From contig JAHEMJ010000007.1 in the NCBI GenBank assembly GCA_024643725.1, forward strand, positions 1 to 64,000: a stretch of DNA of 64,000 nucleotides. The letters run 5' to 3'. Positions 1-64,000 of this stretch are shown piece after piece; the stretch's first letter is position 1; every line of letters starts with the position of its first letter. The position numbers and the translations under genes were made by a program. The notes beneath the pieces are model-generated. The model worked only from the letters and a program-made list of their open reading frames with translations. It had not been told where the DNA came from and did not search any database. Source of the stretch: Crocinitomicaceae bacterium (GTDB lineage Bacteria; Bacteroidota; Bacteroidia; Flavobacteriales_D; Crocinitomicaceae).

Positions 1-473
1 AAAGCTTATTGGCATGTGATGTGACGATTAAACTACGCATCAACAAGGAGTACAAAAACTACGTTGGATCCGGAGAAAACGGAGGAAAACCAATGTACGG
101 ATGGTCCATGGATGACATTGCAACGAAAGTTGGATCGAAAGACCAATTGAAAGAAGCGTTGGCAATGATCAATGTGGTTCCGAATCCTTACTATGCTTTC
201 TCGGAATATGAGAGAACGAGAATTGAAACAAAAGTGAAAATCACAAATTTACCAGAACGTTGTACGGTGAATATTTACACTGTTAGTGGTAAACTAGTGA
301 GAACATTTAAGAAAGATAGCCCTGTAACATCACTTGATTGGGATTTAACAAATTCAAAAGCAATTCCGGTTGCTGGTGGAGTGTACCTGATTCATGTCAA
401 CGTACCTGGAGTAGGTGAGAGAGTCATCAAGTTCTTCGGAGGTATGAGACAAGTTGATTTACAAGGAATTTAA
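1..473 (+). CDS. C-terminal fragment of a large secreted/surface protein (5' end outside window)
   Basis: Frame stays open upstream of the called TTG to the window edge. The C-terminus (NPYYAFSEYER...VNIYTVSGKLVRTFKKDS...GGVYLIHVNVPGVGERVIKFFGG) looks like a Bacteroidota C-terminal beta-sandwich and is followed directly by a PorV-like gene. Confidence 0.7.
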   Translation, partial: SLLACDVTIKLRINKEYKNYVGSGENGGKPMYGWSMDDIATKVGSKDQLKEALAMINVVPNPYYAFSEYERTRIETKVKITNLPERCTVNIYTVSGKLVRTFKKDSPVTSLDWDLTNSKAIPVAGGVYLIHVNVPGVGERVIKFFGGMRQVDLQGI

Positions 474-493
474 TAAGCATTGATTAGAACAAG

Positions 494-1549
494 ATGAAAA
501 TGGATGTAAGAAAAATAGTGATGGGAATTTGTTTAGGCAGTTCCTTTCTCCTGAATGCCGGAAATGAGGATCGCGTAGGTTCCGCTGGTGCATCTCACTT
601 ATTGGTAAATCCATGGTCGAGAAGTGCAGGTATGGCTGATGCTGGTTATGCCAACACCAATGGCTTGGAAGCAACATTTACGAATATCGCAGGACTAGCG
701 TTTACAGAAAAAACTCAAGTGAAGTTTAACTATTCAAATTGGATGGGAAGTGCTTCTATTGGATTTAATTCTGCTGGTATTGCACAGCGAATCTCTGATT
801 CGGAAGTGTTCTCTATCAGTGTTCAATCCATGAACTTTGGGGATATTCCAATTACAACGGTAGCGAATCCGGAAGGTAATATTGGTTATTTCTCTCCTAG
901 AGCGAATATCTTTAACATCGGTTATGCGAAAGAATTCTCTTCAAGTATTTATGGAGGGATCAACTTTAAAGTCGTTTCTGAAAGTATTTCTAACTTAAAG
1001 TCAAACGGGATCGCAATTGATGCAGGAATTCGTTATGTTTCAGGAGAACAAGATCAAATCAAATTTGGTATTACCTTGAAAAACATCGGTCCGGTAATGC
1101 GCTTCAAAGGAGACGGTTTGGCGCAACAAGCTACGTATGTTTCCTCTGGCTTTATTTCTTCCCTTGAAGAGCGTTCAGCAACTTATGAGTTACCTTCTTT
1201 ATTAGGAATCGGTGGTTCTTATGATTTTATTTTTAATGAAAGCAATAAATTGGTAGTTGCTGCTGCATTCACCGCGAACTCATTCATGAAAGACCAATTC
1301 AGATTAGGTTTGGATTATGGAATGTCAACGGAAAATATGGCATTCAACTTAAGAGCGGGATATTGCTACGAATCAGGAATTTTCAATGCAGATAATCGCT
1401 CAAATGCCTTGATCGGTCCAACGGCTGGTTTCTCAATTGATGCGTTAGTTGGAAAAAACAAAAGTGCAATCGGTTTTGAATACACAACGCGTTTCGCAGG
1501 GGTATTTGGAATTATCCACACAGTAGGAGCTACGATTAGTTTAAAATAA
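494..1549 (+). CDS. PorV/PorQ-family outer-membrane beta-barrel protein
   Basis: Signal peptide, 'GSAGASHLLVNPWSRSAGMADAGYANTNGLEATFTNIAGLAF' N-terminal motif typical of the PorV/UPF0164 family, alternating barrel strands. Confidence 0.75.
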   Translation: MKMDVRKIVMGICLGSSFLLNAGNEDRVGSAGASHLLVNPWSRSAGMADAGYANTNGLEATFTNIAGLAFTEKTQVKFNYSNWMGSASIGFNSAGIAQRISDSEVFSISVQSMNFGDIPITTVANPEGNIGYFSPRANIFNIGYAKEFSSSIYGGINFKVVSESISNLKSNGIAIDAGIRYVSGEQDQIKFGITLKNIGPVMRFKGDGLAQQATYVSSGFISSLEERSATYELPSLLGIGGSYDFIFNESNKLVVAAAFTANSFMKDQFRLGLDYGMSTENMAFNLRAGYCYESGIFNADNRSNALIGPTAGFSIDALVGKNKSAIGFEYTTRFAGVFGIIHTVGATISLK

Positions 1550-1555
1550 TTTACT

Positions 1556-1563
1556 TATTTTTG
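1556..1563 (+). promoter_or_regulatory. Putative Bacteroidota -7 element (TATTTTTG) for greA
   Basis: Matches TAnnTTTG; lies 55 nt upstream of the greA ATG. Confidence 0.4.
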
Positions 1564-1571
1564 TAAAGGTT

Positions 1572-1596
1572 CAAGAGAGTCCAATGGGCTCTCTTG
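1572..1596 (+). other. Strong stem-loop (11-bp stem, 3-nt loop) between PorV-like gene and greA
   Basis: CAAGAGAGTCC-aat-GGGCTCTCTTG with one T.G wobble; not followed by a strong T-tract. Confidence 0.65.
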
Positions 1597-1617
1597 TTGC
1601 GTTTAATATTTTAAGAC

Positions 1618-2091
1618 ATGTCACAATTAAATTACTATACACCAGAAGGATTGCAAAAATTGAAGGATGAATTGTATCACCTAAAAACAGTTCAGCGTCC
1701 TTCCATTTCTGAACAAATTGCGGAGGCACGCGATAAAGGGGATTTATCCGAAAATGCGGAGTATGACGCTGCGAAGGAGGCCCAAGGGATTTTGGAAATG
1801 AAAATTTCTAAATTGGAAACCATCATATCGAATGCGCGAATCATTGATGATTCCCAAATGGATAATAGTAAAGTATTTATTCTTTCCAAAGTGCTGATTA
1901 AAAATCAACAAAATGGAATGGAAATCGAATATACTTTGGTAGCGGAGAACGAAGCGGATATTAAACTGCGAAAAATCTCTATTGAGTCACCTATCGGAAA
2001 AGGCTTACTTGGAAAAAAAGTAGGAGATATTGCGGAAATTCAAACTCCAGGTGGTGTAATGAATTTTGAAATCATTTCAATCTCAAGGTAA
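1618..2091 (+). CDS. greA: Transcription elongation factor GreA
   Basis: 157 aa; 'YYTPEGLQKLKDELYHLKTVQRP...EARDKGDLSENAEYDAAKEAQ' and C-terminal 'SPIGKGLLGKKVGDIAEIQTPGG'. Confidence 0.97.
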   Translation: MSQLNYYTPEGLQKLKDELYHLKTVQRPSISEQIAEARDKGDLSENAEYDAAKEAQGILEMKISKLETIISNARIIDDSQMDNSKVFILSKVLIKNQQNGMEIEYTLVAENEADIKLRKISIESPIGKGLLGKKVGDIAEIQTPGGVMNFEIISISR

Positions 2092-2477
2092 TGGCATCCA
2101 TTTTCACAAGAATAGTCAATGGTGAAATCCCGTGTTATAAAATAGCAGAGGATGAACGTTTTTTGGCTTTTCTTGATGTGAATCCTTTGGTGAAAGGCCA
2201 TACATTGGTTATCCCCAAAAAGGAACAGGATTATCTATTTGACTTGGAGAATGATGATTTCTTGGATTTACAACTTTTTGCAAAAAATGTTGCCGTAAAC
2301 CTGAAAGCTCATATACCATGCAAACGAATTGGAGTTGCTGTGATCGGTTTAGAAGTTCCTCACGCGCACATTCACTTGATTCCAATCAATTCCATTGACG
2401 ATATGAATTTTAGTCGTGAGAAGCTAAAATTGGCACCAGATGTACTTAAAGAATTGGCCAGTAAGTTAGCAAACTAA
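2091..2477 (+). CDS. HIT family protein
   Basis: 'IFTRIVNGEIPCYKIAEDE...GHTLVIPKKE...VPHAHIHLIPI' (HxHxH histidine triad). Overlaps the greA stop. Confidence 0.95.
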   Translation: MASIFTRIVNGEIPCYKIAEDERFLAFLDVNPLVKGHTLVIPKKEQDYLFDLENDDFLDLQLFAKNVAVNLKAHIPCKRIGVAVIGLEVPHAHIHLIPINSIDDMNFSREKLKLAPDVLKELASKLAN

Positions 2478-2481
2478 GCAT

Positions 2482-3462
2482 ATGTTACGAATAGTTGTTC
2501 TCTTTTGTCTATTCATTCCTTTGTTTTCGCATGTTACCGCTCAACAAATGCGGGTGTTGTTTGTAGGAAATAGCTACACACATTATAATAACATGCCGAA
2601 GATGTTTCACGATATCGCTGAATCCAAAAACATCAAGATGGATGTTCACATGAGTGCAAAATCGAGTCACACCTTTAAAATGCATAGTGAACGTCTAGAT
2701 TTATACCAAGATATCAAAAGCCAGAAATGGGATTATGTTGTTTTGCAAGGATTTAGTCGTGAATTAGCGACAAACTATGCGGCCATTGATACGACAATTG
2801 TACCTTATGTTCAACGAATCGTCGATTCCATTTACGCTAAAAATCCATGTACGAATATCCTTTTGTATGAAACATGGGGTTATGAAAATGGATTCCCGGA
2901 GGATTCTGTGAATGTGAATTATCAGATCATGAGTGACCATATCCATCAAGGATATTTGTATCTATCTCAAAAGTTTGATTTTCCAATCGTTCCTGTGGGC
3001 AAAGTTTGGGAGACCGTCAAGGAAAATAATCCTTCCATCAATTTATACAATGAAGACCTGCAACATCCATCTAAATATGGATCTTATTTGGCAGCATGTA
3101 GTTTTTATGCCGCAATCTTTAAAATGAGTCCTGTTTCCGCTTATTCTGATGGATTAAATCCTGAACAAGCAAAGTACATCCAAAATACGGCGTTTGCTGT
3201 TGTCGATTTGAATTTAAACCGTTATTTGTTAAACCGCAATTTGGTCAACATTAAAACAACGAGCAAGGATGGAAAATACCAAGTGGAATGTAATGCGAAC
3301 TATCTGAAAGCCAAGAGCATTCTTTGGAATTTTGGAGATGGAAAAACGTCTAATGTATTCCAAACAAAACACGTCTATACGAAGCCTGGAACATACATCA
3401 TCACGATAACGATTCAAGATAGTTGTGGTGAACGTATCATTAAGAAAAAGGCTGTATTTTAG
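2482..3462 (+). CDS. Secreted SGNH-hydrolase-like protein with C-terminal PKD domain
   Basis: Signal peptide; 'RVLFVGNSYTHYNNMPKMF' block I, 'DLQHPSKYGSYLAA' block V; 'ILWNFGDGKTSN...HVYTKPGTYIITITI' PKD. Confidence 0.8.
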   Translation: MLRIVVLFCLFIPLFSHVTAQQMRVLFVGNSYTHYNNMPKMFHDIAESKNIKMDVHMSAKSSHTFKMHSERLDLYQDIKSQKWDYVVLQGFSRELATNYAAIDTTIVPYVQRIVDSIYAKNPCTNILLYETWGYENGFPEDSVNVNYQIMSDHIHQGYLYLSQKFDFPIVPVGKVWETVKENNPSINLYNEDLQHPSKYGSYLAACSFYAAIFKMSPVSAYSDGLNPEQAKYIQNTAFAVVDLNLNRYLLNRNLVNIKTTSKDGKYQVECNANYLKAKSILWNFGDGKTSNVFQTKHVYTKPGTYIITITIQDSCGERIIKKKAVF

Positions 3463-4574
3463 CGAATGCCTAAAAGCTGATTGGTGATTTTTTTCATTGG
3501 TATGAGGATAAATCCTAATGCAGCTCTAATTTGATCTAAGAAATAGACAAACACCACAAAGAATAGGACAAATCCAAGCGTATAAGGAACGATTTGATAC
3601 GCGTTTAATCGTTCGTGAAAGTAATGCGTCAATCCTCGTCCTGTAATACTTCCATAGAGAATAATCATGTGGATGATGTATATACTCAGTGTGTTTTGAC
3701 CAATCTTTAAAAATAAGTTGGGCTTTTTAATGTTTAGGACGTAGATTTCCAACGCCAGCAAAATCGATAATACCATGAATACCATTCCAAGTTTCTCGAA
3801 TAACCAGTCCATTCGGTACAAATTATCATGTTCGAAAATGGAAATTTCGCCAAGTAGTAAAAGAAATTTTTTACTGAAGGTGTATAAGACAAATCCAATC
3901 ATGAATCCGCTGAGCATGAAGTTGGGTGATTTTACTCTTTCTTTGAAATGAAATAAAATAACACCAATCATGGCCCCAAACATCGTGTACCCCATGTGTG
4001 GTGTCAAGGGAAATAAAGAATGTTTCCCATGGAAAATGTTTTGAATAAACAACGGTGACTTTGCTGGCCAATATTGTCCTTCGGGTAGTAAACCAAAATA
4101 CAAGTAACTGATAAAAAGTAGGATGCCCGCAGTAGCGTAATAAACCCATAATGGAATCACTTTGATCCAACGAGCGATGCCATACAGACTAATGATAGTG
4201 AAAATACCTACCCCAATACACTGCAACACATGAAAGGCATAATATTGCAGTAAATAACCCCAGAACAATAATTCTACAAATCGTTTCAATCCTTTTCGAA
4301 CGCGCATATTGCTCCAGAATGCTGTTTTATCGTTTCCTAAAAGTAAATAGGTAAAAACGATACCAGTAACTGTCAGAAAGACGGGGGAGGTAAATCCTCG
4401 AATGAATTTCCAATAGTAATAAATGTTGTTCGACTCGTCGCGTAAATCAAGTGCCAAAGAATCATGAACAAAATGTCCTTCCAACATCAATAAAATGGCA
4501 ATGGAACGTGCAATATCAATAAAATATAAGCGCTGCTTCGGCTGATTTAATTCTGGAATAATAGCTTGATTCAT
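3459..4574 (-). CDS. DUF1624/HGSNAT-catalytic-like membrane acyltransferase (paralog 2)
   Basis: Multi-TM protein; 'RLYFIDIARSIAILLMLEGHFVHDSL...FTSPVFLTVTGIVFTYLL', 'GQNTLSIYIIHMIILYG'. Similar to the adjacent ORF. Confidence 0.75.
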   Translation of the reverse strand: MNQAIIPELNQPKQRLYFIDIARSIAILLMLEGHFVHDSLALDLRDESNNIYYYWKFIRGFTSPVFLTVTGIVFTYLLLGNDKTAFWSNMRVRKGLKRFVELLFWGYLLQYYAFHVLQCIGVGIFTIISLYGIARWIKVIPLWVYYATAGILLFISYLYFGLLPEGQYWPAKSPLFIQNIFHGKHSLFPLTPHMGYTMFGAMIGVILFHFKERVKSPNFMLSGFMIGFVLYTFSKKFLLLLGEISIFEHDNLYRMDWLFEKLGMVFMVLSILLALEIYVLNIKKPNLFLKIGQNTLSIYIIHMIILYGSITGRGLTHYFHERLNAYQIVPYTLGFVLFFVVFVYFLDQIRAALGFILIPMKKITNQLLGIR

Positions 4575-5716
4575 AGTTCAGATTTCGTGCGCAAGTTACG
4601 AAAGAAAGCCTTAATAGATGGCAAATACTTTACGAGATAAGCGAAAAATACAAGGAAAAATAAGGCGCCAAGGCTAGAATTGATTCCAGAAAGTTTTGAT
4701 TGAATCAAGTCGCGAAGGCTATATCCTACCAGTGCGCCGTAGAGTAGTATCGCATGAGCGACATAGACAAAAAAGGTATTTTGACCCATACCGAGAAAAA
4801 GGGCATTCTTTGCTACGCGCCATTCACTCATTGGAATAAATGCGGTAAATAAAAGGAATACAAAACCCAGGCGATCAAAATACCAAAGGTTCTGTGGGTG
4901 TGACGACATTTGGTATTGAGGTGTTAGCCACGAAAGGAAAGTGAAAATCCAACCTAAGGCAAACGCCCCTAAAGCTAGAAAAAACGTGTACTTCATCAGC
5001 TGTTTTTTATGTTCATTTAACTGATAAATGGCAATAAGAGATCCAAAAAATGCACCAAAGAAGACATAACCCATCCATGGAAAAATGGAAAATTCTGTTT
5101 CTGGACCCTGAATCATGTTTTGAATGATTTCCGGAAAATGGGCAGGAAGGAAAGCATCCGTTGACCGAACGAAAAAGGTTCCGATGAAAAGGGTAAGTCC
5201 AATGCTGAGATACATCCAATGAAATGGAATTCTCAGTTTGATGGCAAGGTAGGTAATGGAAATTAAACTTAAAATCCCAACGCCAATGCACTGTAGGACA
5301 TGGAACGTAAAAAAATGTGGATTGACATGTCCTTGAAAATAATAGCCGAAGTACTTAAAGTTAATTTGAAGGATATACCCGATTAAAAGCAACATCAATC
5401 CGCGTTTCACTCCTTTTCTTACGCGTTTTAAGTCCCAAAAACGATTACTCTCGCTCTTTTTTAACTGCAGGTGCAACAAGTAACTAAATACAGTTCCTGA
5501 AATGGTAAAGAATAAGGGAGCAGTTAATCCACGCATAAATCCCCAGGAATTGAATAGGAGATTACTGGAATGTCCTTGCTTGAAAATTTCCGCCATATAC
5601 AGGTCGTAATCCACATAACTCATGGAAATAAAATGTCCTTGCAACATCATGCAAATCGCCACACTCCTTCCGAAATCGATGAATTGAACCCTAGATTGAT
5701 GTTTGACTTCTTCCAT
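4571..5716 (-). CDS. DUF1624/HGSNAT-catalytic-like membrane acyltransferase (paralog 1)
   Basis: 'RVQFIDFGRSVAICMMLQGHFISMSY...GLTAPLFFTISGTVFSYLL', 'GQNTFFVYVAHAILLYG'; 4-nt ATGA overlap with the downstream paralog. Confidence 0.75.
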   Translation of the reverse strand: MEEVKHQSRVQFIDFGRSVAICMMLQGHFISMSYVDYDLYMAEIFKQGHSSNLLFNSWGFMRGLTAPLFFTISGTVFSYLLHLQLKKSESNRFWDLKRVRKGVKRGLMLLLIGYILQINFKYFGYYFQGHVNPHFFTFHVLQCIGVGILSLISITYLAIKLRIPFHWMYLSIGLTLFIGTFFVRSTDAFLPAHFPEIIQNMIQGPETEFSIFPWMGYVFFGAFFGSLIAIYQLNEHKKQLMKYTFFLALGAFALGWIFTFLSWLTPQYQMSSHPQNLWYFDRLGFVFLLFTAFIPMSEWRVAKNALFLGMGQNTFFVYVAHAILLYGALVGYSLRDLIQSKLSGINSSLGALFFLVFFAYLVKYLPSIKAFFRNLRTKSEL

Positions 5717-5717
5717 T

Positions 5718-7652
5718 TTATTGTCCTATAATGCGTAATTCAATGATTTCAATACGCCGTTCTTGTGAAGCTGCTTTGGAGTAAACAGAGTTCTTTTGGT
5801 CGTAATAATCGTCGCTTGTTTCTTTGTTTGCTTTGAATTCTCCCATGGGTACTTCGATGAACTCCAATGCTGGATTATCGCCGATCATGTAGGCACCAAA
5901 ACGTCCTTGTTGTACTTCTTCAAAATAGTTTTTTAGGGATTGGATGCGTCGCTTCGTCAGGTGAACATTGTAATCAGTTTTCGCAAGTGGACTGGCAAAT
6001 CCTTGTACCATCAACTGAACCCGATTCCCTTTTTGTAATTCAAACCAAACTTGATTGGTGAATTTCTCCAAATCACTTTTCCCTTTTTGAACCTCATCCT
6101 CAAAAAAAGATTGCAATGCCAATGCGGATTGCCTTGCTTGTGCGGAATCGCGCTGCAATGCTACTTTTGTTTTGTAAGTTTCGAATTGCGCTTCGTACTT
6201 TTGATAGGACTCCACATAACTTAAATTGGTGAAATCGGATGTTGTATTCGCATCTGGCTGGTCGTTTTCAAAGTACAGGCGAATGGGTAGTTTGATCGTT
6301 TCATATGGCACCGATGAAATAAGGGGTGTTCCCGGTTTAATCGGTTTCCTTCTCGGAATCTCTGCTAGGTAGATGTCGCTGCAACAGGTTGGATTTTTCG
6401 CGTATAAACTTCCCAATCGATTCGACGAAACAAGTGTAGAGTCTCCTGACTGAAAATAATATTGATCTGCGGCAGGACTGTTAAGTGGGATGCCAACATT
6501 AATAGGAGCACCAAATTTTCCATTACGGAATTCTGAATAAAAAATGTCTTGTCCGCCAAATCCTTGGTGCCAACTGGATGAAAAATACAATCGGTTTTCG
6601 ATGGTGTCGAACCATGGACAAATATCGTGATCGAGGGAGTTAATGCTTGAAATATTCTCAATGGATGTTGGATTCCCGTCTTTATCCAACGTTGTATACC
6701 AGAGGTCCATACCGCCTTTTGTTCCCGATCGATTCGAAGCAAAAAACAGCACTTGTTCTTTATTCAAAATGGAGAAATGCGGCATGGTTGTATTGACTCC
6801 CGTTTGATTCACCACTTGATTCAAGGAATCGAGTGAATGCCATTTTCCATCAGTTCCTTTTTGACTAAATACGATGGCGCAGGTGTAATTGAAATCTTTG
6901 TCCGAACAAACGCTGTAGAAAAATCGTCCATCCCCCGAAAAACTGCCGTTTCCTATGCTTTTCCCAGATGGAATTAGGTCTCTCAGTTTTTTGGCGCTAT
7001 CCTTTTCTTTTTCCATATTCACTTCATAAAGTGCGGTGTGGTAATGCGGTGAATAAACCTCCTGAATTTCCTCATTCATAGAGTCTGCTTTTAAGGAAGA
7101 GAAATACAATAAGCCATCGTGGATCGTATGTCCAAATTCTGCATCATACGAATTGATGTTTTCTCCTAATGAATGAATTTGGATGCCTAAATCCGGACCA
7201 ATTTTCATTTGTTTCAAAGCCCAGTTCGTTGATTCAACTTCCTGCGCGGCCTTTTTGTAGCGGTAAGTAGATTTGTCTTCGGATGCCATTTTTTTGGCCG
7301 TTTTGAAATGTTCCAACGCTTCCTTGTACTTCCCATTTTGCTTTTGCATCAATGCGTAGTTCAATAGAGCATCTGGATAGCGTTCACCGTCTTCATCCTT
7401 TGTATAAACCGTTGCATAATATTTTTCAGCTTGAACATAATCCTTGTAAGCCTTATTGGTTTCGGCAATTTTCCACACTAGATCAAGGTTTTCTGGATCA
7501 AGAACAAGGGCTTGTTGGTAATAATCCAGGGCATAATAGTAATCACCTTTTTGGTATTGTTGATCAGCAAAAGTCAGGATGTCCTTCAGTTTGGCTTGAC
7601 TAAACGACAAATACGGAAGAAGTAGAAAACCAATTAAATAAAATCTGGACAT
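5718..7652 (-). CDS. TPR + PD40 + OmpA-family protein (PorE-like)
   Basis: N-terminal TPRs, PD40-like repeats ('HDICPWFDTIENRLYFSSSWHQGFGGQDIFYSE', 'DLWYTT'), C-terminal OmpA-like region ('VQLMVQGFASPLAKTDYNVHLTKRRIQSLKNYFEE'). Confidence 0.8.
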   Translation of the reverse strand: MSRFYLIGFLLLPYLSFSQAKLKDILTFADQQYQKGDYYYALDYYQQALVLDPENLDLVWKIAETNKAYKDYVQAEKYYATVYTKDEDGERYPDALLNYALMQKQNGKYKEALEHFKTAKKMASEDKSTYRYKKAAQEVESTNWALKQMKIGPDLGIQIHSLGENINSYDAEFGHTIHDGLLYFSSLKADSMNEEIQEVYSPHYHTALYEVNMEKEKDSAKKLRDLIPSGKSIGNGSFSGDGRFFYSVCSDKDFNYTCAIVFSQKGTDGKWHSLDSLNQVVNQTGVNTTMPHFSILNKEQVLFFASNRSGTKGGMDLWYTTLDKDGNPTSIENISSINSLDHDICPWFDTIENRLYFSSSWHQGFGGQDIFYSEFRNGKFGAPINVGIPLNSPAADQYYFQSGDSTLVSSNRLGSLYAKNPTCCSDIYLAEIPRRKPIKPGTPLISSVPYETIKLPIRLYFENDQPDANTTSDFTNLSYVESYQKYEAQFETYKTKVALQRDSAQARQSALALQSFFEDEVQKGKSDLEKFTNQVWFELQKGNRVQLMVQGFASPLAKTDYNVHLTKRRIQSLKNYFEEVQQGRFGAYMIGDNPALEFIEVPMGEFKANKETSDDYYDQKNSVYSKAASQERRIEIIELRIIGQ

Positions 7653-8617
7653 ACGCGATGAATGATTTGTTTTGGTTTAAAACGACTAATGACATATTTC
7701 ACGGCGATTTCGAATCCACCGCGAGCATTGCTGGCCGGAACAAGTTTGGAAAAATTTATGTCGTAACTGATGCCACAATACAAAGGACCTTTTTCATAGG
7801 CGATGTTCATGGACATCGCATCTTTGTTCCGCCACCATAATCCACCGTATAAATTTACTTTGTCTCTCGTTGAGAACGCATAACGGGCAAGTCCGCCCAG
7901 CATACATTCCTGGTATTTCCCTTGCCTGCTGTATTGAAAACTGGGCAGCAAAGTCCAATCAGAAGTCAACGCATAGCTGGCTTTAGTGAAAATGTTCCAG
8001 CGGACATCTCTTAAAACAACTTGGTTGTAAAAGCCTTGATTTGGACGATTCAAATTGAAAGCCGAAATCCCTGAATGAAAAGTCAAACGGTCAGAATATT
8101 TCCAATCGTCCACGAGTCCAAGACCCAAGGATAAATTTGTTTTTGAATCACTTTGAAAAGATTCGTTACTCGGAGCATTCGGATCGAAAATGTAACCGTT
8201 GTATTGGTTATCAAAATACAAGGATGACCAATTAATTTGTCGGTAATTGAATCCGATGTTTACTCCTGGACGAATCGTATGATTGGGTAACATAGAGAGG
8301 TTGATTGGACGATTAATGTTCGCCTGACATTCAACGGTTCGTAGTTTGCCGTCGCCGACTTGATCGTGAAATGCCAATAAGCCCAATCCCCAGTTTTTGT
8401 AACGTGTATCAGCGGAAAAAGAATTCGTACTAAACGGAACCGTCACGCTACGCCATTGATTGCGGTAATTCGCAATGAAGCGAAAATCCTCCTGAAACGC
8501 ACCGGCATTACCTGGATTCTGAAAAAGTGGATTATCATTATATTGTGTCCAATGAATATCCTGTCCATACATCATGGAATGAACGAGAAACAGAAATATG
8601 ATCGTTAAGGACTTCAT
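7634..8617 (-). CDS. PorP/SprF family type IX secretion membrane protein
   Basis: 'QDIHWTQYNDNPLFQNPGNAGAFQEDFRFIANYRNQWRSVTVPFSTNSFSAD' is the canonical PorP/SprF N-terminus. Confidence 0.9.
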   Translation of the reverse strand: MKSLTIIFLFLVHSMMYGQDIHWTQYNDNPLFQNPGNAGAFQEDFRFIANYRNQWRSVTVPFSTNSFSADTRYKNWGLGLLAFHDQVGDGKLRTVECQANINRPINLSMLPNHTIRPGVNIGFNYRQINWSSLYFDNQYNGYIFDPNAPSNESFQSDSKTNLSLGLGLVDDWKYSDRLTFHSGISAFNLNRPNQGFYNQVVLRDVRWNIFTKASYALTSDWTLLPSFQYSRQGKYQECMLGGLARYAFSTRDKVNLYGGLWWRNKDAMSMNIAYEKGPLYCGISYDINFSKLVPASNARGGFEIAVKYVISRFKPKQIIHRVCPDFI

Positions 8618-8662
8618 TGCAAATTGGCTTTACGAATATACAAAATTTGCAACGCTAATCCA

Positions 8663-9349
8663 TTATGGATTGGTTAAGGAAACAGGGATGATTTTTCCAT
8701 TCAAATAGCGCTGTGCGTTCAAGGAGAAATCGGTAATGAATTCAGCCATTTGGATTGGATTCAATGGTGCTTGGTAGCCAGGAAAAGCTTGTTCCAACAT
8801 TTCTGTTTGGACCGCTCCTAAACACAAGCAATTCATTTTGATATTTGTCTCTTTGTATTCTTCGGCAAAAAGTTCCGTAAAAGAACAAAGTGCTGCTTTA
8901 GACGTAGAATATGCAGCTAGTCCTGCAAACTTCATACTGCCTTGAAATCCACCCATAGAACTAATGTTGACGATGTGTGCACCTGCCGGATTCATCTTAG
9001 GAAGCAAGCATTGAATGCTTTCCATCACACCAATTACATTGATTTGATAGGAAGTGCTGATGTCAACATGTGTTAAATTAGGGAAAGGCTTGTTTACTAA
9101 GTATCCAGCATTTTCAATGAGGACATCCACTTGTGGTAATTGGTCAATCATTTGAGCAAATTGCCCCTCAACATTTTCACTTAAGTCTAAGGAGAAACAA
9201 TGTACATTTTCTTGATGAAAGATAGCTTCCATAAGGTCGATGTTTCGCGCAAAAGCATAGACCTGATGATCTGGATTTTGTGCGTATGCTCTCACGAGTT
9301 CTGCTCCAATTCCGCGACTGGCACCAATGACAAAAATGTGCTTACTCAT
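8663..9349 (-). CDS. Short-chain dehydrogenase/reductase
   Basis: 'IFVIGASRGIGAELVRAYA', 'ENAGYL', 'YSTSKAAL' (YxxxK). Start at the internal ATG preferred over 9361. Confidence 0.92.
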   Translation of the reverse strand: MSKHIFVIGASRGIGAELVRAYAQNPDHQVYAFARNIDLMEAIFHQENVHCFSLDLSENVEGQFAQMIDQLPQVDVLIENAGYLVNKPFPNLTHVDISTSYQINVIGVMESIQCLLPKMNPAGAHIVNISSMGGFQGSMKFAGLAAYSTSKAALCSFTELFAEEYKETNIKMNCLCLGAVQTEMLEQAFPGYQAPLNPIQMAEFITDFSLNAQRYLNGKIIPVSLTNP

Positions 9350-10415
9350 CGAAGCTGACAATTAGTTCGTCACTCGTTGGAAACGCTTGACATGTTAAAA
9401 TGTATCCTTGGTTTACTTCTTCATCGGTCAACGAGAAATTGGAACGCATTTTTGCAGATCCTTTCAATACTTTCGCTCGACAAGAACAGCAAACACCGCC
9501 ACGACAGGAGTACGGAGCATCTAAGCCATTTTTTTCTGCCAATTCGAGAACGCTATGCTGTTCACCTTTCATGACAAAGGATGCAGTTTCTCCGTCGATC
9601 ATTACTTTCACCTTGCTTTCTCCAGCAAAAGCAACGGTTTCAGCAGGGGCGCTTGATTCAATCGCTGTAAATAATTCCACGTGAATTTTGTCTTTTACCA
9701 CACCAAAAAATGACAAACAATCTTGCATTTCCTGAACGAGTCCACTTGGACCGCAGATGTAAAATGCATCCGCTTGCAATAAGCTTAAATTCGCTTTGAT
9801 TTTTTCGGTGAAACGATCTTTTGTGATTCTTCCGTATTCGAATCCATCTCGTTCTTCTTGACTTAAATAATGTGTGCAGTGTACATTTGATAAAGATGCT
9901 AGTTCAGCTTCGAATAGAATGGCATCCTTTTGTTTGCTTCCGTAAAACAAGTGCATTTGAGTGGCACTTGATAAATGTTTACCCATGGATAGAATTGGCG
10001 TTATCCCACTTCCTGCGGCAATGCACACGATGTTTTTTGCACTTGAAATTAATTTAAAATTCCCCTCGGGTTTGGAGATCCAAATGGGGAAGTCAGTTGT
10101 TTTTTGATCGTTTAGAAAGTTCGAAACAAGTCCGTTATCGATGCGTTTTACCGCCACCGCTAATGGTTCCGAAGGACCACTGCAAATGGAGTAGGAGCGA
10201 CGTTCTTTTTTCTCGTTGACAAGGACTTCCAAATTGATGTATTGTCCAGGAACAAATGCAAATTCCTTTTGAAGTTCTGCAGGAATTTGAAAGGAAACTT
10301 GAACGGAATCCGAATTCAAGTGCTTCAATTCTTGGATGGCAATCGCATGAAATCCACGGCTAACGTTTTCAGTTGCTGGTTTTTCACTTTTTTTAAATCG
10401 GTCAAATAATCCCAT
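9342..10415 (-). CDS. PaaE-like 2Fe-2S ferredoxin:NADPH oxidoreductase (copy 2)
   Basis: FNR domain ('RRSYSICSGP', 'IAAGSGITPILS', 'FYICGPSGLVQEM') and C-terminal 2Fe-2S domain ('CRGGVCCSCRAKVLKG...LTCQAFPTSDELIVSFDE'). Confidence 0.9.
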   Translation of the reverse strand: MGLFDRFKKSEKPATENVSRGFHAIAIQELKHLNSDSVQVSFQIPAELQKEFAFVPGQYINLEVLVNEKKERRSYSICSGPSEPLAVAVKRIDNGLVSNFLNDQKTTDFPIWISKPEGNFKLISSAKNIVCIAAGSGITPILSMGKHLSSATQMHLFYGSKQKDAILFEAELASLSNVHCTHYLSQEERDGFEYGRITKDRFTEKIKANLSLLQADAFYICGPSGLVQEMQDCLSFFGVVKDKIHVELFTAIESSAPAETVAFAGESKVKVMIDGETASFVMKGEQHSVLELAEKNGLDAPYSCRGGVCCSCRAKVLKGSAKMRSNFSLTDEEVNQGYILTCQAFPTSDELIVSFDE

Positions 10416-10420
10416 AATGG

Positions 10421-11491
10421 TTAGTCGTCAAATGATACAAGCACCTCTTCACTCGTTGGATGTGCTTGACAAGTTAATATATACCCAGCTTCTACTTCTT
10501 CAGGGGTCAACGCATAATTTAAGTCCATGCTGACCGTCCCTTTTAACACTTTCGCTTTACATGTGCAGCAAACACCGCCTTTACATGCGTAAGGCACATC
10601 TGAACCGGCTTTGTAAGCCGCATCCAAAATAGTCATGCCGCTGGAATCTAACGGGAACTCGATGGCATCATCGTCCATAATCACGGTAACGATGGAAGAT
10701 ACATTTTCAAGCGTTTCTGTATTTTTCTTCGCGGCTTTTTTCGCTGCGCCAGAGTGGAATAATTCAAAGTGGATGCTTTTTTCCGGAAGCCCTTTTTGAA
10801 GCATGGCTGCTTTAACATCCAAAATCATTTGTTCTGGTCCACAAATAAATACATCGTCGATTCGCTCATTTTGCAAAAAGGCTTTGTGTAAATCCAAGCA
10901 TTTTTGTTCGTCAATTCTTCCTTTTTGAATGGTATTTCCTAGGTTTTCGCGCGAAAATAAGTGAACTAAACACAAGCGATTTAGGTACTCATTTTTTAAA
11001 TTTTCGAGCTCCTCGCGGAAAATGACTTCGGAGAATCCTTGATTGCCATAAAACATAGTCACATGACTTTTAGGCTCTTCGCGCAAAATGGATTTTAAAA
11101 TGGAAAAAATGGGAGTGACCCCACTACCAGCAGCAAAAAGCACGTACGATTTCTCGTTGTCTGGATGTGTTTCCAATTTGAAATTACCCATTGGATTCAT
11201 CACATCGAGCAGTTGTCCCTCTTTCAGTTCGTTAACTGCAAACGTCGAAAAAACACCGTTTTCAACTTGTTTAATGGCAACTCTCCATTCATGGTCTGTT
11301 GGAGCCGAGCAAAGGGAATAAGAACGTCGAACGTCTTCACCTTGCAGTATACTTCTTAAAGTAAGGTATTGCCCGGATTTAAAGTGAAAATCCGCTTTTA
11401 ATTCTTGAGGTATTTCAAAGCTAATTGAAACACAGTTTTTGGTCTCTTTGCGTATGTCTTTAATCTGAAGAGAATGAAATTTTGGCGTCAT
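10421..11491 (-). CDS. paaE: Phenylacetyl-CoA epoxidase reductase subunit PaaE (copy 1)
   Basis: 'RRSYSLCSAPTDHEWRVAIKQVENGVFS', 'FAAGSGVTPIFSIL', 'CKGGVCCTCKAKVLKGTVSM...YILTCQAHPTSEEVLVSFDD'; divergent from paaA. Confidence 0.88.
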   Translation of the reverse strand: MTPKFHSLQIKDIRKETKNCVSISFEIPQELKADFHFKSGQYLTLRSILQGEDVRRSYSLCSAPTDHEWRVAIKQVENGVFSTFAVNELKEGQLLDVMNPMGNFKLETHPDNEKSYVLFAAGSGVTPIFSILKSILREEPKSHVTMFYGNQGFSEVIFREELENLKNEYLNRLCLVHLFSRENLGNTIQKGRIDEQKCLDLHKAFLQNERIDDVFICGPEQMILDVKAAMLQKGLPEKSIHFELFHSGAAKKAAKKNTETLENVSSIVTVIMDDDAIEFPLDSSGMTILDAAYKAGSDVPYACKGGVCCTCKAKVLKGTVSMDLNYALTPEEVEAGYILTCQAHPTSEEVLVSFDD

Positions 11492-11515
11492 TCAAGTTGA
11501 AATTTAAATTGAATT

Positions 11516-11523
11516 CAAATTTA
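11516..11523 (-). promoter_or_regulatory. Putative -7 element (TAAATTTG, minus strand) for paaE-paaE-SDR
   Basis: Matches TAnnTTTG; 25 nt upstream of the paaE start. Confidence 0.45.
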
Positions 11524-11600
11524 CATAATACTTGCGTAAATCATGGGTGTTTAAGGAACAATGTTTCTTGTTATTTGTTTCATTAAAAATCGATATTTAG

Positions 11601-11608
11601 TATATTTG
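11601..11608 (+). promoter_or_regulatory. Putative -7 element (TATATTTG) for paaABCD
   Basis: Matches TAnnTTTG; 17 nt before the paaA ATG. Confidence 0.5.
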
Positions 11609-11625
11609 TAAAAAGCCGCAGAAAC

Positions 11626-12573
11626 ATGAAAACAATGGATTTACAAGAATTAGAAAAGCGCTTCCAGGAAAAAATCGACAAGGAAATTAAAATTGAACCA
11701 AACGACTGGATGCCGGACGAATACCGTAAAACATTAATTCGCCAGATATCACAACATGCCCATTCAGAGATTGTTGGGATGTTGCCGGAAGGAAATTGGA
11801 TTACTCGCGCACCAAACTTGCGTCGCAAAGCGGTGTTGCTTGCGAAAGTACAAGATGAAGCTGGACACGGACTATACCTGTACAGTTCAGTGGAAACATT
11901 AGGTGCTGACCGCGAGGCAACAATCGATGATTTGCATTCTGGTAAAGCGAAGTACTCTTCTATCTTTAATTATCCTGCAGTGACTTGGGCTGACATCGGT
12001 ACCATCGGATGGTTGGTTGATGGTGCGGCCATTATGAATCAAGTTGCTTTGTGTCGCTGTTCTTATGGACCATATGCAAGGGGAATGGTAAAGATTTGTA
12101 AAGAAGAATCATTCCACCAACGTCAAGGATATGAGAGTTTAGTTACTTTATGTAATGGAACGCCTGAGCAGAAAGCGATGGCGCAAGATGCGATGAATCG
12201 TTTTTGGTGGCCAGCATTGATGATGTTTGGTCCAAGTGACGATGAATCACCGAATTCAGCGCAATCCATGAAATGGAAAATTAAACGTTTTTCGAACGAT
12301 GAATTACGTCAAAGTTTTGTCGATGCGACTGTCCCGCAAGCAGAAATTTTGGGATTAACAATACCTGATCCAAATTTAAAGTGGAATGAAGCTACTGGTC
12401 ATTATGATTTTAGTCCAATCAATTGGGATGAATTCTGGCAGGTGGTGAACGGAAACGGTCCTTGTAATAAAGAGCGCATCGAAGCAAGAAAAAAAGCAAA
12501 AGAAAATGGCATGTGGGTGCGTGAAGCGGCAACAGCATATGCAGCGAAACGATCCATGAAAAAAACAGCATAA
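11626..12573 (+). CDS. paaA: 1,2-phenylacetyl-CoA epoxidase subunit PaaA
   Basis: '[65 protein letters not shown]' di-iron EX2H signature, '[12 protein letters not shown]'. Confidence 0.97.
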
Positions 12574-12591
12574 CAATCAATTTTTATCACT

Positions 12592-12879
12592 ATGTCAAAC
12601 AAAGAATGGCCTCTTTGGGAGGTTTTTATCCGCAGCAAACAAGGATTGAATCACAAACATGTTGGTAGTTTAAGAGCTGCCGATGCAACGCTTGCTTTAG
12701 AAAATGCACGAGACGTGTACACACGTAGATCAGAAGGAATTAGTATCTGGGTGGTTGAATCGAATTACATTCATGCATCTGATCCATCTGATGCAGATTC
12801 GTTTTTTGAACCATCTGACACGAAAGTATACCGTCACCCAACTTTTTACGAAGTGCCTGATGGCGTAAAACATATGTAA
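12592..12879 (+). CDS. paaB: Phenylacetyl-CoA epoxidase subunit PaaB
   Basis: 'WPLWEVFIRSKQGLNHKHVGSLRAADATLALENARDVYTRRSEGISIWVV'. Confidence 0.96.
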   Translation: MSNKEWPLWEVFIRSKQGLNHKHVGSLRAADATLALENARDVYTRRSEGISIWVVESNYIHASDPSDADSFFEPSDTKVYRHPTFYEVPDGVKHM

Positions 12880-12880
12880 G

Positions 12881-13636
12881 ATGAAAAATGAAGCACTTTA
12901 CAACTATGTCCTTCACATGGGGGATGATAGTCTTGTTTTAGGTCAACGATTAGGTGAATGGTGTGGACATGGTCCAATTTTGGAAGAAGATATCGCCATG
13001 ACGAATATTTCGTTGGACTTAATCGGACAAGCGATGAGTTTGTTGGATTACGCTGCTGAAATCGAACGACAAGGAAAGGACCACGATGCTTTGGCGTATT
13101 TGCGCTTTGAGAACCAATATCGAAATGTGTTGTTAGTGGAGCAACCAAATGGCGACTTTGCTGACACCATGATGCGTCAATTCTTATTCGATGCGTTCAG
13201 AAAACCGTTGTATGAAAAGTTGACAGCATCCAGTGACGCTCAGATTGCTGCAATTGCAGAAAAGTCCCTGAAAGAAACACGTTATCATTTAAAACATACA
13301 TCCGAATGGATCATTCGCTTGGGCGATGGCACAGATGAATCCCATGATCGCGCACAGAAAGCGTTAGACAATTTATGGCGTTATACCAATGAGTTGTTCT
13401 ATGAAACGGAAGAAGCGAAGTCATTAGTAATGGCAGGAATTGTACCCCCAATGAGTGAAATTAAAATTCTTTGGAAGCAAACCGTTGAAGCAGTCTTCAC
13501 GGAAGCAACATTGGTCATCCCAACAAATAATTGGCAATTTGAAGGCGGTAGAAGAGGCGTTCACTCAGAGCATTTAGGTTATTTATTGGCTGAATTGCAG
13601 TACATGCAACGCGCTTATCCAAACATGAAATGGTAA
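12881..13636 (+). CDS. paaC: Phenylacetyl-CoA epoxidase subunit PaaC
   Basis: 'LHMGDDSLVLGQRLGEWCGHGPILEEDIAMTNISLDLIGQA', position in the paaABCD order. Confidence 0.96.
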   Translation: MKNEALYNYVLHMGDDSLVLGQRLGEWCGHGPILEEDIAMTNISLDLIGQAMSLLDYAAEIERQGKDHDALAYLRFENQYRNVLLVEQPNGDFADTMMRQFLFDAFRKPLYEKLTASSDAQIAAIAEKSLKETRYHLKHTSEWIIRLGDGTDESHDRAQKALDNLWRYTNELFYETEEAKSLVMAGIVPPMSEIKILWKQTVEAVFTEATLVIPTNNWQFEGGRRGVHSEHLGYLLAELQYMQRAYPNMKW

Positions 13637-14115
13637 CAAAGGACACCATTCTTTCATGGTTGGAGGAAGTGTGTGACCCGGAAATTCCTGTTTTGTCTCT
13701 TTCTGATTTAGGTGTTCTTCGAGGGGTCTCTTACCTGAACGATGAATGGGTGATCACCATTACACCAACGTATAGCGGATGTCCGGCCATGAAAACGATG
13801 GAGGATGACGTCCTTGCGAAATTGAAGGAACACGGCATTTCAAATGTTCGCGTAGAACTCGTTTTATCTCCAGCTTGGACAACCGATTGGCTTTCAGAAG
13901 AAGGACGTCGAAAATTAAAAGCCTTTGGCATCGCTCCCCCTGAAGATGAGGTGGATAAAAGCGTGCTTTTTGCCGCGCCAACTATTGTTCCTTGTCCTAA
14001 ATGTGGATCACGCGAAACAAAAATGGTTAGTCAATTTGGAAGCACAGCCTGTAAAGCGCATTACCAATGCCTCTCTTGTTTAGAGCCTTACGATTATTTT
14101 AAATGCCTGAAATAA
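13630..14115 (+). CDS. paaD: Phenylacetyl-CoA epoxidase assembly protein PaaD
   Basis: 'VCDPEIPVLSLSDLGVLRGV...PTYSGCPAMKTMEDDV' (DUF59) and C-terminal zinc ribbon 'CPKCGSRETKMVSQFGSTACKAHYQCLSC'. Confidence 0.96.
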   Translation: MVTKDTILSWLEEVCDPEIPVLSLSDLGVLRGVSYLNDEWVITITPTYSGCPAMKTMEDDVLAKLKEHGISNVRVELVLSPAWTTDWLSEEGRRKLKAFGIAPPEDEVDKSVLFAAPTIVPCPKCGSRETKMVSQFGSTACKAHYQCLSCLEPYDYFKCLK

Positions 14116-14133
14116 CTCAGGCATTTTTTTTAT
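14101..14133 (+). terminator. Intrinsic terminator of paaABCD overlapping the paaD stop codon
   Basis: AATGCCTGA-aataac-TCAGGCATT followed by TTTTTTTATTTT; the 5' arm is paaD coding sequence. Confidence 0.85.
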
Positions 14134-14143
14134 TTTACTACTA

Positions 14144-14159
14144 TGTATTGCATAATACA
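14144..14159. promoter_or_regulatory. Inverted repeat TGTATT-N4-AATACA, candidate PadR operator
   Basis: Perfect 6-bp arms. Overlaps the TTG (14148-14150) located 21 nt upstream of the TATCTTTG -7 element (14172-14179) of the padR-like gene. Confidence 0.55.
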
Positions 14160-14195
14160 AAGTAAAACATATATCTTTGTATAAAATATTTCCAA

Positions 14196-14522
14196 ATGAA
14201 CGTTGAAAATACACAGTCACAAATGCGCAAAGGCATACTCGAGTATTGCATATTGAGCATTTTGGACAAAAAAGAAGCGTATCCTTCCGAAATCTTGGAA
14301 AGACTGGACTTAGCTCAATTGAAAGTAGTAGAGGGAACGATATATCCCTTGTTGACGCGCTTGAAAAACATGAAATTATTGGAATACCGTTGGGCGGAAT
14401 CAACTTCTGGTCCACCAAGAAAATATTATACCATTACGGCGGAAGGTAAAGCATTTTTAAGCGAGTTAGAACGCACTTGGACGGAACTGCAACAAGCGGT
14501 GAGTCACATTACAACTTTATAA
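14196..14522 (+). CDS. PadR family transcriptional regulator
   Basis: 'MRKGILEYCILSILDKKEAYPSEILERL...LKVVEGTIYPLLTRLKNMKLLEYRWAESTSGPPRKYYTITAEGKAFL' canonical PadR winged helix. Confidence 0.95.
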   Translation: MNVENTQSQMRKGILEYCILSILDKKEAYPSEILERLDLAQLKVVEGTIYPLLTRLKNMKLLEYRWAESTSGPPRKYYTITAEGKAFLSELERTWTELQQAVSHITTL

Positions 14523-14532
14523 AACACAGATT

Positions 14533-16047
14533 ATGAACAAAACAGTTTCCATTCATTTACAAGGTGTTCCTTTTATTTTTGAGGAGCAAGCGTATGATCG
14601 TTTGAATGCCTATTTGCAACGGTTAAAGCAAGTTCTTCAAAAAGAAGAGGGGAGTGATGAGATTCTACAGGACATCGAATTACGCATGGTTGAATTAATT
14701 CAGCAGCAATTAACTCCTTTTAAACAAGTGGTTGAGCTTGCCGTAATTGAGCAAATCATCGAGAAATTGGGTCAGCCGGAGGATTTCTCTGATGACACTT
14801 CGTCCACAACTGAATCCACTTCCGTATTGCACGATGATTCGGTGGAAAAACGTTTGTTTAGAGATGGAGATCGCGCGATGATTGGTGGTGTTTGCGCTGG
14901 TGTGGCGGCCTATTTCAATGTGGATGTTGTCATTATTCGTGCCATTTACATTTTTACATTTTTAACATTTGGCATCGGATTTCTACTTTACATCGTGCTT
15001 TGGGCGATCATTCCACTGGCAAAAACAAGTAGCGACAAACTACGAATGAAGGGTCAACACGTAACCATTGAAAACATGAAGTCCGAGTTAGAAGATGCCG
15101 CCAGCCGCATCAAAAAAGGAGCGAAGGAATTCAAGGTGAATTCGGGCATTCAGTCAACCGTTGGCGGCGTTTTGCGTATTATTTCTGTGATCATAGGGAT
15201 TTGGGCCTTACTCTTTGGTACTGGAATTTTCGTTTGTGCCATCATCTTTTTCTTTGTCAATCCCGACATCATTCCTGCGCAAATCAACGGACGTTTTATG
15301 TCCTTCCAGGATTTCGGTGGATTATTGTTTGAATCTGCGGCGCATGAATCTTATTTCTACATGGGAATTGGTTTAATTTCAATCGCCCTAGTGGCTCAAT
15401 GTTATTTGTTTGGCATTCGACTTATTACGCAATTCAAAGCAACCTATTTAAAATTATTGACCGGCATTTTTGCTGTTATACTGGTAATTGGAGTGGTTCT
15501 GGTTTCCTTTGGTGGCGTTCAAATTGGACGATCCATGGCAATATATGGTGAAGTAGAAAAAGAAATTGCCGTTATTCCAGGGAAGGAGTTGTTGTTGGAA
15601 ACCAAATCCATTGAAAGACAATTGATCAATGGATTCAAAGTAAAAAGTAATGGTGATGAAGGGGTGGTCACCATCAAAAATGGACGTGTTTACCTTCATG
15701 GAATTGAATTGGTGTATACACAGTCAAGTGATTCCCTGTTCCACATTAAACAGGTCAATGATGCACAAGGACGGACCCATGAATCAGCCTTGAAAAAAGC
15801 GCGCAACATTCGTTGTAACTTTACTTTTGTAGATCAACACATGTTGATAGAGACGATGTATTCTTTCCCAACAACAGACAAGTTTCGCGATCAAAACGTG
15901 CGATTTATGATTGCCGTTCCGGCAGGTGGAAAGATTGTTTATGACAAGCAACAAGTGTATCCAAGAATCAAGGAAGAAAGTGATTATACGGAGGAAACCT
16001 ATCAGCATGGATATATTTCCAATGATGGGAACTATTCCAATTGGTAA
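14533..16047 (+). CDS. PspC domain-containing membrane protein with HAAS-like N-terminus
   Basis: 'RLFRDGDRAMIGGVCAGVAAYFNVDVVIIRAIYIFTFLTFGIGFLLYIVLWAIIP' PspC domain; additional TM segments; partner of PadR. Confidence 0.88.
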   Translation: MNKTVSIHLQGVPFIFEEQAYDRLNAYLQRLKQVLQKEEGSDEILQDIELRMVELIQQQLTPFKQVVELAVIEQIIEKLGQPEDFSDDTSSTTESTSVLHDDSVEKRLFRDGDRAMIGGVCAGVAAYFNVDVVIIRAIYIFTFLTFGIGFLLYIVLWAIIPLAKTSSDKLRMKGQHVTIENMKSELEDAASRIKKGAKEFKVNSGIQSTVGGVLRIISVIIGIWALLFGTGIFVCAIIFFFVNPDIIPAQINGRFMSFQDFGGLLFESAAHESYFYMGIGLISIALVAQCYLFGIRLITQFKATYLKLLTGIFAVILVIGVVLVSFGGVQIGRSMAIYGEVEKEIAVIPGKELLLETKSIERQLINGFKVKSNGDEGVVTIKNGRVYLHGIELVYTQSSDSLFHIKQVNDAQGRTHESALKKARNIRCNFTFVDQHMLIETMYSFPTTDKFRDQNVRFMIAVPAGGKIVYDKQQVYPRIKEESDYTEETYQHGYISNDGNYSNW

Positions 16048-16048
16048 G

Positions 16049-18523
16049 CTACAGTTTTAATTTGCTGATCATTCTACCCGCATCCAACCAATAGATTAAT
16101 TTGAAGGACAAACTATTAACAGGACCGTTGGCTAATGTGTTTTGTAAATTAGACCAATAGTTTTCTTGTACCTGTTTATCTGAACTGAAGATGGAATTTT
16201 TCCAAACGATGTTAAATTCACTACTTGGTTGGAATACCCAACGGTATTGGAAGTCGATTGTGAATGCATTGAAATTGATGTTATAGGCGGATGCACCTTG
16301 ACTGTTTAATCCAGCATAAGAGCTAACAGGGTCTATTAATCCTTGTTCGTTTAATTGTCCAAAATAATGGTAATTTATGGTTGAACGGTAATGTCTTAAA
16401 CGGAAGGTAATTCCCATGCGGTTGGTGAGAATGTAATCCAAGGAAACAAATTGCGTGGTATTGATGCGATCACGGTTCCCAAAAATAATTCCTGAAGGTA
16501 AGTTCACCGGCTCATCAAATGGCACAGCATATCCTTCACTGTTTTGCTCAAAGTCTTGTCCCCAATTATAAGTCATGAAAATAAAATCGGTAAATCGAAT
16601 GCGCGGACTAAAGTAATAACCATATTCTTTCCAATTCCCACGTTGAACAATGTTGTAATTTAAACCGGCGTCCAAGGCTATACGTTTCTGATAGTTGGAA
16701 GATACCCACCAACTGAAATTATACGTTTTTGGACGAAGAAAATAAGCACCCCAAATCCTGGGTTCAAAATAGTCGTAATTTTTAGTCAGGGTGTTGTTGT
16801 TTCCAAATCCAGTAGCATTAAAGGACTTTGATACCAACACGAATCCTAAATTGGAATATGTTCCAACATAGTTATTTGGAGCGTATAAACGCATGCTGGA
16901 AACGGAGCCGTTCACAATGATTTTCGTTAATTGCTTCGATTTTGGCTTGAAATTGCGGTAAGCACCCGATGCTTCGATAATGCGTTTATTGTTGTTGTAA
17001 TTGAATCCGAGGTCATTTGGGTCGTACTTATCCGATTCTTCTAAATACCCAACACCGTAAATCCATGTCCCGCGTTGCTTGCGCAAGTTTAAATTGTAAT
17101 TATATCCAACGTTCGAAGTCAGTCCCCTTTGCACCGAAACAGTTGTCTTTCCGTTGATATTGAACTTGTTGTTTTTTGTGTTTGCGTTAAAATTTAATCC
17201 ACTCACATTGGCATCGTAGAATTCACCGGATCGAAGAACACTTGTATTCGTAAATGTGACGGAACTATTGTTTTTCAAGTTTTGATCTAATACGAAAACA
17301 TTGTAATTCGTGAGCGGTGAAATCATGACTTGTCTTTCCATACCACTATCGTAATTGACTGCAGTTCCGTATTGCGGTGCATTCACAGCGTTAAAGACTC
17401 CAATTCCCAGTCCATTTTTCATGCGTCCAGAGAATTTTGTGGCATTATATAATTTGGATGCAAGCGGGACATTTTTCAAATATTCATCCGGATTCAACAT
17501 CGTTGTAATCACTTTTCTCGGTGCTTGGATACCAATGCGTCGACTGTAAAAGAGTCCGGCCTTGTTAAAAAGTTCCGTTCCCTCTGTAAAAAACTGTCTA
17601 TTTTCGTTGAATTGCACTTCAAATGGACTCAAATTCAAGACTTGTTGATCAAAAACAACTTGACCAAAATCAGGCACTAAAGTCACATCCAGCGTGAATG
17701 CTTCGTTCACACCATATTTAATGTCCATTCCGCCATTAAACGAACGTGTCCACCCGAAGGTACCATCGACTTTCGGTATGCGATCGAGGTAAGATGAAAT
17801 ATAGGGCATTAGCGCTAGTCTTAAAGGCGGTTGAATGCCGGAAATTCCAACAACATCGCCATTTTCAATTAAGAAGTTTTCTAAATCTGGATTAACCTTT
17901 ACCCAAGTGGATTCCTCGCGGTATCGGGAAATGTCACGTGAGAAATTGACGCCCCAACTTTGAATGTCCTTCTTGGGAAAGCGAATGGCGCTGTATGGGA
18001 TGCGTATTTCGACTATCCATGAGTTCTCCGTTATGGAAACGGCGCTGTACCAAGCCAAGTTTAATTCACCAATGTAATTGCTTCCCGTGATTTTCGCGTC
18101 AATTTGAACACCTCGACTGGTGACTCCAAAGTAAAATCCATTTTGATCGTCATTGTAAGTGTCCAAATACACTTGAAAAACATCCAAATTTGGATTGTAA
18201 TCGTCGCGAAGCGAGAGGACATTTGAAATGGAATCGGGATCATCGTAGCAAATGGCGCTGATGTACAAGGCATCATCGTTATACACCATTCGAACTTCGG
18301 TTTTTTTTCTGGCTGGATTTCCTGGATACGGTTTTAATTGGGTGAAAGAATGAACTGCGGATGCAGTTTGCCATGCTTTTTCTTTCAATTGTCCATCTAC
18401 GTGCATTTCTTCTTCAATTCGAAGCGCCTCTATTTTTGCCTTGGATTCAGTAGACTGCTGTCCAAAGATCGATAGAAAAGGAATCAAAGTGAAAAGGAAA
18501 AAGCGAAGTTTCATGCGCTGCAA
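16049..18523 (-). CDS. DUF5916-type protein: CBM9-like N-terminal domain plus outer-membrane barrel
   Basis: Signal peptide; 'EEEMHVDGQLKEKAWQTASAVHSFTQLKPYPGNPARKKTEVRMVYNDDALYISAICYDDPDSI'; long aromatic-rich barrel-like C-terminus. Confidence 0.82.
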   Translation of the reverse strand: MQRMKLRFFLFTLIPFLSIFGQQSTESKAKIEALRIEEEMHVDGQLKEKAWQTASAVHSFTQLKPYPGNPARKKTEVRMVYNDDALYISAICYDDPDSISNVLSLRDDYNPNLDVFQVYLDTYNDDQNGFYFGVTSRGVQIDAKITGSNYIGELNLAWYSAVSITENSWIVEIRIPYSAIRFPKKDIQSWGVNFSRDISRYREESTWVKVNPDLENFLIENGDVVGISGIQPPLRLALMPYISSYLDRIPKVDGTFGWTRSFNGGMDIKYGVNEAFTLDVTLVPDFGQVVFDQQVLNLSPFEVQFNENRQFFTEGTELFNKAGLFYSRRIGIQAPRKVITTMLNPDEYLKNVPLASKLYNATKFSGRMKNGLGIGVFNAVNAPQYGTAVNYDSGMERQVMISPLTNYNVFVLDQNLKNNSSVTFTNTSVLRSGEFYDANVSGLNFNANTKNNKFNINGKTTVSVQRGLTSNVGYNYNLNLRKQRGTWIYGVGYLEESDKYDPNDLGFNYNNNKRIIEASGAYRNFKPKSKQLTKIIVNGSVSSMRLYAPNNYVGTYSNLGFVLVSKSFNATGFGNNNTLTKNYDYFEPRIWGAYFLRPKTYNFSWWVSSNYQKRIALDAGLNYNIVQRGNWKEYGYYFSPRIRFTDFIFMTYNWGQDFEQNSEGYAVPFDEPVNLPSGIIFGNRDRINTTQFVSLDYILTNRMGITFRLRHYRSTINYHYFGQLNEQGLIDPVSSYAGLNSQGASAYNINFNAFTIDFQYRWVFQPSSEFNIVWKNSIFSSDKQVQENYWSNLQNTLANGPVNSLSFKLIYWLDAGRMISKLKL

Positions 18524-18538
18524 AAATACAGCAATTTT

Positions 18539-19231
18539 TTATTTTCCCATGCGCGCAACAACGTGCAGACACTCCTCATGTCGTTCAAATGTCGCCCATA
18601 CTTTACAATCGCATTTAAAGCGATACAATATGGAAGCGCTTAACTGTTGTAAATAGTGCAGTTCACACTCCGAAAGTGGCTTTGAAGCAATAAAACGAGA
18701 AAAGGAAAAGTCAAAACTATTGCCGTTTAAATGTGGACTTCTTCGAACGGCAGTTCGATTTCTGCGCACCAGTTTCGATACAGTATAGTGTGTGCGCGTC
18801 ATGGAAGTGACCAATAATTTTGTTCCAGCAAGAGGGGTGTTCATCAAGGAATCTTGAAATGCGGCACCAATTTCGTTTAAGATTTTTTCAGCGTAAGGTG
18901 TCAACACAGCATATGAATAGTTAAACGTGTCCAAGGTATATCCTTGATTTTCGCTGACTAATTTTAATTTTCCGAAGCGAATCATTCGTTGAATTCCCTT
19001 TTTATCAGCCGAAGGTTTTACTCCCTGTTTCACCGAGCGATCCATGTATTCACACAATCGATTATTTAACTTCAAGGCGATGTTTTCTCCATCAAATTTT
19101 GCACAATTGAAAACAGAAGAAGTCTGTTGCTGTGATGATCGGCTGAATCGGTTTGAATGCTGAGGCTTTAAAAGCCCGAATCCAACCAGGACAAAACTAA
19201 TCGTAAGTAAGCTAAAGGAAAAAAACTTCAT
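18539..19231 (-). CDS. DUF5715-like protein
   Basis: 'LLVTSMTRTHYTVSKLVRRNRTAVRRSPHLNGNSFDFSF...WATFERHEECLHVVAR' (peptidase-M15-like residues). Confidence 0.6.
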   Translation of the reverse strand: MKFFSFSLLTISFVLVGFGLLKPQHSNRFSRSSQQQTSSVFNCAKFDGENIALKLNNRLCEYMDRSVKQGVKPSADKKGIQRMIRFGKLKLVSENQGYTLDTFNYSYAVLTPYAEKILNEIGAAFQDSLMNTPLAGTKLLVTSMTRTHYTVSKLVRRNRTAVRRSPHLNGNSFDFSFSRFIASKPLSECELHYLQQLSASILYRFKCDCKVWATFERHEECLHVVARMGK

Positions 19232-19281
19232 GTTACTACAAAATTAAAATAATCTTCAAGCTGAGAATGAAAATGCTTGCT

Positions 19282-19289
19282 TAACTTTG
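19282..19289 (+). promoter_or_regulatory. Putative -7 element (TAACTTTG) 4 nt before a GTG start
   Basis: TAnnTTTG match; implies a leaderless or near-leaderless transcript. Confidence 0.4.
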
Positions 19290-19293
19290 TGTC

Positions 19294-19557
19294 GTGAGTG
19301 TATTTGATAATTTAAGAGCTCAATTGGAGCAACTAGACTGGCCGAACGTGTACTTATTTAAGTTCATTGTTCCGAACGACAACGAACATATGGCACAAGT
19401 AAGTGCTTTGTTTGATGAGCAAGCGGATATTTCCTATCATCAATCAGGCAAAGGAAACTATGTCAGTGTCAGTGTGAAGGAAGTCATGCTTTCTGTTGAA
19501 GCCATTATCGAAATCTACGAAAAAGCTGCTCAAATTAAAGGTGTAATCTCGTTGTAA
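19294..19557 (+). CDS. DUF493 (YbeD-like) family protein
   Basis: 87 aa; 'WPNVYLFKFIVPNDNEHMAQVSALFDEQADISYHQSGKGNYVSVSVKEVMLSVEAIIEIYEKAAQIKGVISL'; GTG start. Confidence 0.85.
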   Translation: MSVFDNLRAQLEQLDWPNVYLFKFIVPNDNEHMAQVSALFDEQADISYHQSGKGNYVSVSVKEVMLSVEAIIEIYEKAAQIKGVISL

Positions 19558-19925
19558 TGGAAAGAATAATTGAATTTTTGGTGATTACCCTGTTGATTTT
19601 GGTTGCAATTATCGCCTATCGTTACCTATTGAAATATTTATCGAGAGGCAATGTAAATCAGGCCTTATTTTGCGAATTGTATTCATTGGATCACGAACCG
19701 GCTTCTGGAATCGTCAGTTTTTACTTTGTCTGTCCAGAACTGACTCACGTGAGCTTTAACATTTGGAAAGGAGATGAAATTATTCAACAATTGACGAGTA
19801 AGGAGTATGAAAAAGGTGGGCACCTATTGAAATTTCAAACCGATGAAATTGAAAATGGGGTGTATTATTTTGGCATTGAAACGGCCAAGCAAAAAACGCA
19901 AAAGCGTTTCACTATCCAGAATTAA
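19557..19925 (+). CDS. Membrane-anchored hypothetical protein
   Basis: N-terminal TM helix then a small beta-rich domain; overlaps the previous stop. Confidence 0.65.
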   Translation: MERIIEFLVITLLILVAIIAYRYLLKYLSRGNVNQALFCELYSLDHEPASGIVSFYFVCPELTHVSFNIWKGDEIIQQLTSKEYEKGGHLLKFQTDEIENGVYYFGIETAKQKTQKRFTIQN

Positions 19926-20617
19926 GATTCGCTTTTTGGTTTCTTCACTTTGATTCTTGTACGGTGACCAGAAATCTTATATTTCGATTTATCAAAGTTA
20001 CTTTTGTACCCGTCCGTTTTTTCAATTCGGTAGGTCAAACCAAGGCTGTATTGCATATAATCTGAACTCTTAAACAAATCCGTTAATCCTAATTTCAAGG
20101 TTCCCTGTGCTTGAAGTCCAAGTTTACTGCTCATCCAAAAGGTACATCCAACCGTGAAATTGGCTGTTGGAGAAAATGCCTTCGCTGTATTACGTCGGTC
20201 TGAAGTTCTCAAGGTCATGCCTAATCCTGTTCCAAGGTAAGGATCTAATACTCCTCTGCCCAATTGTTTGTAAAATGAATATTTCAATGCGAAATCCGTG
20301 GAAATCATACTTCCTGTGATTCCCATAGAGTCGTTCACTAATTTCGTCGGATCATATTTTTGATAGCCAATGGCACCTTCAGCACTCCATCCATTGTAAA
20401 TGTATTTATCTACAAAGATGCGGGATGGATATGGTGCACTTTGGAATTGCGAACTAGACAAAGGATTTAACTCATAACCATCATCATCGGTTAACAACCA
20501 AGACGCTCCAAATTGCCAAGCGTAATTATCGCGGTTGGTCATTTTTTTTGTCGGTTGAGCGATGCTTGTTCCAACAAAACAAAAGAGAAAGAAAAGAGAG
20601 AGAATACGAATTGTCAT
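19922..20617 (-). CDS. Outer-membrane beta-barrel protein (OmpA/OmpW-like)
   Basis: Signal peptide, 'FGASWLLTDDDGYELNPLS', 'DFALKYSFYKQLGRGVLDPYLGTGLGMTLRT', 'LGLQAQGTLKLGLTD...YSLGLTYRI'. Confidence 0.75.
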   Translation of the reverse strand: MTIRILSLFFLFCFVGTSIAQPTKKMTNRDNYAWQFGASWLLTDDDGYELNPLSSSQFQSAPYPSRIFVDKYIYNGWSAEGAIGYQKYDPTKLVNDSMGITGSMISTDFALKYSFYKQLGRGVLDPYLGTGLGMTLRTSDRRNTAKAFSPTANFTVGCTFWMSSKLGLQAQGTLKLGLTDLFKSSDYMQYSLGLTYRIEKTDGYKSNFDKSKYKISGHRTRIKVKKPKSES

Positions 20618-20740
20618 GTGTTATTTGTTCTAAAACAAAAGTAATTAAATAATAAAGCCGATTTCTTTTCTTTTTTTCAATGAATTGACAAGCAATTGTG
20701 TATTTCTCATTCAAGGAGAATGCCTAATTTTGAGACGGAT

Positions 20741-21169
20741 ATGGCAAAGGTCAAGAAATACGAATTGGTTTTAGAAGATGAGACAACATTAGAAGTATTT
20801 GGAATCTCCTCTGCATTTGCTGATTACCGCTTGGCTTGGGAGTTAAATCAACGTTTTGATGTTAATTTAGTTAAATCGAATGAAGACTTTGAAATCCGCC
20901 ATCAAAAAACAAAAGAGATTCAATCGTTTCGTTATTTTTCTTTTTTCGATGAGGAAATGTTAACGCGATTCTATTTGATAAAAAATAGACAGGATGCAGG
21001 TATTTTTCACGCCGAACGTCCAATGATTGATTTTTTTCTTGTGCTTCGTGAAAACTATAGCATGAAAAAAGAGGAATTGATGCAAAAACTAAGACAGATC
21101 AATGGATTAGTGGCTGTATTCGATTTCCCGCCAGATGAATTTGAATTGATTGAATACTTAACAAGTTAG
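20741..21169 (+). CDS. IPExxxVDY family protein
   Basis: 'LAWELNQRF...FEIRHQKTKEIQSFRYFSFFDEEM...FYLIKNRQ', immediately upstream of pyk. Internal ATG 20741 preferred over 20696. Confidence 0.75.
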   Translation: MAKVKKYELVLEDETTLEVFGISSAFADYRLAWELNQRFDVNLVKSNEDFEIRHQKTKEIQSFRYFSFFDEEMLTRFYLIKNRQDAGIFHAERPMIDFFLVLRENYSMKKEELMQKLRQINGLVAVFDFPPDEFELIEYLTS

Positions 21170-21170
21170 T

Positions 21171-22589
21171 ATGAAAAAAACAAAGATAGTTGCGACCATG
21201 GGTCCTGCTTCTCTTAAACGAGAAGTATTGAAAAACATGATGTTGGAAGGATTAAACGTTTGTCGTTTGAACTTCTCCCATGGATCTTATGACGACCATG
21301 CTGGTGCAGTGGAAATGATTCGTTCCTTAAACGAAGAACTTGGATTAAACGTGGCTATTCTTGCGGATTTGCAGGGACCGAAAATCCGTACAAATGAAAT
21401 GGAAAACAATGGCGTTCCGTTAGAAAATGGACGTGAAATCTTGTTGGTGGTGGACAAAGTCGTTGGGAATTCCGATCGTTTTTCCATCAACTACACCTTA
21501 TTGCCGCGCGAAGTGAAGCCAGGGGAACGCATCCTGTTGGATGACGGGAAAATTGTTCTGGAGGTACGTGAAACGGATGGTAGTTCCACCATTCGTTGCG
21601 AAATCATTCAAGGCGGCATTTTATCCTCTAAAAAAGGGGTAAATTTCCCAAATACGAAAATATCAATGCCTTCTCTTACGGAGAAAGACATCGCAGACTT
21701 AGCATTTGCCTTAGATCATAACGTTGATTGGATTGGACTTTCGTTCGTCCGTTCGCAAGAGGATATTGTGGATTTAAAAGCGCGCATTGCTGCAAAAAAT
21801 CATCATGCGAAGGTGATTGCGAAAATTGAAAAGCCAGAGGCTTTAGAAAACATTGATGGCATCATCGCGGAAAGCGATGGACTCATGGTTGCAAGGGGAG
21901 ATCTTGGTGTGGAGGTTCCATATCAAACCGTTCCTTCCATCCAAAAAATGCTCATTTCTAAGTGTATTTCTTCCGCAAAACCAGTCATCGTTGCTACGCA
22001 AATGATGGAGTCTATGATTGCCAATTTGACGCCAAGTCGTGCGGAGGTAAATGATGTGGCAAATGCCGTGCTCGATGGTGCGGATGCCGTGATGTTAAGC
22101 GGGGAAACTTCTGTTGGAAATTATCCAGTTCAAGTCATTCAAACCATGTCGAATATCATCAAAGAGATGGAAAAACATGGAGCGATGTATAACAAAGAAG
22201 AAATGCCGGTTAAAAACAGTGATCGTTTCATTTCTGATTCCATTTGTTTTAATGCTTGTCGTTTATCCCAACGTGTAGAAGCAAATGCCATCATTACGAT
22301 GTCTTTTTCTGGATACACCGCCTATAAAATTGCGTCACAGCGTCCGAATACGCAAATTTATGTATTCACCAGCAACCGAAAAATATTAACACAATTGAAT
22401 TTAGTTTGGGGAGTTCGTGCATTCTTCTACGACAAACGGATTTCTACCGATCATACCATTGCGGATATTAAGTATTTTATGAAGTCGGAAGGCTATTTAT
22501 CCGTTGGTGATATTGTGATCAACATTGCATCTATTCCATTGGAAGATCTTGGTGCGACGAATATGTTGAAATTGAGCTACGTCGATTAA
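21171..22589 (+). CDS. pyk: Pyruvate kinase
   Basis: 'KTKIVATMGPAS', 'NVCRLNFSHGSYDDH', 'VIAKIEKPEALENIDGIIAESDGLMVARGDLGVEVPYQTVP', 'VATQMMESM'. Confidence 0.98.
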   Translation: MKKTKIVATMGPASLKREVLKNMMLEGLNVCRLNFSHGSYDDHAGAVEMIRSLNEELGLNVAILADLQGPKIRTNEMENNGVPLENGREILLVVDKVVGNSDRFSINYTLLPREVKPGERILLDDGKIVLEVRETDGSSTIRCEIIQGGILSSKKGVNFPNTKISMPSLTEKDIADLAFALDHNVDWIGLSFVRSQEDIVDLKARIAAKNHHAKVIAKIEKPEALENIDGIIAESDGLMVARGDLGVEVPYQTVPSIQKMLISKCISSAKPVIVATQMMESMIANLTPSRAEVNDVANAVLDGADAVMLSGETSVGNYPVQVIQTMSNIIKEMEKHGAMYNKEEMPVKNSDRFISDSICFNACRLSQRVEANAIITMSFSGYTAYKIASQRPNTQIYVFTSNRKILTQLNLVWGVRAFFYDKRISTDHTIADIKYFMKSEGYLSVGDIVINIASIPLEDLGATNMLKLSYVD

Positions 22590-22645
22590 TTTTCGGCTGA
22601 TTCATCTCAAAAAAAATGCTTAACTTAAAGTAAAGAACAAGTGAG

Positions 22646-24367
22646 ATGGAAAAAAAATGGGTATTTCAACCAAGTGTTGAAAATGAAATAGTTCGAGAAT
22701 TAGCTGAAAAATTAAACGTTGAATCCTTCGTTGCTAGATTGTTGGTCCAGCGTGGACTCCAATCAGAGGCTGCTGCGCGCGCCTTTTTTCGTCCAAGCAT
22801 CGACGATTTGCACGACCCTTTTCTCATGAAGGACATGGATCGCGCCGTTGCTCGGATCAATCAAGCGATTAAAAACAACGAAGGAATTTTACTCTTTGGT
22901 GATTACGATGTTGATGGAACAACAGCTGTTGCACTCATGTATGAGCAATTACTTCCATTTCATGCGCATATTCAGTATTACATTCCGGATCGATACAAAG
23001 AAGGCTATGGATTGAGTCAACAAGGAATTGACTTTGCCTTTACCGAAAACTGTGGACTCATCATCACCTTAGATTGTGGAATCAAGTCCAATACTTTAGT
23101 CGAAGAGGCGAAAAAAAGAGGAATCGATTTTATCATCTGTGACCACCATCAACCTGGAACGGAGTTGCCAGATGCGATTGTATTAGACCCAAAACGAGTC
23201 GATTGCTTATATCCTTTCAAGGAATTGTCTGGATGCGGTGTTGGATTTAAATTGATGCAAGCCCTCTTTATCGATCATGGACAACGCTTTGAAAAATTAT
23301 TTGAAAGTTTGGATTTACTCGCACTGAGTATTGGCGCGGATATCGTTGCTGTTACAGGTGAGAACCGCATTCTGTGTCATTACGGATTGCTTCAGTTGAA
23401 TCAGCATCCAAGATTGGCGTTCCAAGAATTGCTCACTTTGGCAGGAAAGAAACTCCCGTTATCGCTTACAGACGTGGTGTTTGTCATCGCTCCAAGAGTG
23501 AATGCGGCTGGAAGAATTCGCAGTGGTAAAACTGCTGTTGACTGGATGCTTTCCTCAAATGAAGAGGAGATCAAACAATTGGCTCAAGAAATCCACGACG
23601 ACAATACCCTTCGCCGGACAATTGATCAAACAATGACCGAGGAAGCATTGCAACAAATCTCAGCGGATGAGACGCATCCATTGCGTTTCACGAATCTGGT
23701 CTTTCAGGAAGATTGGCACAAAGGCGTCGTTGGAATTGTCGCTTCGCGCATCATGGAAACGCATTATCGTCCAACAATTGTACTCACCTTGTCAAATGGA
23801 CTTGTAACCGGTTCTGCGCGCAGTGTGGGTGCCATCAATTTATATGAAGTATTGGAAGCTTGTGAGGGACATTTAACGCAATTTGGTGGACACCATTACG
23901 CTGCCGGATTAAGCTTGTCCATGGAAAACTTGGATGCATTTCGAGAAGCTTTTGAAAATGAGGTCCAAAATCGACTGAATGGAAAAGCCATTGAAGCGGT
24001 GCAGCACATCGATGTGGAAATTGATTTGAACGACATTCAAACGGAGTGGAACGGCAGACTTCCGCGCATCAAAAAAATCTTGGATGCATTTGAACCCTTT
24101 GGTCCGGGAAACATGAAGCCTGTTTTTTGCACGAAGGAATTGTACGCAACAGATGCCCGTATCTTGAAAGAAAAGCATTTGAAATTGCGTGTTGTTCAAT
24201 CAAATTCAACGTTGGCATTTGATGCCATTGGATTTAATTTGGCAGAGAAGGATGAATACACTTTGAAAGGAATGCCTTTTGACATGGCATATACGCTAGA
24301 AACAAATGAATTCAATGGCAAAACCAATTTGCAATTCAATATAAAGGACATTCGCGCCTCCGAATGA
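22646..24367 (+). CDS. recJ: Single-stranded-DNA-specific exonuclease RecJ
   Basis: DHH motifs 'LFGDYDVDGTTAVALMY', 'FIICDHHQPGTELPDAIVLDP'; DHHA1 'GGHHYAAGLSL'. Confidence 0.96.
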   Translation: MEKKWVFQPSVENEIVRELAEKLNVESFVARLLVQRGLQSEAAARAFFRPSIDDLHDPFLMKDMDRAVARINQAIKNNEGILLFGDYDVDGTTAVALMYEQLLPFHAHIQYYIPDRYKEGYGLSQQGIDFAFTENCGLIITLDCGIKSNTLVEEAKKRGIDFIICDHHQPGTELPDAIVLDPKRVDCLYPFKELSGCGVGFKLMQALFIDHGQRFEKLFESLDLLALSIGADIVAVTGENRILCHYGLLQLNQHPRLAFQELLTLAGKKLPLSLTDVVFVIAPRVNAAGRIRSGKTAVDWMLSSNEEEIKQLAQEIHDDNTLRRTIDQTMTEEALQQISADETHPLRFTNLVFQEDWHKGVVGIVASRIMETHYRPTIVLTLSNGLVTGSARSVGAINLYEVLEACEGHLTQFGGHHYAAGLSLSMENLDAFREAFENEVQNRLNGKAIEAVQHIDVEIDLNDIQTEWNGRLPRIKKILDAFEPFGPGNMKPVFCTKELYATDARILKEKHLKLRVVQSNSTLAFDAIGFNLAEKDEYTLKGMPFDMAYTLETNEFNGKTNLQFNIKDIRASE

Positions 24368-24392
24368 TGATTTTCACGTAAATTTGAACACG

Positions 24393-24971
24393 ATGTTTAC
24401 AGGAATTATAGAAGAAATAGGATTGGTGACGGAGATACGTCAGGATGGAGGGAATGTTCATTTCACCATTCAATCCAACTTAAGCAATGAATTGAAAATC
24501 GACCAAAGTGTTGCACACAATGGCTGTTGTTTGACGGTTGTTGAATTGAGTCCAGATCAACACACCGTTACAGCGATTCACGAAACCTTACAGAAGACCA
24601 ATCTCGGATCCTGGAAGGTTGGTTCGAAAATCAATTTAGAGCGCTGCATGAGTTTAAATGGACGTCTCGACGGACACATTGTTCAAGGACATGTTGATGG
24701 ACTAGCACGCTGCGTAGCAATCACGGACGAAAATGGAAGCTGGCGCTATCGATTCTCCTATGAATCATCCTTTGTTACCGTTGAAAAAGGTTCGATAACC
24801 ATTAATGGTACAAGCTTAACAGTGGTTGATTCCGAAGATCAGTCTTTTGCAGTTTGTATTATTCCATACACGTATGAGCACACAAATTTCCACACCTTAG
24901 TAGTAGGTGATGAGGTAAACTTGGAATTTGACATTATTGGTAAATACGTTGCTCGATTGATGAACCGCTAA
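24393..24971 (+). CDS. ribE: Riboflavin synthase alpha chain
   Basis: 'MFTGIIEEIGLV...VAHNGCCLTVVEL...LERCMSLNGRLDGHIVQGHVDG...GSITINGTSLTVV'. Start moved to ATG 24393. Confidence 0.96.
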   Translation: MFTGIIEEIGLVTEIRQDGGNVHFTIQSNLSNELKIDQSVAHNGCCLTVVELSPDQHTVTAIHETLQKTNLGSWKVGSKINLERCMSLNGRLDGHIVQGHVDGLARCVAITDENGSWRYRFSYESSFVTVEKGSITINGTSLTVVDSEDQSFAVCIIPYTYEHTNFHTLVVGDEVNLEFDIIGKYVARLMNR

Positions 24972-25462
24972 TAAAAGTGTAGCGCGATTGTTTGAACATG
25001 TGTTTGGCTTTTTAACACAACAAATTTTGCTTGGTCATAGGAAGGCGGACCAAAGCTTCCCATCGCATTATTCGAGAAAGCAAATCCTTCGGTTGGAATT
25101 CCCAACCAATTTTGGTCAATTTGCTGATTATCATTTTCGTCATGAAATACACCAAACGCATAGGTCCCCGCTGGAATACTATCTAAGGTGAAGCTCATCG
25201 TTGATTGTGCGGGAGTTAAACTGAGGGATGTATATACTTGTGCTGGGTCATTGAAACTCGCTGAATTATTGTAAAGAGCAAAATTGATCTTGCCATTTGT
25301 ATTTTGCATTCCGGATAAATTCACTTGGATTTTCCCAAGTGTATCAACCACATTGTTTGTGTTATCAGGCGGAAGATTGATCGCAGGTGGAGTTACCTTA
25401 TCCTTTTTACAGGAAAAAAGCATCAAACTAACTAGGAAGGGGAGGAGGTAAATTCGTTTCAT
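24968..25462 (-). CDS. DUF2141 domain lipoprotein
   Basis: Lipobox 'LMLFSC'; 'GKINFALYNNSASF...IPAGTYAFGVFHDENDNQQIDQNWLGIPTEGFAFSNNAMG'. Confidence 0.9.
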   Translation of the reverse strand: MKRIYLLPFLVSLMLFSCKKDKVTPPAINLPPDNTNNVVDTLGKIQVNLSGMQNTNGKINFALYNNSASFNDPAQVYTSLSLTPAQSTMSFTLDSIPAGTYAFGVFHDENDNQQIDQNWLGIPTEGFAFSNNAMGSFGPPSYDQAKFVVLKSQTHVQTIALHFY

Positions 25463-25522
25463 GTTCCCAAATTTTATTCGTTAAGTTACGCAAAAATCAA
25501 ACAGAATTCAAGAAAAACTAAA

Positions 25523-25550
25523 AAAGGCGGATGAGTGATCATCCGCCTTT
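25523..25550 (-). terminator. Intrinsic terminator of the Ton/TPR operon
   Basis: AAAGGCGGAT-N8-ATCCGCCTTT; minus-strand 3' flank is T-rich. Confidence 0.85.
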
Positions 25551-25568
25551 CCTTTGTTTTGAATATTC

Positions 25569-27173
25569 TTATTTAATGCCTAAAGCCTCTTTCGCCTTTG
25601 CATCTGTAGGGTCAATTTGAAGAATCATTTCATAAAAGGATTTTGTTTTAGTTAAATCTTTCGCCTCTGATTTTGCATAGTAATCACACAAGTAACGACA
25701 AGCTTCTAACATCATTCCTTTATTTGATGGTTTCACACGATCTTCTGGTTTCACCAATTCAATGATTTTCTCATAATACGGTTGCGCCGCCCATCGTTCA
25801 TTTTTCGAATCTAATTGGAAATTAGAACGTGCTCTCCATAAGTATGCTGGAGCATAGTTTGGAGAAAGTTGAATAACACGTGCAAATGTTGAATCAGCTA
25901 AGACATAATCTTTGGTCCCAGAATAGATTGCTTTACCAAATTCATATTCTTCTGCAGCTGTTAGCGGAATCAATTTAGCGCGCATGGTGTATAATTCAAT
26001 GGCTTTGTTGAAGTTTTTTGCTTTGAAGTACTTGCTTGCCAACTCAGCTGTTAGCTCTTTAGCTGCGATGTCATTTACCTTGATGGCTTTTTCAAATTCC
26101 AACATTCCTAAGGAGTCTTTTCCTGCTTTGTAGTACAGTGATCCCCTTGTTTTGTAATCTAAATAATTAATCATATTACTCGGAACAATGGCAAAGAAAC
26201 GATTAGAAGCTTCAAGACCTTTACTGATCGCATTGCTGTCCACCGTACACTCCAGATATGAAAATGCTAGCATACGCTCTGTGTAAAAGTTAGAGAAATT
26301 TTTAGCATTTAATTTGGTTACCTCTTCAATTGTTTCACAGTATTGTTTTGCATTGAAAAGAGCGGAAGTATATAAATAACGTGCTTCCATGTTGTTATTT
26401 AAATTCAAGTATTTTTGCCAATCATCGATGGCTGCTTTTTTCTTTCCAAGTAGCATGTTCAATTCTGCATTTGCTCGGTAAGCAGGTGCATAAGTTGAAT
26501 CTTTTAATTTAGCGTCTTTGTACATTTCAAGCGCTTTTTCGGGATTTTGAGCTGCCTGATAAATTTTGGCTACGCGAACAATCCCACGAGCTGATTTAGG
26601 GTTGATATCCAATACCGCTAAGTAGGCTTTAATGGCAGCGCTCGCGTTGTCTTGGGTTTTCGCATACAAGGCATCCCCTTTGATCAATAAGTTGTCTTCG
26701 TTTTTTGGATCCTTTAAAATCGCTTCTTCAATAATCAAAATGGCCTGGTCTAAATCTTTGTTATCAGATTTAATGTAGGTTTTAGCCATTCCACGAATCA
26801 CTTCTGCACGTTTTACCTTGTCTTTTTTTGTTAAAGCCAAGGCTTTCTCGAATTCTACTTTCGCTTCAGCCGTTTTCCCGGTCATCCAAAGTACACGCCC
26901 GTATCCAACATAAGGCATTGCCTTGATTTTGTCCACTTCATACCCTTTGTTCCACATCATTTTCGCAGAATCAGCGATCCCTTTTTCGAAATAACAATCT
27001 CCATAGTAAAAGTAAATTTCACCATTCATTGGATCGGCGTTCACCAATGCGGCGAATTCTTTTAAGGCATCAGCATAACGTTCGTTATCTGTTTTATAAA
27101 TCGCATCTTTCAAGGTTTGACCGAATGTCAAGCTAGAAAAAAATGCCGCTCCGATTAAAAATAAGGTTTTCAT
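25569..27173 (-). CDS. Tetratricopeptide repeat protein (Ton-operon associated)
   Basis: Signal peptide and many TPRs ('AKVEFEKALALTKKDKVKRAEVIRGMAKTYIKSDNKDLDQAILIIEEAI'). Confidence 0.88.
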   Translation of the reverse strand: MKTLFLIGAAFFSSLTFGQTLKDAIYKTDNERYADALKEFAALVNADPMNGEIYFYYGDCYFEKGIADSAKMMWNKGYEVDKIKAMPYVGYGRVLWMTGKTAEAKVEFEKALALTKKDKVKRAEVIRGMAKTYIKSDNKDLDQAILIIEEAILKDPKNEDNLLIKGDALYAKTQDNASAAIKAYLAVLDINPKSARGIVRVAKIYQAAQNPEKALEMYKDAKLKDSTYAPAYRANAELNMLLGKKKAAIDDWQKYLNLNNNMEARYLYTSALFNAKQYCETIEEVTKLNAKNFSNFYTERMLAFSYLECTVDSNAISKGLEASNRFFAIVPSNMINYLDYKTRGSLYYKAGKDSLGMLEFEKAIKVNDIAAKELTAELASKYFKAKNFNKAIELYTMRAKLIPLTAAEEYEFGKAIYSGTKDYVLADSTFARVIQLSPNYAPAYLWRARSNFQLDSKNERWAAQPYYEKIIELVKPEDRVKPSNKGMMLEACRYLCDYYAKSEAKDLTKTKSFYEMILQIDPTDAKAKEALGIK

Positions 27174-27270
27174 TTTATTGGGTTTTAAAAGTGCTAATCA
27201 ATTTGCTTGCCAAAAATAGCTTTGTTTTGTGGCATGACAAAAAAAACATCTGAGATTTCGAAAAGATTTA

Positions 27271-28191
27271 TTAGATGGGATTCATTTGAATGAGTCTAAC
27301 TGGATTATTTGCAGGAACTAATTCGGATTTGTGAATGAGCATTTGGCCTTTTTCACCAACCATGAAATTTTGGAATCCCGTATTTAATCCTGCTCTGCTT
27401 CCTTTGTTGATCATCCATACATCTCGAATTAATGGGTATTCCCTTGTATAAATAAATCCATTTATTGGTTTGAAAGACTCTGAATCTTCTGTAATTTTCA
27501 CATCCATTACATGGATACCATCTAAGAAATTTAACACTTCAAAATCTTCTTGATCAGAAATCCAATTTAATCCAATGACGCCAATGGCATCTTTGTTTTT
27601 CTTAACGTAAGCTATAACTTCTTCGTTTGAATGTGCGGCAAAAACGTTGGTTCCCAATTTTTTCGTTTGGAGCATTTCAGTTAAATAATTGTAATTAGCT
27701 GAATTTTCCTGATCAAAAACAATGGTAATTGCTTTTTTACTCGAAGGCCATACACTGGATTTATCGGTGAGGTACTTTTTTAATTGAGCGATGCTGATTA
27801 TGGTGTCATTATTTTCGGGATTCACGATGAGTGTAACAGCATCAAGTGCTATTCGCTCGCTCGTAACTTCAACATTTTTATTTTTTAAATACTTCTTTTC
27901 TGTTTTAGTAAAGTCCCGGGAAATCGCAATTGTTTTCACCTTATTTTCAAAAAATGACTGAATTATGTCATTTTCTGCCAGGTATTTCGCTGTGATTTTC
28001 GCTTTTGGATTGAGGCTTTCAAAGGTAGAAATACTGGTTTCAAAAAGTGGTTTGAACGACTCTTCTACATAGATAGTCGCCTTTCCACGTCCATGGGTTT
28101 CTTTGACATATGCCAAGGGATTTTGCGGGGAGTCGCAACTTTGAAGGATGGATCCCAATCCGACAGTTAGTAAAAAAATCAATCGTTTCAT
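27271..28191 (-). CDS. PstS-like substrate-binding lipoprotein
   Basis: Lipobox-like 'SILQSC'; 'GRGKATIYVEESFKPLFETSISTFESLNPKAKITAKYLAENDII...IGVIGLNWISD'. Start at internal ATG 28191. Confidence 0.8.
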   Translation of the reverse strand: MKRLIFLLTVGLGSILQSCDSPQNPLAYVKETHGRGKATIYVEESFKPLFETSISTFESLNPKAKITAKYLAENDIIQSFFENKVKTIAISRDFTKTEKKYLKNKNVEVTSERIALDAVTLIVNPENNDTIISIAQLKKYLTDKSSVWPSSKKAITIVFDQENSANYNYLTEMLQTKKLGTNVFAAHSNEEVIAYVKKNKDAIGVIGLNWISDQEDFEVLNFLDGIHVMDVKITEDSESFKPINGFIYTREYPLIRDVWMINKGSRAGLNTGFQNFMVGEKGQMLIHKSELVPANNPVRLIQMNPI

Positions 28192-28192
28192 A

Positions 28193-28402
28193 CTAGTCTT
28201 TATTTTGTTTGAGCAGTTTAAAATCTTTGTAAATGCGGGAAAAGCGATATGTAGCATACAGAACGAGGATGCAAATCGTGACTATTCGTTTCCATCCTGA
28301 CAGGTAGGGTAAAATGTCTTGAACTGCGAGCATTCCTGCGAAAATCAGTGCGACAATGACTACCAGCCCACCGGTAATACTTTGAATCATAGTTGTTTTC
28401 AT
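28193..28402 (-). CDS. Small two-TM membrane protein
   Basis: MKTTMIQSITGGLVVIVALIFAGMLAVQDILPYLSGWKRIVTICILVLYATYRFSRIYKDF...; start 28402 chosen because a terminator hairpin lies just upstream. Confidence 0.7.
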   Translation of the reverse strand: MKTTMIQSITGGLVVIVALIFAGMLAVQDILPYLSGWKRIVTICILVLYATYRFSRIYKDFKLLKQNKD

Positions 28403-28409
28403 AGTGGCA

Positions 28410-28445
28410 AAAAAAAATCCCCAATCGAAAGTTCTATTGGGGATC
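28410..28445 (-). terminator. Hairpin + T-tract between tonB and downstream operon genes
   Basis: Minus strand ATCCCCAAT-N10-ATTGGGGAT followed by TTTTTTTTTG. Confidence 0.8.
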
Positions 28446-28463
28446 TGTATGTAAATTGAATGA

Positions 28464-29321
28464 TTAATTCGTTTCAAATCTGATTGGAATTCGCACATAG
28501 CAACGAACATCGCGTCCGGCATTTGATGCAGGTTTCCATTTTGGCATTCTGCTAATCACGCGAAGCGCTTCTTTGTCACAAGCTGGACACTCTTCCAACT
28601 TTGATTCAACCACTGGATTAGAAACAGTTCCGTCTTTTTCAACGACGAAGCGAATGATTACACGTCCATTTACTCCGAGGTCTGCTGCTTCTGCTGGTGG
28701 ACGAATGTTATCGTTGATAAATGCGTCAATATCGCCATTAAATTCAGCTTCTACTTCTACCCAAGTTTCGATTGGTTCTACGACTTGTTGTGTTAAGGCA
28801 GGACCTCCTGTAGGAGCGTCAACAGCTGATTCAAAACTTTCATCTGTTCCGTCTTGGTTTTGTGCACCTGCACGCTCGTTTTCCATTTGAGTTTGCGTTG
28901 GAATTGGGTCATCTACCGGATCATCTTCCACTACTGGTGGTAAAAAGGCCGTCATTTGTTCCAATTTTGGTGGCGGAGGTGGTGGTGGTACAATTGGTGG
29001 TGGATCTTCTTGTTTTTGTTCTAGCATTGTCAAGTTTTCCCCATTGTCTTTTGGAAGAACTATTTCTTCTTTCGGAAGGCGTTTGATTAATTCAGAGATA
29101 CCAAAAGATAATCCAGCGAAAAGCACCAATCCAGCCATAATCATTACCATGCGCTTGTTGTAGCTACTTCTAAGTACATACGCACCATATTCTTTATTAC
29201 GGTGAGCAAATACGACTTCATTTCTCGTGTTTGATGTTACTTGCTGCCATTTACGAGCAGTTAAATAGTCAAGGAGAGAAAACCCTGTGACTAAAGCAAC
29301 GATGACATAGAGGACTTCCAT
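28464..29321 (-). CDS. tonB: TonB energy transducer
   Basis: TM, Pro-rich linker 'PPPIVPPPPPPPK', C-terminal 'GVNGRVIIRFVVEKDGTVSNPVVESKLEECPACDKEALRVISRMPKWKPASNAGRDVRCYVRIPIRF'. Confidence 0.95.
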   Translation of the reverse strand: MEVLYVIVALVTGFSLLDYLTARKWQQVTSNTRNEVVFAHRNKEYGAYVLRSSYNKRMVMIMAGLVLFAGLSFGISELIKRLPKEEIVLPKDNGENLTMLEQKQEDPPPIVPPPPPPPKLEQMTAFLPPVVEDDPVDDPIPTQTQMENERAGAQNQDGTDESFESAVDAPTGGPALTQQVVEPIETWVEVEAEFNGDIDAFINDNIRPPAEAADLGVNGRVIIRFVVEKDGTVSNPVVESKLEECPACDKEALRVISRMPKWKPASNAGRDVRCYVRIPIRFETN

Positions 29322-29326
29322 ACGAA

Positions 29327-29971
29327 TTAATTTTTAAGTTTTTCTTTCATCAACTGCAGCTCTCCTGGTGTAATGTCAACTGGTGCAATTACCCCGATTT
29401 CTGCAATCTTCAATTCATCCACTAGGTCTATGAAGTTTTTACATAGCGCTTTTTCATCTGTTTTGATCAGTACTTTCAATGCTTCTTTTTCTCCTCTGAG
29501 TTTTTCAAGCGTTGATAAATACGTACTGTCATTGATTTCTTTACGCTTCAGTTTTTCATCTAGACCTTGCTTTTTAACTAAAACGTAATTATTTAACTTT
29601 CCTAACAATTTTCTTACACCTTTTTCTCCAGGACCAAAATCAACCTCTTTTAATTCCGTAATGGAACCATCTGCAGCCGCATGTCCTTTGAAATAATATT
29701 CACCTTGGTAGTAGAATATTTTATTTTCAGATAATAAGAAAGTGATCCCGTTGTTCATTTTAGGACCCTTTAAGGTTTTGTCTTCCGTTTTAGCAGGATA
29801 TGCCAATGGTAACATTTTTGGCTTGCTAAATGTAGATGTCAAGACGAAAAACGTCAAGAGTAGGAACGCCAAGTCAACCATAGGCGTCATGTCTACACGA
29901 GTAGAGCTTTTCTTCGCTCTTTTCTTGCCTTTGCCGTGGCCGCCGCCACCGCCTTCTGCGATTTCTGCCAT
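29327..29971 (-). CDS. exbD: ExbD/TolR biopolymer transport protein
   Basis: 'STRVDMTPMVDLAFLLLTFFVLTSTFSKPK'. Confidence 0.95.
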   Translation of the reverse strand: MAEIAEGGGGGHGKGKKRAKKSSTRVDMTPMVDLAFLLLTFFVLTSTFSKPKMLPLAYPAKTEDKTLKGPKMNNGITFLLSENKIFYYQGEYYFKGHAAADGSITELKEVDFGPGEKGVRKLLGKLNNYVLVKKQGLDEKLKRKEINDSTYLSTLEKLRGEKEALKVLIKTDEKALCKNFIDLVDELKIAEIGVIAPVDITPGELQLMKEKLKN

Positions 29972-29977
29972 GTCTGA

Positions 29978-30646
29978 TTAATTAATCGGAGCTAATTCCG
30001 AAGAGGTTATGAAATTCAAGTTATTTAAGTTCAATTCCCTGAACACATTGATGACATCTTCCGCTTTTTTGTAAACAGTTTTAGAGTCCACACGAAGAAT
30101 GAATTTCGGTTTAAAATCGTCCGCTTTCGGATTTTCGCCATTTAATTTAGCCTCCTCAAATGCTGTTTTACCAGTATTTAATGCTGCTACATTGGCAAAA
30201 TTAATCCAATTGTATAATTCATTATTCGTAGTAGAATCCACTTGTATACCTTTTGTTTGGAAAGTGATGCGGTCATCCGCACCTGTATCAATGTAAGAAG
30301 GTAATTCTTGCATGGTACAACCAAATGTTGACATGAACGTGAACTTCCCGATTTGTTCATCCGAAAGTTTCATTTTGTACTTACCAAGCATATTGGTAAG
30401 CATTTCACGTCGCGCTTCTTCTCCTGACAAATTAAAGAACACTCGTCCATCGTGGTCAATTGTCACCATAATCACGTTCTCAGGAATAAATTTATCGCTG
30501 ATACTGGAAGGTGTATTTACCGTAACGGGTTCACTTGCGCGGAAAGAAGCTGCCAACATAAAGAATGTAACAAGCAAGAATGCCAAGTCCACCATAGGCG
30601 TCATGTCTATGGACGGGGAACTTTTAGGTATTTTAATTTTTGGCAT
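29978..30646 (-). CDS. exbD: ExbD/TolR biopolymer transport protein (second copy)
   Basis: 'SPSIDMTPMVDLAFLLVTFFMLAASFRASEP'. Confidence 0.95.
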   Translation of the reverse strand: MPKIKIPKSSPSIDMTPMVDLAFLLVTFFMLAASFRASEPVTVNTPSSISDKFIPENVIMVTIDHDGRVFFNLSGEEARREMLTNMLGKYKMKLSDEQIGKFTFMSTFGCTMQELPSYIDTGADDRITFQTKGIQVDSTTNNELYNWINFANVAALNTGKTAFEEAKLNGENPKADDFKPKFILRVDSKTVYKKAEDVINVFRELNLNNLNFITSSELAPIN

Positions 30647-30676
30647 TGCTTGTTAGATTAAATGTTGGATCAACAA

Positions 30677-31480
30677 TTAGTTAGATGCAGAGAAATCTTG
30701 AACAATCGTGAAGCTTGCTTCGTCGATGCTGTAAGTCATTGTATCAATCTTCGTAGAGAAGAAGTTGTACAAGATAATCGCTAACGTAGAAGCGGTAATA
30801 CCGAATGCGGTATTGATCAAGGCCTCAGAGATACCAGTTGCAAGTGCAGCTGTATCTGGCGAACCTTTTGACATCGCAGCAAATGAACGAATCATCCCTA
30901 GTACCGTTCCGATCAAACCGATCAATGTAGCGATAGAAGCACTCGTAGAAAGTACAGCTAAGTTTTTAGAAAGCATTGGCAATTCTAATGCAGTAGCTTC
31001 TTCTAATTCTTTTTTCAAAGACTCTAGTTTTTGCTCTTTTGACAATGTGTTATCTCCATTGATGTGGTCGTATTTCTCTAATCCAGCACGAACTACATTC
31101 GCCAAAGATCCTTTTTGCTTGTCGCATTGTGCGATTGCAGCTTTGTAATCTTTTTTGTCCATGTGACCTTTGATCGCAGCGATAAATTTGTCTGTATTTC
31201 CTTTACCATTCGCTAATAATAATGTCACCAAGCGCTCGATAGAGAAGATGATGATGATTAAGTTCACTGCAACTAAGATTGGTACGATGAATCCACCTTT
31301 GTAAATTACACCGTAAAGGTTACCCTCCATTGGCTCTCCTGTTGGGTCACCGTCAACGAAGTTACTTGGATCCCCAAAAACTTTACTGTAAATCAAAGCT
31401 CCTGCAACTAAGGCAATAGCAATTGCGAGAAACGAAACGATTGCTGAAAATCCTCCGGCCGTCTTTTTGTTTTTGTTCAT
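30677..31480 (-). CDS. exbB: MotA/TolQ/ExbB proton channel family protein
   Basis: 'VPILVAVNLIIIIFSIERLVTLL', 'LAVLSTSASIATLIGLIGTVLGMIRSFAAMSKGSPDTAALATGISEALINTAFGI'. Confidence 0.95.
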   Translation of the reverse strand: MNKNKKTAGGFSAIVSFLAIAIALVAGALIYSKVFGDPSNFVDGDPTGEPMEGNLYGVIYKGGFIVPILVAVNLIIIIFSIERLVTLLLANGKGNTDKFIAAIKGHMDKKDYKAAIAQCDKQKGSLANVVRAGLEKYDHINGDNTLSKEQKLESLKKELEEATALELPMLSKNLAVLSTSASIATLIGLIGTVLGMIRSFAAMSKGSPDTAALATGISEALINTAFGITASTLAIILYNFFSTKIDTMTYSIDEASFTIVQDFSASN

Positions 31481-31525
31481 GATAAATAGATTTTAGTGTT
31501 TCTAATTTTTAAATTTTTCGAATGC

Positions 31526-31533
31526 CAAATATA
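31526..31533 (-). promoter_or_regulatory. Putative -7 element (TATATTTG, minus strand) for the exbB operon
   Basis: TAnnTTTG match ~46 nt upstream of exbB. Confidence 0.45.
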
Positions 31534-31582
31534 TAAAACTTTTGTTACTTCCTAAACTATCTTTCTTGTTTATAGACTAGAT

Positions 31583-31635
31583 AAAGCATCATTTTTTACA
31601 TATTTTTTCTCCTATTTGCATCAATATGATGCTTT
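31583..31635. repeat. Inverted repeat AAAGCATCAT-N33-ATGATGCTTT
   Basis: Perfect 10-bp arms in the exbB / tRNA-Cys intergenic region. Confidence 0.6.
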
Positions 31636-31729
31636 AACGCAATGATTCCACATTTCTAACCGAAAAAACTTAACAAATTCTTAATGTAAGTTCATTGAAA
31701 ATCGTTCACAGATGAAATGCTTGAAATAA

Positions 31730-31760
31730 AAAAAAAGCCCTGTTTTCACAGAGCTTTTTT
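31730..31760 (-). terminator. Terminator downstream of tRNA-Cys
   Basis: AAAAAGCcCTG...CAGaGCTTTTT hairpin; poly-T on the minus-strand 3' side. Confidence 0.65.
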
Positions 31761-31764
31761 AGTG

Positions 31765-31835
31765 AGGTCTCAAGCAGATTCGAACTGCTGTAGACGGTTT
31801 TGCAGACCGGTGCCTAACCGCTCGGCCATGAGACC
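31765..31835 (-). tRNA. tRNA-Cys (GCA)
   Basis: Minus strand GGTCTCA...GCC(GAGCGGTTA)GGC...GGT-CTGCAAA-ACC...AGCAG-TTCGAAT-CTGCT-TGAGACC; acceptor, D, anticodon and T arms pair. Confidence 0.93.
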
Positions 31836-31878
31836 ATCAGGGTTGCAAAAATATGAAAATTCTCTTAATTCTAGAAAA

Positions 31879-33441
31879 TTAATCGAGTTTCATTATTTTT
31901 TTTGACAACAACTCTCCTTGAATCCTTGCTGATACAAAGAAAACGCCATTGCCAAGTTCTTTGCCTTGCTCGTTGAAACCATCCCAATGCAGCGATTGAA
32001 CGCCATTTATGCATGGTAATTTTCGAATCAACTCTCCGGAAGCGGAATAAATGTACACGTGATCATCTGCACTTAACTTTTTTGGAAGAGTGATGTCACA
32101 TCCGTGATTAAATGGATTCGGACTAACTGAAATATCTCCGGTGATATTGTTGTAGTATTCTCCCACACTTGCATTCACGTATTGATTTAAATCGTAGTTC
32201 TCATCTCCATTTTGATAGGGCATGTAATGGAAATAGACCAAAAACATTTCATCCGTCGTATTGAAGCCACTGGAAACATTTTGAGGTGGATTATGCGGAT
32301 TGTTCAAGTTGTTTGTGGTATTGTCATAGGTCGCCTCGCCTTTTAAGAAATAGCCATTTGGTACTTTTTGCATATGCTGGAAGAAATAGAAATCTTGCCA
32401 CATAAAATTCCATTTTGGAACATTGACAAATTTGACGGTATCCATATTCGGTTTGAATGCATACGCTTTGATGTTTTTTCCAAGTAAGTGCATGTGAGGG
32501 AAAACAGAAAGCACGGAATAACTTGCCGGTAATCCTGTTGATCCTCCTGGGAATTGTGCTGTTAAGTTTGTCACTTGGTTGGCGGGTAAATTAAAGTTAT
32601 TGTCTGCAATTAGAGGTCCTGCGGAAATTTGCCGGACACCTGTCGTTCCAACTGGATAAAAATGAATGATCACTTTCGTGCTATCGTAAGCACCATAACT
32701 TCCCATGGGATAATGCATGGTTAAATAGATACTCGATCCGGGACCTACATCAATCCCCAATTTGAGTGGATCAATAGAAGGCAAAATCATAGGAGTGGCA
32801 CCAGGCGTGTAGCCAGTTACTAATTTGGTTGTGGCGTTACTTGGACTAGCACAATTCCCGCCAATCGTATCGGTATTTTCTGCACTGGTTGGATCAACAT
32901 AAACTAAGGCGTGATGTACAATTTCTCGATTTCCTGGAACAACTTCCACCGCTTTGATGGTTCTGTTCTGTGTCAAATTTGTCGGAATCGAAAAACACAC
33001 ATAGTCATCATGGGTGAGTGCCTTACTCATGTAAGTTGGAATTTGAACGGTCAAATCGCCATTGCCAAGAAAGGTATTATTCGTGTATACCGGTGGAGGT
33101 GGAGTACTCGACGCATTTCCCTCCGGTAATCCGTTGTTCAACCAATTCAGAATGGTTGTTTTCTCCGCAGAAGTTAGGGAGCGATCGTGAAGGTATTGTT
33201 GGTAGTTATTATCAGGCGGCCACGGCGGCATTTCATTTTGGTTGATGCACTGATAGACTAATCCTGCCATGGCATTTACCTCATTAAAGGTCATGAGTGA
33301 ATTTGGAGCCGCTCCTCCTGAATGGTGACATTTCGTGCATTTATCGTAGAAAATCTGAGCGACATCGCCACTCCATGTTTGCGCAGTGGAATGGAATCCA
33401 ACTAAGATATTCGCAACGATTAAAAAACTTCTAAACTTCAT
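31879..33441 (-). CDS. Secreted cytochrome c / copper type II monooxygenase-like fusion with T9SS C-terminal domain
   Basis: N-terminal CxxCH ('CTKCHHSGG'), 'MPPWPPDNNYQQYLHDRSLTSAEKTTILNWLNNGLPEG'; 'IVHHALVYVD', 'YLTMHYPMG', 'FPHMHLLGKNIKAYA'; C-terminal 'VSPNPFNHGCDITLPKKLSADDHVYIYSASGELIRKL...LSKKIMKLD'. Confidence 0.75.
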   Translation of the reverse strand: MKFRSFLIVANILVGFHSTAQTWSGDVAQIFYDKCTKCHHSGGAAPNSLMTFNEVNAMAGLVYQCINQNEMPPWPPDNNYQQYLHDRSLTSAEKTTILNWLNNGLPEGNASSTPPPPVYTNNTFLGNGDLTVQIPTYMSKALTHDDYVCFSIPTNLTQNRTIKAVEVVPGNREIVHHALVYVDPTSAENTDTIGGNCASPSNATTKLVTGYTPGATPMILPSIDPLKLGIDVGPGSSIYLTMHYPMGSYGAYDSTKVIIHFYPVGTTGVRQISAGPLIADNNFNLPANQVTNLTAQFPGGSTGLPASYSVLSVFPHMHLLGKNIKAYAFKPNMDTVKFVNVPKWNFMWQDFYFFQHMQKVPNGYFLKGEATYDNTTNNLNNPHNPPQNVSSGFNTTDEMFLVYFHYMPYQNGDENYDLNQYVNASVGEYYNNITGDISVSPNPFNHGCDITLPKKLSADDHVYIYSASGELIRKLPCINGVQSLHWDGFNEQGKELGNGVFFVSARIQGELLSKKIMKLD

Positions 33442-33452
33442 GCGTACGGAGA

Positions 33453-34751
33453 TTAATGTTGAATGATGAGTGGTTTCATGATGGATTGACCATTGGTCAA
33501 GTCAAGAACAACGAAATATGAACCTGTTGGCAGATGTGTTAAATCCAACTCGCTTAATGCCGTGTTGTTCAGGTAGTGCATTTTCCCGAGCATGTCCATG
33601 ACTTTAATGGATTGAATGCTTGACCCATCCGCAGAAATGTGAATCAATCCAGTAGATGGATTTGGATAAAGCTGAATGGACATTACCTCTTCTTGAATCC
33701 CTGAACTCGTACAAACTTCGTTCACGGGGCTACCATCACAATAATTAATGGCATACAAATTTACTGCTTGCATTGGAGCATTCTCTGGTTGTAACATGGT
33801 TTCTGTGCAACCCAATTGTTTCACTAAGAAATCTCGAACGAAACGGATGCTAGTATCCATGTAAGCTGCATTTGATAAATAGGGAACGTGTGGTGCGCCT
33901 GGGAATGTGTAAAATTGATTTTCAACGCCAACGGCACAGGCACGCTCGTGTAACATACGACTTCCATCTAAGTACATTAAAGGTGTTCCTGGATTAACCA
34001 TTCCACGGTTGTATTTTACCGTTCCATCGGATGTCCCATGGAAAGAACAAAGCGGAACATCTCCAGCTTCTAACCAGCTGTATCTCGCTAAAGCACCGCA
34101 ACCGTTAATCACTCCGTGAACCTTTGTAGAATAACCTGGATTTCCACTGTTCCCTTCTAATCCACCAAGGGATTGAATGGTGCTAGCGTTTAAGTAATCA
34201 GAGATTTCACATGGATCATTCAAATAGGCCACATGCAGAGCTGTAATTGCTCCAGCGGAACTTCCTCCGATAAAAATGTGATTGGTATCCACTTTATAGA
34301 TGTTCGCCGTTTGACAATCCTTATAAAAATAGCGAATCGCGCCTTTTAAGTCTTGCACAGCACGAACAACCGCTTTCACAGCGTTTGCGGAATCGAACGG
34401 AAAGAATCCTAAACGGTAATCGATGCTGGCACATACATACCCTTTTTTAGCAAAACTTTCGGACCATGTTTTCACATCATTGTCTGTTTTAGATCCACCG
34501 ATGAAACTTCCACCATGCACCCAAATAATTAAAGGACGCGCCAATTCAGTGTCCCCAGTCGGTTCGTAAAAGTCAAGTTTCAATTGACTGTTGGTCCCAC
34601 TGAAGGTGTTGTTTTGACCATAGGTAATGTCACTCGTAACTGTGAAATTGGTAAATAGATCATAGGCATATCGGCCACTATTTCCACAAGGTGATTGTCC
34701 GAAGGCAACAACACTCAAGAGTAGGCTCAATAGAAAAGTAAAATTTCTCAT
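33453..34751 (-). CDS. Secreted alpha/beta hydrolase (carboxylesterase-like) with T9SS sorting domain
   Basis: 'PLIIWVHGGSFIGGSKTD', 'IFIGGSSAGAITALHVAYL' (GxSxG); C-terminal 'LYPNPSTGLIHISADGSSIQSIKVMDMLGK...GSYFVVLDLTNGQSIMKPLIIQH'. Confidence 0.85.
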   Translation of the reverse strand: MRNFTFLLSLLLSVVAFGQSPCGNSGRYAYDLFTNFTVTSDITYGQNNTFSGTNSQLKLDFYEPTGDTELARPLIIWVHGGSFIGGSKTDNDVKTWSESFAKKGYVCASIDYRLGFFPFDSANAVKAVVRAVQDLKGAIRYFYKDCQTANIYKVDTNHIFIGGSSAGAITALHVAYLNDPCEISDYLNASTIQSLGGLEGNSGNPGYSTKVHGVINGCGALARYSWLEAGDVPLCSFHGTSDGTVKYNRGMVNPGTPLMYLDGSRMLHERACAVGVENQFYTFPGAPHVPYLSNAAYMDTSIRFVRDFLVKQLGCTETMLQPENAPMQAVNLYAINYCDGSPVNEVCTSSGIQEEVMSIQLYPNPSTGLIHISADGSSIQSIKVMDMLGKMHYLNNTALSELDLTHLPTGSYFVVLDLTNGQSIMKPLIIQH

Positions 34752-34766
34752 AGGTTTTGTTTTAGT

Positions 34767-36083
34767 TTAAGGAAAACGAATGCCGTCGTATTTAAGGGCA
34801 TTCACTTGGGGGATTGTTGAATGATATTTTAGGTTAATTGCTTTAATAAATTCATTTGCGAAGAGGGCATTTCCTCGCGGATTTAAATAAATTCCATCTA
34901 AGGAATACGCGCCTCCAGAGACAAATTTCGCGCTCATACTGACACCATTGTAAACAAATCCGTCTGATAACTTATTGATGAACTGATCGGTATTGACCAG
35001 TGCCAGATGGTATTGCTGAGCTAAATCACGAATGATGGCATTGTATGCATCGATTTTGTTTCGTAGGAAATTCAGTTCTTCCGAATCGAGAACGAACTCA
35101 TCTCGAATCGGGAAAAGCACACCCATTTGATTGCATTTTACAGAATCCAATGGTAAACTCAGGAGTAACAATTCGTCGTCATGAATTTGACGAACGGCAA
35201 AGACATTCGCACTCGAATCCACCATCATGAAAGGATTTGATCCTTCCTGAAAATAGAATCCCAATGGATTGTAGATACTATTTAATGTGCCCGAATTGGC
35301 CGCATCTAAACTTAATCCATTCCAAGGAATAGTCGTGAAATAAGGCATTTGACTGACATCCGGAAGGGTAGCTACAACTCCTTTTGCACCGTGAAACGTT
35401 AAGTTAAAAAGAAGTTGCTCGTAGTATTGTTGAAATTCCAGTTCACTAGGCAATGTTGCATGTGTACCTCCTGATTTGGCGTAATCCAAGACATCTTCTA
35501 ATCCGATATACAACTGAAAGAAACTGGCATTTCTAGACATGAGCTCATTCATCACACAAGCGGAGGAGGAAGATGACATGCGCTGAAAGAAAGCGTTCGT
35601 TGCGGATAGATTCGTATTCGTAAACTGATTTAATTTCAATCCGGGGATCCCGAAGACATCAAAGGGATGAGCGCTCTGAAAGATGTTCTGTGTTAAACAC
35701 GAGATATCGCCAGTCGATGCGTCTCTTACGGGTGATAATCCACTCACGCCTTTACAATCTGTTTTGTAGCCTAAATGAAAGGGAGCAAGTCCGTTGACAC
35801 TGATTCCAATGGATGAAGCATCCAAGAAAGGCACATTTGCCGGCTGCACGCCTAAGCATGTAAGTTGCGTTGCCAAGATATTTGCAAGTGAATTGACTTG
35901 ATTTTCTTTGGTCAAACCATCGTTCATATATCCCCCCATTTGACCATCTCCGATGTACAGAACGGTGGTTAAATCCAATTCTCCTTTAGATGGATTGGGC
36001 ACCTCGGATTTTGGATTGCAAGCGATTAACGCTAGTGCGCAAATACAACAACATCCTATGTAACGCAAGATCTTCATCACCAT
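34767..36083 (-). CDS. SGNH/GDSL-hydrolase-like lipoprotein
   Basis: Lipobox 'CALALIAC'; 'VLYIGDGQMGGYMNDGLTKENQVNSLANILA', 'SLDGIYLNPRGNALFANEFIKAIN'. Confidence 0.72.
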   Translation of the reverse strand: MVMKILRYIGCCCICALALIACNPKSEVPNPSKGELDLTTVLYIGDGQMGGYMNDGLTKENQVNSLANILATQLTCLGVQPANVPFLDASSIGISVNGLAPFHLGYKTDCKGVSGLSPVRDASTGDISCLTQNIFQSAHPFDVFGIPGLKLNQFTNTNLSATNAFFQRMSSSSSACVMNELMSRNASFFQLYIGLEDVLDYAKSGGTHATLPSELEFQQYYEQLLFNLTFHGAKGVVATLPDVSQMPYFTTIPWNGLSLDAANSGTLNSIYNPLGFYFQEGSNPFMMVDSSANVFAVRQIHDDELLLLSLPLDSVKCNQMGVLFPIRDEFVLDSEELNFLRNKIDAYNAIIRDLAQQYHLALVNTDQFINKLSDGFVYNGVSMSAKFVSGGAYSLDGIYLNPRGNALFANEFIKAINLKYHSTIPQVNALKYDGIRFP

Positions 36084-37312
36084 TTGTAGTTTAATGAAAT
36101 TCCGGGTGCCAATGCAATGGTACGAAAAGTTCCATTCAATTGTGACTCCATGTTTTTATCCGTTCTTGTCAATTTCGTAGCATAAAAAGAAGCATCCAAA
36201 GAAAAATGTGCATTGAAAAGATAGCTCATTCCGAATGTCCCATAAAGGCGATTAGCATCAGGGGTTTCTGGTGTAACGAATCCAGATTGAACAGGGGTGA
36301 AGCCAAATCCACCACCACAACGAATAACGAGTTTTGAGTTTGGCGAGTAGGATGCACCGCCACGAAAGGCGAAAATGCTTTTGTAATTCCGAGCAGATTT
36401 TGTGTCCGAAAGTGAACTTGTATTTTGTGCATAATCAAAGGCGAGTGTATCGTAAGCCTTCCAATCGACATGATTGATGTCCAAAACAAATTTCCATTTG
36501 TCCGAAGGCTCAAATGACATTCCCACAGTTAAAACGCTTGGTAAGGGCAACGCGGCAGAAAAGGGACCATTAGGAAAATTACTAGCCAATGAACTAGGAA
36601 CTGAAAAGCTTGCTTGTCCGTCGGAAACTGCCATCGATACTTTAGAGCGATAGGTTGCGCCAATGGAGAAACGGTGATTGACCTGATAAAGAACACCAAG
36701 GTTGTAACCAAATCCAAGTGCTTTTCCGGCGAGTTCTGCGTGACCGTAATTTCCTAGGCTATCTTGCACCGGAATGTCTTTTTGTAGGTTCACGCTTCCA
36801 TGACTTAGAACAAATCCACCTCCAATTCCAAAACGTTCACTGATTCGGTATGAAAATGTTGGTTGGATGAAAATTGCTTTTAAAGAAAGCCTTGTTAAGG
36901 CAAAGCGACCGATCCAATTTGGCTCCCATTGCACGGTACTTCCGAACGGAGTGTAAATGGCTAATCCTGCGCTCAACGGTTCTAACTTATTTTTGAAGCG
37001 GTACAAACCATAGGCGGAAAAAGGCGTTCCAACCGGATTTTGTGTCGTAAACGTTTGCTGCGTCGCAGAATCTGTATAATGCACCGTGGCAAAAATAGGA
37101 GTTGTTGCTAAGTTGATTTCTGATTTATTTGCAAATGCGGCTGCTCCAGGATTAAAAAATAACGTGGATGCATCTGTATAAAGTGCGGTACCTGCGCAAC
37201 CCATTCCTTGTTGTTTTTGTCCTTGAAAATTCACTTGAAATCCTTGTCCATACGCGTATACAGCGCAGAGAATAGTCAACGACAAAGTAAGAATATTTGT
37301 TAAAGATTTCAC
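36077..37312 (-). CDS. OmpP1/FadL/TodX family outer-membrane transport protein
   Basis: 'GFQVNFQGQKQQGMGCAGTALYTDASTLFFNPGAAAFANKSEINLATTPIFATVHY' FadL N-terminus and barrel. Confidence 0.9.
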   Translation of the reverse strand: MKSLTNILTLSLTILCAVYAYGQGFQVNFQGQKQQGMGCAGTALYTDASTLFFNPGAAAFANKSEINLATTPIFATVHYTDSATQQTFTTQNPVGTPFSAYGLYRFKNKLEPLSAGLAIYTPFGSTVQWEPNWIGRFALTRLSLKAIFIQPTFSYRISERFGIGGGFVLSHGSVNLQKDIPVQDSLGNYGHAELAGKALGFGYNLGVLYQVNHRFSIGATYRSKVSMAVSDGQASFSVPSSLASNFPNGPFSAALPLPSVLTVGMSFEPSDKWKFVLDINHVDWKAYDTLAFDYAQNTSSLSDTKSARNYKSIFAFRGGASYSPNSKLVIRCGGGFGFTPVQSGFVTPETPDANRLYGTFGMSYLFNAHFSLDASFYATKLTRTDKNMESQLNGTFRTIALAPGISLNYKW

Positions 37313-37332
37313 TATTTACACTTGGGTTGTAC

Positions 37333-37340
37333 CAAATATA
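37333..37340 (-). promoter_or_regulatory. Putative -7 element (TATATTTG, minus strand) for FadL operon
   Basis: TAnnTTTG match ~21 nt upstream of the FadL-like start. Confidence 0.4.
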
Positions 37341-37373
37341 TTAAATTTAGTCGACAAAACTTAATCCTTTCAA

Positions 37374-38255
37374 ATGAAACCACTTAGACTTACTTCCATT
37401 CTTATTTTTATCCTTTCAACGTTTCAATTGTTCGCGCAGGACATGCCTGCGTATGTTCTTTACACGGGTTCGGGTAAGAAAACAACGTTTGACAAACTGG
37501 AAGATGCGACTGAAGGAAAGGAACTCATTTTGTTTGGTGAATTTCACGACAATCCAATAGCGCATTGGCTGCAACTAGAGTTGACCAAGGAACTATTTGA
37601 AGAAAATGGTTCCAAGCTTCAATTAGGATTTGAGATGTTTGAGCAGGATCAGCAGGCTTTGTTGAGTGCTTACCTGGATGGAAAATTGACCGAGAAACAA
37701 TTCAAAGATACCATGCGTCTTTGGCCCAATTACGAAACAGATTATGCACCACTGATCGAATTTGCGAAGAGCAATAAACTGTATTGTGTGGCATCGAATG
37801 TGGAAAGAAAATATGCTTCTTTGTTATTCAAAAAGGGAAGAAAAGCTTTAGATACGTTATCCTCAGCAGTGAAAGCACAGATGGCACCAATTGATTTTGT
37901 GGTTGACACGAGTTTATCACAATACCGAGAAGTTTTTTCCATGGGCGGTCATATGGGCGTGAATATGGGTATGAACATGGTGGAATCGCAAGCATTCAAG
38001 GATGCAACGATGGCTCAATTTATTTTAGCGAATCCTGGTAGACAAACAGGAACGGTACATGTGCATTTCAACGGGGCCTTTCATTCCGATTTTCATCAAG
38101 GGATATTATGGTATGTTCAACAAAAAAATCCGAATATCCGCGTGTTGACCATTTCAACAGTGACTCAAGAAGATGTTCGGAAATTGGACAAAGAAAATGT
38201 AGGTCGAGCAGACTTTATTATCTGCGTGCCGGAGTCGATGACCAGAACTCACTAG
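37374..38255 (+). CDS. ChaN family lipoprotein-like protein (DUF399)
   Basis: 'ELILFGEFHDNPIAHWLQLELTKELFEENGSKLQLGFEMFEQDQQALLSAYLDGKLTEKQF'. Confidence 0.88.
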   Translation: MKPLRLTSILIFILSTFQLFAQDMPAYVLYTGSGKKTTFDKLEDATEGKELILFGEFHDNPIAHWLQLELTKELFEENGSKLQLGFEMFEQDQQALLSAYLDGKLTEKQFKDTMRLWPNYETDYAPLIEFAKSNKLYCVASNVERKYASLLFKKGRKALDTLSSAVKAQMAPIDFVVDTSLSQYREVFSMGGHMGVNMGMNMVESQAFKDATMAQFILANPGRQTGTVHVHFNGAFHSDFHQGILWYVQQKNPNIRVLTISTVTQEDVRKLDKENVGRADFIICVPESMTRTH

Positions 38256-39568
38256 GAGCTTAGTTTTTTGATGGTTGAAATCACGGTTCCCTGAATCGTT
38301 TGGGTTTCTAGTTCTGCCTCTAATTCAAGTTTTGTTGTTTCATCGATGACTTTCCCATTGATTCGTGTGATGCTATATCCTCTTTTAAGTACGTGAATGG
38401 GATCAAGGAATTGTACTTTTTCCGCGTATTGCGAAAGAGCTTGTTTTTCTTTCTCGAGGATAAATTTCAATTGTGGGCTGAGCAAGCGTTTTTTATGTTC
38501 GATTTCCTGGGAAAATTGTTGAATCAAACTTCTACTTTGATGTTGCACCTGATAGTGAACATGTACGAAACGATCTTTGGCACCTTGCAAGCGTTTGTTC
38601 ACATCTTGGTGGAGCTTATTTGCCAAGGATAAAAGCAGCAATTGTTTTTGCGCTAAAAATCGTTCGCTTTGCAGTGAAATTTCCGCTTGCATTTCCGTTA
38701 ATTCTAAATCGAATTCACGAAAGGTCAAAACGAGGAATTCGGCGAGTTGGGTAGGGGTGATTGCATTTCGAAACGCAATGAGTTCCGCAACCGTTAAGTT
38801 TGTGGAATGTCCAATCCCTGTCAAGACAGGCAAAGGAAAGGTAGCGATGGCTTTACAAAGCTCAAAATTGTTGTAGCAAGTCATTCCGACTTCGGCGCCT
38901 CCACCTCGGACAAGCACCACGATATCGAATTGCTCTTTTTTCTTTTCAATTTCGGCTAACGCTTGTCGAATGGACTGTACGGCTAAGTCACCTTGTACAT
39001 ATGCTTCGAACAGCGTTGTCTCAAAAAGGTAGTGATATGGATTGGAATGAAGAACTTGGTAAAAATCAGAAAGTCCTTTACTCGCATCACCTGAAATCAC
39101 GGCTATTCGTTTTGGTAAAAGGGGGAATTCCTGCGACTGATTGGCGTTAATTAACCCTAACTTCTCCAATTTACGCAAGGATTCATCTCGTTCTCGTTGC
39201 AATTCACCAAGGGAAAACGATGGATCAATATCGAGAATTTGCAACGTGAGTCCAAAAGTTGGGTGGAAATTGATTTTCGCTAATAGCAATAATGTTTTCC
39301 CATCCTGTAGTGGTTCTTTGACAACTTGAATAAATGCTTCGTTGATGCGCTCTAGTTGTTGCTTCCAAATGGTCCCGGTGATTTGAGCCACAATCTTCCC
39401 TTCTTCCTTTTGTACGAGTTCGGGAAAGGCGTGTCCACTTGGATACCGGTTCATTTTATGCATTTCCGCTTTCACCCAATAGGTAGAAGTGTATCGATCC
39501 TCCAATGTTTTCTGGATGGATTGAACGACTTGTTTGAGGGAAAAGACCTGTTTTTCTGATTGGCTCAT
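38252..39568 (-). CDS. xseA: Exodeoxyribonuclease VII large subunit
   Basis: 'FSLKQVVQSIQKTLEDRYTSTYWVKAEMHKMNRYPSGHAFPELVQKEEGKIVAQITGTIWK', 'RIAVISGDASKGLSDFYQVL', 'VLVRGGGAEVGMTCYNNFELCKAIATFPLPVLTGIGHSTN'. Start moved to the internal ATG. Confidence 0.93.
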   Translation of the reverse strand: MSQSEKQVFSLKQVVQSIQKTLEDRYTSTYWVKAEMHKMNRYPSGHAFPELVQKEEGKIVAQITGTIWKQQLERINEAFIQVVKEPLQDGKTLLLLAKINFHPTFGLTLQILDIDPSFSLGELQRERDESLRKLEKLGLINANQSQEFPLLPKRIAVISGDASKGLSDFYQVLHSNPYHYLFETTLFEAYVQGDLAVQSIRQALAEIEKKKEQFDIVVLVRGGGAEVGMTCYNNFELCKAIATFPLPVLTGIGHSTNLTVAELIAFRNAITPTQLAEFLVLTFREFDLELTEMQAEISLQSERFLAQKQLLLLSLANKLHQDVNKRLQGAKDRFVHVHYQVQHQSRSLIQQFSQEIEHKKRLLSPQLKFILEKEKQALSQYAEKVQFLDPIHVLKRGYSITRINGKVIDETTKLELEAELETQTIQGTVISTIKKLSS

Positions 39569-39611
39569 GGGAAGAAACACTGAAAAGTGAAGGTAAGCAA
39601 TTTTTTGCTAC

Positions 39612-40685
39612 TTACTTGAGAGGAATTCCTCGTGAACTCACAGGACCAGTGTTTTTACTTTTTTCGATGGAAACGACGAAAGTGGTTCCGATGCCAACGT
39701 TACTTTTTACTTGAATCGATTGTCCATGTGATTCAACGATGTGTTTGGCAATCGCCAGTCCGAGACCTGATCCACCTTCATTTCTATTTCGACTTTTTTC
39801 CACGCGGTAGAACCGTTCAAAGAGTCGAGACAAGTGATGCGGTTCGATTCCTGGTCCATCATCTTTGAATTCGATAACGAATCGTTCCTCTAAATTCAAA
39901 ATGGAAACGGTTAATGTTCCACTTTGATTTCCATAGGAAATCGCATTTGAAATGAGATTTGTAAATACTTGTCCCATTTTATTTCGATCTGCGATGACGT
40001 ATTTTGGTGTGTAGGATTTATCAAATACCAAATGGTAGTCTTTATCTTTTGCAATTAGCTCAAAAAAATCGAAGGATTCTCTAAGCAATTCGACTAAGTC
40101 AAAGGAACGAAGTTCTAAGCGCAGATCTTCCATTTCCAAACGGGTAATTTGATCAAGGTCTTCGAGAATTCCCGTTATGCGATCCGTTGATTTGGAGGCA
40201 CGTTCTAAAAAAGAACGATTGACTTGTGGATCTTCTAGTCCGCCATCAAGAAGTGTTAAGAGGTAGCCTTGAATGGAAAAGACAGGCGTTTTTAATTCAT
40301 GGGCAAGGTTTCCAAGAAACTCCTTTCTAAATTCAGCTTGTTCTTTTAATTTGGAAATTTCTGTTGTGCTATTTTTTTTCCATTCCTCCACTTCTTTTTC
40401 CGCATCTTCCATTAATGAATCGATGGATTTATTAAATCCTTGAACACTTGACTGATTGACTTGAATTGAGCGGTAGATGGTTGCTAGTCGAAATTGAATA
40501 AAACCTTTTAGCAAGAAATAAAAAACAAGGTAAGAACAGATTCCAGAGAAAATCGGAATCAATACGATAAGCGTATTAGATAAAGGAACGGCACTTACGT
40601 GCACAAGAAGGGTAAAAAAGAAGCTAAGCAGCATGTAGCCCAAACTTCCATATAAAATTAAAATACTTGGTCTTGCAGTTTTCAT
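39612..40685 (-). CDS. Sensor histidine kinase (PhoR-like)
   Basis: Two TMs, 'FLGNLAHELKTPVFSIQGYLLTLLDGG' H-box, 'NLISNAISYG', 'FKDDGPGIEPHHLSRLFERFYRVEKSRNRNEGGSGLGLAIAKHIVESHG'. Confidence 0.95.
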   Translation of the reverse strand: MKTARPSILILYGSLGYMLLSFFFTLLVHVSAVPLSNTLIVLIPIFSGICSYLVFYFLLKGFIQFRLATIYRSIQVNQSSVQGFNKSIDSLMEDAEKEVEEWKKNSTTEISKLKEQAEFRKEFLGNLAHELKTPVFSIQGYLLTLLDGGLEDPQVNRSFLERASKSTDRITGILEDLDQITRLEMEDLRLELRSFDLVELLRESFDFFELIAKDKDYHLVFDKSYTPKYVIADRNKMGQVFTNLISNAISYGNQSGTLTVSILNLEERFVIEFKDDGPGIEPHHLSRLFERFYRVEKSRNRNEGGSGLGLAIAKHIVESHGQSIQVKSNVGIGTTFVVSIEKSKNTGPVSSRGIPLK

Positions 40686-41359
40686 TTATCCTTGAAGGTA
40701 TATCCGACACCTTTTATGGTACGAATATAATCATCTCCAAGCTTTTCTCGCAATTTTCGTATGTGAACATCGATTGTTCGTTCGCCAACAACGGTTTCAT
40801 TTCCCCACACAACAGCAAGGATTTGGTCACGGTTAAAGACTTTTCCTGGACGACTAGCAAGTAGTTCGAGTAATTCAAATTCTTTCTTTGGCAAGGCGAG
40901 TGATTCACCGTTTAATTCAACCACAAAGCGATCTCTGTCAATGACAATGGATGCATCTTGTTGCGGTGTCGCTTTTTTAATGCGTCGAAGAAGGGATTCA
41001 ATTTTGCTCAATAGTAAGCGTGGCCTAATTGGTTTATTGATGTAATCATCTGCTCCAGCTTCGAATCCAGCGATTTGTGCGTAGTCTTCTGTTCGTGCAG
41101 TTAAGAAGGCAATAATCGGTTGGTTGAGGTGCAGGTCCTTACGGATGATTTGGCAGGTTTCAATTCCGTCCATCACAGGCATCATCACATCAAGTAAGAT
41201 CAAAGACGGATTGATTTGTTGCACAATGCGCAATGCTTCTTGTCCGTTGGAAGCCACGTAAACTTTAAATCCTTCCTTACGGATATTGTAAGAAAGGAAC
41301 TCCAGAATATCTGGTTCGTCATCAACGATTAAAATGGTATGTCCTTTCGAGTTTTCCAT
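40682..41359 (-). CDS. OmpR/PhoB family response regulator
   Basis: 'ILIVDDEPDILEFLSYNIRKEGFKVYVASNG', 'LILLDVMMPVMDG', 'GADDYINKP', winged helix 'RTIDVHIRKLREKLGDDYIRTIKGVGYTFKDK'. Start 41359 preferred because the longer ORF runs through a terminator. Confidence 0.95.
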   Translation of the reverse strand: MENSKGHTILIVDDEPDILEFLSYNIRKEGFKVYVASNGQEALRIVQQINPSLILLDVMMPVMDGIETCQIIRKDLHLNQPIIAFLTARTEDYAQIAGFEAGADDYINKPIRPRLLLSKIESLLRRIKKATPQQDASIVIDRDRFVVELNGESLALPKKEFELLELLASRPGKVFNRDQILAVVWGNETVVGERTIDVHIRKLREKLGDDYIRTIKGVGYTFKDK

Positions 41360-41365
41360 AGGAAT

Positions 41366-41399
41366 AGAAAAAAGGCTGCTGAACTTTCGCTCAGCAGCC
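41366..41399 (-). terminator. Intrinsic terminator downstream of the T9SS protein gene
   Basis: Minus strand GGCTGCTGA-N8-TCAGCAGCC followed by TTTTTTCTATT. Confidence 0.85.
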
Positions 41400-41409
41400 A
41401 ACGTGAATA

Positions 41410-43950
41410 TTATTTTTGAATCATTAATTTTTCAGTGGCAATTCCAGATACATTGGTCATGCGTACGGTATAGAATCCAGCTGAAAGAGTTGAAACAGGG
41501 AACGATACAACGTTAGAACCAATTGTTGCGCTTGTTTGACTAAACAATACGCGACCTGTTGCATCGATTAATTCGATTGCTACTAATTCTGTTGTTTGTT
41601 CGAACGAAACAGCTACTTGTTCTGTTGCTGGATTAGGGAATACCTTCATGTTTGATGAAGTTAATTCGTTTAATCCTACGGTTACATCAACTAAGAATGT
41701 TGCTGTATCTGAACAGTTCCCATTGATTGCAGTTAAAACAACCGTATAAGTTCCGTTTACCGCATAAGCATGAGCAGGAGCTGTTGCTGATGAGTTGGTG
41801 AAATCACCGAAGTCCCAAGAGTAAGAAGTTGCTCCAGCAGAAGTATTGGTGAACGTAGCCACATTTCCAGCCAGGGTCATTGTTCCCGCTGCAGTAGGTG
41901 TTGCATTGAATGTTACTGAAATTGGAGCAGATGTTCCAACACCGTTACATGCGTTTGCATTTGTTGTGGTAACTGTAATGTTCGCTACAGTTGCTGTTAC
42001 GTCGATGCTTTGCGTTGTTGCACCTGTAGACCATAAGTAGCTATCAGATGTTGAAGCTGAAATCGTTACAGTTTCTCCGGCACACGCTTGCGTAGCAGAG
42101 GCATTGATGGTTGGAGCTGGAGCATTTGAAACGTTTACCGTTGTTGCTGCAGAAGAAGCGGAGCATCCGTTCACATCTGTCACTGTTACGGAATAAGATC
42201 CAGAAGTTGTCACAGAAATGGTTGCTGTTGTTGCTGTTGTAGACCAAACGTTTCCTGTTGATGAACTAGAGGTTAAATCAACAGAACCACCTGTACAGAA
42301 AGAAGTTGGACCATTTGCAGAAATTATTGGTGTTGCAGGTAATGCATTCACGGTTACCGTTACCATGACACGTGGACCTTCGTACCCTGCTGCATTCATT
42401 TGAGCAACATAATAGTTGAATGTACCAGCTGTGGTTGTTGATGGTGTTGGTGCAGGAATGCTTGTTCCACCGGTTGCCGTTGTGTACCAGTTAATCGTAC
42501 AATCTTGATTTCCTGTTGCCGTTAATGCATTAGCCGTAGCTCCTTGACAATAGTTAAGGGCTGTCGTTGTTATTGGAGCAGGAATGGTTACTGGGTTAAT
42601 GGATGCGTCAAGGAATGAGATATTTGACAAGGCACTTGAAGCTGTTACAGGACGAAAGTCCGGGCTTAAATACGTATTATTCACACCATAAGGAAGTGTT
42701 AAAATGTTTGCAGATGAAGCTAAAGAATCATTGTTGTTTGCTCCAAACCAAGCGGATATCCCAAATGTACTTCCTGTATTTCTTTCTACAGAGTAATTGG
42801 TAATGTATCCGGCTACTAAATTGTTTTTGTATTTCAATACTCCATTTGTAGCATTTGCCTCACAAGCGGTTCCATCGATGTGAACACCGCGCAGACCATC
42901 CATGAAAATACTGTTGTAAATTTTCAATCCAGAGTTACGACGAATACGTGCTCCTCTTCTAAATCCAGAAGCGACTGTTGCAGCAGTATTTCCTCTTAGT
43001 GGACCAACATAAGTCACATTCGAGAAAATCGCTGATGTTTGAGGTGAATTGGCAGAACCTGATGCATCGTTATCTGATTCAAATCCTTCAGAAGTTGAAA
43101 CCGTTGGATTATCTGCAATCAATGGGTCACGTACGGCCAAACAATATTGAACCAAACCAGAGAATCCATTATCTGTATCAAAATCATCATCCAAGTTACG
43201 GTAAGAAACTAAGTGACGGCAGTTTACAGTACCACCAAACCATTCGTAAGCATCGTCATTTGAAAAGGAAACTTGTACGTAATCAATGGTTGTTGCGCGT
43301 CCAATTGAACCCAAAGTCAATCCGTTGATTTCTTTATTTGGTTGGTAAACATATCCAGGGAATTCAATGCGCACATAACGAAGAATACCTGAGTTGTCAT
43401 TTGCATCTGGATTCGCTCCACCACCATACTGTGTATCAAATGTTGGCGCTAATCCTTCGATGTTTGCGATACCACCAGCATTGTTGTTGGTAGATTTTCC
43501 CATCAAAATGATTCCACCCCAGTCACCTAAAGCACGTTGTCCAGCAGGTTGGTTTGATGTGAAAACAATTGGATTTGAAGCTGTTCCATCAGCGATTAAT
43601 TTAGAACCTTGTGTAATGAATAAACCGGATCCAGCAGTATTTTTATCACCCATTACCACTGTTCCAGGTTGAATCGTTAGAGTCGCTCCATTTTTCACAT
43701 AGATTTGACCTTGAAGCAAGTAAATGTTGTTTGAAGTCCAAGTAGTGTTTGTCGTAATTGCAGCGGTCACGGTAACATTGGAACTTCCATATACGGTGTT
43801 TTGTGGATCGAAGTTTGTCCAAGTGTCGGTCCATTGAGCCGTTGGCGCAGGAGCGAATGCCCCTCTGTAATTGGTAGGCTGGAAGAAACTCTGCCCGAAT
43901 GCGATAAGACTTACATACAAGCTTAAAGCGGTTAACGTAATTTTTTTCAT
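41410..43950 (-). CDS. Secreted parallel-beta-helix-like protein with Ig-like/PKD domains and T9SS type A sorting domain
   Basis: 'GDWGGIILMGKSTNNNAGG', 'TYSWDFGDFTNSSATAPAHAYAVNGTYTVVLTA' PKD, C-terminal 'MKVFPNPATEQVAVSFEQTTELVAIELIDATGRVLFSQTSATIG...GFYTVRMTNVSGIATEKLMIQK'. Confidence 0.85.
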   Translation of the reverse strand: MKKITLTALSLYVSLIAFGQSFFQPTNYRGAFAPAPTAQWTDTWTNFDPQNTVYGSSNVTVTAAITTNTTWTSNNIYLLQGQIYVKNGATLTIQPGTVVMGDKNTAGSGLFITQGSKLIADGTASNPIVFTSNQPAGQRALGDWGGIILMGKSTNNNAGGIANIEGLAPTFDTQYGGGANPDANDNSGILRYVRIEFPGYVYQPNKEINGLTLGSIGRATTIDYVQVSFSNDDAYEWFGGTVNCRHLVSYRNLDDDFDTDNGFSGLVQYCLAVRDPLIADNPTVSTSEGFESDNDASGSANSPQTSAIFSNVTYVGPLRGNTAATVASGFRRGARIRRNSGLKIYNSIFMDGLRGVHIDGTACEANATNGVLKYKNNLVAGYITNYSVERNTGSTFGISAWFGANNNDSLASSANILTLPYGVNNTYLSPDFRPVTASSALSNISFLDASINPVTIPAPITTTALNYCQGATANALTATGNQDCTINWYTTATGGTSIPAPTPSTTTAGTFNYYVAQMNAAGYEGPRVMVTVTVNALPATPIISANGPTSFCTGGSVDLTSSSSTGNVWSTTATTATISVTTSGSYSVTVTDVNGCSASSAATTVNVSNAPAPTINASATQACAGETVTISASTSDSYLWSTGATTQSIDVTATVANITVTTTNANACNGVGTSAPISVTFNATPTAAGTMTLAGNVATFTNTSAGATSYSWDFGDFTNSSATAPAHAYAVNGTYTVVLTAINGNCSDTATFLVDVTVGLNELTSSNMKVFPNPATEQVAVSFEQTTELVAIELIDATGRVLFSQTSATIGSNVVSFPVSTLSAGFYTVRMTNVSGIATEKLMIQK

Positions 43951-44002
43951 CTTTCTTAAATTTTATCTGGTACAAAGTTCCGTTATCGATGTAGTCAGAG
44001 CG

Positions 44003-44028
44003 TTAGCGTAACCCTATGTTTACGCTAA
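44003..44028. repeat. Perfect inverted repeat TTAGCGTAA-N8-TTACGCTAA upstream of the T9SS protein gene
   Basis: 9-bp arms, 8-nt loop; not followed by a T-tract on either strand. Confidence 0.65.
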
Positions 44029-44083
44029 TTAATCGTTAAGAAATCATGAAGAAAAAGCCCTAATAAAAAGCTAATGTTAAGAT

Positions 44084-47047
44084 TTAGAATTTATAGGTCA
44101 GGGAGAAGCTGATGTTTCTACCAAATTTGGTGTTCCAAATCAGGTCATCTTGGTTTTTGTCGAAGCGATTTTGTCCGCTTGATTCCCCTGTAAACAAATA
44201 GTTTCCAACTTTTTGAACGATGTTGTTATCGGTTGTTGCACTAAAGTTGTTTTGGTAAAAAATCAAGTTTTGAGCAAGGACGTTCTGACAATTCAATTTT
44301 AACTCCAGTTTATTGTCCTTAAATGATTTTGCCAATTGAACATCTAAGAAAGTACGACTTTTCTCCCAGATATCCGGTTGAAGAACACTTCCTAGAATGT
44401 ACATTCTCGAACCAACTCTGTTCACATTCATGGCAATGGTGAGATTTGAAGCAGTTTTATAAATCACCCCACAATTCAATACATAGGGCGATTGTCCTTG
44501 CAGTGGACGTGAATCGTATGGCGTTCCAATGTTTTTTGATACGTCCACAACCGAGTGAATCAATCCGAGGTTAGTGAAGAATTCGAATTGATTCCATTTG
44601 GAGCTTGTATCCAATTTAAATAAGGCTCCAATGTTTGATTTTAATTCAAATTCTACACCGTAATTGTTCGCGTTTGGAACGTTTTTGTAGGAAATCTCAT
44701 TCATTACGTCTGGACGAGTAATTTGCTCAATGGGATTCACGAAGTACTTATAGAATGTTCCGATGGATATTACTTGTCCTTTTCCTGGATAATACTCATA
44801 ACGCACATCGACATTGGTGATTTTTGCCCGTTGTAACGAGTCGTTTCCTGATAATACAAATTGCGTATTAAAATCGTAGAAAGCGAAAGGGGCTAACTCA
44901 CGGTACTCTGGGCGGTTTAAGGTTTGTGAAGCACTAATGCGCAATACTTTTTGTAGGTTAAAGTTATGAATGAAATTCACAGATGGAAGCACATCTAAAT
45001 TGTGCATGTGCACGGCTAATGGAGTTTTGTCCGCTCTTCTAGCATCCAAATTTTGTGTGAAATCTTCTAAGCGAGCTCCGTACAGCAATTTGTTCTTTCC
45101 AAAATAATGCATCATGGAGAAGTAAGCAGCGTACAATTGAGAATTTGCCGTGTATGAATCGGAAGCTTTAGTTCCGTCGGAAAGTTTGAATCCACCAACT
45201 CCTGGAGAAAGAAGTCCCATGTTTTGTGGTTGAAAAATAGAATCTTCCGGTAAATAAAGCAGGTTCGAGTTGAAATTGGTTGCCCCACCTACGGCGCCAT
45301 ATTTGGTATAACCCAATTGACGCGCTTGGAAATCGCGGTTTCTCAACTGAACAAAGGCACCTGTTTTAAATTCTAATTTGAGTTTTTTCTCTTCCTTATT
45401 AGCCGTCTGGTGATACACTTCTTTGGTGAAATTCACCTTGTAGCTAGACATGTTCTCCTTGTTATTGGAGAAGAACATGTTCCCGCCGTAGTCAGGACCG
45501 ACATTGGTTTGAGAGATGTTTGCGACATACATGGTGTCATGGTAATCCGGACTACTTGGATCGTTAACGTATTTCATACGCGAATAAATGTTTCGACGTA
45601 AGTTTGGAATACTGCGTTGGATGTTACTTAATCCCACCATCCAGTCAATTTTCATTTTCCCTTCTTTGTCCAATGCGTGTTGACCGCTCAATTGAGAAGA
45701 GAAGATTTGGTTGATGGTCATCCAGTTCGCATTCGATCGCAACAAAGATGGATTCTGATCTAACGGATTGATTTCTCCTGTTCGGTTAATAATGCGATTG
45801 TCGGCATTAATCGTGTACAAGTTTTTAAAACTGATGTTATTTTTTGCATTGAGTTTCAAGGCGAAATTCAACATCGATCCAGATAGTATTTGCGTGGAAT
45901 AGACTTTATCAAAAAATTGGTTTTCTATTTGGGATGTACCGGCACCACCTGTATTATCTGTAAAGGATTTTCTGGTGGTCTCGTTGTAATTATTGGTTTT
46001 ATTGTATGAAAGCGACCCAATGAATCCAAACTCTTTTTTGTTTTTGAACTCTTTACGGTATCCACCAGCATATTGTAAACTAAAATTCGGCATGAAAACA
46101 CCATCGCTTAATTTCCAGTTTGTCTGAAATGTTTTGGCAAGCGCTGCTTGGTCGCTCATCAAAGATGGAAAATCCAAAACAGATGGAATGGTGGATGGCA
46201 TTGCTCTTGATCCATCGTCGAGTCCAAGCCAATCTAATTTGCCTTCCTTCGAAAACTTACGATCTTTAAATGTGGTGATGGTATTATATCCACCGGAAAT
46301 AGATATGGATTGAAAATTCTCCACTGGAATGTTCTTCGTTCGAATTTGGATAATACCACCAGCAAATTCGCCGGGTAAATCCGGAGAAGCTGTTTTGACA
46401 ATCGATAAATTCTCTAACATATTCACAGGGAATATATCGAATGCGAATGCTTTCCTGTCCGACTCTGAGCTTGGAAGCGGAGCGTCATTTAAATAGGCGG
46501 CATTGTAACGGTCATTCAATCCGCGAATGACAGCGAATTTGTTATCCTGAATACTCGCGCCACTGATTTTCTTTAGTGCATCGCCAACTGTTTTATCCGG
46601 ACTTCTTTGAATCAACTGAGCAGGAATAATGTCCATCATGACATTACTTTTGTATTGCATTTGTGTCGTCCCTTGATTTGTTTCCGTATTTACTTTCGTT
46701 TTAACCGTTACTTCCTGTTTGGTAGAAACAGAGATTTGGAGAGAGGCATTTACGGTTGTATTTGCTTTCGCTTTCACAACTACTTCCGAGATTTCCATTT
46801 TTTGATACCCACCTGCACTGATTAACAAGGTATATGTTCCTGGATTTACATCTCGAACAGCATAATCTCCATTCATGTCGGAATAAGCGCCTTTTGCAGC
46901 TCCAAGCACCGTGATTTTTGCGTCAAGAACGGGAACATCCGTTCCATCAACCGTAATTTTCCCTGATATGATCCCTAATTGGGCGAAACTTAAGAAGGAG
47001 AAAAACTGTAAAAAACCAGTGATAACAAGACTTTTGCTCAAACGCAT
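44084..47047 (-). CDS. TonB-dependent receptor with N-terminal carboxypeptidase-regulatory-like domain
   Basis: 'GIISGKITVDGTDVPVLDAKITVLGAAKGAYSDMNGDYAVRDVNPGTYTLLISAGGY', plug 'VGDALKKISGASIQDNKFAVIRGLNDRYNAAYLNDAPLPSSESDRKAFAFDIFPVNMLENLSIVKTASPDLPGEFAGGIIQIRTK', barrel. Confidence 0.95.
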   Translation of the reverse strand: MRLSKSLVITGFLQFFSFLSFAQLGIISGKITVDGTDVPVLDAKITVLGAAKGAYSDMNGDYAVRDVNPGTYTLLISAGGYQKMEISEVVVKAKANTTVNASLQISVSTKQEVTVKTKVNTETNQGTTQMQYKSNVMMDIIPAQLIQRSPDKTVGDALKKISGASIQDNKFAVIRGLNDRYNAAYLNDAPLPSSESDRKAFAFDIFPVNMLENLSIVKTASPDLPGEFAGGIIQIRTKNIPVENFQSISISGGYNTITTFKDRKFSKEGKLDWLGLDDGSRAMPSTIPSVLDFPSLMSDQAALAKTFQTNWKLSDGVFMPNFSLQYAGGYRKEFKNKKEFGFIGSLSYNKTNNYNETTRKSFTDNTGGAGTSQIENQFFDKVYSTQILSGSMLNFALKLNAKNNISFKNLYTINADNRIINRTGEINPLDQNPSLLRSNANWMTINQIFSSQLSGQHALDKEGKMKIDWMVGLSNIQRSIPNLRRNIYSRMKYVNDPSSPDYHDTMYVANISQTNVGPDYGGNMFFSNNKENMSSYKVNFTKEVYHQTANKEEKKLKLEFKTGAFVQLRNRDFQARQLGYTKYGAVGGATNFNSNLLYLPEDSIFQPQNMGLLSPGVGGFKLSDGTKASDSYTANSQLYAAYFSMMHYFGKNKLLYGARLEDFTQNLDARRADKTPLAVHMHNLDVLPSVNFIHNFNLQKVLRISASQTLNRPEYRELAPFAFYDFNTQFVLSGNDSLQRAKITNVDVRYEYYPGKGQVISIGTFYKYFVNPIEQITRPDVMNEISYKNVPNANNYGVEFELKSNIGALFKLDTSSKWNQFEFFTNLGLIHSVVDVSKNIGTPYDSRPLQGQSPYVLNCGVIYKTASNLTIAMNVNRVGSRMYILGSVLQPDIWEKSRTFLDVQLAKSFKDNKLELKLNCQNVLAQNLIFYQNNFSATTDNNIVQKVGNYLFTGESSGQNRFDKNQDDLIWNTKFGRNISFSLTYKF

Positions 47048-47110
47048 GTGAATAGACTTTAAAATTCACCGCAAAGGAACGCAAGACCCTTGATGATTAA
47101 ATTAATGCAA

Positions 47111-47127
47111 GGTTAAAGTTCTGTTAA
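47111..47127 (-). promoter_or_regulatory. Pho-box-like direct repeat TTAACA-GAACT-TTAACC (minus strand)
   Basis: Two TTAAC half-sites at 11-nt spacing upstream of the TonB receptor start at 47047. Confidence 0.45.
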
Positions 47128-47164
47128 GTTCACATCACAAAAACATAACATTATGGTAACATAA

Positions 47165-47191
47165 AAAAAGGAGGGACATGCCCTCCTTTTT
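47165..47191 (-). terminator. Bidirectional-looking intrinsic terminator
   Basis: AAAAAGGAGGG-acatg-CCCTCCTTTTT downstream of the OmpA/TSP3 gene. Confidence 0.85.
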
Positions 47192-47211
47192 ATTGATGTG
47201 ATCTTAGTTGA

Positions 47212-49779
47212 TTAATCGAATACCACTTTCATTTCTACGCGACGGTTTTTCTGACGACCTTCCGGTGTGTCATTCGTAGCAATTGGTTTCGTTTCTCCAA
47301 AGTATTGTACAACGAATCGACTTGCATCAATTCCCTGAGAAACAAGATATGCTTTCACTGCTTCTGCTCGTTTTTTAGAAAGTAACATGTTGGCTGTGTC
47401 GTCACCTTGATTATCGGTATGACCACTAATCTCTAGTTTCCATGTTGGTTTTTTCTTCAACACTTCAGCTAATTCACCTAAGGAAACTTTTGATCCTTCA
47501 AGAATGATGTCTTTTCCGACTTCAAACTCTAAGTTGTCAAATGCCGTTTTCAAAACTTCAATCACCGCTTGTTCAATCACTGGACAACCTTTATTTGATT
47601 TCGGTCCAGGAGTATTCGGACAATCATCGTCTTTGTCTAATAATCCATCTTTATCACTGTCTTTGTAAGGGCACCCTTTATTTGCTTTAGGGCCAGCTAA
47701 AGTAGGACAGTCATCATCCTTGTCTAGGATGCCATCATTGTCACCATCTTTATACGGACAACCACGGTTTTCCACTGGACCAGCGACATCTGGACATTCA
47801 TCAATAAAGTCATACACGCCATCTGCGTCTTTGTCTGGACAACCTTTGTTTTCTTTTGGACCAGCGTTGTCTGGACATGCATCTTCTGCGTCTTGTACGC
47901 CATCACCATCTTTATCCGGACATCCTTTCAAAGCAGGTAAACCAGCGACTGTAGGACAAGCATCTTCAGAGTCGATGATTTTGTCACCATCCGTATCTGG
48001 ACAACCTTTGAATTCTTTTAATCCAGCTACATCCGGACATGCATCATTTTTATCGATGATTTTATCGCCATCTTTGTCCGGACAACCTTTAAATTCTGCC
48101 GTTCCTGTTACGTCAACACATTCGTCATCTGAATCAGGAATTCCATCTTTATCTGTATCTGGACAACCTTTGAATTCCCAAGTGCCAGGGACTTTTTTAC
48201 ATTCATCTTTCTTATCGGAAACTTTGTCTTTATCCTTGTCCTTCACACGGTGGTATAGGATTGGAAGTCTAGCTCCGAAGTAAAATTCAATTCCGCTCAC
48301 ATTCTTTTTAGCCATGAGGGTTTTCATGTCCGTAATACCAACAATAAGTGGACCGAGGCGCGTAGCTACCCCATATTTCATTCCACTGTATTGATTGTAC
48401 GAAATCGGCATATACACACCAAAATATGGACTGTCAAAACTTGGAGTCAAGGAAAATTGATTTGCCGTTTTCACTTTGGTATCTTTTCCTTGAGAAATCA
48501 TGTTTACCATCGAAGTAGCATTCACATAGAATCCTTTCCAAATGCGGTAGTCAATTTGAACACTTACAGCCGTAGGTGTGCGCATTTTAAATGTTTGGGA
48601 GGTACCTTGAAGGGCTACCCATTCTTGGTTTCCAGCGGCAGTCGACTGATTAATTAAAGTGTCAATCACCCCATCAAATCCTTCTAAATTAGTTGCCGTT
48701 TCAAAGCGGTGTAAATTGAAGTAATTCGAAGTATTCACAGCAAAATTACGGCTTAATCCACCCTTCGTGAATTTCATGCTTCCCATGTCCACAAGTGAAA
48801 GTCCAGCGCGCAATTTATATTTGTTTTCGTTGCGACGCCATAAATTGGTTTCACCATCCATGTCGTATTTGTATTTTTCATAGTTTGGACGCCATTCGTA
48901 AACAGCACCGATGTCCATTCCAAAGCCTAATTTCGATGCAGGATTTAAGATGTCTGAAATAGTTGGATTTTGTCCATTCATTCCATTGTTGATGATGCCA
49001 TTTGCGTTGTTGGAGTAACCGTAATCAAAGGTTCCAGAAAGGTATTGGGAAGTATCCTCGTTTTTCAAATTATAAGAGAAGTCATCTGTATAGACATAAG
49101 CTGCAGCGTGTCCAAGCAATAACTTTGGTGCAATTCCAATTTTCAAGAAATGTTCCTTGTTATCTACCACCACTTGAGAATAGTTAAATCCAACTTCGGA
49201 CCAAGTCATATAGTTGACATTGAACAATTGCTCATTGAATTTCGCATTCCATAAACTTGGGTGGATCAATCCATCTTCCGCAAGAACGGCCAATTTTGGA
49301 TCCATGTTGTCAACATTGATGATGGTTCTATTACGAACATTGAATCCTATTGCTGTTTTTTCATTGATGTGGAACATCGTATTGAGTAGATCCACTTGAA
49401 AATTAATATTTGCGCCCAACGTTTTTGTGGACGTTTCATCGTAGTTATGCACAACGAAACGATCGATAAAACTAGAATCTGGCTTTGACCAAGAATTTAA
49501 AATGTTTTGATCTGCAAAAGATTTATACCACCAGTATCCTTGTCCACCTTGCGCAGTACGCATGGCAGAGGCATCGAAATACCCGAAATTTTGGTAGACA
49601 TTCATGTTCGTTCCGAATAGGAGCATGTCAAACTTGTAGCGTCCATCCACGAAGTTGGCTGGATTCACTTGGTTTCCGATAACACCAGCGTAATTACTAC
49701 TTCCTAATCCAAGGTAGCTTTGCGCATGAAGCGTTACAGATGAAATGAAAATTGAAAGACAGATGAGTGCTTTTTTCAT
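47212..49779 (-). CDS. DUF5723-like barrel + thrombospondin type 3 repeats + OmpA domain protein
   Basis: N-terminal 'SYLGLGSSNYAGVIGNQVNPANFVDGRYKFDM'; eight ~27-aa DxDxDGxxDxxDxCP...GCP repeats; C-terminal OmpA 'WKLEISGHTDNQGDDTANMLLSKKRAEAVKAYLVSQGIDASRF...NRRVEMKVVFD'. Confidence 0.9.
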   Translation of the reverse strand: MKKALICLSIFISSVTLHAQSYLGLGSSNYAGVIGNQVNPANFVDGRYKFDMLLFGTNMNVYQNFGYFDASAMRTAQGGQGYWWYKSFADQNILNSWSKPDSSFIDRFVVHNYDETSTKTLGANINFQVDLLNTMFHINEKTAIGFNVRNRTIINVDNMDPKLAVLAEDGLIHPSLWNAKFNEQLFNVNYMTWSEVGFNYSQVVVDNKEHFLKIGIAPKLLLGHAAAYVYTDDFSYNLKNEDTSQYLSGTFDYGYSNNANGIINNGMNGQNPTISDILNPASKLGFGMDIGAVYEWRPNYEKYKYDMDGETNLWRRNENKYKLRAGLSLVDMGSMKFTKGGLSRNFAVNTSNYFNLHRFETATNLEGFDGVIDTLINQSTAAGNQEWVALQGTSQTFKMRTPTAVSVQIDYRIWKGFYVNATSMVNMISQGKDTKVKTANQFSLTPSFDSPYFGVYMPISYNQYSGMKYGVATRLGPLIVGITDMKTLMAKKNVSGIEFYFGARLPILYHRVKDKDKDKVSDKKDECKKVPGTWEFKGCPDTDKDGIPDSDDECVDVTGTAEFKGCPDKDGDKIIDKNDACPDVAGLKEFKGCPDTDGDKIIDSEDACPTVAGLPALKGCPDKDGDGVQDAEDACPDNAGPKENKGCPDKDADGVYDFIDECPDVAGPVENRGCPYKDGDNDGILDKDDDCPTLAGPKANKGCPYKDSDKDGLLDKDDDCPNTPGPKSNKGCPVIEQAVIEVLKTAFDNLEFEVGKDIILEGSKVSLGELAEVLKKKPTWKLEISGHTDNQGDDTANMLLSKKRAEAVKAYLVSQGIDASRFVVQYFGETKPIATNDTPEGRQKNRRVEMKVVFD
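47582..48245. repeat. DNA encoding eight tandem TSP3-type Ca-binding repeats (~81 bp unit)
   Basis: Repeated DKDGDKIIDxxDACPDVAGxxEFKGCP units. Confidence 0.85.
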
Positions 49780-49782
49780 AGT

Positions 49783-51936
49783 TTATTGTTTGGTATATTG
49801 GATGAGGTAGGAACCTAAAAACGTTGTAATGGAATAGGCACTGCTGCCAAATGGACTCACTTGTACTTGTCCTTCACCATGTCGCTCGTTTTGGTCGCTA
49901 GCGCGTCCGAGTTGATCAAATATATACAATTCATTTTCAACGGCATCTAATATACATAAAAGCGCAGAGCCGTTTTGTGCATACGAGATGCTCATGGAGG
50001 TAATTTCTTGTGCTTGTAACGATTTTTCCCAAAGGATTTTCCCGTTACTTTGGTAGGCGTAGAGTTCTTTTCCTCTACTTAAAACGTAAATCAATTCTTG
50101 ATTGTTTAGGTAAGTCCCGAGCAATTGAACGTTGTTTTTTGTTTGAAATTGTGTTGACTTGCCATTTTTTATTAGATGAAGTGCTCCATTTTGAATCGAA
50201 ACAGCCATGATTTCTTTCCCTGTATTTACGAGGTGATACGTGCTGTCAACAGTATATTTTCCAATGGTTTTGCGTTTTTCAAGATCAATGGTGTAGAACG
50301 TGGATTCCGTTAAAACACCTAAGGTTGGTTTTTTTGATTTACTGCATACCTCCATTTGTTTTACGGCACCCACCACTTGAAATGGCTTCACAACTGCACC
50401 CTTTTCACTCACCAACTGAATGCTGTTGGACGCATTCGCCACGGCAAATTCAAGTTTACTTTTAGTAAAATAGGCGGCTGGTTTCACGTTGGCAAGGTTT
50501 GACATACGGAAAACAAGACGACCCGTTCGATCAAATAGTTGGACTTCATTCTTCATTTGAACTGCGGCAAAGGATTGACCGACGTCTATCAAATGCAAGG
50601 CGCTCACTTCTTGGGCACACTGTTTCTCCCATTTTTTTAGTCCATTGATATAACCAACCAACTTCCCTTTGTCTGTATATGCGATGACATTTCCGCGTTC
50701 AGGAAGAGCGACAAAAAGCAGAACACGATCGCCTGGATTCATGACAAAGTAGTCTTTGATTTTTTGATTTTCTTTTTGTTCTACAACATCGATAAATCGA
50801 CAACTTGTTTCCACGAGTTTCTTGCCATAGACGCTGACGCTATTTTGTTTTGAGCGTGAGACCGATCGAAAGGCCACTTTTTTAGGTAGGTTTCCAAAAA
50901 TGAGATTCACTCGCTTTTCGTCCTGCGATAGGGTATTCGCTAATTCAGCTTCAGCGATGACAAAGTCTACCAGTTCTTTCGAAGCTGACACAACCGCAAA
51001 ACCATTAGATTGTGCAACATACAGCTCGGTTTTCTCGGAAGTTAAAAATCCGGAAAACTGCAATTGTTTGTATTGTGCACTGTTCTCATTTGCCTCTTCT
51101 AAGTTCAATTTTTCATTTAAAATCTCAATTGGACTATATTCCTCTTGGTAATCAAATATGGCCGCTTTTACAGAATCTTTCGTGATGAAAACAATTCCGT
51201 TTGAGATCATTTTTTTTGAAAATGGGGAACGAGCAAAGATAGGGTCAACATGCGCTAAGTATCCTTGTTCGTAAAAGGTATACGTATCAATGTTGGAAGG
51301 AACGAATGGCGCGAAAATGCGTTGGTCATCAATTTCTTTGATGGTATTTTTGCCAATGTAGCTTTTCGCGTAGGTGTAAATCTTACCATGTTTCACGTAA
51401 CTATCGCTCACGACATAATCCAGTTTGGATTTCGCTAATTTAATTTTTGAAAAACTTGCTTTTACATCGCATGAAAATGCAAATCCTTTAGCTTGATTCA
51501 GCTCTCCTTCATAAATCAATAATTGGTTTCCTTTATAGATACCATGTAATTTCCCGTATTGAAAGTCGTTTAGCTTGCCAAGTTCCAAAGGAAATAATCC
51601 TTGTTGAAACAAGTTTTTAATGTCTTGTTTGTCCCAACTTGTTCGTTTTTCAATTAAAAATAACACCCGTTTTGCACTGAAAAAAAGAGAGGTTGCGTCC
51701 TGTATTCTTGGTACAACGGAAGAATAGATGGATTGATTCAATTGTATCGTTTGAATATGTTGGTCATTCCAATTGATCTCTTCAGGATGGTGAATTGCCC
51801 AAACAATCCCATCTGATTCGTCGAAATATGAGCGGAAATCCGCCGAATTTTCTTTGTGCAACAGTCCATAGGAAACAAAGCCAATCCAACAAAGTGCCAA
51901 GACACCAAAGAAAGCAAGAATGAAACGATTGATCAT
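49783..51936 (-). CDS. Hypothetical protein with N-terminal membrane anchor and beta-propeller-like C-terminal region
   Basis: 'MINRFILAFFGVLALCWIGFVSYGLL' anchor; 717 aa intact ORF; 3-nt gap to the OmpA/TSP3 start. Confidence 0.7.
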   Translation of the reverse strand: MINRFILAFFGVLALCWIGFVSYGLLHKENSADFRSYFDESDGIVWAIHHPEEINWNDQHIQTIQLNQSIYSSVVPRIQDATSLFFSAKRVLFLIEKRTSWDKQDIKNLFQQGLFPLELGKLNDFQYGKLHGIYKGNQLLIYEGELNQAKGFAFSCDVKASFSKIKLAKSKLDYVVSDSYVKHGKIYTYAKSYIGKNTIKEIDDQRIFAPFVPSNIDTYTFYEQGYLAHVDPIFARSPFSKKMISNGIVFITKDSVKAAIFDYQEEYSPIEILNEKLNLEEANENSAQYKQLQFSGFLTSEKTELYVAQSNGFAVVSASKELVDFVIAEAELANTLSQDEKRVNLIFGNLPKKVAFRSVSRSKQNSVSVYGKKLVETSCRFIDVVEQKENQKIKDYFVMNPGDRVLLFVALPERGNVIAYTDKGKLVGYINGLKKWEKQCAQEVSALHLIDVGQSFAAVQMKNEVQLFDRTGRLVFRMSNLANVKPAAYFTKSKLEFAVANASNSIQLVSEKGAVVKPFQVVGAVKQMEVCSKSKKPTLGVLTESTFYTIDLEKRKTIGKYTVDSTYHLVNTGKEIMAVSIQNGALHLIKNGKSTQFQTKNNVQLLGTYLNNQELIYVLSRGKELYAYQSNGKILWEKSLQAQEITSMSISYAQNGSALLCILDAVENELYIFDQLGRASDQNERHGEGQVQVSPFGSSAYSITTFLGSYLIQYTKQ

Positions 51937-52014
51937 TATACGTTTTTTATCAAAAATAGGTGGAATTCCAGCGCTGGAATTGGCGCGATCTGATTTAAAT
52001 TAACAAGTCAATGT

Positions 52015-52635
52015 TTAATCGAACAATTCCAATTGACTTTTATCCGCTAGTAATTGAAAAGTCATGCGGTGATGTGGACTTGCACCATGTTTTGCAATGG
52101 CATTTCGATGTTCAATGGTCGGGTATCCTTTGTTTTTATCCCAACGGTACATGGGAAAGTCCTTGTGTAGTTTCTCCATGATGTCATCACGTTCCGTTTT
52201 CGCAAGAATGGATGCCGCAGCGATGGACTGATATTTTCCATCTCCTTTGATGATGCAAGTATGGGGAATGGTAGGGTAGGGTTTAAATCGATTTCCATCA
52301 ATCAAAAGGAAATCTGGCTTACTCGTTAGCTGATCAACGGCACGATGCATGGCCAAGAAACTCGCATTTAAAATATTGATTTCATCGATTTCAAGATGGG
52401 TTACAACGCCAATCGCATAAGCAAGTGCATGCTCCATGATTTGCTCTCTGAGTAAAAGCCGATTTCGCTCATTGATTTGTTTTGAATCGTTGAGTCCTAA
52501 GATAGGCTTTTCGGGATTAAGAATCACAGCTGCAGCCACGACAGGACCACTGAGGCAGCCACGTCCAGCTTCATCGCAGCCTGCTTCCAATCGGCCTATT
52601 TCATGAAAAGCTAATAAATTTGCCATCGACTTCAA
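52015..52635 (-). CDS. rnhB: Ribonuclease HII
   Basis: '[23 protein letters not shown]', '[12 protein letters not shown]', '[23 protein letters not shown]'. Confidence 0.97.
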
Positions 52636-52684
52636 AATTGCAAAATAATTTGTAGATTAGCACATACGTTTAAACCACCTCGCT

Positions 52685-53056
52685 ATGAAACATGTACTTT
52701 TTGGAATCTTTTTCTTGTTTACGGGATCATACTCTTTTTCTCAAGTAGCAAACACTGCAAGTTGTTCATCGATTAAAAACTTGAAAGAAGGTGTGTCTTC
52801 TGGGCATATCGAAGTTACTTTGCCGAGTCAGTTAACTCCAGAGGAAGTGGCGAGTTTTGCAAAATATTACGAGCCATTTTTCTATGTGGATTTCAATGCT
52901 AAAAATCATGTAGCGACTTTTCAAATGGTATCAAACACAGCAGATGCGCGTCGTGTGATTATTCGTTTTTTAGCTGCGAATCAAATTCAAACAGTGACAA
53001 TTGAAGGTAAATCCTACCAATTACAAGACTTCTATCAAAACTTCCTTGAAAAATGA
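52685..53056 (+). CDS. Small secreted protein of unknown function
   Basis: Signal peptide, 123 aa, ATGA overlap with the next gene. Confidence 0.65.
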   Translation: MKHVLFGIFFLFTGSYSFSQVANTASCSSIKNLKEGVSSGHIEVTLPSQLTPEEVASFAKYYEPFFYVDFNAKNHVATFQMVSNTADARRVIIRFLAANQIQTVTIEGKSYQLQDFYQNFLEK

Positions 53057-53541
53057 GAATTTTCTTTAGTACAATCATTACCATCGGTCTAACACTACAA
53101 AGTTGTTCGTCTTCCAACGAAGCCTTTAAGCATTATGGCCCTGAAGCCGTAGATCAATCTAAGGCAATTTCCATGGAGGAAATGGTGAAACAATTCAACC
53201 AAAATCCACAAGCGGATACGTTTACCTTTTACGCGCCGATTGTGAATGTGTGTCAGGCCGCAGGATGTTGGGTGAATGTACAAAAAGCGGATGGGGATTT
53301 AATGCGCATTCGTTTCAAAGATCATTTCGGCATTCCACCAAAATCACCAACAGGAAATGTCGCATATTTTCACGGAGTCGCTTATTATGATACGATTTCT
53401 GTTGCTTTACAAAAGCATTTCTTAGAGGATGGTCATGCGCCACAATCTGAAATAGATAAAATCACCGCGCCGAAAATCGAGCTGAATTTCATGGCGGATG
53501 GTGTGTTGATTAATCCTTCTTCTTCCGAAAAGAAAAAATAA
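53053..53541 (+). CDS. DUF4920-like lipoprotein
   Basis: Lipobox 'LTLQSC'; 'FTFYAPIVNVCQAAGCWVNVQKADGDLMRIRFKDHFGIPPKSPTGNVAYFHGVAYYD'. Confidence 0.82.
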   Translation: MRIFFSTIITIGLTLQSCSSSNEAFKHYGPEAVDQSKAISMEEMVKQFNQNPQADTFTFYAPIVNVCQAAGCWVNVQKADGDLMRIRFKDHFGIPPKSPTGNVAYFHGVAYYDTISVALQKHFLEDGHAPQSEIDKITAPKIELNFMADGVLINPSSSEKKK

Positions 53542-53677
53542 GCAAAACAATCGTTAAGCTGAATACCAGTGCTTTCGCCCACCAAGGCGTGGAAAGAAAA
53601 AGCACGGCCATATTTGCTGGAATTAGCAGTATAGCAAGCAAGTGAAATCTGCCCTGAAATTGTTTATCTGAAATCAT
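53510..53677 (-). CDS. Small two-TM protein
   Basis: MISDKQFQGRFHLLAILLIPANMAVLFLSTPWWAKALVFSLTIVLLIFSFRKKKD; convergent overlap with the DUF4920 3' end. Confidence 0.5.
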   Translation of the reverse strand: MISDKQFQGRFHLLAILLIPANMAVLFLSTPWWAKALVFSLTIVLLIFSFRKKKD

Positions 53678-54230
53678 AGCGTCCATTTGGTGTAAAACAC
53701 AGATGCATAGGAACATCGTCTCCATGTAAGTCTGTAATCTCGATAAACTCGTCGAAAAGGCTTAATCCAATGAATAGGCAGTTCGGTTTGCATTGGGCTA
53801 ATAAACGATCGTAAAAGCCTTTTCCGTATCCAACACGATGACCTTTTTCATCCACGGCTAACAATGGCACGAAAACATAGTCTAATTTGCTTTCAGGAAC
53901 CAGTCTTCCAAATTTTGGCTCTGGAATTCCATAGGAAGAAAGTTCCAATTGTGACGATCCTTCATATAGGTACAAGGATAAGCTATGGTCTGAGAAATTG
54001 GATTTGGAAAGAACGGGGAATCCACCTTTCAGGACGATGTCCTCAAGTAATCCATAGGTATTAATCTCGAATTGTTGTTCGATGGGTAAAAACAAGCTAA
54101 TGTACTTACCTTGAAAAGGCAGAGAATTCATCACAAGTGCTTGGACTTGTGATGAAATTCTTGCGATATCGTAGGGACTTAAATCCTTTCGTTTGGATTT
54201 ATAAAGGGCTCTAATTTCTGACTTTAGCAT
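53664..54230 (-). CDS. 5-formyltetrahydrofolate cyclo-ligase
   Basis: 'EIRALYKSKRKDLS', 'ISLFLPIEQQFEINT', 'VPLLAVDEKGHRVGYGKGFYDRLLAQ'. Confidence 0.94.
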   Translation of the reverse strand: MLKSEIRALYKSKRKDLSPYDIARISSQVQALVMNSLPFQGKYISLFLPIEQQFEINTYGLLEDIVLKGGFPVLSKSNFSDHSLSLYLYEGSSQLELSSYGIPEPKFGRLVPESKLDYVFVPLLAVDEKGHRVGYGKGFYDRLLAQCKPNCLFIGLSLFDEFIEITDLHGDDVPMHLCFTPNGRYDFR

Positions 54231-54256
54231 TTATGATTCACTAAAGTAGGGTGGGA

Positions 54257-56488
54257 TTACATGCGTAATCTTAGCTCATTTAATTTACGGTTGTCTACAA
54301 CTGCAGCCGTTTTTCTCAACGCTCCGATTGCTTGACCTTGGAAAGATCCTTTCAGCGTTTTCGCCATCTCGTCACGTTCCACTTTGTAACCCGTGCTTGC
54401 AGGTGCTTTCGTTGTTTTCGTAATTTGAATCATGTAGACACCACTTTTCCCTTTTAAAGGCAATGTGTTTTTTCCAGTTTTCATGACGGATGAGAATAAC
54501 ATACCAATGATTTCCGGCTCATATCCAACATTAGCAATTTGCGGATTGGCAAAGGTGATTTCTGCTGTTTGAATCACCAAATTACATTTTTTCGCAACTG
54601 CTTTTACAGTGTTTCCTTTCGCCATTTGGTTCATGAAACGTTTTGCTTTTTTCTCTGTAATCAACTCTCTTTCCATGTCCAATTTTACATTCTCATATGT
54701 TGGCTCACCTTCTTCTTTGATGGAAGTCACCATACCAATAATGTATTTGTCTTTGTCTTTGATTGGATAAGTAGTTAATGAACCAACTTCCACACCGTCG
54801 CTGTAAGCTAATTCAAGAATTTTATCTGCAGCCATAGAAGTAGCGAATCCATATGCTTTCGGAGCTTTGTCCTCCAACAAAATGCTACGTGCAACATAAT
54901 TCGCTTGACGAACGATGGTATCAAACAAACTTACTTTTTTCAAAATATCTGCTGTTTTACCAATCTTACGGTCTAATTTATAAAGGATGTTATTGATTTC
55001 ACTTTCCTTGTTACTAATGGTTTCTTCTGATGCTTTGAATTGCTTAGAAATAGAAGCCAATACAGGGAATTTAGAAGCATCTCTTTCCATTACTTCAACG
55101 ATGTGGAAACCAAATTCAGTTTTCACTACAGCAAATTTGTTTAAAGGCGCTGTTGCACAGAATGATCCAAATTCCGGAACCATATCTCCTTCAAGGAAGT
55201 TATCAATAACACCACCGGTTTTTTTCGATTGAGTATCATCCGAGAATTTATCAGAAAGAGCTACGAAGTTATCTTTATTGACAATTTTCAATAAACTATC
55301 TGCTGTTTTGCGTTTTGCTTCAATCACCTTAGCATCTTTCGAACCGCCAGTTGCTAACAAGATGTGTCTTGCTTTCAATCGTGAAGGGGTAAATCCAATC
55401 ACTTTGGAAATCACCATGTTTTCTTTCATCGCATATGGCCCAACAACTTGTCCAATTTGCGCTAATTTGAAAATGGTATCGTAAGAAATCGGATACGTTT
55501 GATATTGATTTGATTTTGGATTTCCTTCAGGAACAGCCGTAGATCTTTTACTATTGAAATAGATTTTCACGTCGCTATTGCGCAATACATACAATGAATC
55601 GTTTGTGGATGTCATGAATCCAGCTTTCAGTTCATTCAGTGTTTTGTTCATTTTTGATGTGTCTGCTTTCGAAGGAGCAACCACTACATCAAAAACTTTC
55701 ACTTCGCGAGAAGAAGAACGAATGGCATATTTTTTATCTCCTTTGTGTTCGTCATAATAAGCTTTCAATTCGCTTTCCGAAACTTTCACGTCAGCATCAG
55801 CGATGTCAGAATAAGGTCGGAAAACAAATGAAATGGATTTTGTTTCTTTATTTGCATAATAGTTATCCTCTGCCTCCAAATTAGTCACATAAGCAGCTTG
55901 ATCTAACAATCCAAAATACTTCTCACGTTTTCTAGTGTCCGTATAATATTGTTTTGTTCCATTCCACTGTTGAACAGCTTGTGGCTCTTTGCTTGTTTTT
56001 AGTTTGTTTAGTGTCGTTTGCAGTTTTGTGCGCCCTTCCACCATAGACTGTGGTGTAACAGCACCAGTCATTGAATCAACAAAAAACTGATTTAAATCCT
56101 GGATAATGTTAAATCCATCTGTTGCCAACAAATATGCATTGAATTCACGCTCTGAAACGGAGATTCCTAATGCCTCGTACTCTTTGCTTAGAATCGTTGA
56201 ATCAACCAAGTAGTTCCACCCATTGTCATTTGCCGTTTCCATATCTGAATCGGTAAATTCTTTATTTGCTTGCATCGCTTGATTGCGACCTTGCTCTTGG
56301 AATTTTGAACTTGCTACGTTGTATTCTTTTGGATCAACCTTCTCACCGTAAACGGTACCGATGCCATATTGACCTTCATTGATACCCAATAAATGTTGAT
56401 AATCTGATAAAATGAAGGTTGCCAATGCAAGTCCTACAATTCCAACAAGTAATCCTGATTTCGCACGAATTTTTCCAATAATTGCCAT
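54257..56488 (-). CDS. Membrane-anchored peptidyl-prolyl isomerase (PpiD/SurA-like)
   Basis: N-terminal TM; SurA_N-like region; rotamase 'KARHILLATGG...NKDNFVALSDKFSDDTQSKKTGGVIDNFLEGDMVPEFGSFCATAPLNKFAVVKTEFGFHIVEVMER'. Confidence 0.92.
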   Translation of the reverse strand: MAIIGKIRAKSGLLVGIVGLALATFILSDYQHLLGINEGQYGIGTVYGEKVDPKEYNVASSKFQEQGRNQAMQANKEFTDSDMETANDNGWNYLVDSTILSKEYEALGISVSEREFNAYLLATDGFNIIQDLNQFFVDSMTGAVTPQSMVEGRTKLQTTLNKLKTSKEPQAVQQWNGTKQYYTDTRKREKYFGLLDQAAYVTNLEAEDNYYANKETKSISFVFRPYSDIADADVKVSESELKAYYDEHKGDKKYAIRSSSREVKVFDVVVAPSKADTSKMNKTLNELKAGFMTSTNDSLYVLRNSDVKIYFNSKRSTAVPEGNPKSNQYQTYPISYDTIFKLAQIGQVVGPYAMKENMVISKVIGFTPSRLKARHILLATGGSKDAKVIEAKRKTADSLLKIVNKDNFVALSDKFSDDTQSKKTGGVIDNFLEGDMVPEFGSFCATAPLNKFAVVKTEFGFHIVEVMERDASKFPVLASISKQFKASEETISNKESEINNILYKLDRKIGKTADILKKVSLFDTIVRQANYVARSILLEDKAPKAYGFATSMAADKILELAYSDGVEVGSLTTYPIKDKDKYIIGMVTSIKEEGEPTYENVKLDMERELITEKKAKRFMNQMAKGNTVKAVAKKCNLVIQTAEITFANPQIANVGYEPEIIGMLFSSVMKTGKNTLPLKGKSGVYMIQITKTTKAPASTGYKVERDEMAKTLKGSFQGQAIGALRKTAAVVDNRKLNELRLRM

Positions 56489-56549
56489 TTCACTAAATTT
56501 TGAGATTGCGAATATAGCAAGAACTCGGCAATTTTACTAATAAAAACCA

Positions 56550-56588
56550 ATAAAAAAGGAGGCTTATTTGCCTCCTCCTTTTTGTGGT
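56550..56588 (-). terminator. Terminator overlapping the stop codon of the giant repeat protein gene
   Basis: AAAAAGGAGGC-ttattt-GCCTCCTCCTTTTT; 3' arm flanked by T-rich minus strand; the stop codon lies in the loop. Confidence 0.8.
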
Positions 56589-59500
56589 GTCCCACCTTTC
56601 GGTGTTGTTGGATTCGTTTGATTTTGTGGACTCTGTTGAACAGGCGCCGCTGCTGGTTTTGTTTGCGTTGGAGGTGGTGGCGGTGGAGTCGTTGTTTTTG
56701 TTCCTGCTCCCTGTTGCGTTGGTGCTGGTTTAGCCGGAGGTGGTGGTGTTTGAACTGGTTTCGGCTGTGTTGTAACTGGTTTCGGTTGAGCAGGTTGACT
56801 CTGAACCGGAGCTGGTTTGGCTGGCGGTGGAGTTGTTTGTACTGGTCTTGGTTGAGCAGGAGTTGTTTGAACGGGAGCAGGTCTGTTATTCGCCGGAGCT
56901 GAGTTGTATTGATTTGGACGATTTTGTGGAGTCGGTTGAGGACTGTTTGATTTGTTTTGACTCGGTTGGTTTTGTTGCATCATTCCATCAGAATTTCCTC
57001 CGTTCCCGCCTGAACCTGAACCTGATGCATCGTCATAGGTGATCGTGTACGTTTTACTGTCATTCCCACACTGACTAGTTGCATTGATTTGAACCGTATT
57101 TTGTCCTGGACTCAAGCTTAAATTTGCACTAATCGCACCGGATACATTTTGGTATGTACTCATTTCTGTTCCGTTAAAAATGAATTGAACAGGCACAGCC
57201 GGTGTGTAGTTTGTAATGAATGCGGTGAAACTTAAATTAGCAGAAGTAACCGTTGCTCCACTGCTTGGATCCGTGGTGATGTCGATGACCGGTGGAATGC
57301 AACTTTGATAACGTATGGTGCGCAATTGTGTCGCTGTACCACAAGCATTGGTGGCCGTCAATACGATTTCATCTACACCCTCTGGTAAATTTAAAGTAGC
57401 GGTAAAGTTTCCATTGGTAAAGTTGAAATTCGACACATTATTTCCAGCTACTGTCAAACTGATGCCTTGGCTGCTGGACATATGCTGTATCGTTGCTTGG
57501 AATGGGAATATCGGACTATTTACACCGTAGAAAAGATCTACTGGATTGATTATGGACACAACCGGTGCGACACATTGTTCAAAGTTAATGTTCACGGTTT
57601 TACTATCTGTACCACAGCCATTTGAAGCGGAAAGAACGATGGTGTTTTGTCCATTGTTTAAGTTTAAGATGGCACTTAATTGTCCATTGTTAAAGGAAGC
57701 ATTTGGAATCACATTCCCATTCAAGGTAAGATTGATTCCTTGTCCCGAACCAATATTCAAAATTTGAGCATTGTAGTTGTACGTCGCATTGCTCACCGTT
57801 TCACTTGATGTTGACGGATTTAAAATCGAAACAAGTGGAGCCAAACATGGTTCGTACTTGATGTATACTGTTTTGGTATCCGTACCACATGCGTTTGTTA
57901 CCGTGACATTGATTTCGTTATTTCCGTTGGAGAGATTCAAATTGGCTGAAATCATTCCATTTAAGAAATTGAAATTCGTGACATTTGTTCCATTCACACT
58001 CAAATTGATTTGAGAAAGTGTCGCGTTTTGAACGTTCGCTGAAAAGGCGTAATTGTTCGCGCTTACTGTGATGCTCGTGCTGGATGGATTCGTAATGGAA
58101 ACGACTGGTGCCACGCATGGATTGTACGCTACATTAATTGTTTTACTGTCTGTTCCACAAGAACCAACCGCGCTCAAGACTACGACATTGTTGCCGTTGG
58201 ATAATGGAATCGTTGCCGTGACTTGTCCACTTGTTGGATTAAACTGTGCAGTCGAAACCGGTGTTCCGTTCACGGTCAAAGAGACTCCCTGTCCAGATGT
58301 GACGTTTTGTACTGATCCATTGAACGAAAGGCTGTTTGAATTTGCTGTTAACGTGGCGCTACTTGGATTGGTAATTGTTACCACTGGAGGATTACAAGGT
58401 TCGTATCGAATGACGCGGCTTTGCGCATCATTTCCACAGGCATTGGTGGCGGATAATGAGATCGTGTTCATTCCATTCGATAAAGTGATACTGGCTGTTA
58501 CTTGTCCATTTGAATAATTGAAGTTCGTAATGGCTGTTCCATTTAATGTCAAGGAAATCCCTTGTGAAGAGGACATGTTGGACACATTCGCTGCAAAGGA
58601 GATAACTGGATTCGACACCCCATAATTTGTGTTTACTGGATTCGAAATCGCTACTGTTGGTGCCGTACAAGCGCTGTACTGAATGGTTCTGGTTTCGGAA
58701 TCTGTTCCGCAGGCATTTGTTGCCGTTAATACGAACGTGTTGAGTCCCGGACTGAGTGCAAGGACAGCTGAAACTTGTCCATTTGCAAAAACAAGGTTTG
58801 AAACTGAATTTCCATTGTGAAGTAAGCTGATTCCTTGCAGACTGGTCATTTGTGGTGCTGTTGCTTGGAAGGTATAGGTAGCGTTTGATACGGTTACATT
58901 GTTCGTTGCCGGACTTCCAATTGTTACATTTGGTGTTTGACAATTTAAATAAGTCACACTATTGTTCTTCATGTCCGAGCCACAAGCATTAGACACACTG
59001 AGGTGGAAGGTGTTTACTCCCGGACTAAGTGTAACGTTTGCGGAAAGTTGACCATTTGAATAGAAATAGTTCGTAATAGCAACACCGTTTAATGTCAAAA
59101 TAATTCCTTGGTTAGTTGGAACATGTTGAATATTCGCCGTGTAGGTAAAGGATGCCATATTGACATTTGCGGCGTTGATACTAGGTGCACTTACGGTAAT
59201 AATCGGTGCGACGCAATTCGAATAGAAAATAGTCACTGTTTTGATATCTGTACCACACGCATTCGTTCCTTTCAAAACAATGGTATTCAGGCCATTTTGC
59301 AAACCGAGATTGGCTGAAATTACTCCATTTGTTAAGGTGAAATTACTGATGGTTGTTCCATTTAAACTGAGTAAAATTCCTTGTGTATTGGACACATTCT
59401 GTACATTGGCTTGGAAAGCGAATTGTGCTGCGTTAACGGACAATCCACTATTCGCAGGACTTGTGATGGAAACAATAGGAGCGGTACATGGGGTATAATT

Positions 59501-62500
59501 CATGTCCCAATGATGTTGATCTGTTCCACAATTATTGCTCACGCTCAACACAAAGGAATTCGTTCCGCTTGTTAAGTTCACGTTTGCATTGAAGTTACCG
59601 TTGCTAAAGTTAAATGGACGCTGAATGCCATTTTGGGTAAAGACAATGTTCTGTGTGTTTACATTGCTGATGTTTGCGGTGATCAGTTGGGTCGCATTCG
59701 TGATCACGGTTGTTGGAGCATTGGATGCATTCGTGATTTGCGGAGCCACACAATTGTCATAAGTAATGGAAATAGTCTCCACATCCAATCCGCAGTCATT
59801 GCTGGCATTGAAGATGATGGTGTTTAATCCCGGAGTTAAGGTAATCGATGCAGATACCGCTCCATTTTGTAAGTTGAAAGGACGCGTAACGCCATTTACT
59901 TTCAAGCTCATGTTTTGAGCACTTGAAACTCCTGTTACCGTTGCAGCGAATGAGTAATTTACATTTGTAACGGTTGTCCCTGATGGAATACTAGAAGTTA
60001 ATTGAATGGTTGGTGGGATACATTGCACGTAATTAACAGTAAATGTCTCTGCATCATTTCCACAAGCGTTGTTCACAGAAAGGGTGATGGTATTGATTCC
60101 ACCCGTTAAAGAAATGTTTGCTTCAATCAGTCCATTGGTAAACGTAAACGGAATTTGTTGTCCATTTTTTACCAATTGGATGTTTTGAGATTGAAGAATG
60201 TTGGTTGCGTTTGCTTTAAATTGTAAGCTCGCAATGTTGGTCGTTCCACCCGTTGTGCTCGGTTGAATCAGTGTGATTTGTGGAGCGCTACAATTGTTAT
60301 AGGTGATGGTGATGGTTTTGCTGTCCGTCCCACAAGCGGATGTCACCGTTTTTACAACAAAGGTATTCGTTCCAGGTATCAAGGTTGTAACGGCGCTGAT
60401 TTGTCCAGCTGTTTGATTAAAAGGAATTGGACTTCCGTTTTGAGTTACACTGATTGTTTGACCGTTCCCTAAGTTGTTCGTGCTGGCAAGAAGCGTGTAT
60501 ACCGGGATATTTGTAGATCCTCCGTTGGACAGAAGCGAAAGAACCGGAGTAACACCGGTGCAATTGGTGTAATTGAATGAAATGGTTTCCACGTCTGAAC
60601 CACAGTTATTTGTTGCAGTAATGGTGATGCTGTTGTTCCCATTTGCTAACATTAGTCCAAGATCAATGGCACCTGTGGCACTATTGAACGTGAAATTGTT
60701 CTGCTCAATGCCATTAAAAATCACTTTGATATTTTGCTTCGTTGTGATGTTGCTCACGATGGCATTCAAACGAATCGCATTCGTGGAAGTAGTGATGGTT
60801 TGATTTTGACTTGGCGTTTGCACTGTGATAACAGGAGCCGTACAATTTTGGTAATAAATGTTTGTTATTTCCACATCATTTCCACAGCCATTCATGACTT
60901 CCACATTGAAGGAGTTCATTCCCGCTGTTAAGGTAACAGGCACTTGTAATTGTCCGTTCGTACCAACGGTTGGATTCGCTAATTGAAGTCCGTTGTGAAA
61001 TACTTTCACCGCAGCTGTCGACAAGCTACCTGTGATATTCGCAGACAAGGTAAAATTGGCACTACTGGTTGTTGTTCCCGAAGTACTTGGATTCAAGATT
61101 TGAATACTTGATGGAACGCAATTGTCGTAAGTGATTGTTGCCGTATATGTATTGGATCCGCAGTCGTTGCTTACCGTTAACTGAATGGTGTTGACTCCTG
61201 GGATTAAAGTAATCACGCGTTGTAATAATCCATTTGTAGTATTGTAAATGGCACCGTTTAAAGCCATTCCGTTCATGGTCAGTTTGATGTTGTTCGCATT
61301 GACAGATCCTTGAATAAGTGCACTGAAGGTAAAGTCACTTGTTTTAACGGTCATTGAATTTCCGTTTGGATTCGTAAAGGTCGCTGTTGGCGTCACACAG
61401 TTGAGCAATGTCACATATACAGTCGCTGATTCACTTCCACAATTGTTACTTGCACTTAAATAGAACGTGTTTTGTCCATTGTGCAATTGCACTTGCGCAT
61501 CAATGGTTTGTGTAGAAGCGTTATAATTAAACAGTACCGGTTGATTCAAGTCATTTAACAAGGTCGCACCCGATGCCGCAAGTAAATTACTTACCTTGAA
61601 TTCGATGTGATATGCACTATTCGTTACTGTTTTGTTGTTTCCTGAAACGAGTGTTAGAACTGGTTTCGGACAATTCGTTGTTGTGGTGTAATTGTTAACG
61701 TTACTGGTGTTATTTTCTGTTGAATAGCGATCACCACGTGCTTTAAAATAGAGTTTCCAATATACGGATGTATAATGGTAAAGGTCATTTTTCAATCTAG
61801 GGCTAGCAGATACATATCCATCAAAAACATCGCCTCTCGTGAAAGTCGTTTTGTGTTCAATTCCGATACTTGCACGTTTTCCAAAGGAGTATCCCAAACC
61901 AAAGCCCAAACTTGGCATCCATTTCACATGATATTGATTACCTGTGAGTCCATCTAAACGTGTTTCAGCAATTCCATCCAAGTTGGAAGAAAGTTGAGAG
62001 GCAATTGGTCCGTTTTGGAACATCGAAGAATAATCGTAAATGGAGGAGGAGTCCATGGTGCTGAAAAGGTCCCCGTATGTTTGGGTCCAGGTTAATCCAA
62101 TTCCACCAAAAACATATGGATCTAAGCCTGTTCTCTCGCGTACCCCATTCATGTGCAGCACGAGTTCTAGGCTCAATCGTTTGACATCTGTTTGGAAGTT
62201 GTTGACGTAAATTGAGCTACTGTCTACATAATACGGCGCTAAGATTCCACCTGGATAATTTGCCAATGAAATAGCACTTGTATCTTGTCCAACCCATGTC
62301 CCAGTTAAGAAACGTCCTCTTAAATCAAAGCTGATTTTCTTTCCGTAGTCATAATTATATGAGCGCCCTAGGATTAATCCGTAACCGGAACTTGTGACAT
62401 TTTTCACATCTGTTGTATTCCATGCGGCACCGGCATTTAGCCCAAAAAACCATTTGGAACTAATATCGTAATTGATGTGCTGTGCATTTAAAAAAGAGAT

Positions 62501-62539
62501 GCTTAATAAGAAAGCACTAAGAAAGTACCATTTTTTCAT
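56564..62539 (-). CDS. ~1990-aa surface protein: N-terminal barrel-like domain, 17 Cys-containing ~90-aa repeats, Pro/Gln-rich tail
   Basis: Start at internal ATG 62539 (MKKWYFLSAFLLSISFLNAQ signal peptide). N-terminal region 'WFFGLNAGAAWNTTDVKN...DPYVFGGIGLTW...MPSLGFGLGYSFGKRASIGIEHK'. Repeats C(V/T)APxVxIxNPS...NGQxSAxxxLxxGxNTIxLSxxNxCGTDxKTxxIxYxx. No T9SS C-terminal domain. Confidence 0.85.
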   Translation of the reverse strand: MKKWYFLSAFLLSISFLNAQHINYDISSKWFFGLNAGAAWNTTDVKNVTSSGYGLILGRSYNYDYGKKISFDLRGRFLTGTWVGQDTSAISLANYPGGILAPYYVDSSSIYVNNFQTDVKRLSLELVLHMNGVRERTGLDPYVFGGIGLTWTQTYGDLFSTMDSSSIYDYSSMFQNGPIASQLSSNLDGIAETRLDGLTGNQYHVKWMPSLGFGLGYSFGKRASIGIEHKTTFTRGDVFDGYVSASPRLKNDLYHYTSVYWKLYFKARGDRYSTENNTSNVNNYTTTTNCPKPVLTLVSGNNKTVTNSAYHIEFKVSNLLAASGATLLNDLNQPVLFNYNASTQTIDAQVQLHNGQNTFYLSASNNCGSESATVYVTLLNCVTPTATFTNPNGNSMTVKTSDFTFSALIQGSVNANNIKLTMNGMALNGAIYNTTNGLLQRVITLIPGVNTIQLTVSNDCGSNTYTATITYDNCVPSSIQILNPSTSGTTTSSANFTLSANITGSLSTAAVKVFHNGLQLANPTVGTNGQLQVPVTLTAGMNSFNVEVMNGCGNDVEITNIYYQNCTAPVITVQTPSQNQTITTSTNAIRLNAIVSNITTKQNIKVIFNGIEQNNFTFNSATGAIDLGLMLANGNNSITITATNNCGSDVETISFNYTNCTGVTPVLSLLSNGGSTNIPVYTLLASTNNLGNGQTISVTQNGSPIPFNQTAGQISAVTTLIPGTNTFVVKTVTSACGTDSKTITITYNNCSAPQITLIQPSTTGGTTNIASLQFKANATNILQSQNIQLVKNGQQIPFTFTNGLIEANISLTGGINTITLSVNNACGNDAETFTVNYVQCIPPTIQLTSSIPSGTTVTNVNYSFAATVTGVSSAQNMSLKVNGVTRPFNLQNGAVSASITLTPGLNTIIFNASNDCGLDVETISITYDNCVAPQITNASNAPTTVITNATQLITANISNVNTQNIVFTQNGIQRPFNFSNGNFNANVNLTSGTNSFVLSVSNNCGTDQHHWDMNYTPCTAPIVSITSPANSGLSVNAAQFAFQANVQNVSNTQGILLSLNGTTISNFTLTNGVISANLGLQNGLNTIVLKGTNACGTDIKTVTIFYSNCVAPIITVSAPSINAANVNMASFTYTANIQHVPTNQGIILTLNGVAITNYFYSNGQLSANVTLSPGVNTFHLSVSNACGSDMKNNSVTYLNCQTPNVTIGSPATNNVTVSNATYTFQATAPQMTSLQGISLLHNGNSVSNLVFANGQVSAVLALSPGLNTFVLTATNACGTDSETRTIQYSACTAPTVAISNPVNTNYGVSNPVISFAANVSNMSSSQGISLTLNGTAITNFNYSNGQVTASITLSNGMNTISLSATNACGNDAQSRVIRYEPCNPPVVTITNPSSATLTANSNSLSFNGSVQNVTSGQGVSLTVNGTPVSTAQFNPTSGQVTATIPLSNGNNVVVLSAVGSCGTDSKTINVAYNPCVAPVVSITNPSSTSITVSANNYAFSANVQNATLSQINLSVNGTNVTNFNFLNGMISANLNLSNGNNEINVTVTNACGTDTKTVYIKYEPCLAPLVSILNPSTSSETVSNATYNYNAQILNIGSGQGINLTLNGNVIPNASFNNGQLSAILNLNNGQNTIVLSASNGCGTDSKTVNINFEQCVAPVVSIINPVDLFYGVNSPIFPFQATIQHMSSSQGISLTVAGNNVSNFNFTNGNFTATLNLPEGVDEIVLTATNACGTATQLRTIRYQSCIPPVIDITTDPSSGATVTSANLSFTAFITNYTPAVPVQFIFNGTEMSTYQNVSGAISANLSLSPGQNTVQINATSQCGNDSKTYTITYDDASGSGSGGNGGNSDGMMQQNQPSQNKSNSPQPTPQNRPNQYNSAPANNRPAPVQTTPAQPRPVQTTPPPAKPAPVQSQPAQPKPVTTQPKPVQTPPPPAKPAPTQQGAGTKTTTPPPPPPTQTKPAAAPVQQSPQNQTNPTTPKGGTPQKGGGK
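57027..61675. repeat. 17 tandem ~270-bp divergent coding repeats
   Basis: Recurring '...CGTD.KT..I.Y..C.AP' boundary in the translation at ~90-aa spacing. Confidence 0.88.
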
Positions 62540-62640
62540 AGACTTGATTTTTTTAGGTGTCCTACCTATTTTCATGCCAAATTTCCGAAAAAAAGCACGA
62601 GAAAAAAAATGCCTACCCTGGAACTGAAGTGCGCAATGGA

Positions 62641-63534
62641 TTATTGAAAATACGTGTACTTGGTAAAACGCAAGATCAGTAGGAAGTTTGTCGAAACATC
62701 CCGCATTATCGTTGACCCTAAAAGTTGGGTCTTTGTATCGAAAATCACTTGAAGGTCTTTCTGAAATTGTCCGTAACGGTAAAAATGTGCTTCCATGACA
62801 TTTCCGTAGGCATCATATCGGTATTTCCATTCCTCATCGGCTACGTCATCTTTCTCGTTGAAGTGTGCTTTTATGGAAAGAAGTCCATGTGCATCATACC
62901 CATATTCCATGTGGTGTTCGATTCCGCTCATGTGATACAAAAATTTACGTTCGATGAGGTATCCATCTTGATTGTAGCGTGAGATTTCATCCAAATAAGG
63001 AAGGTGATAATTGTTGAGTTTGGTGCGGGTTTGGATATTCCCAAGCATGGAATATTGATAGTATTCGGTGTTGATTAATATGGACTGACTCACTTCATTT
63101 GTTCGATAATTGTAGACTTCGCGATAGGTATTCAGTTCTCGAATGCGGTGCAAGGAATCGTAGTCATACACCAATTTGGTATACCCACCGTTTTCGGATT
63201 TTCGCTGAGCGCTAAGTGCGCCTTGTCGATCATAGAAAAATTGATGAAGTACGGTGTCCTTTTTTTTGTTGACTGTTCGAATATCCAAGCTTTCTATTAA
63301 TTGACCATTTTCATCGAAGCGATAACGTACCCAGTCGGTACTTTCATGAATGACCTCTCCTGGTTTTTTGGTAGAATAATTTCCTTCAATGGTTTTGATG
63401 TGATTGGAACGAATCATGTCCGCATTGAAAAACGGTTGGTCCGTGAAAGCTTCCCCCTCTTGATTCAACAGAAGTTGAGCTTCGCCTTCGTATGAAAGCA
63501 ACAAAAATAAAGTTGAAATCAGAATGTATTTCAA
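62641..63534 (-). CDS. Secreted protein with RHS/YD-like repeats
   Basis: Signal peptide; 'RFDENGQLIESLDIRT', 'FYDRQGALSAQRKSENGGYTKLVYDYDSLHRIRELN', 'YGYDAHGLLSIKAHFN', 'YRYDAYGNVMEAHFY'. Confidence 0.75.
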   Translation of the reverse strand: MKYILISTLFLLLSYEGEAQLLLNQEGEAFTDQPFFNADMIRSNHIKTIEGNYSTKKPGEVIHESTDWVRYRFDENGQLIESLDIRTVNKKKDTVLHQFFYDRQGALSAQRKSENGGYTKLVYDYDSLHRIRELNTYREVYNYRTNEVSQSILINTEYYQYSMLGNIQTRTKLNNYHLPYLDEISRYNQDGYLIERKFLYHMSGIEHHMEYGYDAHGLLSIKAHFNEKDDVADEEWKYRYDAYGNVMEAHFYRYGQFQKDLQVIFDTKTQLLGSTIMRDVSTNFLLILRFTKYTYFQ

Positions 63535-63541
63535 GCGATTC

Positions 63542-64000
63542 TTACAAGGTGCTTAAGACACTTTTCCAACTTGCTTTTTGAGCAATGAGTTTTTCGATTT
63601 CAGCAATTGGAATGCGGATTTGTTCCATCGTATCACGGTCTCTCACGGTCACTGTTTCATCCGTTAAGGTTTGGTGGTCAATGGTGATGGAGAAAGGAGT
63701 TCCAATGGCATCTTGACGACGGTAGCGTTTTCCGATGGAATCTTTTTCATCGTATTGAATGGAGTACTCGAATTGCAAGCTTTTCATGATTTCTCGTGCT
63801 TTTTCTGGGAGTCCATCTTTCTTCACCAATGGAAGCACGGCTGCCTTGTATGGTGCAAGCACGGGTGGAATACGCAATACGACGCGATCGGAACCATCCT
63901 CTAGCTTTTCGTTTTGATATGCAGCACTTAACACAGAAAGGAACATGCGATCTAGTCCAACAGAGGTTTCTACCACATAAGGCACATAACTCTGATTCAA
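63542..64000 (-). CDS. Glycyl-tRNA synthetase, C-terminal part (5' end outside window)
   Basis: 'YVPYVVETSVGLDRMFLSVLSAAY...RVVLRIPPVLAPYKAAVLPLVKKDGLPEKAREI...SIGKRYRRQDAIGTPFSITIDHQTLTDETVTVRDRDTMEQIRI'. Confidence 0.95.
   Translation of the reverse strand: MNQSYVPYVVETSVGLDRMFLSVLSAAYQNEKLEDGSDRVVLRIPPVLAPYKAAVLPLVKKDGLPEKAREIMKSLQFEYSIQYDEKDSIGKRYRRQDAIGTPFSITIDHQTLTDETVTVRDRDTMEQIRIPIAEIEKLIAQKASWKSVLSTL

Follow-up and report, generated by a model that had tools for sequence, protein, structure and literature searches.

A conserved outer-membrane protein of Crocinitomicaceae with an OmpA/PorG-type barrel, a predicted periplasmic chain of Ig-like units and a putative role in type IX secretion

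In OmpA, the part of the protein that follows the last barrel strand is periplasmic. A regular alternation of long and short connections between the strands is usual for eight-stranded outer-membrane barrels, i.e. barrels with both ends in the periplasm, and the barrels of type Ve inverse autotransporters have twelve strands. In PorG the C-terminal tail is also periplasmic and carries force via a disulfide to GldK, and recent work has demonstrated disulfide links between outer-membrane proteins and a moving track (PMC12635249). Intramolecular isopeptide bonds are found in Gram-positive pilins such as RrgB (PMC3132780). The protein discussed here is built of a barrel and of repeat units that are each of known kinds. 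A search of open-licence papers for an OmpA-like protein with Ig-like repeats returned none, and in it we found no description of this combination of barrel and Ig units, of intra-unit disulfides on such a scale or of the type IX secretion system (T9SS) gene context.

The window analysed is a stretch of 64,000 nucleotides from a Crocinitomicaceae bacterium (GenBank assembly GCA_024643725.1, contig JAHEMJ010000007.1, positions 1 to 64,000), and the features of the locus are collected in Table 1. The orthologue-type start of the gene is the Met codon at 62539 (MKKWYFLSAFLLSISFLNAQ), which gives a product of 1991 aa; the in-frame ATG further upstream, at 62575, is not conserved among the orthologue starts. 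A sequence-only reading of the window had proposed a signal peptide, a barrel-like N-terminus, 17 two-Cys repeats and a Pro-rich tail, and this layout was borne out in all its parts by the sequence and by AF2 models. A close relative, L049, is 81% identical over 1981 aa and retains the 34 Cys. The same reading had seen no T9SS signal on the protein, and it was right in this respect: neither a type A nor a type B C-terminal sorting domain was found, PF18962, PF13585, TIGR04183 and TIGR04131 all being without a match. PDB sequence searches with the whole protein, the barrel profile and the unit profile gave no meaningful match.

Table 1. The gene of the rod protein, the parts of its product and the two flanking genes, in window coordinates.
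Feature	Position	Strand	Basis or remark
ORF, 2003 codons	56564-62575	-	
Signal peptide MKKWYFLSAFLLSISFLNA	62483..62539	-	Sequence and orthologue starts; cleavage site inferred
8-stranded OmpA/PorG-type outer-membrane barrel	61745..62455	-	AF2, Foldseek, hhalign, PorG-model matches
Linker from barrel to first unit, low confidence	61673..61744	-	AF2 pLDDT <50 for part
Rod of 17 Ig-like units, one C1-C2 pair each	57029..61672	-	
Pro-rich cationic tail, 154 aa, KGGGK end	56567..57028	-	Terminus kept in most relatives
297-aa protein, function unassigned, one RHS-repeat match	62641..63534	-	Upstream; conserved in the window's clade
PpiD/SurA-type peptidylprolyl isomerase	54257..56488	-	Downstream; conserved in most Crocinitomicaceae loci

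The barrel was modelled with AF2 on an alignment of 47 orthologues. Eight strands were predicted (model residues 29-40, 50-61, 69-86, 113-130, 139-156, 204-219, 223-233 and 253-265), the connections being long after strands 3, 5 and 7, shorter after strand 1 and short after strands 2, 4 and 6, i.e. longer loops on one side and short turns on the other, in the pattern usual for a barrel whose two ends are periplasmic. Foldseek with this model retrieved the OmpA transmembrane domain (target-normalised TM 0.63-0.70). The barrel suspected at the N-terminus is thus supported, and a non-barrel fold, the outcome that was to speak against it, was not obtained. The window protein's own barrel matched no Pfam family. 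Its best NCBIfam match is PorG (NF052316), with 21.1 bits against a cut-off of 130, and a true PorG is encoded elsewhere in the genome (G000:C9:11967-12695, 145 bits), so that an identity as PorG orthologue was rejected. Twelve of the 17 aligned members match the PorG model with E of 1 or less, the lowest value being 4.8e-11, and one member matches PF13505 OMP_b-brl. A phylum-wide scan found relatives of the barrel in the GTDB family f15, in proteins of about 530-580 aa with E to 2e-25; the one f15 relative that was scanned carries OmpA_C (PF00691), for which no match was found in the whole window protein. With hhalign nearly the whole barrel was aligned at 99.7% to the OmpA-family barrels of f15 and at 97.8% to PorG, i.e. 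in terms of sequence profiles the window barrel is nearer to the OmpA family than to PorG.

The 17 units are 88-94 aa long and hold all 34 Cys of the protein, two apiece. C1 begins every unit and C2 lies within a CG motif in 17/17 units, 74-80 residues further on, so the two-Cys pattern that had been described holds throughout. The C-x-A/P-P start that was said to go with it is found in 12 of the 17 units; the rest keep C1 at their opening and depart from the motif. C2 and the C1 that follows it are 14 residues apart in 16/16 cases in the window protein and in 521 of 564 in the relatives, and the regularity of the Cys spacing is far beyond chance. AF2 folded three tandem units into Ig-like sandwiches (mean pLDDT 96.4), and Foldseek with the unit model retrieved titin and other tandem Ig domains, in agreement with the Ig-like beta-sandwiches that had been supposed. 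On the other hand, the view that the units fall outside any nameable repeat family has to be given up, since the whole protein passes PF09136 Glucodextran_B (55.1 bits vs a cut-off of 27) and PF12733 Cadherin-like (47 vs a gathering cut-off of 24.2 bits). Note that a lone unit scores under both cut-offs.

The position of the two Cys in the fold is relevant to their pairing. C1 precedes strand A and C2 occupies the F-G turn. Both sites lie at one pole of an Ig sandwich, and C2 and the next C1 are parted by strand G. Both Cys are present in 794 of 888 units and neither in 83, only 11 units being discordant. In mixed proteins, the counts for C1 and C2 within a unit (both/first only/second only/neither) are 39/0/1/78, and those for C2 and the next C1 are 22/14/16/54. 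Because C1 and C2 occur together or are missing together across relatives, a disulfide, if formed, would lie inside each unit, and the earlier suggestion of one disulfide per unit is backed by this covariation. A bond from C2 to the next C1 was considered and rejected: covariation is weak between neighbours and strong within the unit, and strand G also holds these two residues apart along the long axis. In the relative L034, Cys-containing and Cys-less units alternate over much of the length. L159 (G344:C45, 1324 aa), a relative from beyond the order, combines the barrel with 11 Cys-less units that do not show the two-Cys pattern, and the disulfide lock may therefore be a later addition.

The C-terminal tail contains 39 Pro, 13 K/R and 1 D/E in its 154 aa. 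As a rule the tails of Crocinitomicaceae are Pro/Lys-rich; the net charge is positive in 38 of 46 complete relatives, and 39 of 46 have GG among the last six residues (e.g. KGGGK). In other families the position is occupied by TPR repeats (PF00515 and others) or by TolA-like K/A/E-rich stretches (coiled coil), modules of a kind to be expected in the periplasm. Five relatives (L010, L011, L023, L024 and L031) have in common a Gly/Asn/Asp-rich motif that follows their last unit, DGVDxSNPGQGxGGPNGxxDxxGxxDDE, and that the window protein does not have, and the tails of L034, L085, L099 and L114 contain Cys/His modules with the pattern ICHxPPGNxxNxQxIxIPLSAWxAHQAHGDxxGxC.

Of 203 high-quality genomes of the order, 131 carry the barrel, almost always as a single copy; most of the ORFs that contain it are between about 750 and 3000 aa long. 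The protein is a conserved outer-membrane protein of Crocinitomicaceae (f1), where nearly all genomes have the gene, the exceptions being genus g27 and one congeneric draft genome; all four sampled g27 genomes (G175, G242, G258 and G272) are without it, a natural loss. Two loci that encode the family, L118 and L123, come from Fluviicola MAGs. The gene also occurs in parts of f3, f10, f11 and f13, and the barrel profile matches 20 of 396 genomes sampled phylum-wide.

At 43 of 80 loci, a count in which neighbouring loci are kin by descent and hence not independent, the gene is divergent from an adjoining pair that consists of a type-B T9SS C-terminal-domain protein and a PorP/SprF carrier (representatives confirmed with PF13585 and PF11751, respectively). 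The pair also adjoins the gene in f3, f10 and f11 and is absent beside it in f13, and 28 of 45 SprF neighbours have a twin-Cys C-tail. At 40 of 117 loci SprA, the T9SS translocon, is encoded inside the examined flanks, to one side of the gene or to the other and in two gene orders; in the window's genus the distance is 8.6 kb. The window's own genome encodes a GldJ homologue, PorG, ten PorP/SprF proteins and 34 type-B domain matches; a search of it for an orthologue of the neighbouring SprF gave distant paralogues alone (identity <=28%). Co-occurrence with GldJ was considered as a test of a link to gliding and set aside as uninformative, since GldJ-model matches, partly paralogues, occur in 26/26 genomes. 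The PpiD/SurA-type isomerase may be functionally linked to the rod protein. Elsewhere the window contains a further PorP/SprF-family gene (7634-8617, minus strand), one of the genome's ten, as well as two envelope genes near that of the rod protein: one (41410-43950) encodes 846 aa with Ig_7, PKD and a type A sorting domain for T9SS, the other (47212-49779, minus strand) 855 aa with TSP3 and OmpA_C.

The barrel has the strand topology of one with periplasmic ends, and it aligns end to end with those of OmpA and PorG. In both of these families the C-terminal part is periplasmic, so the same is to be expected of the units, and we consider this location probable. A straight rod of 17 units would measure an estimated 65-70 nm, assuming 4 nm per unit; the concern of the sequence-only reading about length holds, since such a rod could not stand upright in the periplasm and would have to bend or lie along the envelope. 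Since the gene is found beside T9SS/gliding genes in many relatives, the protein may belong to that machine as a component that bears force. Our preferred reading, to which we give a probability of roughly 0.45, is that the rod, periplasmic and nearly inextensible, is carried by an OmpA/PorG-type barrel and forms a load-bearing tether for T9SS/gliding. The OmpA_C domain, or the Cys tail of PorG, would here be replaced by the rod of Ig units and its cationic Pro-rich end. The disulfide of each unit would link the F-G turn to the point where strand A begins, so that about 78 of 91 residues are covalently looped, and strand G, a fixed step of 14 residues, would be the sole covalent join between successive loops; such a chain should hardly lengthen under tension. 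The tether would run along the envelope from the barrel towards the peptidoglycan or the T9SS/gliding track and would serve the type IX secretion/gliding apparatus. Taken by itself, some role in T9SS has about an even chance. Less likely than not, though of some probability, is the more specific reading that the protein is an undescribed T9SS/gliding component of Crocinitomicaceae and allied families, in which a covalently locked Ig cable carries or spreads force between the outer membrane, the adhesin carrier SprF and the moving track or cell wall.

Several points count against the load-bearing tether. The orientation of the barrel relative to the units is poorly modelled (pTM 0.47), and the length of the rod exceeds the depth of the periplasm. 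Some relatives have numerous Cys-less units, so the disulfide lock is not always needed, and the number of units varies from 2 to 19, so the rod is no fixed-length ruler. N, T and S are abundant in the units, as they are in many surface proteins. Neither DsbB (PF02600) nor VKOR (PF07884) was matched in the protein's own genome (95% complete), which is a weak point given the 17 predicted disulfides. Genus g27 is without the gene despite having GldJ-family and PorG genes (PorG in both genomes scanned), and in the window's own clade the type-B/SprF pair does not adjoin the gene, its place being taken by glycyl-tRNA synthetase and the short hypothetical gene for the 297-aa protein.

The variable number of units is adhesin-like, and together with their N/T/S-rich composition and a gross order as in intimin and invasin, barrel then Ig-like units, it would fit a surface rod that leaves the cell through its own barrel or together with it, as inverse (type Ve) autotransporters do. 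A rod outside the cell was also what the sequence-only reading had in mind, with the puzzle of how it gets there. We regard this as unlikely. The barrel has eight strands and not the twelve of type Ve, and the passenger therefore lacks room; the type Ve barrel models in Pfam and NCBIfam were unmatched, so that strand number and family searches both disagree with this identity; the barrel is homologous to families with periplasmic C-terminal parts, and the relatives carry periplasm-type tails. The puzzle itself is mostly gone, since a periplasmic rod needs no export.

The main rival, to which the surface rod is inferior, keeps the rod in the periplasm and makes it a structural spacer between outer membrane and peptidoglycan, similar to OmpA, with a basic tail that binds the wall and a neighbourhood that is historical, i.e. 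there would be no role in T9SS. Such a spacer is possible. In its favour, the gene persists in the window's clade despite the loss of its T9SS neighbours, and also in f13, where they are absent; the closer affinity of the barrel to the OmpA family and the mostly net positive tails point in the same direction. It agrees less well with a type-B/SprF pair that stays adjacent in four families, with a SprA that remains near the gene in two different gene orders, and with the failure to find OmpA_C in the protein. The gene context is also comparable to that of SprD, a gliding protein of Flavobacterium johnsoniae encoded between sprB and sprF: a 2011 paper by Rhodes et al. (cited in PMC9870892) places sprD, in its title, in a sprB-sprC-sprD-sprF operon, here matched by type-B and SprF genes, and one proteomics paper calls SprD a T9SS part (PMC12045153). 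However, a barrel profile that finds so few genomes across the phylum is unlikely to have a detectable orthologue in typical gliders, and we think it very improbable that the rod protein is a local form of SprD.

If the rod is periplasmic, it would be an unusual giant Ig-like chain, of up to 19 units, in a Gram-negative envelope, with a barrel of the PorG/OmpA superfamily as its anchor. That the gene is repeatedly placed by type-B adhesin/SprF genes and near SprA turns the load-bearing tether into a concrete, testable proposal on how type IX secretion and gliding sustain force.

It is instructive to compare the general features of this protein with those of the known systems. The OmpA family, as represented by the proteins of about 560 aa in f15, has the same homologous eight-stranded barrel and a predicted periplasmic C-terminal part, but that part is OmpA_C (PF00691), whereas in the window protein the barrel is followed by the 17 Ig-like units and the Pro-rich tail. 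PorG (NF052316) shares a distantly homologous eight-stranded barrel; its tail carries a Cys-X-Cys motif that the window protein lacks, all 34 Cys of the latter being in the units. Intimin and invasin (type Ve) have the barrel-first order followed by an Ig-like chain in common with the window protein, but their barrel is 12-stranded while that of the window protein is eight-stranded and leaves the type Ve models unmatched. Finally, in Gram-positive pilins such as RrgB (PMC3132780) Ig-like beads are each closed by an internal covalent bond. In these pilins the bond is an isopeptide, while in the window protein it would be a disulfide, in a chain that is anchored by a barrel and predicted to be periplasmic; the parallel that we draw is mechanical alone.
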